NCBI RefSeq assembly: GCF_037975245.1
Contig: NC_092580.1
Span: 22,306,501 to 22,370,500, forward strand
Source of the DNA: Apostichopus japonicus
Taxonomy: Eukaryota > Echinodermata > Holothuroidea > Aspidochirotida > Stichopodidae
Direction of reading: 5' to 3'
DNA length: 64,000 nt
The notes under the pieces: model-generated
The model's database searches: none
Told to the model about the DNA's origin: nothing
The model's input: the letters and a program-made list of their open reading frames with translations, nothing else
Shown here: in pieces, positions 1 through 64,000 of the stretch
How the letters are laid out: every line of letters begins with the position of its first letter
How positions within the stretch are numbered: position 1 is the stretch's first letter
Program-made: the position numbers and the translations under genes

Positions 1-2500
1 ATCTTGCAAACGCTATGAGAACATGTTTTTGCGCATGGGGTAGTTCACTGTCTTATCGATTGGAATTTCCTTTTTTATCAAACGTGTTTTTCTTTTTACA
101 CCGTCGCACCGCCATAAATGCAGCACACTATATATGCCACTCTTACCTAACCATAAATGCAAATCAACATTTGACAGTAGAGAATTAATTGTTGTATTCT
201 TCTTTTTGGCTGTAAGATCCTGTGTTGTTCAATCAACTCAAGGAAAACGACTTGGTTTGGTTATTTTAGGTTATTTCTCACATTTCCCTCTTTCAATAAG
301 TTGAGCATTTTAGCAAGTTGCATTCTGTTACATTGTCTATTTTTTTTTTTTTTTTTTTTGTGATTTGGGAACATTACTTGAATGTTGCTTGTGAATGGGC
401 AGGGGTGGGGGTGGGGTATTGACCAACAAAATAGTCCAGTCAGGACCTACACATAAACATGAAAGAACTCTAAAACAAGCCTTTCATCTGGTCTGTGGGT
501 TCTTATGATTACTTCCCGTACATGGGTATATTTAAGGCAAGTCTCTACCCACCCCCACCTCCCCCTCCAATTATATAAAACATACACATCAATGCCATCA
601 TATAATCTTATCCCCCTGTTACATATTACATGGTATTTTATGACAAATGGCAGAAACTGCTTCTCTGGTTCATACAATCAGGGATTGAGAAAAAAAAAGG
701 AAAATGGTTTTATCCATAAAACTCCATCAATCCTGTACAAAATAACATTCACTCTATAAAAATGTAATTAAATATACAAAACATTTCATGACCAGCATTT
801 ATTTCAGAGACCTCACCCACTGGTACATTCATCTTTCCCCCCATTCCATTCTAAAGTAGCAAATACAATTTGTTAAAATGGTACCAACAGAAACAAACTA
901 TGACCGAATCACATGATGGGAGTAACCGCCATGTACTCAGCAAAGTATACCATTATAATCTGTATCATAGCACAGTTCCAAAGAGGTTTTTTCCCCCTCT
1001 TTTCAAGGGCAACAATCCATTTTTCACATCATTTGGTGCTTTGCCAACTAATAATATGGTATTAAGCCAATAGTAACATGAGCTGTAATACCCGGTCCTT
1101 CCTACTCTTGACACATAAACACAATTAAGAACTTCCTTTTCCTTCGTTTGCCAACCACTATCACTTCTCTTCTTCTCTGATCATACACACTAGTTTACTG
1201 CAATGCTTTGTGTGCCGTTAGTGTGTGATAAAACGCTCATATCAATAACTTACTCAAGCCCTTTCTGATCGACCAGTTACGTTCAAACGTGTACTAGAAG
1301 TTACCTGAATGTCCTAAAGACCAGTGGCAAAACTAGCTACTTTCTTACTTCTCCAAAGCTAGAGACACTGCAGTAACATGTAGTAACCTTCAAGGTCATC
1401 TATTGATGGTCAACCGAGCTCCTCCTTTCAAATTGGCTGACTCATTCACCCACACCTTGTGGAGAGAAATTTGCCCTAATTTATTATGACAGATTTACCT
1501 ATTGTTCCTCTCTTTTAACACCTTCAAGAGCAAACTAAGAGTTGGTGATTTGAAACAAAAGATCATTTTGGCATCACACGTTCTGTTATGACATATGCAG
1601 ATCATCCACTGGTTTCCCTCTGTTTTTAGATTACCCGAACACTAACCTTGAAGTAACTTCCAGGCTTCATGCAATCATATCTTCACCAAGTAACATACTT
1701 TTAAGTTGGGGTTTGCACCAGGCCATTTTTGGAATCTTTCTATAGAAGTGCCAAAATGTCTGTTCGTTAGCTAATCCAAGCCAAAGGAAGACATCCTACG
1801 ATAAATACGTTGACTTGTATCAATTTCAGATAACCCAAAACACAGTGTGTTTATTAGTAATGTCAGGCAGGCAGGCAACCTATTGTTAAAAGTGGATACC
1901 TGCATCACCACAATAGGCTTTAGAGGTCATACCACCATTTTAAGTATCGGACAGGAACCGTCATTGCTAGGTCTCCAAAACCTTCCCCATGATTATCCCA
2001 TGTGGTTTTTTAATTTGCCCATGTTCCGTCAAGGCATTTGGTATAAGAGTTCCAACCCACTTCTGAATTCCTTCAATACGACTAATGACAAGCACTTACT
2101 AATGACAAGCGCTTTGTACTTCTGTAAATAACAAATAAATAATTTAACCAGCTTAAAGATAACGGATTCGTATCGCCTGTTTCGTCACAGAATACTCAAG
2201 ACAACATCAAAAATCTACCACCAAACCCTAATGAGTACACCCATGACGCCACAACCACCGAAAGAATGCCGTGAATATCCGACCTTAAAAAGTCTGAAAG
2301 GTAACATGTGCAAAAGTAAACCCAACCCACTTGCTTGGCACAGTTTGAAGTTGTTATCTATAATAAAAATCACAGCTGAAATATGCTGCTGATACAGGAA
2401 AGCCACCGCTGGACCTGTGACTAAAGTAGAATGGTCATCATGGGTAGCTAAATACTGTGGAACTTACTTCTTTCTTGGTATGTACAAGAGAAAAAAAGAA
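1..2500. other. Intergenic, no gene recognised
   Basis: AT-rich sequence downstream of the HCFC1 3' end. All open frames are short (under 100 codons) and resemble no family I know. There is a T homopolymer at about 341-359 and G-rich tracts near 402-417. I see no tRNA or other RNA gene. Confidence 0.5.
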
Positions 2501-2527
2501 GAAAAAAAACTAAAGGGAAGAAATTAG

Positions 2528-2533
2528 TTTATT
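2528..2533 (-). terminator. HCFC1: Candidate HCFC1 poly(A) signal
   Basis: TTTATT on the plus strand is AATAAA on the minus strand. It lies about 1.34 kb downstream of the HCFC1 stop codon, giving a plausible 3' UTR. Other AT-rich hexamers occur nearby, so the true cleavage site is unproven. Confidence 0.3.
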
Positions 2534-3871
2534 GAAAACATATTTGTCCACAAAGACATCAGAAAGGTGATGATGCTGATCATGAAAAAAAACAAAATGT
2601 ATATATATATAGAGAATGCTGTCAAACACAAATGATCACACTAAAAAGGAAAAAATGTTTGCTGTACAGTTTTAACTATGTACAATAATTCAACGATGCC
2701 TCTTTTTTTTCCAAAAATCCTATTCACATATATCAAAGAAGGTTTGGAAAGTAGACAAAAATGTGGTTTTCACCTCTCGACTCCTAGGAAAACATTTTGA
2801 TATATGATTGATTAATTGATCTATTCAAAATATAAATAACTCATCACATATGTAAGGCATTACAAACTTCTGTTATTTACTACTCGGCCTTAACGCTCCA
2901 CTTTCGGATTTCAACCATTCTACAGAAGAGAAAGGTGTCCATGGTCCCTTCCAGACGTATTTGCCATATTTGACATATATTCTGTATTCATTCCCCGAGA
3001 GTAAACACCACAAAATCCTGCCACCTTCTCTCTGACACAGGTCCTGGCCACAAAGTTACTGTTTTTTATTCCTCTTCCTTTCGTTTATTAGGTACCAACC
3101 AAAGAGTGTATTTCCCAAGAATTTATTTCGTAGTTTTGATCCTATCGATCAGATACCTGCATATGTTATCAGCTAATCCACAATGACAAAACTATCAAGT
3201 AAAAACATTTCAATTTGGGAATTCTCCATTCCAGCACTATCTCACCATGTTAAACCCTGTCCTACATCCTAAATCCCCTCCCCCCTCCCTTCCAACTACA
3301 TCTTGTCTTAGTTTTTAAGTACCATACTCTGTCATAGTTTATGCTCCTTCCTGTAAACTTTTTATCAGTTACCTTTGATTTATTTCTTATTGAAGAAGAA
3401 GCTTTTTGGCACTCCTAAACCTTAACCTTAGAACATATCTCTCTTAACAGTTAACATACATACATATATATATATATATTTATCTATATATATATATATA
3501 TGTATATAATCTGTCCAAATGGATAATCCTAGGGTCTATTAAATATTTTCTAAAAATCTCATCTCCAGCTGACCAAATTTAAACACAGATTTTTTTTTGT
3601 TTTTTTAACCAAAAATTGGCTGCAGTCAATAGAAACTAAACACATCCATAGTAAAGCTAGACATGCAGCACATATTAACAGAGTGATACATTCAAAATAA
3701 AAAGGAGAAGAAAGGAGAAAAGGGAAATACCTATATACATCAGCCTGTATCATTACACTCCTTCTGTACTGATGGGGAAGGGGGGGGGGGAAAATTGATA
3801 TTTTACAAGAAACTGTAAGAGAATTGGCAATGCGCAGCAAAAGTCCACCTCGTGACCGGTTAGGATTTTCA
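2534..3871 (-). other. HCFC1: Probable HCFC1 3' UTR
   Basis: Non-coding stretch after the HCFC1 stop, extending to a candidate AATAAA. It contains an AT dinucleotide tract (about 3460-3510) and an 11-nt G run (3780-3790). Its limits are inferred. Confidence 0.35.
3460..3510. repeat. (AT)n microsatellite
   Basis: Two runs of alternating A and T separated by a short interruption, in the probable HCFC1 3' UTR. It is self-complementary and likely polymorphic in length. Confidence 0.85.
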
Positions 3872-6800
3872 TCACGATTCCACTTTAGGCTTTTTGGAAG
3901 CTTGTGTACTGGAAAGACAGAAAAAAACAGAAAAGTAATTAACATTATCATTAAGTTTTGTTTCAAGCAGACTCATGACTTTCTTTTGGTTACAATTTCG
4001 AATGTTAGTATTCTTGTCTGAACCATTAGAAGTTTCGTCATATTTTGATATATCAAGTCAGTGACGTTACTGCACTGCTAATGCCGTGTGATTTACGTAA
4101 TGACACTAGCTTCACCAGTTCAATCGGTTTGAACTTAAAAAGTACAGTTTAAAATCCTGAAGTATGTATTAAAGAAAAGGTTTGAAAGTTACCGGCGTCA
4201 GAAAATATCCTCATCGGTTTTTTTTTCTTCAAAAAGATTCATTTCTACATATTGAAAGAATAAACTAACACTGAAGTCATCTGGTATGGCCTAAAAATGG
4301 CAATATATTGATAATCAAAACTTTCCTTGTGATTTGTACCATCTTCAACATTCCCAGATGAACATTAAGTAAGAGATTAAAGGGTCATAGTCAAAATCAA
4401 TTTACAGGTGGTCGTCAAATGTTTGAAGAGATACAGGAAGTTAATACTACGTTATTCTGTAAGCATCAAATATATGTTCAAACTGCTTAGATGGGTTTCT
4501 TTTTTAGATGTGAGTAAATATCATTACGTACCTGTCTGCCGCTGCAGCTGCGGCGGTCGCACTCCTTTTTGGTGCGGCTAGCTTTCCGCTCTGGTTATCC
4601 TGTAGCCATCTTACTTGAGTAGCCGGTCCATACCTAACACACACACACACAAAAGTAAAAGAGATGGCGAAAGTAAAACAGCAATCCACATCTCATACCC
4701 TATGTTCTGTCCTGATTTGTGGTAATGAAAAGAAGAAGATGAAATGAGGTTGCTTCTTTACTCCCCCTATTTTCGTTTTTATTTTTAGTATTTCCAATTT
4801 TCGATGGAGAATGATAGCAATTTATTATTTGACCTATTTGGAGGTGTTTAGTAAACAATGCAACCTGATTCTGAAATATACAACAAGCCGGACAACCGCA
4901 CAAAGCTCGTTATGGTCATCCAAACAGGAATTAGGTCGTCTCTGACGAACGTTTGAGAATTTGCCCCCAAAGGCCATCATCACTTAACATTAAATTTCCA
5001 ATTTTGATTAATTAATGAATCAAACGACCTCTGTACTTACCCTTTCTCATTCCTTGCAGCAATTCTGAAAATGATGGCTGGCTTACTGGTAGTGTCCACA
5101 TGGGCTGAGGCTAGATGTGTTGAGCTGACCACACAGTATGGGTTAGGTCCACAGTACACCCGGACGAAAGCAAGAGCAGCTGGACCGGGTTTCTGATCAC
5201 CGGCAGGACCGGCCGTACTCCGTACTGCCAGGTACACAGTGTATTCCAGAATTTCACCGTTAGTGTTGGTCGGGGGCTCCCAAGAAACATGGGCTCCATC
5301 ATTACCCTGGTGAAAGGAATCACATGGAAATGGAGGATAATAAAAATAACGAGTAAAAACATGAGAAAGTGAGAAGAAAATAAATTATAAAGGCAGCAAA
5401 TTAGAGATGACTTAAGGCAGGAAGGCGTTAATTGACTATGCAAGTAATTGATTATGCAATCTAAAAGGTCTTTGGTCAAATAACCTGCTTGTGTTCACTG
5501 GTACCATACCTATAGTATTAATCCAATCAGCCATGTGTGACTAATGAAATAACCATGACAACTAACACATTAAGCTTAGGTAGAAACCTGGTTACCATGA
5601 ACTTCCCCCAAAAGGCAAAACATCCAATGCACTAGTGGCTTCAGAGCCCCAAAACTGTTTGAAAGATGATCTTTTTAAACAACATTTAGATAACCACAAG
5701 ATTACAGGAAATCCTGCATCAGTCAAACAGTGAAACACCGCTTGAACAGCAACCAGTATAGGAATGAGTATGCATTACAAGATATCATGGAAAATGAAAC
5801 CAATTGTTATTAAGGTGATTACTCTTACCTTACTGATCCTGATGGCTGAAGGAGCTCCAGGAAATCCTGGCAGGCATGTTTTAAAAGCTGATATTTCGCT
5901 CCAAGGACCTCTTCCGCAGGCATTGATACCTGCCACGCGGAATTTGTACGCTGTTCCTGGCTGCAACTCTTGCTTCTTGAGAACACTGTGGTCAGGCACA
6001 CTCACGACATCGATATCCTAAATGGCATGGGGTTGGGGGAAGTATATAAATATCTTTCAATTCAAAGGCTTTTCTTGGTTTGTTTATAACTCTTCATTTA
6101 CTATTTGTTTAGTCATCCAGAAGCAATTAATTATCTCTATATAGCTATAAATTTCTCGATAGTTGTTCATGAAATAGCCACATATGTATACCATGTATCA
6201 TGTTATATTCAAACCATCAATTATGGTTGAATTAGCTCATGGGTGCACAAGGAGGCAACAGTTCATGCTAGATAATATCACAAGCAGTCAAGGTTTCCTA
6301 ACACACCTTCAGTGCAGAACAATCTAATCCAGTTGCAATGAATCTTTTACATCAACCACTGCTGTGGGCTGGAAATCATTTTAGATGGTTCTTTCGTCCA
6401 CAACCTAGCCACCTGATGTGCAATATCTTCATGCTTTCAGACTAATGTCCTACCTGCCACCTGATCTACTTCTGATTTACTAACTCACACAGGGCACACT
6501 TTTAAGGTTTTTTTACATTTTTTTTACGTTGTCTGAACAGCAAATCTGATAGTCCAAAAAATGTACCAAAATAATGATCTATATGTTTACACTGTAGGAA
6601 AGATGTGTAGGTATGGTGAATAGTACACACCAACTTTGGGCCAGTGTAGCTCCCTTTTGGATAGATCCTAGGCCTACCATTGATTTGGTTTTATTATAGT
6701 AGCTCTCCAAAGTGATGGGGGGGGGGCAGTGGGGTGGGGGTGTGATATCAATTATATCATTTTCCCTTTTTGGGGGTATTTGCAATCTGAATTTGATGTA

Positions 6801-9800
6801 CAAGAACTAGTCTACCCCCCTGATGGCCTCCAAGGCTGATTTTGAATGTCCCAACAGAAATTTTAAAATTTGCCCTGCTCGGACATATGTCAAATTCTCT
6901 TAAAGGATGACCTTGGGCACAAAATTAATTTGGATATGTTGTAGACTGTTGAAAAGACACTGCTATCAGACCTAGGTTATACTTCTATAAAACTTGATAT
7001 TTTTGAAAAAATGACACATATAAGAAACTGATGGTCATCAGATACAGTGACTGGACCATACAGTCTAATACACAGACTGTTCGGTCAGTTCCTCAGATGC
7101 AATACTAAAACCTCTAAATGGGCAAACGTCACTCCCATGGCCTCAGATGGCATGTTTACAGTACATTATAAATCAGTCAAGGACAGATGGTGTTCAATGT
7201 CATCCAAGGGTGATCCTTAGTTGTTTTTTATCAAGTTAAAATCACACATTTTGGTGGAGTTTTAAATTTCTGTGCTTTCTTTTCTCCATCCCTTGTCTAC
7301 TAATCCTCTTACATCTATCTCATTGTGTTCACCGTGCTCATTAACCTGTCTGTATTCTGTGCGTGTTTTTGTCCCTTCTGTTACTGTTACTTGTCATTTA
7401 GCCTCTGAAGAAGATCCTGCTAGGATCGAAACGTCAGGCCGACTTATTTTACACATTCTATTACACAGGCTCTCTAGTGGATAAGCAGTTTGCTAACTGT
7501 TTTATTTTATTTTTATATTAATTAACATGAACGTTAAGGCCTTCAGTGAGCAGCCAACTTCATTTTCAATCTAGCCTTAAAGGAGCATTCCAGATATTTA
7601 ACACATGTTTAATGCTGAATATCTTGAAAACTGGAGTTAGCTACAAAACGTAACTGGCAGTCGAATGTTTTTTCCTGTTCTTTGTCTATAACATATCGAG
7701 ACAAAAGTTTTAAGCCCTATGTCATCCTTCGAGAGGCCAATTTTGTACGATTCAAAATAATTTACAACCGACTTACGTCTTCATTCCTCTGGGAAGCTTC
7801 TGAGGGCAGGAAAAAGTGAGCTACTGTAGTTGTGGTTGTTTTGATGATGCCTACATCATACCACTGATTGGCTTCTCGTCTTACTGTAGTCACTTTACTC
7901 TGATAAACAAATCAAAAATGAGAAACATAACAGTCGACAAATTCACAGGAAAATACATCTTCTCAAACATCATACTTGAGATGTTAAGGGGCGGGGTGTG
8001 GGGGGGGGGTATTTTCTTCAACAGCTGTCCTTTCAAGCAAACCAAACCATGTATCTGTCAATTTGGTTAACACCTGGACATGTTTGGATTGATATCCAGG
8101 AATTATTAAATGTAAGTAGTAAATACTATTTGAATGATTTTGAATTTTTCATTCATACCAAAGAAATTAAAATGTCAATAAGCTTTCACATCTATCCCCA
8201 TCATAGAAGATAAGTACTTTTAATGAAAATCAGTAGCCGATACATAAGCCATCATATATTCCATGTAGAGCAGATATGTAACAATGCTGTATGTGTTCAT
8301 AAACCAGATAATTAGGATGATGTGCTTACACAAATATTTCTTAAAATATAATGTTGAGGATCTCTGGTATAAACGTGAAGAGCCGGACAGAACATATATG
8401 TTTCATGAGCCTCACGTCACTAGCTAAACTTCCACTCTAGTTTGCAACATATATCAAAGCCAATGCTCTTTCACCACCGGCCTCTTCAAGAGAATCAATC
8501 GTTGGATTTTGTAGCTCTGATGGTAAGCAGAGAGACTGATCCAATAGTAACCAAGCAATATGACTTTGCTTCTTTTTAAATCATTTATTGAGAAACTGGC
8601 TCTAGTCTTTTGCCAAACTCTGTCAAGTCCTATCATGGACCCACTTCAGTAATCTCGAGGCGCTAAGGAGGAGATGACCTGCTTGATGATACATTAGATA
8701 ATTCAATGAAATACTTAAAGTTAGGCAAAGATGAGAAAATGTGAACAGTGATGTACAGAAGAAGGAAAGAAGAAAAACTTACAACTGACGGATCCATTGG
8801 TTCCTGCTTGATTGCATCCAGACCGTTTGAAATCTTTACAGGGGGTTCAAACTTTGGTGGCGGCATCTGTCCTCCGGAGGCTAATGAAGCTATGGTCATA
8901 GCGATCGACTTGTCATCCGAATCAGCTGGATGGAGAGATATTGAGAGTTGTTTTATAAATACATGCGCCATTTTCTGACATACTCCAGCATTCACGCACA
9001 GTACGCTTATAGGGTTTCGATGATCAATCTCGGACATTACATTACAGCAAGACATCACACATATTATAGATGTTTTATTTCACTTTCTTCACCATCAAAG
9101 CCTGCTTTGTTTCCACTGTATGGATGACTAAAAAAAACAAAGGAACTAAACTTATCAAAATCTAAAAATGTCACCACCACATCTGATTATTGCCATCACT
9201 GTGCCTGAAGTATTAGAAGCTACTAGGAAAGACAACATCTAGGAGATAAATCAACTTAATACCAAATCTAACCCACAGGACACCGAGTAGGGAGCTTGAC
9301 AAAGTTGTCTGCACTGTCCTTCAGCAAATGGTTCTTAAAATTATTTTTAAATATGTTCCCAAGTACTAACCTGCTGGCTTGGGTTTTTCACTAGTGTCCA
9401 TGGCCTCAGGGGTAGCCCCGTTGGTCTTGGGTTCCATCTTAGTCTGAGGTACGCCGTTAACCTGGGTCGGTAACGGAGGGACCGCTGGGGGTGGCATGAT
9501 AGCTGATGAGGTGTCCATGGGTGTGGCTGCCTGACTTGGTTCTGTCTTCACTGTCGGTGTACAAGCTGCAACACTAGTGTTTGCTGTCAGTGTTTTACTC
9601 GTTGTAGTGTTAACTGAATTGGTTGTGTGTATGGTTGGTTTTGTTGTTGTTACTGAGTTTGGTTTTGTTGTTGTGCTTGTGGATGTACTGTTTGCAGCTG
9701 TAACACAAAAGTTAAATGACAACAACTAGGATTAATGAAATATCCCAAAAAAGTTGAGATTTCTCCTTTTCCCTTTCCTACAAGAATAACAGTGCGAACA

Positions 9801-12800
9801 GTCTTATTGCCACTTCGATTACCGGATGTGTCATTTTAAGACATGAAGGGTTAGAATCGTCCAACACTGCAGCATACAGAAACGTTGTATTCGAAGCCGA
9901 AACCCAAAGTAACTTAATTACACATCCGGAGACTATGCATGCAAAGTTCTTCAATACCGCCCTCATCACCTTTCGTGAAACATTTCATACTGTAGTTTTG
10001 ACTCAAACATGAGGCAACCATGACAAAGAACAATCTTGATAACATCTATCAAATCTGAATTAATCAACTCATTCAACTACTAGAGAAGTGCTCACACAAT
10101 TTTGCTACACAAATTAAAAATTACTAGAACAGTGTCCGTGTAACATCTGAACGACAAAGGAAGAGTTTCACATTATTTTATCGTCTAAACTGAATACGTA
10201 GATAAACCTTAAAATGGACTTCAACAGCCATGAAAGGTATTATGGGTTGTTAAGTCTCCAGAGAAAATTCTGGTAACTATTCTACTACTAATACCGTATC
10301 ATAAATCAATGCTGAATAAATTATGTTCATGTACAGCAACATTTCATCACTTTGATTACAATCTTCCTGGCAAAGCTTGGAGGTTAATTCTTCACAGTTG
10401 GGTATTAGAACTAGAAATCCGATAAACATTTAGCACATGTCTAACTCTCTTTCGACCTCACTTACCAGATGTCGTTTCTGAAGCTGTCGTCTTTCCTTGC
10501 TCTGACGTTCCCTTTGCTTCTCCTGTATTTTGAGCTGGAAGAGAAACAGGAATAGCTTACAAAATCTGCCTTTAGCATTTCACAGCTAACACTCTCGGGG
10601 GGGGGGGGGACCTTTAGAGATCGAGATCCCACACTTATCATTTCAAATCCTCTATTTACAAAAAATAAGCAAATGGTGTCATAGAGAGTTAACACTACTG
10701 GATAATCAGCTAGAGTAAAGAGTAAAACAAGTTAAAATTTCAATTTGATCGGGTCAAATGGGTTGTATCTTGAGCAGTCAAAATCAACGATCAGGATGAA
10801 TTCATTGTCACGACAGAAATCTTGATTAATTCCCCAGTGTGAATTTGTATTTTATTTTGTCTCTAACTTTGCATCTGGGGTGGGTGGTTGCCTCAGCTGC
10901 ACATGCAGTGTGAGTAGTCACTGGGTTAGCAGTAGTTGCTGGGGTACTGCCAGTTGTTGCGGTAGTGCTAGTACCTGTAGGAGCAGTGCTATTACCTGCG
11001 GGGGTACCACTAGCTGCTGGCGTTGTGCTGGCTGTAGCTGCTGTGGCAGCTGTAGGGCTAGTCTTCTCTGAGGTGGTGCTGGGTGCGGTAACAATAGTTA
11101 CTGGCTTTGGTGGGTAGTCAACTGGTTTTATGGCTGGTACGGTTGTTGAGACTACTGCAGGGGTTGCGAATGCTGTCTTCGCCAATGTGGTGGCCACTAT
11201 TGTTGAGGTCGCCGTGGTAGGTTTCACAACTGCGGCTCCGGTTAGCATCGGTGCAGCACCTGTTGCCTTTGGAGGAAACAAAACATCAAACTGATAAGTA
11301 AACTTGTAAAATTGCACCAAAACAAATGATTTATGAGTGTTTTCTACACATCAATGACTGTGAAAAGGGAACTTAGCTTAAGATACAAGTACTAAACATC
11401 ATCTCACAAAAATTCTTCATTAAAGTTAAAGTTTACGTTACATTTCGTAAATTGACATTTCAACTCCGAAAAATATGACAGAAATCTTTTTCTCACTTTC
11501 CACGTACAACATTCAATCACCATGTAACTTTTGAGTTATTGTGTTCACAAGCCATCGTGTCACACACACCATAACATAGATTACCTTTCCATTTGGCCAG
11601 AAGTAGTGTTACCAAAATTTCTGTCTCCTTGTAAGAAAGACTTTTGATTTTCCGTCATTTCACAAAGAACCGAAAGTATTCCACTGGGTAAAATAACTGT
11701 TTTTCTACAAAACTTAATTCAACAGAGAATGAATTTATCTGGGTTACCTGATTAGCTGCTACCCCAGCCAACAGAAGCCCGGGTGCTGGTGTCGTTTTAG
11801 TGGTAGATATCAGAGTTGCTGGCGCTGGACTTTTGGTCGTCATAACACCTGCGAAGAGACCTGGGGATACCTTGGAGACGGCCTTAGTGTTAGCTGCGAT
11901 TTGAGCAGAAGTAGTGGCCAAGTTTGAGTTAGAAATGAGATTGGACAGGTTACTGACACCGCCGGCTAGGGCAGAGACTGGAATGGTGACTAGTTTTGTG
12001 GTGACTCCGGAAACACCGGTTGTGGTTGTTATCTTGATGGGGGCATTCCCGATACCTTGAGAGGATATACTCTGAAAGACGAATATGACAGGCTGCTATT
12101 AAACACTTGTACAACACAGATGATCATACACAAGCTGCAACTTTAACATTAATGATTAAAAATGTGACAATCTATGTTAAAGGGGAACTTTATACAGCCA
12201 ACAGCATGAGGACTGTGAAACTTGGTCTATTTCAACTACAGATAAATGCAGAGCTCAACAATTTACTGTTATGTGTCCTTAAAATAACTAAACAAACAGC
12301 AGAATCTTCTACTTCAGCATCATCGTGGAAAATGACAATAAGTAACATTTGAAACCCTTTCTCAAGACTACATAATGGCACATTTTATAGGCACTGATCA
12401 AGGAGTTTTGCAGAAGGATCTGAGGGTGAGACCGCACACTCTGGTATGCCAGAACACAAAGGTATGATTCATAAGTGCCAAAAAAAACCAAAAAAAAAAC
12501 CAATAACAGTAATGGAAATACTGAAAAAGTCTGAGAAAAAATCTTTGTAAAGACCTCTGGCAATTGAATGTAACCAGCCAGCACAATGAACCAAAAAGCA
12601 GGACGACCGTAAAAACTGACCGATGGGTCAGCAGACAGATGTACTTTAAGCACACAGAGCTTGAAATGGTCAAATGTATAATTTGTATGTACCTTCAAGA
12701 TAGCAGCGGCGGCACCTGGTTGGTTCAAGCCACTCTTCAGACCAGCTGAATTGGTTATGATTTGGATGGTCTTAGTTCCCGAATGACCTGCTCCTTGACC

Positions 12801-15800
12801 TTGCGGAGTGACAGCTCGAATGATCGTGATGGGGGAGTTACCGCCACCGGCAGCCTTGAGCAACGCTTGCTGCGCCCCTCCTTGTGACGTGATGACAATT
12901 TTCTGTTGGTTGGGGAGTCCTGTCGAGATGACTTTACCAGAGGTGGTATTTGTCAGCACCTTTGATGTCACCGTGACGATGGTGGGCTGTTTGGCGCCGC
13001 CCGGGGTTGGGGCGATGCTTGGTTTCAACATGCTCTGGTTGACTGGAATGGTTTTTATAATACTAGTGCCCTGTTGTTGGATGTTGCCAAGGTTCAACAA
13101 TGACGTCTGAGGTTTTCCCAATACTGATGTCACAGTAGGCACGCCTTTCTTGCTCATGGCTTGCGTAGTGCTGACTAGCTTCACAATGGTCGTTCCCTGG
13201 AGCGGAGACCTGGATGTCACCAGCTGACTGCTTGCGTTGACTGGATTTATTGTTGGAGAAGTGAATGGTTTGGCCTGTACAGCTGTACCCTTTGGAATCT
13301 GTAAAGGGAACATAAGCTGACATGCTTTGGAAGCTACAGGGAATTGCTTTTATGCTTTTGTCCAGTCTGGAGTATCTACATAAAATTGATCACTTTAATT
13401 GATCACTTCAAGACAGGATATAAACTGATCTCAAAGAAAGAAGGGAAAAATAATACATACACTCTCTTTCTCATCAGCTTAACATTTCTTTCCACGTACT
13501 CTGTAAATGCTGACATTTTATGTCACAAAAAAAAACTGATAATTACCTGAACACTAAGAAAGGGAGAACTCATAATATCCTCTGTCACTTTAAGGGAGTT
13601 ACATACATTCAATCATGGATGCTTGGTAAGTGATCAAGAGCATCGTTTTTACTATTGAAATCGTATCTGCCAGGTAAACTGTCGATTGCATTGGTTCAAT
13701 CAAAATTTATTTAGTCCGGCCAAGTCGCTCGGCAAATATACCGCCCTCAAACCAAATAATCCACACGTGTACCAAACTTTACAGGTTACTATAATGGTAT
13801 CATTATTCCTAAATGACACATAAGGCATCGATGTAACTTCTAGAGTCATGTTGCCCAAACGTTAAATGCATGGTCAGGCATGATATTGTATGCAATGTAT
13901 ACATTCTCTACTATCTCAAGTCACATTTCACATGAGGGATTAAAATGGTAAAGGTATACAGCTTACAGTTTGAACGACAGTAACTGTCTTAGCTCCAGGA
14001 GTCAAGGGCTTCTGCTGGACAATGACTGGCTTCAAGTTCCCTGTATTGGCTAAGCCCGGTTGTACTTGGTTGGGAGATATCACGTTGATGGGTTTGATGA
14101 CTTTACCCTTGCCTGCTTGTTGTCCTATGCCTGGTGACAGAAGACCAGTGGTGCCGGTCAGAGCTCTTGAGACAATGGTCAATCCAGGGCTCTGAATAGG
14201 AGAGATGACCGCTGTACCCGTACCGGTGTTGATTACAGGCTGTCGGATCTTCTGGGTAGCAGCCGCTGCTTCAGCTAGGGCTGCAATCCCGCTCATTCCC
14301 TGGAGGAAAGCAAAGAATGAGCTGATTTCAAGAGAGACGTAGTAGGGGTTGGATCCTAAATGGCACGGTGACCTTTTTCATAAAATATAACATCATGAGG
14401 AGCACAGTCCTAACTGCATTTTCTAAATTAAAAGCTCTTTTAAAGTACTAGATTTTCTATCACTGACTATTTACAGTCTCATTTCTATTGGAGGAACGTA
14501 AACTTTGCTTTCAAACTTGAAAGAGTTCATCCATTAGATCAGCTATAGTGTGACTTAAATCTGACAAAAATAGAAAGAAAATAAAATAGCTTTAAAAGTA
14601 TGGATGGGCACAAATGACAAAAAATGAAATGAGCTTACAGACTCTCAAGTTATGCAAATATCACACTGTAAAAATGATTGCTTTTTCCCTTCTTAATTTT
14701 ACAAATCACCGAGCATATTCCCCGACATAAATGTTATGTAATCGTATCTACCAATAGGCTGGTCCTTAACAGTATCACTAAGCTAAGTTTTATGCCTGGT
14801 TACAGACCCAAGATTCCTCAAAAGGTTTTTTTTTCTACTTACTGCTGCAGTTGATGATGTCCCTGTTCCTATTGCTGGCTTTGTGCTTCCTGGAATAGAA
14901 ATGATATAAAAAGATTGATTAAAACAAATTTTTTACTGACGTCTATATTTCAAAGAGATAGTATCCTTCCGTCGTGCGGCAAACTATAGACAACTATTAT
15001 CTGATGAAATATATTGAATAGATGCTTTGAAAATCTTAAGAATGTGAAAACTTACCAAGAGATTTAGCATTCTGGTTCACTTTGATAGGTGAGGCTCCAG
15101 GTGTGACTGGCAGCCCGGCACTTGAGGAAGATGTTTGTCCGGGCATGTCATATTTCTGGAGCTGCAGCAGGTACACATCCGCTAAAAAAATAAAATAAAA
15201 ATAATAATATGTGGAAAAATATATCCAATTCAGATTTTTTTAATTATTTTCAATCACAGAGCAAAGTGGTCAAATTGCCCCACAAGCAAAAAAGATGTAT
15301 AGCATACACTACATAGGGCATTTCATGGGTAACAAAACCATATTTGATATCGAAATACTGTAAATTTGTTTGAACTTTATCAATTCAAAGATCTTACCTG
15401 TGGGAACATTACCCCAGGAAACCTCTAAAGTGTTTGTGCTGGCTCGAATGAGTTGAACCCTAGATGGTGCTGGTGGTTTCTCGGTTTCCAAGTACCACAG
15501 GTCTTTGCAACAAACCTGTGAAGATGTATGGGGTTGACATATTAGAACATGTTGATCTCTTCAGTATATCAATATCTGGTAGTGTTTTGTAACTGTTTCC
15601 TATGAGGTTTAACCAATACAAACTATGCAATCTTCTGTAGAAATTCCAAGTTTTTCAAAGAAGTTACAACTAGTTAATCAATTCCACTTCAGACATTTGG
15701 AGTACAGGCAATAACTAGTAGAGTGTTAACCATTATTTTATAGAAAGCTGGACTTGGTAATCCTGATGAAAAACTGTCCTAGGTGCTGGGTTAATCATTC

Positions 15801-18800
15801 TCAAATTTTAAGTACTTTTTTTAATGCTATTTATGGTGATGAGTGATTTCTATTCTAGTGTACTTGACCACGAGAGGATTTACCGGCTCAAATGCGCATT
15901 TTAACGGCAGCTTAGTGGTCGTAGTAGTATATTACAAACACTCACAGTATCATAACATGACGATTCACTTGAGAAATTAAAAAACAAGTCTCCACACCAC
16001 GTTTGCTAATAATTTCTGAACGAAACATCAAAATCTCTTTAAAGCCATCAACAAGATGTCACAAGTCTTTCAAACTTTCTTCACATTTCACATCCTGGCT
16101 TCTTTTAATTTTAAATTGATAGCCTGTTCTCAACAATTAATACCAAGTCTACTGACACTCTTCATCACTTATTTTCTTTGAATTTGTCAATTTTTCAACC
16201 CCTCGAATGTACCTCCAACCCAACCTCCCATCTGATGCTGAGGGAGTGCTGTGTCACAAATCACTTCTTCTTTATAGCCATCCCAAACGCAGTGAAACAG
16301 CAACCTATTCCTCTGACTGACCTGATTATTCCATGCTTTGCGATAGCCGTCTCTCCCGCTCCAGACGTACAGCCTAGTATGGATGTTAACGGAGCAGTGG
16401 CCTGCTCTGGCCCTTGGAATGGCATCTTCAAAGACTTCCATTGATAATGGTTCCCAAGTCATAGTTTCTGAGAGATTGAAGATGCATTAATTAAGCAAAA
16501 CGAGACAATATTTCGTTGAACATATGAAGTGATTGATGATATAGATCGCGAAAAACATTTGTGCAAATAGGATTGCAACAACAAATGCATAGAGATGCCT
16601 GATATGTGAGCACTACTCCACTATATTGTAGACTTAGGGTAATATATGAAGCCAAACCAGCGATGTATTTACAACGTTATTCAATATGATGATGATATGA
16701 AGTCAACCTTTAATAAATATGCATCATTTGTTAAAACTCTACATTGCAATCATGGTTGATTCCCAATTTTCAAACAGGGGATAATTTAGCTGGTATGGCC
16801 CGGTATCACACAACAAAAAGATATGTAGACTGGACTGGTTGCTATGCAATTTGAATACTTAATGAGACAAATTTCAGAGCCTTCAAATATGAAATTATTC
16901 CCAATGTTAGATTATGAATATAATATCTCGTCATCGTCTTATGGTGCACTGGAACAGCCATTTCATTGATATAAAGTGCCTACACTTCTTGTGAAAACTT
17001 TCACTCCCTCTGCAATATGTCCAGCATGAAATGCAGTGCATTTTACAGCTTGAAAAATGGATGTATGTCTAGAATAACATATTACACTGGTTTATCAGAA
17101 ACAGTTTAACTTGAATACACAGGCTCTAAAGACTCACCTAGATTGAGAGATGCCAGCGTGTTTGTGCATTTCCATTCCTTCTCATGGGCTGCCACTTTAA
17201 CATCATCCATAACTAGTGGAACCCATCCACCAAACACAAACATTCTGTGCAAAAGTGGAAACCCAAAATATGCATCAGAAACGTTGAGAAACTTAATACG
17301 TTAATTTAACAGAAGAAAAAAAAACTACCTCAATAGATTAGTGATCAACTGTGAATTAGGGAGAAGAAAGTATCGACTAATTCCCAGATTCAGTGGCATG
17401 TTGTAAAACTGTGACAATGTGGAAGAGAGTGTCAGCAAAATTATTATTAATATATTTCACTTTATGGTACTTCTCCTTGGAAAACACAATTTACCAAATA
17501 GTCACTAACTTTGCAGATTTCTAAGTCTTCAGTGGGTCTGACCAAACTCACCTATTTCCAATAGTGGTTGCAGAATGCAAGCTCCGAGGAAGAGGCACAG
17601 GACCATGAACATCAGGTCTGATCCAGGTCATTGCATCTAACCAATGAAGAATGAGGAAAGAGTAAATGAGAGAAAAGCATCCACTTATTTCACTTATGAT
17701 CAGCAAGATTCTTTAATGCATGTGAAATTTCTATTGATCTCGACTGACCTTCGACCTTCGTAGGAAACATTCTTGTACATATTTAAGCAAATCCACATAC
17801 CAAGTATTAAGCTTCAATTTGACTTTTATACTTTGACCCCTACTGACCTCAAATGATCTGTAGAACCATAAAAAAAAGTGGTCTGTACTTTAGTAAGCAA
17901 ATCTACATGTTCTATATATGAAGTTCATCTAAGCTACCTATTTGGATATACCATGTTTACTACAGTTTCAGACTTTGACCTCTGGTGACCTCAAATGACC
18001 TTTAACATCTACATGTACAACAATTGATAAGGTTCTTATAATTATTCAAGTGGATCCACATATCAAGAATGAGATTCATCCAAGTTTTAATTTAGGAGTA
18101 CGCAAGCTTACAAAATGTTCACACTTCAACCTCTGCGGACCTCATATGACCTTTCAACTGTTCAACAACCAACAGAATTTTTGAATTTAGTAAAGTAGAT
18201 ACACACACTAAAATAAAGTTAATTCAAGCTCTACTTTGATAGCATCTCTATTTACTATGTTTTCAGATATTAACAGCAGATGACCTCAAATGACTATTGA
18301 CCTCTAGAACAATCAATTCAAATTTTATCATTAGTAATATGGATCCACATGTTATGTACAAAGTTCATCCAGTCTCCTTTTAGAGTTAACTTCAAATGAC
18401 CTTGGACCTCCATCAGAAATGACAGCTTATATTACTCACCAAGGTGGACCTACACACTGTCTATGAAGTTAACCAAAACTTTACAAAGGGAGTGATCCTA
18501 TTGACCTCCAGTGACCTCAGACATTGGCTTCCATGAAAAGCTTTGTACAGAACACACATGAACACAGATGAATCCACATGCCTCATATGACATAAAAAAA
18601 TCCCACCCTTTGCAAGTTTTTGTATTTACAAGCAAGTGTCACATACATGAACATACACAACCACACGTCATTACAATTGCATGATTATGATACGTAGATC
18701 CTTTTTGCTGCTTGCTGCAAGGAGTAAACAAACAACTTTCAAACATGTCTATTGCAAGGATGAGACTTACTTTACATAGCAACTAACTTACCAATATTGA

Positions 18801-21800
18801 GTTGCCAGAGATCACCAAGTCGACAGCCACTCATACCTCCATAAACAATTAATCTTGGGCTTTTTCCGTCCCTGCCACTATAGGACACACATGTATGAGA
18901 CTCTCTTGCTGGTGGAAGTGTGCCATGGACCTCGGGAAGGTCCCATGATAGATTAGGATATCCTGATCTCAGCTCCAAGGTGTAAAGGTCATTTAAGTAT
19001 CTGTTTATAAAGACAAATATGGAAGTAAAGAATTTTGCAATGTAAAAACTGTCAAGACCTACTACTAACTACCATTACTTTACTCTCATAAAATTCTTCA
19101 AAATGGATATATCAACTGCATACTAAGAAAAGTAGCTAGTAACACCTGTATATGGCACACATTCTTCCCCGCCCCCCCCCCCCCCTAGCCACCATTAGTC
19201 CTTAAATGAACATAGAGGGCATTGCAAATGAAGACAAGGTTTCTTATACAGGGATGAGACTGAGCCGGGGAAAAAAAATCTGAAATTTATCGATCGCCGT
19301 CCTGGGGGAGGGGTTTAAGAGGAGGGGGTGTCCCCCTCCCCTTTAGAATTTTTTTTGTCAGGTAAGGAGGGCTTAAATGCAAAATGGTGGACTCTAGATG
19401 GAATCTATCACATCACGTAACTCGCCAAAAAAGTGTGGAATTTCTGCTTGTATAATTTATCCATTAGCTTTTTTGAACCAAAAAAAGGCTTTTTTGCTTG
19501 CTTTGTGCTACTTGATTCCACCACTGGTCAAATTCGGTGTTCCTTCCCTTCACAGTCCAGCATGTTCGGCCCAAAAAATAAAAAATAAAAAAATAAAAAA
19601 AAATAAAATAAAAAAAATAATAAAAAATAATAAAAAACGCGAATTACGAGAAAAAACGCGAAAATGAAAAAAATAATAATCGGAAATCCGCGTTTCCGCG
19701 GAAGAGTCTCATGCCTGCTTATAGAGTTCCCTTATCATTTCCCAGTGCATTTTTTCCCTTTGTATATCTATATATATGGTTGAATGTCTTACCTTGGAAT
19801 ATTATTTTTCGGGTCATCACTGTCATTGGCTAGCCCACCAAATAGGTAGGCTTTACTTCCCACCAGAGTAAAAGTATGTCCAAGTCTAGGACATGGAACT
19901 GGTCCAATCTTAGGTGACCTGGGTTTAAGCCTCTTCCATTCCCAGCGACTTGCTTGTAGTTCATATAGCTCATTAGAGTACTTCCCATATTCAACCATTC
20001 CACCAAATATGAAGAGCCTGGTGCCATCTGAGACAAAGCCGTAAGCAGCGCAGCCTGGGGGTATGTCTCCCCTCACTGCAGGAACAAACCACTGGTTTGT
20101 AGCTATGGAAAAGAGGCAACAATTCCTATTGTTAAATTGCATTACGGTCATTCCTTTTTATGTTTGCATCCTTTTGACCAATATTCTAATATGAAGCACC
20201 ATTTCATCAACACAAAGTTACAGCCAGGAGGAATTTTTCAAAATATAAGCAGAGATCAGACAATCAATCACTCTAAGAATAATTGTTTCTGAAAGTAAAA
20301 CTCATCAAATACTGTACACACAGAAACAACAGCAAAAATTAGTCACTCATGTGAACTTGTTGCTTGCTGCATGATAGTTCTGTACATGAAGTATATAAAA
20401 TTCAAACAATATTGCTGCACCTTAACTCCTTAAGTATTAATTAGTTGGAGGCTCTATGTTTATATTTAGCAAGTTTGACTGCTCAACAAATGTGCACTTT
20501 GAAATTTTTCTTTAGAGCTTGACTTTGTGACAAAATTGAATAAATCTAATGGCAACATATGCAGATATTACAGGAAGGCCAAGGTACCTGATAACATAAT
20601 CTGATACTTGCAGTCCACCAAATAATGACCTTACAAGATGAAATTGGGCAACTACTGTACATCACAGGCTTGAATATCATGACAAAATTACAGTTTGTCA
20701 GATACAATTGAGTAAATAGTTAATATCTCAATAATCACAAGCAGCCAAATAATTGTAACAAAGTAGATCTCTTGGGGGATTGACAGGTATCTAACAATGC
20801 GAGAAAATTACATGGGTTGGAACTTGGTAAGATTGACAATAATTTATCTCATATAGTTTTGACAACATCCTGACTACATATCCTCATAGAGAATAATGTG
20901 TATTAGCTGAAAACCAGTCAGGATACTAGCTATGCTGGGGACATATATACAAAATTTTGGATGATGTTGTGTAGCGATGGGAACTGGTGGGTACCTGACT
21001 GAAATTTACTACAAGGTCTGGTCCTTTACCATAGTACCGTCTGGAAATTCATAAAAGTCGCTAACATCCTTTTCCATTTCAAATGGCATTCAAACGGCAC
21101 TCTTTTAACTGTGTTGATCTGCTGATGGGTGTGCACACTTAGGCTATTGATGGCCGAGACAAAAGATGGCAACGAAGGGACTCAACAGGGATCAACTGCC
21201 TCGATATGTAGACAAGCAGATGTGGAGCAACATAAGGTGTGAGGTGCAGCGGTAGATGATCCACTAACAACAGCTCTTTTAAGGGCCATCATTTCCCAGA
21301 AAAGGAATTCATACATCTCCTCAAACATGCCAATACCAATAAAAGAGAAACAACTACTACTCTGAAATTGTAGAATTTGCAACATGTATGTCACAAAGAA
21401 GAAGAAAATAGTAGTACTCTGAAAATGTTGAAATTAGTTGTATAACTTGTAGAAATTTGCAACATGTCCGATAAAAAAATAAAAATGATATTACTCCGAA
21501 ATTGTAGAATTTGCACATGTCAAAAAAAAAGTGTTAAAGTTGTTTAATTTGCTATCCACAGACGCCTAAATATAGTGTTGTGCGGTAGTGCAAATTTCCC
21601 ACAACTGATAGTGTTGCAACATGAATTGTAACTACTACCAGGATTTTCCTCAACATTTCAGCTATGTTTCAGAGCACTCAGTTACAAGACTGTCAATGTC
21701 ATACATTCATTGGCATAGCCTAGGTCATGTACATACTCTTTTACCCGCACAGTTATAAAATTAAAAAAAAAACATCCAAAATAACACGCTATATGAGGGC

Positions 21801-23756
21801 ATTTGTTTTAACAAACACTTTCAAAAAGGTAAGCACAAACCTTGGACAAAAGGACCCAACACCACCCTTCATTCATACTCAACGTACAATATTAGATTAA
21901 CATGTTCGCACGTGGATAAAAACCCGTAATCCGTACACAAACAGAAATTGGGGGTTCCCCACTTTTCATATATTGGAATAGGGCAACCCTTCAAGTTCAC
22001 AATGAAAAGTTTTCAACTATCAACAAGTCACCACATGTTTGGAACTTCATACAAGAAGAATGTAACATAGGGGCTATTTAAATACGGGATTATAAACTAC
22101 ATACATGAGAATGGTACATAATAATTTATATCCTTAATCGGCTGTTGTTTTATTCAATAAGTGCCATATGCTTCTTTCGTACAAAAAGTTCTTAAAAATT
22201 AATAAAAACGTAGCCATAAAAAACTATATGACATCGTGGAACCCTCTGTAATAATAATAAACAAATCCATTCCATTACAGCATAAATCTCAAGTACCGTA
22301 CTGCACTGTGTGTACCAGTACCGTACCCCAGGCTATAATAATATACAGTCCTGGGTGAAGATGAATTTAAGCTGGATATACTCCCTGCGGTTTGGCTCAA
22401 AATTAAGGAAGGAAGAAGGAAGAATAAATAACAAAAATTTCAGGATAACTTTGAGGTCCTGAACAAGTAATGTTAGATATTTGGTGTAGACTAGATCCAA
22501 ATTACTATGTGAAAAGTTGATTCATTAATGGTCTAGGCCAGTAAGTAAAATGAACAGAATGTTATTCAAACTATGAACACGGACACCAGAAATAAACATG
22601 TTTTCTCTTCTTTCAAATAGTATCACATAGATATTTTTTATTATTGCCTTGATTCCTGGGAATGCTACCGCAACGAAGGTAATAACCGGTTGTTTTCCCA
22701 CTCCTGGTAATATTGAGATAACAATACAACTAACCCAAAAGTTGAAAACACCACCTCTCTTTAATAGTGGTATATGCCAGCCAAATATGAGTGGGTCAGG
22801 ATCCCAAAGTTTTCTAACTTTGACCTGTGTTAACTTTAAATGACCCTTGAACTTCAGAGAAGGGGGCTCTTGTTTTCAAAAGGTATAAGATGGATCCACA
22901 TATGAAGTAATAAATTAACCCACCATGAACATTAAGAATTACAGTTCATACAAGCAAGTTTCACGAACACACACACGCCAACACAATCTCATAAATTTCT
23001 TTTGCCCCCTTTGAGGAATTAAAGAAAATTGCCTAAGCCGTACTCCCTCATAGCCCATCTTACGTTAATACGTTAGGCAGCAGCTTAGGCCAAGATACGA
23101 AAAATTTACAAAACGACACGAAATTGCTGCAAAAAATATCATTGAACTTACCAATGATAATGAAACAATTTAACTTCTTTTTGTTGTGCTGTTTCGTTCA
23201 TCATATAACAGCACATTTAACAAAAGATAGTTTTCAAATGTTGCAAAGTAGTTCGGCATTAAGCTACAGTATAGGGTATAACATAACTTAGGCTATAACT
23301 ACAGTACGGTATCACCGGCATCCTAACAGTTTGTTATCATTAGTAAATTGGCTTTAGCACTGGAGGCGGCCATTTTGGAAAAGATTATAAGATGGAATAT
23401 TTAAATCCTCGAATAACTTAGCGACACAAAATTATCACAATTAAGCAATGCCATTACAAGGATTCATATGGGGACCACCAATGCGTGTCAACGAAAGGAA
23501 TTCAGTAAAATCGTTAAGGCGTCTGCAGAAAAATGTAATAACAACAAAGGGCGCCATATTGGAAAAGGTTGAACATAGCAAAATTTCAAATTGTACCTGT
23601 GTTGTAAACGTGAAGTTCATCCACGATTCCCTCATTCCCACCGCCGAACACAACCATTAGGTCTTTGATGGCAACGGCACGATGTCCATGGCGAGGCCTA
23701 GGACAAGGGCCAGTCGTACCTGTAGCCCGCTTCCATTTCAGTATGGGAGCCGCCAT
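3872..23756 (-). CDS. HCFC1: Host cell factor 1 (HCF-1), complete, 21 coding exons
   Basis: Transcriptional co-regulator that scaffolds SET1/MLL methyltransferases and other chromatin factors. Exons, 5' to 3' on the minus strand: 23597-23756, 19793-20102, 18792-19000, 17552-17636, 17138-17244, 16322-16467, 15398-15515, 15056-15181, 14843-14889, 13967-14299, 12693-13298, 11748-12071, 10975-11266, 10466-10534, 9371-9697, 8783-8925, 7777-7899, 5829-6017, 5041-5306, 4532-4633, 3872-3908. All phases agree, giving 4119 nt and 1372 aa. The start is the ATG of MAAPILKW, in good Kozak context. Residues 1-350 form the Kelch propeller ([46 protein letters not shown]). An Fn3-type segment ([16 protein letters not shown]) follows. 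The middle is a Thr/Ala/Pro-rich low-complexity region with KTEPSQ, PMDTSS and KQEPMD motifs. Residues 1135-1372 match the C-terminal Fn3 region ([46 protein letters not shown]). The tail, KKPKVES, is a likely nuclear signal. Human HCF-1 has 2035 aa; its HCF-PRO repeats are not seen here. The exon 13 donor is ambiguous (10975 or 10996). Confidence 0.95.
4634..4651 (-). repeat. (TG)n tract in a splice acceptor
   Basis: CA repeat on the plus strand, TG on the minus strand, directly upstream of the HCFC1 exon 20 acceptor. It takes the place of a normal polypyrimidine tract. Length variation here could change splicing of the penultimate coding exon. Confidence 0.6.
7260..7530 (+). mobile_element. 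Penelope-like element terminal fragment
   Basis: Lies in HCFC1 intron 17 (6018-7776), antisense to the gene. The segment CTGAAGAAGATCCTGCTAGG, a short stem-loop, then GAAACGTC, followed by an AT-rich tail, resembles the terminal repeats (pLTR) of Penelope-like retroelements, which carry hammerhead ribozyme motifs. No reverse transcriptase frame is seen, so this is a truncated relic. Boundaries are approximate and the family is inferred from the motif. Confidence 0.45.
7405..7435 (+). ncRNA. Hammerhead-ribozyme-like motif, minimal type I
   Basis: The order is CUGAAGA core (7405-7411), one extra A (7412), a perfect 6-bp stem GATCCT/AGGATC with loop GCT (7413-7427), then GAAA (7428-7431) and CGTC. 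This matches the conserved core of hammerhead ribozymes with a very short stem III, as known in Penelope-like elements. The extra A before stem II departs from the canonical core and may reduce activity. Self-cleavage is untested. Confidence 0.4.
8000..8009. repeat. G homopolymer
   Basis: Ten consecutive G bases in the HCFC1 intron between coding exons 16 and 17, within a wider G-rich stretch (7988-8009). Confidence 0.7.
10597..10609. repeat. G homopolymer
   Basis: Thirteen consecutive G bases about 65 bp upstream of the HCFC1 exon 14 acceptor, in AT-rich intron sequence. Confidence 0.7.
17735..18720. repeat. Diverged tandem repeat rich in TGACCT half-sites
   Basis: HCFC1 intron 3 is filled by degenerate copies of a unit of roughly 100-130 bp. 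The unit includes TTTGACCTCTGGTGACCTCA-like sequence, then TGGATCCACAT and ATTCATCCAAG. It ends near 18720 with an ACAAGCAAGTGTCACATAC-type segment. A second partial copy with the same landmarks lies at about 22630-23025. It looks like a non-autonomous repeat family with internal subrepeats. No coding frame is seen. Confidence 0.65.
19172..19185. repeat. C homopolymer
   Basis: Fourteen consecutive C bases in HCFC1 intron 2, 63 bp before the MITE that starts at 19249. Confidence 0.75.
19249..19717. mobile_element. MITE with CAGGxATGAGACT terminal inverted repeats
   Basis: Ends are CAGGGATGAGACT on the left and AGTCTCATGCCTG on the right, which are imperfect inverted copies. Both sides are flanked by CTTATA (19243-19248 and 19718-19723), a likely 6-bp target duplication. 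The 469-bp interior has a G-rich inverted repeat (about 19301-19342) and a long (TAAAA)n tract. It sits in HCFC1 intron 2. The superfamily is uncertain, since 6 bp is not the 8 bp of hAT. No transposase is seen. Confidence 0.65.
20103..23596 (-). other. HCFC1: HCFC1 intron 1
   Basis: Large first intron, 3.5 kb. It has short degenerate repeats at 21350-21530 (units containing GAAATTGTAGAATTTGCA) and a TGACCT-type repeat copy near 22.6-23.0 kb. No coding exon is recognised. Confidence 0.6.
22630..23025. repeat. Partial copy of the TGACCT repeat family
   Basis: Contains TTTGACCTGTGTTAACTTTA, ATGACCCTTGAAC, ATGGATCCACATATGAAG and ACAAGCAAGTTTCACGAACA, in the same order as the repeat at 17.7-18.7 kb. 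It lies in HCFC1 intron 1. Confidence 0.55.
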
Positions 23757-23820
23757 GATGTTTATTACCCACAATGCACATCGGCCTCGAACAAGTCCCC
23801 GTATCTTATCACGTGTTTCT
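23757..23820 (-). promoter_or_regulatory. HCFC1: HCFC1 proximal 5' region with ZNF143/THAP11-like site and E-box
   Basis: CCCACAATGCA at 23768-23778 fits the CCCANNATGCA core shared by ZNF143 and THAP11 sites. It lies 12 bp upstream of the start codon. A CACGTG E-box lies at 23810-23815. No TATA box is obvious. In vertebrates THAP11 recruits HCF-1, so autoregulation is possible, but this is inference from two short motifs. Confidence 0.35.
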
Positions 23821-25050
23821 GTCTTTAAGAATCTATTTAATGCTTTAAATACTAATTTTATTTCATTAATACTCTTAATTAATCAGATTACAATTTTAAA
23901 AATAATAAACAAAACTTGAATAACTCAACTTGAACTTTTATAGAATTTTTACACTTCTCTATACGACATAGTAGTGAAAGAGGATGTTTTTACGCCTCAT
24001 CACTTTTAAAAACATCCGCATAGAGAAAAATAAACCTAAGCCGCTACAACTAAAACTAAAATTCTCTACCTGAAGTGAGAATGATCAAATACTGTGCTGA
24101 CTGATACATGTAGCTAAATGACATGTCCTACTACTGACATAGAGTCACTGAGAAGGTAGTGAATGTAACCGAGTTCTCGTAGTTTGTGTTACTTGGGGAT
24201 GAATTCAGAAATTATTGTACGGGGAAGCACATAAGAAAACGACACACCCACATGGACATCGAGTTATCAATGGTTGAGTGTAGTCCCTTTACTCCGCTGA
24301 TCCTGGCTCTATAGTCGATGCTTTCAAGTTAGAGCACGTTTCGGAACTATTTATCCGCCACACAGAGCGTTTATTACGCTTTGTTGTGAATTATGACAAC
24401 TTTGATTAACGAAAGTTTCCTCAAAGTAATGGTGCCTAGTACCGTACGTACTATACCCCATGATCGAGGCGCAACTAGATTGGGTTGGAAAACTGGACAA
24501 TTGGCTTGTTCTGCACGGTTACATGTCATTGTACCTTTTAGCCTTTAGAGGAAGCCTTGAGGTGGAGCGCATTGTCGTCCAAACCCTCAATTTTTGCTCG
24601 CGATATTAAACAACAAACTTATGCTTTCAATAGCACTGAACGGCAAGTGACCCGCAACTGGCGGGTTAGTCCCGCATTAGATGTCGCAAACCCGCCGACT
24701 CGCCCATACCTGTAAATACCCCGCATTTTGTTGACTTTCATGTCACAGCTTTAAAAATGCAATTTAAAAAGTTCACCTTCAAGGCGTGTTTTTTTTTACG
24801 AATTTAATGTAAAATGATACATTATTACGGAAATTTATAACACCTTCCTATAGCGGCCTTCATGGCACCATATGCTACTGGGTCTCAGAATATATATTTT
24901 TTCCCCGAAACGGTGAGCTTGAGTGCCCATTCCTTTATACCACTTCTGCATTTTGTAGATTACACATGATTGCGAGCCATTTGCATCAGGAAAAGTTGGG
25001 AGCTATGCCTGTAGTTTTGCAATCAACACACTTCATCCGCCAAGTGCTTT
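23821..25050. other. Intergenic, no gene recognised
   Basis: AT-rich sequence upstream of HCFC1. It includes short GC-rich inverted segments near 24650-24720 (ACCCGC and GCGGGT motifs) that recur near 25060. These may be ends of an unclassified mobile element. No exon was identified. Confidence 0.4.
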
Positions 25051-25054
25051 TTAC

Positions 25055-25451
25055 GTGACCCGCCATGCGGGATACAAAACGTCACGGCCCGAAACGGCAC
25101 TACCGAACCATCCCATTCTGACAAACGGAACTCAGGTCAAGCGAGCCAATAAAGTACATACGCCCACCGACCTGCAGAAACAAAACGCCCAACCACCCAC
25201 TCAAACAATCAAAAAACCACAAAAGGACGACCAGCACGCAGCGAAACGAAACACCCCTCCCCAGCACACCACCGTCCAAAAAAGGCAGCCCCAGATAAAC
25301 GGCGAAAATCGCCTTCAACCTGAAGGCGAATGTAAGACTTCACCGCCTCCAGGACTGCCTGCCGACTGGCACATTTCCCCAACATCACATCTATTCCTCC
25401 AAACAAATTCCGCCGAGTAAGCAATGCCTGGATGTCTTTTAAAAACCCCAA
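25055..25451. other. GC-rich coding-like island, unassigned
   Basis: An island of higher GC than its surroundings, open on both strands: 121 codons plus (25055-25420) and 80 codons minus (25209-25451). The minus frame includes NLFGGIDVMLGKCASRQAVL and looks protein-like, with mixed hydrophobic and charged residues. The plus frame is a low-complexity Pro/Gln/Lys mix, as a shadow frame would be. I do not recognise the product. A fragment of a retroelement gag or ORF1-type protein is possible. It has no introns and a different base composition from the nearby genes. Confidence 0.25.
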
Positions 25452-26800
25452 TGCGTGACGTAAACTACACGCAGGCTCACAAAATGTACGGCTACTGCGT
25501 CACTAAACAAGTTCTCATTTGCTAATATCAAGCGAGGTTGAGTAGCTTAGTTATGCGCCTTGGGTTGATATATGGTATATCCCCACCCCTTAACGTACGA
25601 TTCATATGCCTACAACTGTTCTAAATCCGTTCGTGCCATTCATATATTCATCTTGGCTTTGCATACAAATTGAATAAAATAAATAGATACAAAATAGGGA
25701 AGAAGAAAATATCATTTTGGAATGCAAGATGGCACACCAGGCCCACTTAAACTATATATGGTATTTAAATTGTAACGAAAATCCACGCGAACAGTAGCTA
25801 TATACGTGAATTGTCTTCTTATAACTCGAGGCTATAGCTCCGACAGAGGAATCTATAAACTTGCGTTGGAGTCTGGTTTCAAGTTCGGCCAAACATGGTC
25901 GGTTGTATACAGTGGCGGAGATTTCTTGTCAGAAGTGGGGGGGGGGGGGGTTGCAGGCCATTGATGAAATAAAAAGTCATAACTGCTGGCTCACTATCTA
26001 AGTGGAGCACTATAAGCACCATAAGTTGGCACGAAGTGCACAAGAATTTTTTGGCAAATATTGCCTCCCAGGTTGCAGTAAATGGCACTGCCCAGGCCTT
26101 GAAAAGCTGCATTTAACCAGGGGCGTATGCAGGATTTTCTAACCCGGGAGGCGCGTATTACTATCTAAGCGGTTGGTTGGCGCGCAGCGTACAAGCAAAT
26201 TTCTGGTTTTGGTACCCCCAGATCACCGGAAATGGCACTTCTCGGGCTTGAAACAGACCAACCATATGTACACTTTTGCCTGGGAACCAAGTTTTTTCCA
26301 AATACTTTTTTACTCATCTATAACCTTTTAGAAGATTGTCACCAGTCACACATCATGTTCGACTTCATCACATATCCTGTGGATCATTGCTTTTGTAGGT
26401 GATTCTTCATCGCGGCCCACAATATCCGTCAGCCCCACTGTTCAGAATTTGAAAATTCTCAATTCTCGTCAATAAATTCACTTCAAAACATACCAATAAT
26501 GTTGCACAAAATATCATCTATGGACAACCGATATAGAAAACCTCCTTCAAACCCTAACAGACTGGTCAAAATTGCACGAGTATGATGAAGTATGATGAAG
26601 AATGTTGGTTAGGGAATTTTCGAAAATTCAGACGGCTACTAAAAAATTTCGTAGAAGGAAATAAAAATATACCAGATATTTCCGAAACCGAACACTACAC
26701 ACATCGACAGTTTTGAGCATGGGCGTAGATCAGTCTTGGATAATGGTGGTGACGCGTGTCTGTTCTATGACACTATCTAAGCGGAGCGCGACCATGGGTT

Positions 26801-27714
26801 CGCGCGTATGGAAAGCCGTTTTAACATTTAATAAGGAATTTCAGATATCTCGAAATAATTTCAGATATCTCAAATTAAATTACAGATATCTCCAATTTAT
26901 TCAAGATATCTACAAATAATTGCAGATATCTTAAAATCAATTTCAGATATCTCGAAATACAAGGGAATTTCAGATATCTGAAATTGAATTCGAGATATCT
27001 CGAATTCATTTTCAGATATCTCGAATTCAATTTCAGATATCTCGAATTCAATTTCAGATATCTCGAATTCAATTTCAGATATCTGAAATAGAATTTTAGA
27101 TATCTCGAATTCAATTTCAGATATCTCGAATTCAATTTCAGATATCTCGAATTCAATTTCGGATATCTCGAATTCAATTTCAGATATCTGAAATAGAATT
27201 TCAGATATCTCGAATTCAATTACAGATATCGGAAAATACCTGATTAAATGTTAAAATGGCTTTCCATACGTGCCATTTTAACATTTAATCGGGAATTTCT
27301 GCATTTACATTACAGATATCTGGAATTCAATTGCAGATATCTCGAATTCAATTTCAGATATCTCGAATTAGATTTGCAGATATCTTGAATTCAATTTCAG
27401 ATATCTCGAATTCAATTTAAGAATTTCAGATATCTCGAATTCAGTTTCGGATATCTCGAATTCAATTTCAGATATCTCAAATTCAATTTCAGATGATCTG
27501 AATTAGAATTTCAGATATCTCGAAATCTATTTTAGATATCTCGAATTCAATTTCAGATATCTGAAATAAAATTTCAGATATCTCGAATTAAATTTAAGAT
27601 ATCTCGAATTTAATTTTAGATATCTGAAATAGAATTTTAGATATCTAAAATAAGAAACAATTTAAGATATCTGAAATTCCCGATTAAATGTTAAAATGGC
27701 TTTCCATACGCGCG
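26801..27714. mobile_element. Foldback element filled with GATATC/GAATTC minisatellite
   Basis: Outer inverted ends CGCGCGTATGGAAAGCC (left) and its complement (right) are followed by ATTTTAACATTTAAT-type sequence. The body is a tandem array of units of about 20 bp such as TTCAGATATCTCGAATTCAA, with roughly 35 GATATC sites. At 27250-27290 a right end abuts a 5'-truncated left end, so two elements are fused head to tail. The elements lie inside the 2.86-kb hAT-type element. No coding capacity. Confidence 0.75.
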
Positions 27715-27843
27715 TAGCGTACGATTTTTTTGGGCAAATATACCTCCCAGATCGCCGGAAATAACACTTCCCAGACCTAATGATGCTCCTAAATCTCCTT
27801 AAGTTTTAGATCTCATGGCTTAGAAATTTAGTTTGGAGAAATA

Positions 27844-28186
27844 CATGGGCGTCTGCAGAAAGAAAATCAGGGGACAAATAATCCAAGTAGACTTTTGTAT
27901 ATACGATGGGTCTGGGGTCCTCTTCCAGAAAACAAATATAGACTGCCGCAAATGCGATTTCCGTCCTATATTTAACAACTGTGGATAAAATACAATAAAA
28001 TGAGAACTGCTGCATGTCATTTGCACAATGCTGGATCAAACTGCGCCAAAGTTCAATACAGGGGAACTTCATGAAATGCAGCTATTGGTCAAGACAAATT
28101 GGTGGGGACACGGTATATCATGTCCCCACTACTGAAAAAGTTGGTGGGGACGCGTCCCGCTGTCCTCACCAGGATCTGCGCCCATG
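27844..28186. mobile_element. Small nested element with CATGGGCG ends
   Basis: Starts CATGGGCGTCTGCAG and ends CTGCGCCCATG, imperfect inverted repeats. GTTTGGAG occurs at 27831-27838 and 28187-28194, a likely 8-bp duplication. On the left it is separated from the element end by 5 bp (AAATA), so that boundary is uncertain. A related end sequence, CATGGGCGTAGATC, occurs at about 26719. Confidence 0.45.
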
Positions 28187-28776
28187 GTTTGGAGGCTGTT
28201 TATCGTGGAACGCCATTTTCATGCTCACTGATATGATGTGATATCTGCTGTTTGCTTTACAAATTCGAATAATTTTGTCACTGTTCCTCTTTCTCTTCCC
28301 GTTTTCTTGCCGTATTTTCTACTCCATCCTTTTCTCCTTTTCTCTCTTTCTTCTTTTTCTTTTCCTCCCTCACCTCGTTGAAGTTGGCAAGTGTATACAG
28401 TTCCAAAGCTATTCAACGGCAACAAAACTTTATTTTGTGTATGTCTGTTGTGGGGTGAAGTTAGCGATATGAGCTACAAGTTCCAATGCGCAAGGTGGGG
28501 GAAAGGGGCTAGAAATAATGTGTGGGTCAATTCTAACTCGGTTTTCGGTCGTTAATTGTTGATGTAGCCTACCAGGTAAAAGGTTGAAATGACTTTAACA
28601 ATTTCAAATTTAATAATTTGATTTATTATGCCATTTGGAGCACATAACATAGGCTATAACAGAACATTACTGGCAAAAACTAGGGGGGTTGATTGTGTGG
28701 ACCAACCCCCCCTCTTCAAAAACTGGGGGGGTTAAAACCCCCCAACCCCCCCTCTTTCTCCGCCACTGGTTGTATA

Positions 28777-29369
28777 GCCAAATCACATCTCCGGAATCAA
28801 GTCAATGAGAGCACGGTCACAAGTCCACTCTCAAGTTTTAAAGGGCAAATATCAAATCAAGTTCGAGTCACTTATTTCATGTCCGAGTCCAAGTCAAGTC
28901 TCAAGTTACAAAATGATGCGACTCGAGTCGTCACAAACAATTGTTGTAGCAAACTGAAAAAGGTATAGGCTACACCTCGATCTTTGCAAAAGATGTAGCC
29001 GCCCTGTATAAAACCAATTAATTAATAATTTCTTACACAACGGCTAGGTGCCATGCATGAAGGGTCATATAGCCTACTTTTCGAGCAGATAATATACCCG
29101 GGTTTAGTACACGGATAATTTAGGCATATGTGGCACGCGGAGCGCTCCATCTTCATCCAAATTAGCCCTGTGTGATTAACATGGAGCTCAGAGGTGCAGA
29201 GGCTATTCCAATGTGTATGTTGGGGTTTCGTGTTTCTGAGATCTAACCTGAGTCTGGAAAAACTCGAACAATATTGCAAGGTATTTTGTACCAAATCTGC
29301 AAATTGTTATTATTGACTGCATGCTGTTGAATCATATGAAAACAAAATTTAATTCATATCAACTTATCA
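28777..29369. other. Intergenic, no gene recognised
   Basis: Sequence between the 2.86-kb element and the SINE fragment. Its open frames are short and unrecognised. Confidence 0.4.
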
Positions 29370-29575
29370 TTCCCCGGTTCGATTCCCCGCCGACAGCAAT
29401 GTGTGTCGTCTGGCAAGGGTGTTGTTCAATAACAACTTCCCGACATGGACGTTAAATGGATGTGTGCCGAGAGATTGGCTTCGGTCAGCTTGCGAGTCTA
29501 CAAGCCTCCATGGCTTCTTTCGCGAGTTCCTGCTTGCGGGAAGATCACATATACATACATACATCATGATATGAA
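29370..29575 (+). mobile_element. 5'-truncated tRNA-derived SINE
   Basis: Begins with a Pol III B-box-like GGTTCGATTCC (29376-29386), has a non-repetitive body of about 160 bp, and ends in a (ACAT)n-type tail (about 29548-29565). The A box is missing, so the copy is truncated. No clear target duplication was found. Confidence 0.45.
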
Positions 29576-30038
29576 AATTATGCACACAGTCTTGGCAGTA
29601 TAATTGTGTACAATTATGCAATAGGTTGAAGAAATATAGTTCAGGGTTCTACAAGTCTTACATTAGCGGCTTGTCACTGGACAGTCAAAAAGACCGTCCT
29701 AAATTTTATCTAATCACTCGAATGTTTATCAATGGAAAGGGAATTTTATGAGTTTTTGTTATCCGAGAGGTCGAAGAATTGAATTGAGAGATAACATCGT
29801 CAGAACTCTCTTAACAAAGTGTTTCTAAACAGACTTGATCACGATCTACTGTAAATGTATGTAGTTGTTGTGAAGAAGTCAGTTTATAATACAGTAATTT
29901 TATTTGAATTTTTCTGCACAAACATTCATCGTTTCTTCCCCGCCACAATAATGGTGAACGTAGTAGTTGCGAAACCAACGAAGGGACAGAACCAAACACG
30001 TACAGCCTGACTTTTACACTAAGGGTCGCCGTTCGGCC

Positions 30039-30460
30039 GTATGGAACGCCATGTTAACATTTATTTAATAATTAGATATATCTTCAATTTAATTCGAGAT
30101 ATCTGTAACAAATTTCAAATTCGAATTACATTGAAGATATCTCTATATATTTCAGATATCTTCTATTCAATTTAAGATATCAGAAATTGCATTTTCGATA
30201 TCTTGAATTTTATTTAAGATATCTCAAATTGATTTAAGATGTCAAGAAATAAATTAAAGATATCAAAAGTGGGAAACATTATTTTAAATATCCAAAATTG
30301 TAATCCCGATATCTCTAATTAAATTTCTGATATCTTAAATATGTTTTAATTATTGATATATGGAATTGAATTAGAGATATCTGGAAATTAATTAGAGATA
30401 TCTGAAATGAATTAGAAATATCTGTAATCATTGAATAAATGTTAAAATGGCGTTCCATAC
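30039..30460. mobile_element. Foldback element, second member of the GATATC family
   Basis: Ends GTATGGAACGCCATGTTAAC and GTTAAAATGGCGTTCCATAC are inverted copies and closely match those of the element at 26801-27714. The interior is a more decayed array of AGATATCT-containing units. Its divergence suggests an older insertion or a different subfamily. Confidence 0.7.
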
Positions 30461-31074
30461 AGGCGCAAAGGATTGTCACGGTGTTCAAAAAGAAGAAGAA
30501 GAAAAAAAAAACCCTTTCGAAGAGCCAGGGCCGTCTTAAGGCATGGGCCCACTGGGCCCTGGCCCAGGGCCCCGCGATGTCAGGGGCCCCGCAATCGTAG
30601 TAACCCCATGTCTTAATCTGGGAGGAAAACTTATTGAATAGGCCATTATGACTGATTGAATTCGATACTTGACAACTTGTGACGAGAGTTGGTGAAACAC
30701 TTGAGAGTTTTATATTAAATATTCGAATCTGAGTTGGACACCCTGGAATATACAATGCCCGAAGGCTTACAACACCTCAAAACACCTCAAAAAGATTGAC
30801 TTTCAGCCAATCATACAACAGTTTACGATCAAGAAATGGCGCAAGTTCCGTTAGTTCCCCCAGTTGAAAGACTCAACACAAGGGTGTTACAAATGGTGAG
30901 TCCAGTATTGTTAGGGAAGGGATGGAGGGCAACTGGAAGATTACTCTTCTATAATGTATTTCAGCTTTTAGATATATCACGTATGTTATTCAGCTAAAGT
31001 TTTATGCTTTATGCGCGACATAGGGAGGGGCATAGGAGGCGGGGGGGGGGGGGGGGCTGCAGCCCCAGGCAATA

Positions 31075-31299
31075 TTTTTTGTGAAAATTCGGGCAATATG
31101 CTGAGAATTTTTCGGGCACCTACTGGAAGAAGAATAATTTGCAGTGTGTTTTTCTTTTTTTTCTTTTTTTGGTGAAAATTCGGCAATATGCTGAGAATTT
31201 TTCGGGCATCTACTGAAAGAAGAATAATTTGCAATATGTTTTTCATTTTTTTTTTGGTGAAAATTCGGGCAATATGCTGAGAATTTTTCGGACACCTAC
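31075..31299. repeat. Tandem repeat, about 90-bp units
   Basis: Three copies of a unit containing GAAAATTCGGGCAATATGCT and AGAATTTTTCGGGCACCTAC. The third copy is interrupted by the nested element and resumes at about 31687. Confidence 0.7.
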
Positions 31300-31685
31300 C
31301 AGTGGCGGAGCCTCCATACAGTCAGGGGATACCCCCCCTCCCCCTGACGGACTCAAATGGACTGCTGGCGCCCTTTTCAGCTTTTTACCACTTTTTACTT
31401 ATTCGCGATTATTGACTTTTTTATTGCGCTCTCAAATACCTATTGACATTTGTCACATTTGGTGCAATTTTCTGACAAATGGCGATGACACATATTTATT
31501 CTTTGTTTATCTGCAAATTAACAAGGCATGGAAAGGGTCAATTCCGGCGATCTAGCGAGTATCTTTACTCAAAAAATTTCTGTAAGCTCCGCGCCAACCT
31601 GTAGTGGCGCTCCGCTTAGATAGTGTCGAAAGCGCCCCTACAGACCATTCTCTCCCCCTGACCAATACCCCTAGCTCCGCCACTG
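31300..31685. mobile_element. Nested hAT-type MITE with CAGTGGCGGAGC ends
   Basis: Starts CAGTGGCGGAGC and ends GCTCCGCCACTG. It is flanked by ACACCTAC (31292-31299) and GCACCTAC (31686-31693), an 8-bp duplication with one mismatch. The uninterrupted repeat copies nearby show what the empty site looked like. The ends match those of the 2.86-kb element, so both probably used one transposase source. Confidence 0.75.
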
Positions 31686-32199
31686 GCACCTACTGAAAGA
31701 AGAATAATTTGTGTTTCCAATGGTTAAACTTATATAATTATTATCATTATTGTTGTAACGACTTCCCAATAATTCTCACCAATATGGAAGGGAATAACAC
31801 GGAAAACGATTTTATGATATTGGCATGTGATGATATGCACATTGACACGTGGAACGCGCGCGGAGCGCGTGAAAAATTTTGGTTATATTTTTCGGGCAAG
31901 TCGTTGCAGCCCCCCAAATCAAATGAGGCTCCTACGCCTATGGGGAGGGGTGGTAAATGCAGGCAAATGTATTCTTGAGCGATTGTCAAGGATGTCAATT
32001 TTTCACGCAACTTTTTTCGAACTCACTTGATTGAGGGGCCCGCTCCATTGCCGGGCCCAGGGCCCGGTGATCTCTTAAGACGGCCCTGCGAAGAGCTGCT
32101 ATTTGATATGAATTCTTAAAATTGTCTAGGTACGTGGTCAGGGGAACTGGATCGGAGAGATCTATGCAACATGGGCCTGAACTAGTGGATGGCCAACTA

Positions 32200-32623
32200 T
32201 AACACTAACAGTCACGATATTAATTGGGCGGGATTCACGATAACTGTGCTCCCAGCGGGGCGAAGACTTTCCAATAATTAGTTCGATATATTTCCCCTAT
32301 GTTTTACACTGAAGTTATGCTGCCATATTCTTCTCTGACCAGGGTTTGCTGCTGAAATGCAACAACAACAAATGTTCTACTGTAACTGTGTGGACCGGTC
32401 ACGTATGGGACTTACTAGCCACAAAACTGTAGAAGGTCGATAGTCCTATGGATGATTTGAACTTGCTAGATGTCGTTTGATCATTGCCTTGCGAACACTT
32501 CAACAGTAGAACTACAGTAGCCTAGTCCCAGTAATTTTACTGTGCCTAAATTCGTCTCTGGTGCCACTGCTATTTGCTGCTGCTTTGATGAAATCAGATA
32601 GTTAAGATTTAAACCGCAATCAG
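32200..32623 (+). promoter_or_regulatory. BORCS6: Candidate BORCS6 promoter and first non-coding exon
   Basis: An ATTGG (inverted CCAAT) next to GGGCGGG lies at about 32223-32232. A strong splice donor, AATCAG|GTAAGC, ends a possible 5' UTR exon at 32623. It would join an acceptor at about 34367-34378 (TTGTTCACAG). This is inferred from motifs alone. Confidence 0.3.
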
Positions 32624-34378
32624 GTAAGCGATTTAAACACAGGGTGAGTCTTGCATTGGAAAGGCACTTAAGCCTGACTTCATCTAGTTAGTACTAGGCC
32701 TATGTTCAGTACAGCACTTGAGCTAACGTTAGAGTAGACATACAATATCGCTACTGAAGCCAAACTTTAGTATTTGAGTATTACGTATTAATTACTCGCG
32801 TATAGTATCGTTAGGCCTAACTCAGGTTAGTAGTATTGACTTTAGTCATTGCAAGTCAAACATTGTAAGTGTAGGCTGGGTAGATCAAACCTGAAACATT
32901 ACCAGATGTAGTCTTATTTGAAACGAGTGTACTACTGTAACCTAACTGTGAAATCTGCCTGACTAGAGAATTTTTTACAATATTATGATGGTCTTAATTT
33001 AAATTTTACCATCAGCTAACCAACACTGAAATGGTAAGGTTAGGTTGCACATGCTCTACATAATCGCAAAGTCCTAAGAATTGCTGCCACCAGCACTTGT
33101 GTACAAGCTGTTACTTTAGTTAAAGTTTAATGCTACTTTTGGCACCCGGCTTCCTTTGGTTAATACAAATTCGGAGCAATTGCAGAATACCCCGCAACTA
33201 ACACACTTCCTTTATTGGAACGGCAATACATTGTTTACTATAGTCTTGTATATCGAATTCCGGTCATGTGAGATTCAAGAGTTGTAGGATATTCTGCAAT
33301 TAAGCTAAAAAAAAATTCAATAATGTATATGATGGGAAAGTATATCATCCATCCCCTAATCACTAACTACAAGTAGCAATCAACTTATCAGTTTTCCCTT
33401 AGTAATGTTCTAATGTTCTCTTAAAACCAAGGTTCACCAATTCAAATCCCTGATATAAACTGAAATATATTTAAAAGAAACACTTTCCTAAACATTTATT
33501 TAACATGAAATGGTTCAATAAAGTACATTGGCCAGTAATTACCAGGGCTTTATCAAACAGAATAATAAAAATGTCCTAAAAATAGAAGAAATTAACAACA
33601 ACCAATGAAAATGGGACTGAGCACCAGTTTTTTTTAATTTTTACCATTTTATTTTGTTACTGAAATGCATTTAAAGCACTTGTTTTGCTAAAAGTTACAT
33701 GCTTTTGAATTTTGAATGCTTTGTAATAAACTGGAAGCAAAGGGTCTTGGTAACTACTGTGAGTAGATAACAATATTCTTCCTTCTTGCAGTGAAATGTG
33801 TGTTTATTGTTAGTAGGTCAAAACTAGCTTTGTTAGCAGTTCAACATGTGGCTCTGTTCATAACGTGACTAATGCTTGTCCTGTGTATAGCCTACCACAA
33901 AATACATTAATTGTATTCATGAAAAACATAGCATAAGATCTGGGGGAAAAATCACAAATTTGATTTGAACTAAAGACCTACTTTAATAAAATAAATCAGA
34001 TTTTTTAAATTTATTTTTATACATAAAAAAAAATCACCAAGTACAGTTTCTGTTTATTAAATGACAATGTTGTAGCCTGCATGTATATGCCACAAAAACA
34101 TTAACAGTTAACATAAGCACATAATAAAGTCAAACATAGCATGGAATTACAAAAACAATGATTTACAGAAAAAAATCTTGATTTAAATCAAATTAAATCC
34201 AACTTTTATCATTATTTTTAATTTAATAAAAAATTGCATACCCTGTTAATACAATAGTACCTGGGTTTTAGTAGACAGAAAAGCAAGGTAGCTAAAAGTT
34301 TATGATAATTTACCCTTCCTACAGTATATGAGAAGAAATGTTTTCTAAATTGCTATTTTACTTTTATTTGTTCACAGG
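32624..34378 (+). other. BORCS6: Possible 5' UTR intron of BORCS6
   Basis: Strongly AT-rich sequence with A and T tracts and no recognised exon or repeat. It is treated as an intron only because it lies between the candidate donor and acceptor. Confidence 0.3.
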
Positions 34379-34511
34379 TTTACATCTCTACGTCAGGAGC
34401 CGAATAAATAAAAAACTTAAAGAGATAACAGTTTAGGTACGACCAAAGGAGACAAATTCAAGAAACTAAGCCAATGAATTTGACAGTTGAAATTGATAAT
34501 GTTGGAGTATA

Positions 34512-36958
34512 ATGGCAGAGGAACCCATTGGAAGAAATCCAACACATCAAAGCGAAGAAGCTAAGAGAGGACATCCACAGGATCCAGTCAAGGAAACTCT
34601 TGACGACAGAGAAGGCCTTGAACAAACACAACAGTCTGTTGATACAGATGGATTTCTGGAATGCAATTCATCCATCAAAGAGGAAGAAAGGCCGATACTT
34701 TCGGACTTTGTCTCTTCCTTGACTTTGGATGAGAAGAAGCGGAAACTGAACCTACAGAAAAACAATTTAAACAACGAAGTGACAGGTAATCTCAGTCCAC
34801 CGTACAGCGTCCTGGAAAGTAGCGAGCAAACTTCACCTTGTTCGTCGATATTAACCGACTCCTCACCGAACGAACCTAACGAGGAGAACAATGACTTTGG
34901 GGCTTCTTCTCATTTTATACCCTCTCAACAACAGAGGGCAGGAGCAGCTGCAACGCTATCAAACGTAGAAGCTACAGGGATGTTGGGGAGGATGTCTTCC
35001 AAGGAGGATCAAGCAGGACAGAACGGCAGTCAGGGACCATTGTCATTCAGTCACGGGACTGTGATTAGGGAAGGAGAGATGGTGTCCTTTGTTGCTGATG
35101 ACTTAATGACCAAAATTAGACAGAGTACATCTTCTGCTTCCACAAGCCCTGCCAATTCCAACCGGGGTGAGAGTTTTACTTACTTATTCAATGAGTAGTG
35201 ATATAATGATAACATTTTAATCATAGATATTAAAAATTGTTAGAAGGGGGACTAGTATTAACACTAGCATTATTACACTCCCCCCTTCCGATGTTGGAGA
35301 CACTGTGCATCGTACAAAAATGAAATTCACACGCTTTCGGGCTTGAGATATATTGATATGTAATAACTGTCAGTGTGAACAATGTATGATGGTCTACAGG
35401 GACCATGGCAGCAATGGTTTATGTTGTCTTTTGGAACAAAATAATACTTTAGTGTAGGACTAGCTTCCATGTGAAGCATGGTAGATGTATACTGTGACAG
35501 TGCTGGAAAAAAAAAAACCAGTTTGAGCGTTGATGTTTGCTTGCAAAAATTGAAAAGACAGGTTTGAAGTATCTGTTTTGACATTAATTAATACAAGAAA
35601 AAGAACAGAAGAAGAAGACGAAAAAAAGAACAAAAAGAACTTACAACATTGTGCAATGTTTAGAGAAAGATGACATATCACAAATTCAACCAACTGCCTT
35701 AAAACTTAAAAGCAATGAAAAATGGAAAAAACTAACAGCTACTTGTTCAATGTTTATAACTTGATAAAGTACATTACAAAGTACAAATTTAATAAAAATG
35801 AAAATGATGCACTCATTGAAACAATGAAAGTTATAACATAGTACAGCAAAGCTATCTTCTTCAACAGTAGCCATGAGATAATTGATATGTCTTTTTGAAA
35901 CCTTGCATGAAAGTATGTATCAGCTGCAAAGAATTGTTTCTCCAACATTTCTTAATCCCCCCCACTCCTTTTGTTACAGACATATCTCCAACAACAGCCT
36001 CCATGAGTTCCTCCTCATCTCGTTTCTCTATGCGGTCCAGTTCCATAGGGAGTTCAAGTGCAATACCCCCTGTCGATCCTACGGCTGTCGCTGACCTCGA
36101 AAAACAATGCAGACGAGTTGCGGACAGCCTGGACTTGATGTTTGGTCACCTTGCAGGAACACTTCACAATGTACGTCTCAGTTTTAATTTCTTGCTAGTC
36201 AGAACCCACTATCACAGAATAAGTACATGACATGGAACTGAATTTTAAAGAGTTTAATTTGTTTGGTCTGAGACAATATTCCAAGGGAACTCCTTGCTAA
36301 ACTTTGTCAAAACTCAGGTGTGCTCTGGAATGGTTACATGTCTGATAATAGTCGCTCCCGAGTGTCTCTCTGTTATCGATTCCATAATAAAACTTGCGCA
36401 TCGTATCAGTTATAATGGTAAGGAGGCTATCTATCATTACAGCTTTTTTTAGATTAATGACCATCACCCCTCCTCCTCTTGATGTCTGTAGTTTTCTGGA
36501 CGACCTGCCACCATTTTCCTTTCACCCACCCCTGTTTGATTTGTTCAATAGTCTGATAAACCCAACATGGCTCTAAGGTATCAATGTCATCCAATCAATT
36601 CTGTTTACCGCTCTCTGTTACGACTGCTTTCTGCTGATTCCCACTGACAATTGGTTACTTTCATGTCTATATACGAAGTATCATATTTATAAGCTATCCT
36701 TGTTTGCTATGCAGTATTAACCTTTAATACTTCTGTACACCCTTTCAGATGTCAGCCATTACAGTCGGACACACACAGACTTATCGTGACGCTGTTGAGA
36801 AAGCTGGCATCACAGTTGACCAGTCCGTGAGATCGATGTACGCCCTCATGGCGAAATGTGAAGAACTACAGAAATCTATGCAAGCTACGTACGACCTCGC
36901 TGACCAGATCAAAAGTATTAAAAAACAACTCGATGAATTAGAGACACTGTGTAAATGA
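34512..36958 (+). CDS. BORCS6: BORC complex subunit 6 (lyspersin), complete, 3 coding exons
   Basis: Subunit of BORC, the lysosome-surface complex that recruits Arl8 and so kinesin, moving lysosomes outward. Exons are 34512-35166, 35980-36170 and 36749-36958, with phases 1 and 0, giving 1056 nt and 351 aa, close to the human length of 357. Residues 1-218 are acidic, Ser-rich and probably disordered. The conserved part starts in exon 2 (DLEKQCRRVADSLDLMFGHL) and continues through exon 3 (TYRDAVEKAGITVDQSVRSM, MAKCEELQ). It ends ELETLCK-stop, as in vertebrates (EALCK). The conserved part is predicted helical. The start is the first ATG after the inferred UTR acceptor. Confidence 0.9.
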
Positions 36959-38040
36959 TCACAGAGCAGAGAGCTTTTTTAATATATCAAAGAGCGAGCG
37001 ATACTTTACGATTAAGCCCTCTGCTAGAGATACAATTGAATCTCATGGTCGATGACAGAAACACACTAACAGGCAGTACGTTATTACAGGTACTGTTTGG
37101 TAGTGGTTATGGTCTGTTTTGTTGCCATACTTCAATAGGTAGAGTTAAATGACTGTGCTGATCTGTGCAATACGAAGATCAAACAGTAAAGGTTTTGGAC
37201 AAGCTCTTGGTCTGGTCATTGCCAATACGCTTGTTGCCATTTGGTTACTAAGAGGGTGTTCAAAGGTATCTTTTGTGCCCCTAGGATATTTGTGTATTTT
37301 GGTACTTGTCAGCAACTATTCACTATCTGACAATTTTAAAGCCAAAATGGTTCTCAAAAAATTGCTAAAACTCTTTAATAGCAACCTTAGTAATGAGAAC
37401 CTTTTATATATGTCCAGAAACTCCAATCACTTTTTAAAGTGTTGAAGGAAACTTTCATCACACATTCCTGGTTGCTAATGTTGACCATCCTATTAATCCC
37501 TTACTTCAAGTTTATAGAATTAAGACTGTTCAGATCATTATGCCTTACTGGATTATGTTAGCTTGTGGCTAACTTTGGTCTTGGCTGCAACTAGGTTATC
37601 AAGTTGAATGACTTTGCAGAACTGAGAGTGCAAGACAATTTAAAAAAAAACAAATGATGGTAAGCCATTGCTAATTTGTATCTGAACTTTGTGTAAGTTT
37701 TGATCTCTCCTTTAGCACCATGTAGTATCAAATTTTTCATTTCCCATGGAACAGTCTACTTATATGGCGGTCCATGTTGTCGTTTAGGAAAAGCCACCTT
37801 GTTTTGCTCAGCACCCGTCATATTTTCTTTCATTTGGATTAAGATTATTATGCCAAATTCTTTTACTTATGCATTTTCAGTGGGTTACATGTTATTTTTA
37901 ATACTAATGAGAAATGCTGGCCTTTCTCAGAACGAACCAAGAAAGAACTTTAGAAAGTAAACACATATATATTCAACCGTGGAAATAATTGTCAGTATTG
38001 TATTCTTTTTGCTAGTTGTGAATAAAATACTGGAAAATTC
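36959..38040 (+). other. BORCS6: Probable BORCS6 3' UTR
   Basis: AT-rich sequence after the stop codon, running to an AATAAA at 38021-38026. Short open frames within it match no known protein. Confidence 0.4.
38021..38026 (+). terminator. BORCS6: Candidate BORCS6 poly(A) signal
   Basis: AATAAA on the plus strand, 1.06 kb after the BORCS6 stop codon. Confidence 0.4.
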
Positions 38041-40180
38041 AAAGTAACTCTCTTTCTTCATTATCCGAATTTTGTTGTTCTGTGATTTCATGCTAACATT
38101 TAATACTGGCATGTCCGAATTTGACAAAGTTCTATATAAGATGTCCAACTTGATTTTTATTTCTTGAATTTTGCTGTTGTTTCCAGAATAATAGAAGTAT
38201 TTTAAAACAGAAGGGAGATGATGAAAATTGCTAGAAATTCATGGTGTTACAAAATATGGATAAAGGAAAAATATGCAATATTATCAACATGATATTGAAT
38301 GACATCAGCTATAAACTGAATCTGATAAGACAGTTGCTTGTTGGGGCATTTACGAGTCATGATGAAACTTAAAGAAGAAAAGCGAATCTTAGATAATGTG
38401 AAACCACAAATACACAGTTGATATGGTCCAATCAACATTGAGTTTGGTGATGGTTAACCTGATGCTAACTTCACAGAAGCTTGCACAACCAATATGAAAG
38501 GTGTCCTGTGGGCTATTTTGCTAACTCTACTTTTCCCCCTTTGACCTATAAAAGCTATTCTGCATAGGACTTCTGCAGGGCTAGGGAGCTCATTTTACGG
38601 TGTGTGCACAAAATGTAAAGGGGTCATTGTGCAGTTGTGGCTCCACCAGGCGCAGACTAGATTTGGCTACGTTCCCTAATGCAATGTTTTCTCACATTCT
38701 TTGTTCCATTGGTTGCTATTTGTCAACATTCTAGTATCTGGACCAATAAGTCATTTCAAAGTGCATTTTTTATATTTCTTGTGGTAAATTTGGACTAGAA
38801 CATGTTTGTAGAGAAGCACATAAACAACACATGATGGAGAAATGTTATATAAAATCTGGGTTGTAAATACTTTAACACCACCGTACAGACAATGTGTGCA
38901 CCTCAATGGCTATCCTTCATTCAAAGTCTATATGAGCTAACATTTGGCAGCTCCAGAAAAATAATGTTTTAATTATTCCTTCCTATCCAGGTTTGTGCCA
39001 CAAAAGTATGATGTAATGCTTTATAATTTCGTTTGTAAATCTTTCAATGTCAAATTCTATCATTCCTGGTACAACTTTATTGGACTCAACTGTTATAAGA
39101 GGTTATTACTGTTATAACAAATCATCTTTTCAGGTATCCCATATTTCCTTAAATAAACATCGATAATGGCTTCATCAGATTGTGACAAATTCATTGCCAG
39201 AAGTAGCTTTAGAAGTACTTTAAATCCTGTATGAAACAAAGCACAACATTTAACATGTAAGTAAACCACACACACACAAAGAAATGATGCAAACTCGAAT
39301 ATAAATGATACAATTGTATTTGACTTATGACACACTATTTTACAGTCTGTACATGGTTTCAACTGGCAATAAATTATAAACAGGGAATAGGGTGGTGGAA
39401 TGCTGTGAAGAAACCTCCCTAGATTACAAGGACCTATGTCAAGTAACTCTAAACCTGTACGGCTTCTCACATTACTGGAGATTCAATGTCCAATGCATAT
39501 TTACAGCCTTTGAAGTTCTCCCAATCAAAATCCAACCTCTATGGATATGAGAATAAATATAATAAAAAACAAAACAATGTGGCTCAAAGTCATCAATGTA
39601 TTGTAATGATGTAATACAGACAACTGTCATTCAAGTATCACCAAAATACTAGTTTTGGTTGAAATATTCAAAGGAATTCCATCAAATACTGTAAATGACA
39701 CACTGACCGGACTTCCAAGAAGCTTGTATTTGACATCACCAGTACGGTTACTTATATTTCAGTATTCAATCATGAAGATAATAATCAGTAAATTCCGACT
39801 TAAATTCTAATCTATTGCTACCTCCAGATTACCTCCAACCTCCAGCCCAATTAGCAAACAAGGACATAACAGTAGCTCTGGTAGAGTGGAGGTCATTTAC
39901 AGGGAATACAAAAGCACACATCAGGCTCTTAACTACCTTGATCCATCCATCCATCCATAATTTCAAAAAAATGTTAATTGATATCACAAAAGAAATCCAT
40001 GAAAAACCTGTATATCACAAAGAATAAGTTTTACTGTTACAATTTGTATAACTTTCTTGAGGTCTTCAAATTTTGGTCCTCATAAAATGTGAAAATTCTA
40101 TGGCTCTGTGTTTCGAAATTGCAATCTTTTTGTCTGTTTAAAAACATGCATAGTTATGACCGGATAAATAAATTAATCCC
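38041..40180. other. Intergenic, no gene recognised
   Basis: AT-rich DNA between two convergent genes. It has no recognised exon and only short open frames. A (CA)n tract lies at about 39269-39279. Confidence 0.4.
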
Positions 40181-40189
40181 TGGGTCGTC

Positions 40190-40910
40190 TGATGGACACA
40201 TGTCGTATCCATTTGACTACTACGTGAAGCTCTTCACTACTGGATGTTAACAACCTACATACCATGTTACGTACGCACATGTTATCTGTGCAACCTAAGA
40301 AATGACAAGGCTCTTCTACACTCAATGGAGAACCTACATATCATGTAGTTTACACGTGTCATTAACTTGAAACTTAAAAACATCATCATTATTGGCCCAA
40401 AGTTTTTAGCATGCTAGATATTTTTCAAAATACTTTCCCGGTGGTTCCTATTCTACTTTTCTCACAGATATTAAGGAGTTATAAGAAAGACCAGAAAATA
40501 TGTCAGTCTGGATAACTGCCTCATGACTGTCAGCAAAATTCTTGTTGAAATTAGATCACAGGTTACTATTATCTGAATTTCTAGCATATTTTTGGAGGCC
40601 ATACTGGTGACGTTTAAGAATGCCATGCCCTTCACAAGCAAAGGACGACCTGCTTATCCTACCATGCACATGTGTCATACACGCATATTACTTAATTAAT
40701 TAGGCTCATATCTATAACCATTGAAGGACCTGCATGTCATGTAGACATGTGTCATACACATGTAACTTAAAACAGAGATCTCCTCTACTCAATGGAGAAA
40801 CGGCACATCGTGTCATGTAACTTCATAAATATAACATTCTTCTTTATTCAACAGAGTGACTGCATATGGAGTGGCACACACGTGTCATACACATGTCCGA
40901 CCCTTCCAAG
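40190..40910. repeat. Degenerate tandem repeat rich in ACATGT/ACACGTGT palindromes
   Basis: Recurring segments include CATGTAGACATGTGTCATAC, CACACGTGTCATACACATG, TCTACTCAATGGAGAA and CCTACATATCATGTAG, at irregular spacing of roughly 80-130 bp. This indicates an old tandem array downstream of CXXC1. Confidence 0.5.
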
Positions 40911-41244
40911 ATGGAGGTTCTGTCTTCTATTGATGGCAGTTATTGTTCCTTGTGTGTTTTACCGGTCAAATGTTATAAATACCCAGCAGTAGTTTCCTAC
41001 CTCCGTTACAGGTTTACCTTCAACAGTTCCTAAACTGATACAGTTCACAACCAAACATGGCCAGCTGTTACCACAGCATGGACAATGTATATACATGAGG
41101 CTCTATGAACCGGTCGACATAATTATCCATCCGGCCTAGCTATAATTTCAACAATTTTAGCAAACTTTGCTCAGAATTGCAAATGCTTACAAAAATGTAC
41201 TGGCTAAAATCGAGTTTGCAGTGGGTATTTTCCACAGCACACAG

Positions 41245-41415
41245 TTTACTGTACAGGCTTATTGAAGCAGCCCTATGATATTTGCTGATAATAAAGAACT
41301 CATCAACCGTTTATGTTCTTCTTAATGTCTACTGGCAGAAAAATGCATATTCCAATTTTTTTCCTACTGGCCAACTGCAAAATCCACCTACGCTCATGCT
41401 GTAGTTAGCCTGAAT
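41245..41415. repeat. Dispersed repeat, copy 1
   Basis: Shares landmarks with 49440-49645 in the same order: TACTGTACA, ATATTTGCTGATAATAA, then TCTACTGGC and AAAATGCA-type blocks. It lies just downstream of the CXXC1 stop and may be part of its 3' UTR. Confidence 0.5.
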
Positions 41416-41446
41416 TCCAGGGGCCTGAGCCATGGCTGTTTCAGTC

Positions 41447-44400
41447 TTATTTCCTGGAGATGGTTTTGCCCTTAGTCGGTACAGGATTGAGTAAACTGTG
41501 GTCAATGGTTTGGTGCAGCATCAGGGCCAGGACACCTGACCTCCCAGACATAGCTGACCTGATAGTCCTCTCCTGCTCCAACAGTTCATCAAGCTTTAAC
41601 CACTGAAAGAACGACAACAACAACAATATAAACAAACAACAATGAAAAATACCTAATGAGTTGTATTAAATGAGAAATATTATGGTCAAATTTTAAATTA
41701 TCATATGATAGTGAAACGTGGATTACTTTTGGACATAACAGGATAGAGAGTAAGTAAAGTAAAAAAAGTATTGGCATCCAATTCTGTGTTACTCTGATAA
41801 AGACAAAACCCAGATCTTACCATGCTCTTTTAACTTCAGAGCTGATTTAATACATAGATCAACTTGGTTACTATCAAAGCTTAATTTGTGGTAATGTGAA
41901 GGGGATATTTGGTAACACTGGAATGCATAGAGGGTAGGGGAAAAAAAACGGAATTTGAGAATTGGACGTTGAAGATTAATTTTGCCTCTTCCATTTGTGC
42001 AATATTCTATTGCTAACACAGCTTATGGAAATGTGGCTGTGTTTGGACTACTTACTACAGGATGAGACAGGAATTTCAAAAACTCCTGGCAAGTTGACTT
42101 TTGGAATAGACTCCTAAATCACATATTTGCAAGTGATATATCTATTTTCATTGTCAAACCAGACATGGTGCAGACACAGATTGATTCATGAGGATCAAGT
42201 GGACATAAATACATGTTACTTTTCACTTCTTAAATGTCTCAGGCAAGATGGAGGAAGTGATGGGAACGGGAAGATGGACTCACCCATCTCACTCTCTCCA
42301 GGTCTATCTCTGCCCGCCTCAGCTGCTCCCATTTGTGATGCTTGTTACAGCTTCGCTTTGACATCCGACAAAAGTTTCCAGAGTCCTCAAAGACGCCAGA
42401 GACCAAAGGGCATCCACAAACCTCTGTATCTGGTATCTTCAAGAGAAACAGAGAACAGCTGTGATAAACAGTAATGCTCCCTCTGATGACAAATACTGTC
42501 ATACCTTAAGCATATTTTGAACAGGACAAGACTTACATCATTAAGTCTGTTTGTTTACTTGCAGGCAAAATGGACAGAAGTTACTTACAATGTAACATGT
42601 AAGTTAAGTCAATGTTATCAGTGACTTGCCTTAAGTTTGCCAATGTATATTTTGCAGGGATGACACCAATATTTACCAACACCTGTGAACATGGAATTAT
42701 CCCCCTGTCACTCAAGGAAAACCTACTAAATCCATTTTAAAATTGCATTCAGAGCATGGAGAATCCCTACCACAGGTTTAGTACAGGTTCTCAATGGTTA
42801 TCTGAAATTGCAAACTCCATTCCTGGAGTAAGAAACTCTCTTTATCACTTGCTACGATGCTGCTATGTGGGTCATCATATTCAACTGAGTTCGACTCCAG
42901 TTCTTGTTCATGAGATTGACCCAGGGATATAGCCAGGGGGTAGGGGAGCAATGTGAGCAATTGCCTCCCCCTTTGAAGACCCCTAAAACTTAACTAAAAG
43001 CAGGAAATATCATCAAAGCCCTCTTTTAAGGTTGAAGGAAGCTAAGTGACCCTTCTCAATCTTTCCCATGAAAGTTTGTCTGCTACGTAATACAATACTC
43101 TTATTATTGTTTATTTTCTGCAATGTGGGAGGCATTTCGAGCAAAACTTTTTTTGTACATCATGTCACTCCGTTAAGTGAAACAACGCTACCTTTGTGCG
43201 AATAGCCCCTTTTAAAATTCTGCTGCCCCCCCCCTCTTCAAATTTCTGGCTACGTCCCTGGATTGACCAACATACGTATCTCTGTACAATGTTTTGTGGT
43301 ATTAAAGTCGTATTAACAAATGAATAACGCTTTGTCCGTGACACAAATGTCTTACAAGGCAATGAAGAAGCGGTATAAGCTGTAGTAGTATGGTTGACCG
43401 TACAAAATGCAATATCAGTATTTTCATCTCTTGTTAGTCTCCTGGCAGAGCTTGGAATGCTCCGTAACATGAGGTAACAGGTCTCGTAAATTCGAGAGCC
43501 ATTCTTTTTATGATTCATCGCATGAAGAACTTATCTGGATCTGTACAATTCTGAAAATACATCAAAGATTCTTTTTGTGCATATAGTATTGATGGAGCTC
43601 AACCTACCCTAGGTTCCTTTGTATGCTCAGGACATAAGACTTTAAGCCTCTTACAGTATGTGTTCTGTTGTGAGTTGAAGAAGTCACAGAACATGGACTC
43701 CCTGAAAAAATGGAAGATATTAATTTCTTTAAACATTCTCTGAACATCCATGAAAATGACTGAGCAATATCTACAGCTATTGAGCTACTCTAGAGAATTT
43801 ATCAGATTACAATTGTAATAACTTAAACATTTTCTGGCAATTATCTTTTAAGAAAAACAAAAACCTAAATGGAGAAACAAGTAAACATATTTTTTGCAAG
43901 GAATGAAATGGTTTGTTACCAGTGATAGAAAAATGAGGACAATCCTAATCATTTTTAATCAACTGATCATAGAAAACTTATTTGCATTTTGTTATAATTA
44001 TCTTTTCACTTGAATAATGCTGTGAATTTTAGGAAACGGTTGCAAACATATCTTAGAGAAGTTAAAGACATACTATACTGCAATACCAGTTACACTAGCA
44101 TACGTTAACAGGATACAAAATGCAAACAAGTACATTATACATAGGGTGAGAATTGTAAACTTACCCAACAATTCTAGTCTTGAATGCTGATCCAAATGAT
44201 GTTTGACTTTCATACTGCAAGGAAAAGAAAGTCGGCACCATTTTGAGCCCTATCGATAAAGTACTACATAGAGAAATCTAATGGAGTCTTCTGCAACACA
44301 TCAACCTCAACACAACACATCAACACATTGATGCAACACATCAACACATTGATGCAACACATCAAAACTCTTTTGATGACTCATTGATGATGCAAAGAGA

Positions 44401-47400
44401 TTAGAAAAACAAATGAAAATTACGAGAAAAAACGAGCAGCAAAGAAAAGTACACAAAGAAAAGAAAAAAAAGGATACATTATGTTTAGTTTCACGTCAAC
44501 TTGTTTGAAAAATATTGCCTCGCCCTCTAGATCCTTGATTCAAGCCCTTCGTAAAATGTCACAATTTCGCTTGTGTTCGATATTCAAAGGATAAAGACAG
44601 ATATTTACTGATGTCATCTACTTTCTAAACCTACCTTCCTGAAGCATCTGTTCATGTGATTCATGGCTTTGCTTGGATTGACCTGGTGTCCACAGGTCAC
44701 ACAATGAATACTTAACTCCGGCTCCTCACTATCATCAGCATCCTAAGGAAATGAAAATATATAAACTACAGGAATCAGTCGTTGCTGTATAAGATTTCCT
44801 GTTAAACATGAAATACTCACTAGTAAATTTTGAGAACATTTTGGAAGAAAACAAAAGGGGGAAAACCATGTGTGCTCTTAAGGATTGACAAACTGAATTG
44901 GAAGGGCAGAAATAATCTAATGAAACCCATTGCTGGAACTGAAATTATATTTATTAATTTCACACATTTACAGCAAGGTTCCATTTAGGATTTCAGACAA
45001 ATTTTTGGATCTATCAAATTGGGAGACTACAAAATCAATCATCTGGGCAGACACACTGTTTGAATATGATTTCTAATAACTGTTGGGAAGGTGTTGTTTA
45101 TTTTTGGTGTATACCTCTCTACATTTACCCAACCAATTGTATGCTACACAATTTGTAATATTCCATTTGGAAATCAAAAGGCCTCAGTTGTCTAGTTTTT
45201 AAATTGTGGTAACCATACCCACTTAATCGTTGCTGTGGCCGAGTGGATAAAGGCTGTGGCATTTGAAGCAATGAGACTTAGCAATCGGGAGCTTTGGGGT
45301 TCGATACTCCGCCGGGTTACAATAAGGTGGGTTTTTCATCCAAGAGTAATCTACGGTTTTCCCATTTGAATCGACTCTCTAGATTGAAAAGATTCCAAAT
45401 TCAATTCAAAATGTTGAATTGGTAGCCACCCGACGTGTAAGTTGTAATCCACATCTGTGGTCGCTTAATTGCGTAAAAATAACTGATTATTATTATTACT
45501 TAACTGACTTCTGCACACACACCCCAACTATGCTCTACCAGAAATAAAACTATGGTCCATTTACGATATACTTAAACTCACGTTCACTTTGGAATCGATT
45601 GATACTTTCTTGCATCTTTCGACCAATCTGTTCAGTTCAACTATTTTGTTGTCAAGATCTGATATTTTCCTCCTGGCCTCTTCCATCTCCTTCCTGGTCC
45701 GTTCCAATTCCCTTCGGTTATTTTCTTCGGCGATGCAAGGACTCGTCTGCCACTGCTGAATCCGCTGGGGTAAGAACTCAAACAGTCGACTGAAAGAATA
45801 TGTTAACCCAGGAAAAGGTGTACAAAATTCTTAGGGTATTTGTGTTGCACAGTTTTACACATATTCAATGCAACAGACCAAGTTCCTATTAAAGAACATA
45901 AAAGGATAATTCAAAATAATTTGCAACAGCTAGTTGCATTGCAATTTCAACCTGCATAAACATACAACAGCGGCACACGAATATCCAGCATTTGGTTTAC
46001 ACTATCAAGCTTTTCCTTTTACAGGCCACAAAGGAGGAATACGGTAAACTAACTAAACTAACTAACTCTCAGCAGGGGCAGACTGACCAGTCTGGCAATC
46101 GGGCAGTGCCTGAGGGACAAGATAAGGGGCCCACTAGTTTCCACAGCCCTCTATGGATAATGATATTTAGTATGCTTCCGTACCAGTTTCATTCTAACAT
46201 TGTAGACCTTATTAATGTAAGATGCATAAGGATGTATGCAGACATCTCAACGGTTTCTCTTAGGAGAGGTATGGAGGGCCCCCTCACCTTCTTATTGTTG
46301 GCTATGACAATGATGGATGATGCACAATAACAGTGGGGGGGGGGGGCCTGGATCAACTTCATTTCTGTCCTATCTATCGCACAATGATAGATAGCATTGA
46401 AAGAATCTCTCTTGATCTAAATGACTTCAAAGCAATTTAAATTTAGAACAAAATTCTGGGAAAGTTGATGCTTACTTTGTGGCTAGTTTCATCCCACAAT
46501 CATCGCTACAATATTTGCTGTTTGCCCTCTGTGGTGTCGTACATCCTGGGCCATAGCACTGCTCCCTTTTCACTGGGATTGGACTAGCTTTGGTGATCCG
46601 TTTGGGCGGGCTTTCATACGACTTGTGGGTGTAGCTGGACGTTCTTCTCTTCAGCTGCGATCTAATAAACTCTCTCTCCTTCTCCTTTGCCTTTTCCTGA
46701 CACAAAGAAAACATCAAGTCGACATTGAAAATTGATATTTACCTGCACTAATTATATCTACCTCTTTGAATAAATGACTTACATGAGCAAAAAGAAGACT
46801 ATTCAAAATGTTAGTTGTTTACATCAAATTCAGATTGCGCTGTAACTAAATACCCTCAAAATAGGTAAAATGATAAATTGGAACCGCCATCACTTTAGAA
46901 ATACTAATATGAAACTAAAATAGTGCCAGGCCTATGATCCACCCCCAAAGGTGAGTTTTACGGGCCCAAAGCTGCTATACTATTCACCAAACCTAAGTAC
47001 TACACATTACTACAACAGTGTACATATTGTTTCATTCTTTGCTATTTTACTACATTTGTTTTTTGGACATCCAATATTAGCTGTTTTGCTTCATAATTCT
47101 GGATGATATCGTCCCTTGTTTCGCGTACTGACGAATGTTAGAAAGTTATTTATCATGATCCAAATCAATTCACTGCTTTGCAACTGAATGTTTGATCACA
47201 AATAATACCTTTTAAGCAGTATCTATAGATTTATATTACAGAAAACAAATTATAGTTTATAGACGTTTCAAATTTTAAAGGATGTAGAACTATTTTAAGG
47301 GCATATAAATGTTTTAAAAACATTCGTCACTACGTAAAACAAAATAAAATAATTTGCATATTCATCAGTGCGTGAAACAAGGGACGATGTGATCTGCTCA

Positions 47401-50400
47401 CTGTATTTTCTTTGCTGATTATCTTATGTTTTTGTCTGTCCTTCTTTTCTTTATCTTTCCTTTCCTTCTTCTTCTCCTGTTTCTCAGCGATCACCTTCGG
47501 ATCCATCTCTGGTCTGAGCGCGTAATCGAAATGATCCAACAGTCTCACATCAACCTTAGGCTGTCAAAATTAGAAGACAAGAGTAGATCATCTACAAGAA
47601 CTAACTTTGAAGAAAAGCAGTCAAAAATTTGAGTAAAACGTGGAAGAAATTGAGACGAAGAAAAATGTGGGAAAGTAGGAGAAGGTGTTTGTCTTTGTGG
47701 AGGAGGATATGACTAGAATGGTGGACAGAGTGGAAAATTAACTCAAAATGAAATAGTGATCAATATTTGAGACAATAAATTTAATTGAATTCCCTAAATT
47801 TTGGTAACTAGCTAATTAGTGCAGGGCTTTTCAACCATGAGAACTGCTGACGTTTGAAGCGTTTACACATCCGTGTATGCCAATATGACTGTATAGGTTA
47901 TTCACCTAAGGCAAGTAACCCAAAATTTTATTCAAATTGGTGCAGAGAGATCATTAAGATAAAGAGCCATGTTTCACAAAACAAGAATGGCTGAATTTGG
48001 TAAACTTTCTCTTAAACATTTCACAAAACAAGAATGGCTGAATTTGGAAAACTTTCTCTTAAACGTTTCACACCATTGAAAAGGTGAACACACCTTGCTT
48101 GTATATGAACAGAGCAATGAATTACATCATATCATGGAGCTATATTTATAGCTCCATGATCATATCAACATCTAAAAGCAAAAAAATAAATAAATAAATA
48201 AAAAAAGTAAGAAAAGTAAATAGATGGAAATTATTGAAGGAAAGGAATATGAGTCAAGATGAGAAAACATGCTTTTATAATTCACATTAATAAAACTGAA
48301 CATTTATTCCTTTGAAAATTCAAAAGAACTTTGCGGTTAACTAAAATATGAAGTGTAGGAGCACCATGGAAAACTTTTCAGAGCCCACAGCTGTTTGTGC
48401 AGAAACTTTTAATCGAGAATGTGTGAAAAAAAGAGTGAATTTTCATGCGGCAGGTACTCTAAGGATTCTAATCGCAGTGACCAACTGCTTAAACTTTTGC
48501 ATTAAACATAGATCGATGACACTTTGAACGAAACGTACTTGTGACGAGACAGTTGAAAAGCATCTGATTGTACAGCATAGAGATGATGTGCTTAGCTATT
48601 ATTGAGTGGAAATGCACAAGAAAGGCAGACACTTAACTATACCTTTCACATAGTTTTGTTAATTTAAATTTTGCCCGATTACAAAGATGTGATTTTCAAG
48701 TACTAAGCAACCTTTTAAGGCTTTGCAAAGGATCCATTGATGAAAGTTACTCACCGCACACAATGACCTTGTTTATTAAGCCAAAAATATTAATAAATAA
48801 AGGCAACGTTGACATGATAAGGACCTGAGTGCTAATCAAATTTAATTTCATGTCCAGATTAGCTGGAGAAGTTTTGAGCCAAGTAGTAACTATGAGAAAA
48901 AGTTGAAGAGCCCTTTGAAAACTGAAGTACATTTCTAGTTAAATGTCAGGCCTAATGCCTTACATATCCATATCATAACATGCAGTCTTTTGTTTTCAAT
49001 GACAGAGGCTGATGATGACTAATGTGAATTCTGATCTACTTTATACGTCTCATCGCGAGACATTCGTTAGCTGGACACGAGGACACAGGATCACACAGGT
49101 CAAAGGTGGTGAATACGACTATTTTCTCTGACACTCTAGCAGTTTCTAGCAGACTGATGGTAGATAGGAACAGTTACATGATGAAGCAACATTGTGAAAG
49201 CAACAAAGGGAATGTTTTTCAAACAAACAATGCCATCTGATATTTTTTTCAAATTAGATGCTTTTCTACCTGACTAGGAGAGATTTGCTCAACATTTTGA
49301 GACTGTTTAATAAGGACAGGTTCTCGAACCTGAAAAATTCAAAGATAAGACATATATGAATACAATTTGAAATTATACATGTCACCTGTTCTCTGTCTCT
49401 CTACATGGTAATTTTACTGAATTACAAAACACGTCAGCTACTGTACAAGCCTATGATATGGAGCCCAACAATATTTGCTGATAATAAGCAGTAATAATGG
49501 GCTAATGTTAATTTCAGAACTCATGCAATTCTTTCACTGATGATTGTGAACCCACTTATGAAACATTTCTGTCCACTGGAAGGAAAAATGCAAGTGCCTT
49601 TAACTTCTACTGGCAAACACCAAGATCCACTTACATTTAGTCAGCAAAGGTCCTGCATATTTAAGTTTGACCTGCTGTTGGCAGGCAGTTTGTGTTAGTT
49701 TGTTTGATTGCCTGGAACGTTAAACTGTTCACAGGTGTTAGCTGAAGAGACTTACAGTAAACAATGGATTAGCAGTGCCCCAGAAAAGCTCAGATAGTAA
49801 ACTCAAAAAGATAAACTAAATTAAAAATGAACTCAGAAACCTGCTTTAACATGAAAATTAAGGTAAACAAAATTAAAATGAAACATTGACAGAATATCTA
49901 ATTGTCAACCTATCCATGTCGATAAACTGCATTGGTTGTATGTTTATAAATTTCAAACAAATATGATGGCTTGCAGCGAAACAGGTATATACAAGATTAC
50001 TCGTATTTGTTTACAGTTTGGGCCTTCCTCACCACTTTTCTTTATCAGTTTAAACATGTCTCAAAACTCATCTTTTTTTCACATTGTTATTAGATATTTT
50101 CTTTTCTTTCTTCCTTTTTCCTTTTTTTGGTCTTCACCTGTAAAGCACATTGAGCAATTTTTGTTGGATTCTGCGATATATCAGACAAATTATTATCATT
50201 ATTTTCTATTTCACCAAGAATTTGCCAAAACGGAAGTCTCCCTCCCCTTGTGTCTGTTTAGTGTGGAGAACATCCCAGTAGTAGATGTATATATGCAATG
50301 AGCAGAACCACCATGATAAAATGAAAGTGGAAAAAAAAAAAAAAGGAACTTTGAAGTAAATACTTAATCCCGTGTTACCTAGCTGAAGATGACGCAGAGT

Positions 50401-53400
50401 CAAAAACTGCCATAATTTTACTTCCTGGTTGAATGTAATTGATTTAACTGTTCCTCACAAAATTCTTATCCAGTTTCATAATGCAATTTCCATAAATCTG
50501 CATACCATTACTGTTTGATCAATTGCTACCCAGGCAGACGACAGTTAGAAGAACAAAGACCAGGAGTGAGGTATGTTTGATGGGAGAGGTTCACTGGTTA
50601 GGAGGGGAGGATCATGTTGATAGAGATTCTGGGTATTTATTAAAAGGTGTAAAAACCAAAGAATTAAGTAAATTACCACCTGAAACTGATACACTTTAAT
50701 CACTCATGCTAATTTAGTTTTTGACCATGAATAATACAGAGGTAAACATCTGTGAAAAAACCATGGTGATATGGCCCTTACTGCAATAAAAATATATTGG
50801 GAAGACATTTTTTTTTCTTTCCGAGGGGGGGGGGGGGAAAGGAAGGTGGTGGAGGGATTAATATACCACATTTCTAAAATTCTATCTGATTATTTGCTAA
50901 CGACTTACAGGTTCAACTTCTGATTCTTCAGAGACGGGTGGTTTTGGCGGGGTGGTCTTCAGTGTATGCTTCATAAACGTTTTCTGCAAAAAAAAGTTAT
51001 GGAATTTAGTGACAAGTCCTTAACAGGAAAGAACAAATCACAGACAACTTCCGAATTGATAATGGTATGATATCCCCGCTCCTCCCCCTCTTTCTTAGCT
51101 AATCTTTATTAAAGGGTAATTAAAATTATGCTTGTAAACTATGTTGATTCAGAATTTTTATGAAAACAATAATTCAGAATTCTTCAAACTTCTTACAACT
51201 TGAAGAATAATTTGATATGTTTTAAGACTAAACTATCAAATTTACTTGGACTATATAAAGATCCCTACAAATATAATCACAACAGTAATATCCATCCTGT
51301 CAAACTTACATTTCCATACTTCAAGCACTGTCTCTTACGACACTTTTGCCGTATCTTTCCAGGTCCACCAAACTTCTTCATGTCCTGAAGATGAGAGAGG
51401 TGATAATAGAATCATAGATAGATCACACAAATGGTTATCAGTATTTAGGTTGCTTCAGAAAATACCAAGAGATTAAAACCATATTTTCATGAACAACTTT
51501 AATTGTCTTCCTTTTTTCCCCCTGAACTTGTCAATATTTCTATGCAGTCTACTCTTCACAAGATAGTTTCGTCTTCCAAAATGTTAAACTCAACTAAATT
51601 AAACTAACATTAAATGAAACCAAACTAGAATAAAGGACAATTATATTTCAGTAACTGTCGAAATCTCTCTGTCTTCACTACTTACCAAACAGAAGTCACA
51701 TTTGCCGCAGTCACTCCTCAGACAAGCCTCGCATTCCCCACATCTACGGATATTTCTCTAAATGGAGAAGAAACAGAAGGCCTTACAGAACCGATGTAAG
51801 ACTACGAAAAATCTCTTCTGGTTTACAATGTACTGTAAATGTTCTTTCTGAGTCTTTGTGTTTTTTCTTTTGCAGAGTACAAGACAGCATATATACGTCA
51901 GTCAGTTTAAACTCTTTGAGTCCTACTTTTCCTCTCTCTTACCGAGTCCTCTATCACCTTAACAAACTGAATCATCTTTCAATTAAACCAAGACCTCTGT
52001 CCCCTAACCTTTCCTTTATTCTCTTATCCCTTATCTTATTGAGTTCCCTTCCTTACCTTACCTTATAGAGTTCCCACTCCCTTAATTTACTGAGTTCCCT
52101 TTCTCTTGATTTACAGAGTTCCCTCCCCCAAACTTTACTTAGTTTCCTTCCCTTACCGAGTTCCCTCTCCCTAACTTTACTGAGTTCCCTTCCCATCCCT
52201 TACCTTATTGAGTTCCCTTTCCCTTACTTTACTGAGTTCCCTCTCCCTTGCTTTACTGAGTTCCCTCTCCCAAACTTTATTGAGTTCCCTTCCCTTACCT
52301 CATTGAGTTCCCTTTCCCTTACTTTACTGAGTTCCCTCTCCCTTACTTTACTGAGTTCCCTCTCCCTTACTTTACTGAGTTCCATCTCCATTACTTTACT
52401 GAGTTCCCTTCCCTTACTTAACTGAGTTCCCTTACCTTACTAAGTTCCCTTTCCCTTGCCTTATTGAGTCCTCTTTCCCTTCCATCTCACATTCTCTCTC
52501 CCCTCATCTCATGGAGTTCTCCTTTCCCTTACCTTACTAAGTCCTCTTTCCCCTTCACTGGATGAATCACGTCGCATTGACTTCATCTCAATCATTTTTT
52601 TCAGTTTCTCTTTCTTTAATTTCTCTTTCTTTTTCTCCTTCTTGATCATCTTTCTCATCTCCTTGTCTTCTCTGCTGTCTCTTCGAGGTTCTTTACCTTG
52701 CCTCTTATCTTTGTAAATAGTCACATTTGTTGGATCTCTTTCTAAAGAGAGAAAGAGAGACAGAAAGGCATGAACGGTTTGCAGTTTCAGTAAAAGATAT
52801 TCTGTATCCATTGATATAGTGGTGCAGTCCAAAATAGAAATTGTAGTTTAAAAACACTGTTACCAACCAGTTCCAAAAGATGAATTAAGATGATGAACTT
52901 AGCCAAGGCTTACCCTGTGGCAAATACTGTAGCACTTGGCTTTCTAAATGGCCCCTCATTTCCCCCTTACATATTTTAATATAATTCAGGCTCTCTCACG
53001 ATTCTTTTTTTTCCTTTCAGATGCATGAGTAAGACTTGACGTAAAGCTTTTAACAGTCACCGTTGCTAGCAAATTCTATATTAATCAACATTATGTCATT
53101 CTTATTGTTGTGTTCAAACTATTTTCACATTTTGATCTCTTCTGAACTACCCAATGACCTTTGATCTCCACCAAAGATTATTTTGGCCTCTAGTAAAATA
53201 GGAAAGAGAGTTTATGATGCATGAATTGGACACTTCTAATATATTATGGACGAAGACTTTACCAATGCACGGCGGACACGCATAGCGCTTAATTTTACTG
53301 GATTCCGATTCTTCTACGCCAACACACGAGCCATGGTACCATTCTTCACAGATGTCGCAGGCACTAAAAATAGAGATTAAAATTGTAAATGTCAATCCTT

Positions 53401-55129
53401 GACTTGATCGCAAGTCAAAAAAAAGTCAAATGATTACAAACAACTGGTTGGCTGTTGGGATAAACCAACCCTCGTCATACTGTTTTCATTCTGTAAAGAA
53501 CTCAAAGCAAGTACTCATGATGTCGCTTTTCCTCTTTGGATTTTTCCATAACTGTAGTCTTACACTTGATTCTGCTGGTTTTCATCAATGATTGAAACAA
53601 AAAGCAGTTTATGCACAAAATAGTTGTTTTAATATCAATGAAAAGAAAGTTAGGAAAAGCAAGTGAGCAAGACTCATCATTCTTGATATAAACAATCCGA
53701 AATACTTGATCAAGACATCTGAGGTTCATGAAAAGACAAATTTATGACATAAACATCATACAAACTTGATCGGCCTTGGACTTGTTGAACCTCATGGCAA
53801 CTTTTGTGTATAGGATGAATTTTACATGTAGATGAAACAAAGTTACCATTAGGATTGTGGAAACATACTTCTTGGGATAACAAGAACATTTACTAATCTG
53901 AAGAAAAGCCTTTGATACTAAACTCTACAGAGCTAAAGGGGGGCATGTAGCCAATAATGAGACACAGGTAGGTCAAAGAGAGGGCCACAAAATGACACTT
54001 ACATCATAAATGTTGAGCAATCTGATGACCTACAGAGGCAGTAAATCACTTCCTCATCTGTACCAGTCATGCTGTCTCTCCGGTCGTCTCGTTTCTTGTC
54101 CTTTTCTCTGCCCTTTTCGATGAGGTTAACATAAGTTTGAACCTTTGCTCTCCTTTCTGGTAAAATTTCAAACCCTCTTGAGTGGCCTTCGTCTTGCTGC
54201 AGTGTGAGACAGCAGAAACAAACAAGAAAGAGTAACAGAGAGGGACATAGCTCCTGAGGTAGATACATGGTAAATGACTAGAGAGGAAAGTCCATAACTT
54301 ATACTGTAAATGTATGAAGTGGTTATTTCATATTTCAAAGTTACTTACTAGTTACTGATGTAAATCCTGTGAGCGAAAGAGAACAGTTGTTAACAGATGC
54401 ATGAACAGTAGACTGTATAGAGATACTGTATGTTCTAGTGATAGCTGGAAATGTAATTTAATATAATATATACTGTACATATTCACTAGCTCATAGCCAG
54501 TGCAAGGTATTATCCAACATTTCAAAAATAACTTTATTATACAATCTGAAGGATGCACCCTCAAGCTTATACCTGTACATCAATATAAATACAATCCATG
54601 AATTCAGAAGATAAGAGACAACAATGAGACAGTGTATTAAAAGTGTATTAAAAATGACAGTCAAAGTGCAAAATTAATTTGATTTGACAATTTCTCCAAT
54701 TTTGCCCTGCCTTCTATCTACAGCCTTTACAGATAACAAGCAAAGCTGTTCATCTTTACAATTCAAGAGACTTACAGATGACAATTGGCTGGTGCTCTTT
54801 CTGTCAGATTCCGATTCTGAAAATTTCTCCATAGTTACGTCTGCATCAGACTCTGAATATGTTCTCATCTCTGTATCCGAAGTGTTACTTTTCTCCAGGT
54901 CTGTATCTTGCGTCAAGCTGCTTTGAAAATCAGTCTCTGATAATGACTCCTGAGTTGATGCTTTTCTTCCATCTTCTGAGATGCCCTTGTTGAATTCTGA
55001 TTTACTTGAAATACCAGCACTTGATGCAGAGTCAACATCTGTACTTTTCTCTGACAAGTTTCCATCTGAAACACCATTCTTGACTTTGCTAAGATCCTTT
55101 ATGGCAGCACTGGGTGATGTTGAAGACAT
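41447..55129 (-). CDS. CXXC1: CXXC finger protein 1 (CFP1), complete, 16 coding exons
   Basis: DNA-binding subunit of SET1/COMPASS; it reads unmethylated CpG and H3K4me3. Exons, 5' to 3': 54776-55129, 54003-54196, 53263-53363, 52533-52741, 51686-51757, 51310-51384, 50909-50983, 49270-49329, 47402-47560, 46476-46696, 45582-45789, 44635-44742, 44165-44214, 43608-43701, 42284-42436, 41447-41602. Phases agree, giving 2289 nt and 762 aa (human 656). Residues 1-167 are a Ser/Asp-rich extension, much longer than in human. The PHD finger (about 168-216) has ligands in YCLC, CDIC, WYHGSC and CPPC. The CXXC zinc finger (about 287-335) has CGECEAC, DCGKCDFC, KFGG and KCRKRQC. A basic region (EKKKERKDKEKK) follows, then the CFP1 C-terminal region: GPGCTTPQRANSKYCSDDCG, LPQRIQQWQTSPCIAEE, CVTCGHQVNP, EVCGCPLVSGVFE, LDELLEQER and LALMLHQTIDH. 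Start is the MSSTSP ATG, just after an apparent UTR acceptor. Confidence 0.95.
42922..43260. mobile_element. 339-bp hAT-type MITE
   Basis: Ends are CAGGGATATAGCCAG and CTGGCTACGTCCCTG, imperfect inverted repeats. Identical 8-bp duplications GATTGACC flank it (42914-42921 and 43261-43268). It lies in the CXXC1 intron between 42436 and 43608. It has no coding capacity. Confidence 0.8.
44290..44365. repeat. Short tandem repeat, ACACATCAACACATTGATGCA unit
   Basis: About three copies of a 20-25-bp unit built around the near-palindrome ATCAACACATTGAT, in a CXXC1 intron. The unit shown is given only approximately. Confidence 0.7.
45228..45497 (+). mobile_element. tRNA-derived SINE
   Basis: The head, GTTGCTGTGGCCGAGTGG..., contains A-box-like TGGCCGAGTGGA and B-box-like GGTTCGATACT, as in Ser/Leu-type tRNAs. 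A unique body of about 150 bp and an (ATT)n tail follow. ACTTAA flanks both sides (45221-45226 and 45498-45503), a likely short target duplication. It lies in the CXXC1 intron between 44742 and 45582, antisense to the gene. It is not an intact tRNA, because the 3' acceptor strand is not complementary. Confidence 0.7.
46076..46346. mobile_element. Truncated hAT-like element
   Basis: Begins CAGGGGCAGACTGACCAGTC, a terminal sequence type common in animal hAT elements. The matching right end and duplication are not found. It ends near a 12-nt G run (46335-46346). It lies in the CXXC1 intron between 45789 and 46476. The right boundary is approximate. Confidence 0.4.
47108..47388. mobile_element. 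Foldback MITE abutting the CXXC1 exon 9 donor
   Basis: The left arm, ATCGTCCCTTGTTTCGCGTA..., is matched in inverted form on the right by TGCGTGAAACAAGGGACGAT, about 28 bp with a few mismatches. The loop region is AT-rich. The right arm starts only 13 nt inside the intron from the exon 9 donor (exon end 47402). I found no clean target duplication. Confidence 0.55.
47969..48067. repeat. 47-bp tandem duplication
   Basis: Two nearly identical copies of TTTCACAAAACAAGAATGGC and following sequence, spaced 47 bp apart and differing at about two positions. Recent duplication in a CXXC1 intron. Confidence 0.75.
48131..48160. repeat. 30-bp perfect hairpin
   Basis: ATCATGGAGCTATA, a TT loop, then TATAGCTCCATGAT. 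The 14-bp arms are perfect. It lies in a CXXC1 intron, with no U tract or other sign of a terminator or RNA gene. Confidence 0.7.
49440..49645. repeat. Dispersed repeat, copy 2
   Basis: Related to 41245-41415: ACTGTACAAGCCTATGATAT, AATATTTGCTGATAATAA, AAAAATGCA and TTCTACTGGC blocks occur in the same order. It lies in a CXXC1 intron. Confidence 0.5.
50825..50837. repeat. G homopolymer
   Basis: Thirteen consecutive G bases in the CXXC1 intron just downstream of coding exon 7 in gene order. Confidence 0.7.
51900..52560. repeat. Minisatellite of splice-donor-like units, CXXC1 intron 4
   Basis: About 20 tandem copies of a 24-30-bp unit, on the plus strand like TTACTTTACTGAGTTCCCTC plus TCCC. 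On the minus (coding) strand each unit reads AACTCAGTAAAGTAAGGG. This is nearly identical to the end of coding exon 4 and its splice site, ACTTAGTAAG|GTAAGGG at 52533. At least one copy (about 52431-52449) restores the exact AGTAAG|GTAAGG. The array seems to have grown from the exon-intron junction. Confidence 0.85.
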
Positions 55130-56450
55130 TGTGTACTGTAAGTACAAAATTGAAAAATTATAAATTAATATAAATGTTGTTTAAATAGTTCTAGTGTGTC
55201 AAGTTGTTGCATGGTCATATAGGATTGGTGAAAGTGATTGATCTACTTTAGCATCAGTATTCAGTACTATGAAAAGGAAGATCAGCAATTTTGTGAACCC
55301 TATGATTAATAACACATACAGTAGCTCACTTCAAATGTTATCAGTGTGATGACCATCAATAAATACAGGACTGTATAAGATCATGTGATATTTACAGTAC
55401 TCTCCTGCTACTAAGACCAAATACTTCGACGTCCCCATCTGACGAACTCTCCAAACACTACAGGAGGTGCAGACAATCCTTTCAACATCTCTACAGTGCA
55501 GTTATTTTGCGATCACAGAAGTGCATGGTGAATGTTGGCAGTGGAAATAGTCATACAAACTTTAATTTGAGAATGACTAAAAGACAACATATTAGATATT
55601 TTTTTGTTTTAGCCTAACCTTGTGGATAGATATCTGACAATAATATGATGTGAGGTTCTGCAAATCATGGTCTAGCATGAACAGTTCAGAACGTATTGTT
55701 CTGACAATAATTTGAGGTAGCATAGGCCAGTTTTAGAATTAAGTTACTTAGTTTAGTGTTACTGTGTTAGACTTGGAGCTTTAGTATCTTCATAAGTCAG
55801 ACATGTGAGCATTTGGATGTTAGGAAAGGTCTCTGAAGTGGCCCTGAATTTTGCAGTTGTACCTTATGTGATAAAATTAATAAATTAATCGAGTATTTAC
55901 TCCTAAAGGAATTCATTCCGAAGATGATGTAGGGCTGGGCCTATAGTAGTAAGTACCAGTCTACTCGAGTCTAGGCTGGGCCTTACGTTAGGCAGTATCA
56001 CACATTCACAGGGCTTACCTTCCCAAGTGACCTTTTTCTTGGCTAGCTGTAATCTAATTTTAATTATTCATGAATATCACTAGCGAGAAATATTTGCAAG
56101 TGTTGCAAGTAATACAAGCAATCATCCCAATATAACATAACTGATACCTTTCTCCCAACGATTAGGCAGGCAATATCATATTGAACGTTTACTGTTACAA
56201 GTGTTAGGCATCATTGAATTCAATGATTTATGTATAGTATACTCCGATCCGATGAGAAAACTGGGCCTGCACAATAATCTTTACTAGTTTGACTTGTCTT
56301 ACGCTGATTATTTCCATATATAGAAATGTTAAAATAATAGTGCTCTAAACTTTAAATTTATTAAAATTAACATATTAATAATATATAACTCACACTAAAA
56401 AAGTTGATAAATAAATTTTAGAAATAAATATCAACATTCTGAGTACTCAC
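55130..56450 (-). promoter_or_regulatory. CXXC1: CXXC1 5' UTR intron and shared CXXC1/MRPL46 promoter region
   Basis: An acceptor (TTACAG) lies 8 nt upstream of the CXXC1 ATG, so an upstream non-coding exon is needed. Candidate donors on the minus strand are GAAG|GTAAGC, ending an exon at 56019, and ATT|GTGAGT near 56450. MRPL46 starts at 56489 on the other strand, so the two transcripts probably start back to back within about 0.5 kb. No TATA box is obvious. Confidence 0.4.
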
Positions 56451-56488
56451 AATTTTTGTACCTGGGTTAACACAAATTCATTTTTAAA

Positions 56489-59400
56489 ATGGCTGCCCAC
56501 TATCGATTCCCATACCTGCGAATATTGGCTTTAACACAATCAGCGTATAAGATGAAAGGCTCTCTGTGTTTTAAGAATAACCTAGGTAAATTTCTTAAGT
56601 TTAGATCAGTTAGGATTATAGTTGCCAACTTTCAAGTTTGTGTTTCTTAAGTGAAAACAATGCATAAGTTGAATAGCCCGTTGTGCCTGTACTACCTAGT
56701 TACTCTAGGTACTACCTAGTTACTCTAGGTACTGGTTCCGCGACGAACTTATGTGCTGTTGTACTGTACTACACTAGTTATTATAAGTTTTCCTGGAAGC
56801 CATGCTTTTTGTTATTCTATTATTTTTCAATTTCTGATATGTCTTAGCCATTTTAGCAATTTGCAGAGTGTTCTGCAATTGCTTCATGTAAAATTTATGA
56901 ACATTCTATTGTTATCAATGTCCTAATTTTGTTCCTAAGCTATAAAAAAAGTCTTGTGCACATTTCTGTCTCCATTTACTCTGATCAAGGAACTTTGTCA
57001 AACTTTCCAGTTTCAATACACATTTCACTGGAGACAGCTCAGTTTGACAAGCACCACGAGACTGTACCCATGTTGTACTACGATATTTGATCTTTAATCT
57101 TTAATCGATTTACAGGTTTAACAGTTTCTTGAATAGCACAGTGTGGATTAATCCCCACAATCAATCATACTGTTGCAGAGTAAATTTCTCCTTCTTTGCA
57201 TTGTTTCTCTAGTATTCCCAAAACATCAAATATGCAGATTTTGCAGCTCATCAGATACAGAAACTAGGCCATGGCAACTGATGAGTGGAGTATGCGTAGA
57301 ACGCTATCCTGTAATTTCTCAGACTCATAACAGCATTGAAGAAGAGTTCAAAGAAATGTGCAACATGGTAGAATTCGAGTCCAGCGTTTTGTCCGACCAT
57401 GAGATTCAAGTCAGGAAGGATAGGTACCATTAGTCATTTTGATATGTCACTGAAATGTACCAGCAGATGGAGAGCCCTAGGCAGTTTGATACAGTCCACC
57501 ATATACCCCAGACTAATCTCTAAGTTCTTCTGCTCATATCAACATTTCAACATATTTTTTGCACATTCAACATTAATTTCTCATCGACCCGAGATAAGTC
57601 TCATTGGATATATCATTAAGGGATCACTGCAATTTCAACATGATCCATACAAGAGAACATGATTAACCAACAAAGCCCAGAATCTAAGTATGTACAGCTA
57701 AACCTGTGTATAGAATGCATCCAATAGAAAGAATGCTATATAACTTTCAATTCATATGAGAGTGGGTGCAAGTGCAAATCTACAATTATCCTACGTAAAT
57801 TCTTCAATGCTATGAAGCATGAATTTACCAAACATTCTGGTGAAAGAGACAGAATACATAACCATTAAAAATAAGACAGACCATTGCTAGTTATCATGGT
57901 TTTTATCAATGATCATATCTTTGCTTGGGAAGAATTATGTACTTGAGATAATGGATAAATTAAAAATAAAAAATCTGACATTTGTCTCATCAACTTCTGT
58001 ATCAGGGATCGTATGAAGAAGAGAAAGGAAGGGGAACTCGAAGAAGAGGCTGGAGATGATGGTGAAGTCATGACAGCGCTGGATTTAGAGGATATAGCAC
58101 TGGAAAAGCTGAAACAATTTCAAGCTGCTCCAAGAGAAACAAGTATGGAAGATCTAGTGAACCTTGACTAATTTAAAAGTATTCAGTACTTTATGCAAGA
58201 GATCCAAACAAATGTTATATAATATTGAATTTTTTAAAACATTTTAGAGATAAGGGTAAAGTAAGAGGTGGTAAAGTGGTAGATTAATACATCGTGATAT
58301 CTATCTGTTAATGGACTAATGAAAGGTGCCTTGTGCAGACCAATTTGTTAAATGTTACTGGTGGCAGTGGAGGTGGTATTTTGCTTAGAAGGAGCTATAG
58401 TATGTATGATTGTGCTTAGTAGCTCATTTAGAGGGAATTTCAAATGAATATTACTGTTATGACGATGTAATTTTTATATTTTCACGATCTAGGTGCAGAC
58501 CAGGAGAATGATACTAAATCTATAAATCGGAAATTAGCTGACAAACTGGTGCTATTAGTGAAAGAGAAGATTGGGGATAAGACGTTATGGATTCTTCCGC
58601 AGGGATACCGGGATACCGGTGAATCAATGAGAGAGGTAACTTTTCGGCAAATATGTAGTAAAAAACAGGCACAGTCGTGCAACAGAACACTTTGCAGGCT
58701 TGGGGCGATTACATATGAATGTAATCGATTACGATTACGATTACTTGAGAATGTATGATTACGATTGCGATTACGATTACAGCCTAAAGTTGAAGTAATC
58801 GATTATGATTACATTGTAATGTAATCGTGATTACAATCACGATTACATTGTGGTTTCTTGCACAATCCTCTGCATATCTGTTTAATATAACTCTCTGCCG
58901 GGAAATAGGGCAATGAAATAGGGCAAAGGAAGGGCATTTTCAGTATATAAGGACAAAATTGTGGAAGTATATCTACAATTCCTACCAGGCATTACACATT
59001 TATGCCTTAACATGTTTAAGATGTGTAACCCATAAGTCCAGTAAAAAATACAATTTAAACGGACAATTAAACAGACAACCAGTTGTGTATGCAAAAGGAT
59101 TGTGAACGCTGAGAGGCAGCATTGAACAGAATAATTCAGGTGATAAAAAATCCTTGAATATGGCGATCAAATCCCCAGTACTTCTTAGTATAAGTTTATT
59201 GTGCTAGAGAATTCTAGAAGCAGGAACACTTCTTTGGTCACACTAAAAGCCAATAGTAAGAATTAGTTTTAATCATTTCTACTAATTTTGCCCTTCTCAT
59301 TCAAATTTCACTGTAATCATAAATGTAATACGATTACGATTACTTTGCCCTTGTAATCAATTACGATTACGATTACTTTGTAATTTTCACAAAAGTAATC

Positions 59401-60902
59401 GATTACGATTACGATTACTTCAAAAAATGTAATCGATTGTAATCGATTACGATTACTGATTACGATTACCCCAAGCCTGACACTTTGTAAGACGTAACAC
59501 ACTGCATGATTAGGTATTGTAGAGGTCTAAATATACTCAGAGGCTTGGAATGTAAAGCACTACAGCAAGGGTTGGCAACTTGGCACAAAGTTGATGCCAT
59601 GAGCCTCAGTTCAATTTTGTAACTAATCCTGCCCCAGTTAAAGATTTAACAACTTTCTGTACAATAATGCTAACATTACTATGAGAAATGAAAGATTATA
59701 ATCATTTAAATTTACACTGTCCATCTGTTATGTTGAAATATCCTATCACGAGTAAGTCCTGGACAAACTCTCCAAAGTAAATATGTTCCCAAAGGTTTAT
59801 GCTCCCACCTTAGTCAGTTGTGAGGTGGGGGGAGGGGGGATTTAGAGTTTGGCCCTAACTTTCCCACCTTTAGATCCTGTGCACATCTGCACTGATTATT
59901 TTGATATCTGCATTGGGGTCATGGTAAAGTTAAAAACCTTACTAAGTATCTTTGCCTTCTTGGACATTACAGGCAGCAGAGAGGGTTTTGAATGCTTGCA
60001 CTATAGAAAACAGGATGAAGGTTAAATTTGTAGGAAATGCTCCAGTGGGAGTTTACAAGTATAAATATCCTGAGGATATCCAGCACAAAATAGGAGCACA
60101 AGGAGCAAAGGTGAGATCACATTTAACAAGGAGCAATTCCTATTTATGATTTATTTAATGATTGACTGACCACAGATATCTTTGTGAGGAGCAATTGTTA
60201 ATTTTTTTCAATGGTATTTTAGCACATGATAGTTCCATCCTATGCCCAGTTATTCTGGTTGTGCTTTAACTTGATACAGGATGTTGACTAAGATATATCA
60301 TAGTAGTATCATGAAAGATAATTTTTTTCAGTATTTGTTTTTTTACTTGCATCAGAAAATTAATTTGTTACATTTGTTCATTTTGTTAGAGGTCGAGAAG
60401 CTGACAGTTATTGTTAAAAATATTTACGAGAAGAACAATAGTCATAGATGGCAAACACTTCCAAAATTTAAAATGAACTGAAATGATGCCTCATTATTCC
60501 AATTCATTAACCAATTTGGAATAGTAAATTCCTAAGCGTCGCTCAAATGAATGTTGGTAGATAGTCTTTCAATTCACTTGCAGAAATGCCCTTATGTTAC
60601 AGGTAAACAATGATTTCCAAATGTGTATTTGAAATCAATGTCACCCTGGTAAGATCTCCAATCTGGATTGATTCTTATTCCTGGATCAGGAGCTAATAAC
60701 ATTTTCGTTTTCGTTCACCGCAACTGTCATTCTTTTACAGATTTTCTTCTTCAAAGCCAAACTAATGCAAGGGGACTTTATGCAAAGACCAGATGTTGGC
60801 ATTTCTGAATATAAATGGGTAACTAGAGAGGAACTAGACTCCCATCTCATCAAAGGATATTCAGACACTATCAAAAGTTTTATACTGCCTGTATCGTTGT
60901 AG
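56489..60902 (+). CDS. MRPL46: Mitochondrial large-subunit ribosomal protein mL46, complete, 6 exons
   Basis: Structural protein of the mitochondrial large ribosomal subunit, with a Nudix-like fold. Exons: 56489-56585, 57213-57423, 58006-58142, 58493-58635, 59973-60110 and 60741-60902. Phases agree, giving 888 nt and 295 aa (human 279). The N-terminus (MAAHYRFPYLRILALTQ) is basic and hydrophobic, as expected of a mitochondrial presequence. Conserved blocks are LSDHEIQVRKDR, LDLEDIALEKLKQFQ, LVLLVKEKIGDKTLWILPQG, REAAERVL, VKFVGNAPVG, GAKIFFFKAKLMQGDF and YKWVTREELDSHL. The segment around GYRDTGESMREAAERVL occupies the Nudix-box position but lacks the REUXEE metal-binding pattern. No catalysis is expected, as in other mL46 proteins. 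Intron 4 carries a complete hAT-type MITE. Confidence 0.93.
56687..56734. repeat. 20-bp direct duplication
   Basis: TACTACCTAGTTACTCTAGG occurs twice in tandem in MRPL46 intron 1. Each copy contains the near-palindrome CCTAGTTACTCTAGG. Confidence 0.7.
58695..59479. mobile_element. 785-bp hAT-type MITE with ATTACG subrepeats
   Basis: The ends are CAGGCTTGGGG (58695) and CCCCAAGCCTG (59479), perfect 11-bp inverted repeats. Identical 8-bp duplications ACACTTTG lie at 58687-58694 and 59480-59487. Subterminal arrays of TAATCGATTACGATTACGAT type lie inside both ends (about 58710-58855 and 59312-59470) in opposite orientation. It can fold into a long hairpin. It lies in MRPL46 intron 4. No transposase, so non-autonomous. 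Confidence 0.88.
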
Positions 60903-61748
60903 ATTCACTGTGGATTTACAAGCTATGCACCCTCGAGAAAGACTTACCAAGCAATTCAAATGGGCTGTATGACCAAAGGAATTGTAACTTGGAAGGTGAG
61001 ATGATTGCAAGAACTGTGACAGAATTGTCAAAGGCAGACTGTTGCTCATTTGAATGTCATTTCAAAGTCAAGTTTTGATAGTAAAGTTTCTATTGCGAGT
61101 CAGTCACCAAACAGTTGACATGATTCTATATGCCACATCAAGACAAGGCTTCAGATTATGCTCAATCATATAAAAGTGTAAGCTACTCATTACAATTCAA
61201 GTGGAAGCTCACATAAGATTGCCCATCCATTGTTATTCATCAAACCAATTGTAAATGTTGGGTCGTTTAGAATTTTATCCAGAGAGAAACGATTGCTGCA
61301 TACTGACCAATAGGGTTGATTGAAGGCCCGACCATTTCACTAAAGTCCGTTTTTACAGAATACTAAGTGAGCAGTCATGAGGGATACTGAAGCTCACTAT
61401 ATGCACACTATAGAGCTGGTTCTGTCATTAAGAGTAGTAAATATTATTGATTTGATTTGGAGAATCAACTGAGGCTTGTTCACAATGTTATTCTGTGTTT
61501 ATATCCGTCACTTGATCATACCTGACCACCATAAAAACATTGGACTCGTCTGTAAGGTTATTCTTCCAACAAATCATCTATGATGATGCAGGAAGGGTAA
61601 CTAACATTGGCTGAACAAGCTTGTGTTAACATTTTCTGTATTGAATATTATTTCCCAGTAATGTATCTCTTGTGGAACCTAATGAAGGAGTGTTAAGGTT
61701 CACTCATTGACACTTTCATTGTGTTCATTTTCAGAAAAAGTAATACAA

Positions 61749-61754
61749 AATAAA
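61749..61754 (+). terminator. MRPL46: Candidate MRPL46 poly(A) signal
   Basis: AATAAA on the plus strand, followed by AAATAAAAATAAA, 0.85 kb after the MRPL46 stop. Confidence 0.45.
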
Positions 61755-61797
61755 AGAAAATAAAAATAAACAAGATGCTTTTCATTATGTCTGTCTT

Positions 61798-61803
61798 TTT
61801 ATT
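61798..61803 (-). terminator. Candidate poly(A) signal of the RBM5/10-like gene
   Basis: TTTATT on the plus strand is AATAAA on the minus strand, 0.65 kb after the stop at 62450. It lies 44 bp from the MRPL46 signal on the opposite strand, so the two transcript ends probably overlap or abut. Confidence 0.45.
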
Positions 61804-62449
61804 GTACAGTATATTACACCATTCTACACAAAACAGAACAATATTGGATGTTGCCATACCTGCCCTTCATTAAACTTCATTTATGCTTTTCACACCTCAT
61901 TCAGGATATTATGGCACTGGTAGCACAAAAAAGGGTGACAGGTACTTCTATGACAATCCATATTATATACACTTTCCTATTCACTTTACTCCTTACTAAG
62001 AAGTACCAGGTTGAAGCAAAAAATTGTAATTAACATAATACAATTGTGACTGTTGCTACAACATAGGAAAGGCTAATACAAGAATCAAATTTCATACACG
62101 AATCCAAACAAAATCCAAATAAATAAGATATGATTTCTCATCCGATCCATTTTCCAATTCATTCCTCAAGAACTGCGATAACTTAAGTGAATTTGACAGA
62201 TGATAACACAAAATCCATGATCATCCTTGAAGGGGAGTTCCACCACACCCACAAACCTCCTTTCCCCTTCTAAGAAAACCAGAACAACCCACCCACTGTT
62301 AAAGCAATGGATAACTATCACCTAGTGGTGGGTACAGTCTCATAGTATTCAGCTTTTAGTGTTGCGTTTGCATTTTTGGCCAATACATCCCACACAAATA
62401 TCCCTGAGAGGAAACAAGACTGCATTTTTTGGATCTAGTTAGATATCCA
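61804..62449 (-). other. Probable 3' UTR of the RBM5/10-like gene
   Basis: Non-coding sequence between the stop and the candidate AATAAA. No conserved element is recognised. Confidence 0.35.
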
Positions 62450-63928
62450 TCAATTAAACTGCTCTGCTTCTTGTATCTCCTTGAACCTCTGTTGAGCTGC
62501 TTGCTTAACGGCCACTCTGTATGAATCTGATGTGCCTCTTTTGCGACTTCCCTTCATGCCAAGACCAGCACCCTCAGCTCGCCTTTCAACCTGCCAAGAC
62601 AGTAAACAAATATCAATGTTAAAGGACTTGATATTTCTCTAGAAATAACACAATCCCACTGGATGAATACCATACAACAATATCAACAATATAAGGCAGT
62701 GAAGCAGGGAGTTGGCAGCTGAGAATCTACTATAAATCAGGCAGAAACAGAATAGTTGCCAAACTGACATTTTGGCAATCATTTTGCCTCCAAAACACTT
62801 GATGATCCAAAATTACATACAGGTTTGTGAATTGAAACCAATCTTACTACCCCTCGCCCTAGCTATTTGACATTAATCTGTCTATTTAGGGTATGATACA
62901 TCAAAGGCTTCTCTGTCCAACAACTTTTGTGTCTCTCCAAACCTACACCCACCCCCATATTATGCTTTTCATTCTGATCATCTTCAGTGCTTTTTAGAAA
63001 TTTTGCAAGTTCAAATGAACCCCCAGAAACAATAACAACTTATGACACCTGAGGAAAAACTTCTTAAAATCAGTGATCACCTTGGCCTGGATGAATTTTG
63101 AAAACAACATACTTAAATCATGAGTGATTAGCTAGCAAATGTCAATGAGTTGGAGAAACTGGTGGGGTTTGGTTATTTTGATAAACTGCAGTCATGTGCG
63201 AAAACTGGCAGCTGAGATCAAAGTATTTCAAAATGCCACAAATTTGAGAGTGATCTGTTTTAACTACTATGACAGCACTTAACAACTCTAAACAACTTGT
63301 TAACAAATCTTTTGCTTTATTTAAATAAAATCCATAAATCAAGAAGATAGCTGTGATTTACCTCTATAATGCCAGTTCTTCCCTGTCGCTGCCTGCCAAG
63401 CCCAGAACCAGACTTCCAGCCCATGTTCTTCAGCATCTTGTTACCTATATTGTCCTCGCCTATTCCAAATTTTGTGGGTTCCTCTGTTGGCCTGAGGGTA
63501 AGAAGAATAGAAATTACGATTCAAAAATAGGTGTTCTCACAGAGACTGATTGTGACATTTCTAGCATAACTAAATATAAGAGCAACTAAGACGAGTTAAA
63601 CTCTGATATGTTTGCCTGTATGAATGGCAAGGAAAGAGTTCACAAGGTATAGATAGCAGACACTATTCATAAAACTGAGATCTGTGAGTTAACTTATGTA
63701 TACAGTTACATCCACTAGATACCAGCAGTACCCCCCTGGGATGTCTCCCAGTGGATTCATAGATGATGTGCCCTGGAAGTGAGAGTTTGAGTTGTGTGCA
63801 CTTGAGTGTGTGGGTTTGACAGGTTACCAGTGACCAGGGCGTTACTGTTGAAAGTTGTATGAGAAGGCCATCGGCCATGATATAAGACTATAAACTTCCA
63901 ACCTTTCTAACTTAAGCCCCTCCGTCTT
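62450..63928 (-). CDS. G-patch RNA-binding protein, RBM5/RBM10-like, C-terminal part
   Basis: Only the 3' end of the gene is in the window. Well supported exons are 62450-62590 and 63362-63491. The upstream piece encodes FGIGEDNIGNKMLKNMGW then KSGSGLGRQRQG, a G-patch, the glycine-rich domain that activates DEAH-box helicases in splicing. The last exon gives GAGLGMKGS, then SDSYRVAVKQAAQQRFKEIQ and the stop. This matches the ends of RBM5 and RBM10 (GAGLGAKGS, DSYKDAV, ARFTEME pattern). A further 26-nt exon (63903-63928, KTEGLKLE) fits in phase but has a weak donor and is tentative. RNA-recognition motifs and zinc fingers would lie beyond the window edge. Another G-patch family cannot be excluded. 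Confidence 0.65.
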
Positions 63929-64000
63929 CTAAATTGTTAAATGTTGATTCCAGTTGGTGGGGAATTATCCTATAACGTTTGCGAACCTCCGAAGATCTAA

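Follow-up and report, generated by a model that had tools for sequence, protein, structure and literature searches.

The closest described counterpart of the repeat considered here is the 31-bp VNTR of the human CBS gene, reportedly described by Lievers et al. in 2001. Its unit lies at the boundary between exon 13 and intron 13, comprises 24 exonic and 7 intronic bases and is present in 16–21 copies (c.1444_1467+7(16_21); PMC2630376), and a larger number of units has been linked to lower activity (PMC5188458). We analyzed a window (a stretch of 64,000 nucleotides of the holothurian Apostichopus japonicus, located in contig C20 of an assembly of 671.6 Mb in 35 contigs) where the CXXC1 (CFP1) gene has an array at the boundary of exon 4 and intron 4. 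The junction-spanning donor array is already known as a type from human CBS, and CXXC1 is a further case. In both genes the unit spans the junction, the exon end comes first, a donor lies within the unit and the copies number 16–21 (CBS) or about 20 (CXXC1). However, CBS units are invariably 31 bp long and differ by single substitutions, whereas those of CXXC1 are degenerate, range from 17 to 28 bp (among them 17, 23, 25, 27 and 28) and have mostly weakened donors. The CBS copy number also varies between people, whereas the CXXC1 array is known from one assembly.

Several other known systems resemble this locus in part. Tandem duplication of a splice junction has produced, as presumably in CXXC1, competing sites (two in that case), one of which is strongly preferred so that the mRNA remains intact, but that duplication was a single event at the other end of the intron and formed no array. 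Ordinary intronic minisatellites share with the CXXC1 array the unit size, copy number, higher-order periods and drift between units; unlike theirs, the CXXC1 unit demonstrably copies the adjoining exon end and donor. In DOK7 intron 4 (PMC5585400), just as in CXXC1, there are nearby donors of similar strength, one choice of which leads to a truncated product. However, DOK7 has two sites under known SRSF1 control, whereas CXXC1 has a tandem array known from sequence alone. SRSF1 favours intron-proximal donors and hnRNP A1 favours intron-distal ones (PMC5585400), and given these opposing effects the sequence does not by itself dictate the winning CXXC1 donor. In the open-access literature searched, whose coverage is incomplete, no survey of donor minisatellites was found.

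The CXXC1 locus and its array

CXXC1 is a minus-strand gene with collinear exons. When joined, the exons match the PF00628 PHD, PF02008 zf-CXXC and PF12269 CpG_bind_C domains (E 4e-93 for the latter in the domain search), and the top PDB match of the CXXC finger is CpG-binding protein 3qmb. The presence of a PHD finger, a CXXC finger and a CpG-binding C-terminal domain in a single gene establishes its identity. A second, array-free CXXC1 copy was sought in the same genome and none was found. Exon 4 (52533–52741, minus strand) leads from the PHD to the CXXC finger and is 209 nt long as read from its acceptor. It was delineated by the reading frame, its ends being fixed by a GAA codon split across exons 3 and 4 and by a phase-0 join to RNIRRCGEC. 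The exon is of low complexity, with 76% purines, and ends in ACTTAGTAAG|GTAAGGG (AGTAAG|GTAAGGG at the junction). The true 5' splice site, AAG|GTAAGG, occupies positions 52527–52535 of the minus strand with its GT at 52532. It has the top score (7.4) among the 12 donors of the gene (median 4.4) according to a generic donor matrix rather than one trained on this species. Intron 4 (51758–52532, minus strand, 775 nt, phase 0) is followed by exon 5 (51686–51757, minus strand), which encodes the first half of the CXXC finger.

The array is a 24-bp minisatellite with the consensus GAACTCAGTAAAGTAAGGGAAAGG, delimited by TRF, a unit list and alignments to 52019–52544 of the minus strand. Its first unit is the exon end itself (from about 52544), the 3' 20–24 nt or so of exon 4 making up the exonic half. 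It is followed by a degenerate unit (52472–52519) and by the regular array (52019–52481), for which TRF reports a period of 24 bp, 17.4–19.5 copies and 76–79% matches, as well as higher-order periods of 95 and 119 bp. The head-to-tail arrangement and the unit size (within the range of about 10–60 bp) are those of a minisatellite, and the inclusion of the exon end and donor in the unit, with the exon end as the first copy, makes it junction-spanning in the CBS sense.

The relationship between the exon end and the array is borne out by several comparisons. The exon–intron junction aligns to the unit consensus with a score of 51, and no sixty-base window elsewhere (6,324 in total) exceeds 23, so that outside the array the junction is the sole good match to the unit. 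Exon 4 together with 13 intronic bases scores 45, a value reached by none of 3,000 dinucleotide-preserving shuffles. For the exon side alone the score was equalled in 33 of 3,000 shuffles, a weaker result because exon 4 is purine-rich. The segment GGGAAAGAGGACTTAGTAAGGTAAGGGAAAGG is identical to the nearest good intronic unit at 29 of 32 positions. In a 30-base stretch spanning the donor, 27 positions of unit 2 and 25 of unit 3 agree with the exon, compared with 19–25 in the other units. In other words, exon-proximal units are the closest to the exon, and distal units have diverged, frequently within the donor. Given the alignment score and this proximity gradient, the exon end is best read as the first unit, and the exon–intron junction is very probably where the array originated. 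We infer the direction (junction first) from the coding nature of the exon and from the gradient. The original prediction, which had about 20 units deriving from the real donor, is thus supported as to both copy number and derivation, but it had taken the unit to be 18 bp rather than 24 bp long; the corresponding 18-mer, AACTCAGTAAAGTAAGGG, occurs exactly in only four places.

We rejected two other identities for the array. A piece of a dispersed repeat or transposon does not fit a sequence found at one genomic locus only (by a DNA search that may skip simple repeats). As for a present-day coding repeat, RERELSKV-type units do continue the frame of the exon, but a stop follows after seven residues, unit lengths are uneven and frames are broken.

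Donor quality within the array is uneven. The 9-mer of the true donor, AAGGTAAGG, recurs at four later sites on the minus strand: decoy 1 (52430–52438, GT at 52435), which lies 97 nt past the true donor; decoy 3 (52198–52206, GT at 52203); and the overlapping decoys 4 and 5 (52051–52064, GT at 52061 and 52056). Decoy 2, GAG|GTAAGG (GAGGTAAGG; 52293–52301, minus strand, GT at 52298), is nearly identical. Four weaker sites, as read from the sequence (GT at 52370, 52346, 52322 and 52227, within 52222–52373 of the minus strand), have the form AAA|GTAAGG, the commonest donor-like site in the array. These may be usable too, since a real CXXC1 donor at position 46475 (AAA|GTAAGC, after an exon ending in MKLAT) likewise has A at −1, as do most array units. 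In the remaining units the GT is lost or the donor is replaced by GTTT, GTTA, GC, TC, TT or AT. Thus, about 20 units include five strong and four moderate donors, the rest being weak or broken, so that the array lacks the intact donor in each unit that marks the CBS type. Apart from the true donor, nine sites in intron 4 score at least 4 (11.6 per kb), compared with five such sites over about 6 kb in ten other introns.

If translation continued past the true donor, it would yield VRERRTP and, 21 nt into the intron, a TGA (52509–52511, minus strand). This TGA precedes the junctions of the five strong decoys by 74–453 nt. The usual rule for nonsense-mediated decay (NMD) sets a distance of 50–55 nt. 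With the stop at least 74 nt ahead of each strong decoy junction, all five would qualify as unproductive (a premature stop at least 50 nt before the new junction). Use of any of them is therefore expected to bring in the TGA before the CXXC finger, with exon 5 dropping from the frame, and to trigger NMD. The original prediction had correctly read the exon 4 end on the minus strand and the VRERRTP peptide with its stop. The exact AGTAAG|GTAAGG copy that it placed near 52431–52449 is present at 52441–52430, within the estimate. Truncation of CFP1 before the CXXC finger can be predicted for the strong decoys, but the description of the intron as a string of decoy donors was overstated.

Similar arrays at other genes

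Studies of how cells choose between identical 5' splice sites have relied mostly on engineered minigenes, and natural multi-copy donor arrays, present at several genes in a single animal, would offer a direct test of position versus strength. The genome was searched for three AAGGTAAG spaced 16–46 bp apart and then for CAGGTAAG, and the 5' boundary was read in 28 arrays of the first kind and 11 of the second. This survey favours arrays with intact consecutive donors, and its counts cover the matches listed. In this set of 28 and 11 arrays, at least seven start at the donor of a database-supported coding exon. The genes are an aldo-keto reductase (AKR; L014, PF00248 exon), AMFR (L071, G2BR PF18442 exon), a BEACH protein (L070, PF02138, 5e-36), Rubicon (L067, PF21054 exon), JMJD6 (L068, PDB 3ld8, 2e-34), talin (L069, C4:27302100-27303300, PDB 3fyq, 3e-12) and CC2D1 (L061, PF21528 exon). 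Arrays at L056, L057, L072 (a weak case) and L073 start at donors of open frames with no significant family match. At the seven loci, the similarity between the exon copy and later units extends 10–35 nt into the exon, allowing no more than two mismatches. The exonic match is exact over 23 nt in talin, 20 nt in JMJD6 and 28 nt in CC2D1, and the match in the BEACH gene is only 10 nt long; when 561 pairs of AG|GTAAG sites were drawn at random, none reached 12 nt. A neuron-navigator exon near a AAGGTAAG array (L011) turned out to be a chance neighbour, the array being some 530 nt away with a unit unlike the exon end.

According to translation, splicing at a later donor would introduce a stop at nearly all of these arrays. 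In talin, which has a 33-bp unit, one decoy is passed in frame (VRIQQLNESAK), and at L073 (C2:13554800-13555800), with a 33-bp unit encoding VSHxSVQIVTK, all four decoys are in frame. Later-donor use at these two loci would extend the protein by 11-residue repeats rather than introduce a stop (at one decoy in talin and at all four in L073).

Genome-wide, AAGGTAAG triples showed no donor excess, with 143 matches versus 139 for the reversed pattern (overlapping, among the matches listed). For CAGGTAAG the corresponding figures were 216 and 145, mostly from a few large arrays (again overlapping matches among those listed rather than array counts). On the acceptor side, a small sample of seven TTTTGCAG arrays, not counting one dispersed family, contained none that was clearly anchored at a coding exon. 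In a separate observation, locus L077 (C9:9192300-9193500) has a repeated 40-bp unit ending in ACATTTTGCAG and then CAAAATGTCTAACCGACGAG|GTATGA, possibly a small exon with an ATG, and could represent an acceptor-side counterpart.

Such arrays might be anticipated from the repeat content of the genome. In a sample of 164 kb, consisting of ten arbitrary 10-kb pieces and the window, we counted 14 minisatellites (period 15–60, at least three copies), or about 85 per Mb and 1.9% of the sequence. At this density, and assuming 150,000–250,000 introns for a genome of such size, repeat births across some donors are to be expected. It is tempting to go further and propose a recurrent class of donor minisatellites in this genome, generated by tandem copying over the exon–intron junctions of working genes and some with 8–25 near-identical donors, in which the exon-most donor would be chosen by position rather than strength and the number of repeats would govern leakage into NMD or, with in-frame units (talin, L073), into longer proteins. 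We put this forward tentatively and consider it rather doubtful. The arrays also illustrate a route by which repeats may pass from exon edges into introns and possibly into coding sequence. CXXC1 alone is a modest finding, and the recurrence of the architecture within one genome is of more interest.

Origin and effect of the CXXC1 array

In our view, the array most probably arose when a splice junction was tandemly duplicated in a genome rich in minisatellites, and has been passively tolerated, being at most a mild drain rather than an evolved switch; we give this a probability of roughly two in three. Slippage or unequal exchange would have tandemly copied some 20–24 nt at the end of exon 4, together with the first bases of the intron, and the copies would have spread into the intron. 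They could be tolerated because the exon-most copy preserves the reading frame and a working donor, at which most splicing presumably takes place. Leakage to a later donor would lead to the premature stop and nonsense-mediated decay, so that any drain that the array imposes on CFP1 would depend on copy number and be mild at most. As an intronic copy of the junction leaves both exon and donor intact, ordinary repeat birth and tolerance suffice. Nevertheless, by the example of CBS, whose activity is lower with more units, the effect in CXXC1 need not be mild.

The same CBS precedent (PMC5188458) could be taken in favour of an array with a regulatory role, the view of the original prediction, in which donor copies compete for U1 and their number sets the NMD-bound share, thereby tuning CFP1. 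Four exact donor 9-mers and one near copy within a single intron, the nine sites scoring at least 4 compared with five in ten other introns (about 6 kb), and the stop that every strong decoy would include are all compatible with such tuning. We nonetheless consider it unlikely, since donors are weakened or broken in most units, and the similar, better-preserved arrays of talin, JMJD6 and other unrelated genes point to tolerance. That unrelated genes share the architecture argues against a regulatory story specific to CXXC1. A beneficial array appears very improbable: the U1-complementary sites are indeed repeated and GGG triplets number 40 in intron 4 versus 0–24 in the other introns, so they might strengthen exon 4 recognition or guard the transcript from early polyadenylation, but both features follow passively from the unit sequence and the intron is short (775 nt).

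The order of events might also have been the reverse, in which case a purine-rich repeat came first and one of its units later gave rise to the exon end and donor through a donor shift. The low complexity of exon 4 (76% purine) and the continuation of its frame by RERELSKV-like units would suit this order. However, the array reaches only one unit into the exon, and the stop codon, unit lengths of 17–28 bp and broken frames leave no past coding evident. Moreover, at the seven other loci the coding exons are complex and conserved, and the unit must derive from them. For these reasons we regard a repeat-first origin as quite improbable and favour duplication from the junction.

Other repeats and small contigs

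The window also contains a large 21-bp array at 26837–27677 (about 38 copies of AATTTCAGATATCTCGAATTC, with a palindromic GATATC core), pieces related to which occur at 30124–30428. Elsewhere in the assembly, the tandem-repeat family TTTTGCAGTAGGGTCTTAG is found on many chromosomes (C1, C10, C11, C12, C13, C14, C15 and C18), and the family CAGGTAAGGGTAAACTAGGG on C2, near 1.16, 1.23 and 8.23 Mb. Contig C35 (16,099 bases) resembles a mitochondrial genome. When the mitochondrial COX1 is translated with the invertebrate code, lysine appears at positions that are asparagine in animals (GGFGKWLIP, FPRMKKMSFWL), which is consistent with AAA coding for Asn and thus with a probable echinoderm. Contig C29 (31,219 bases) has more COX1 pieces at a spacing of some 15 kb, a pattern that would fit either a nuclear copy or a concatenated mitochondrial contig.
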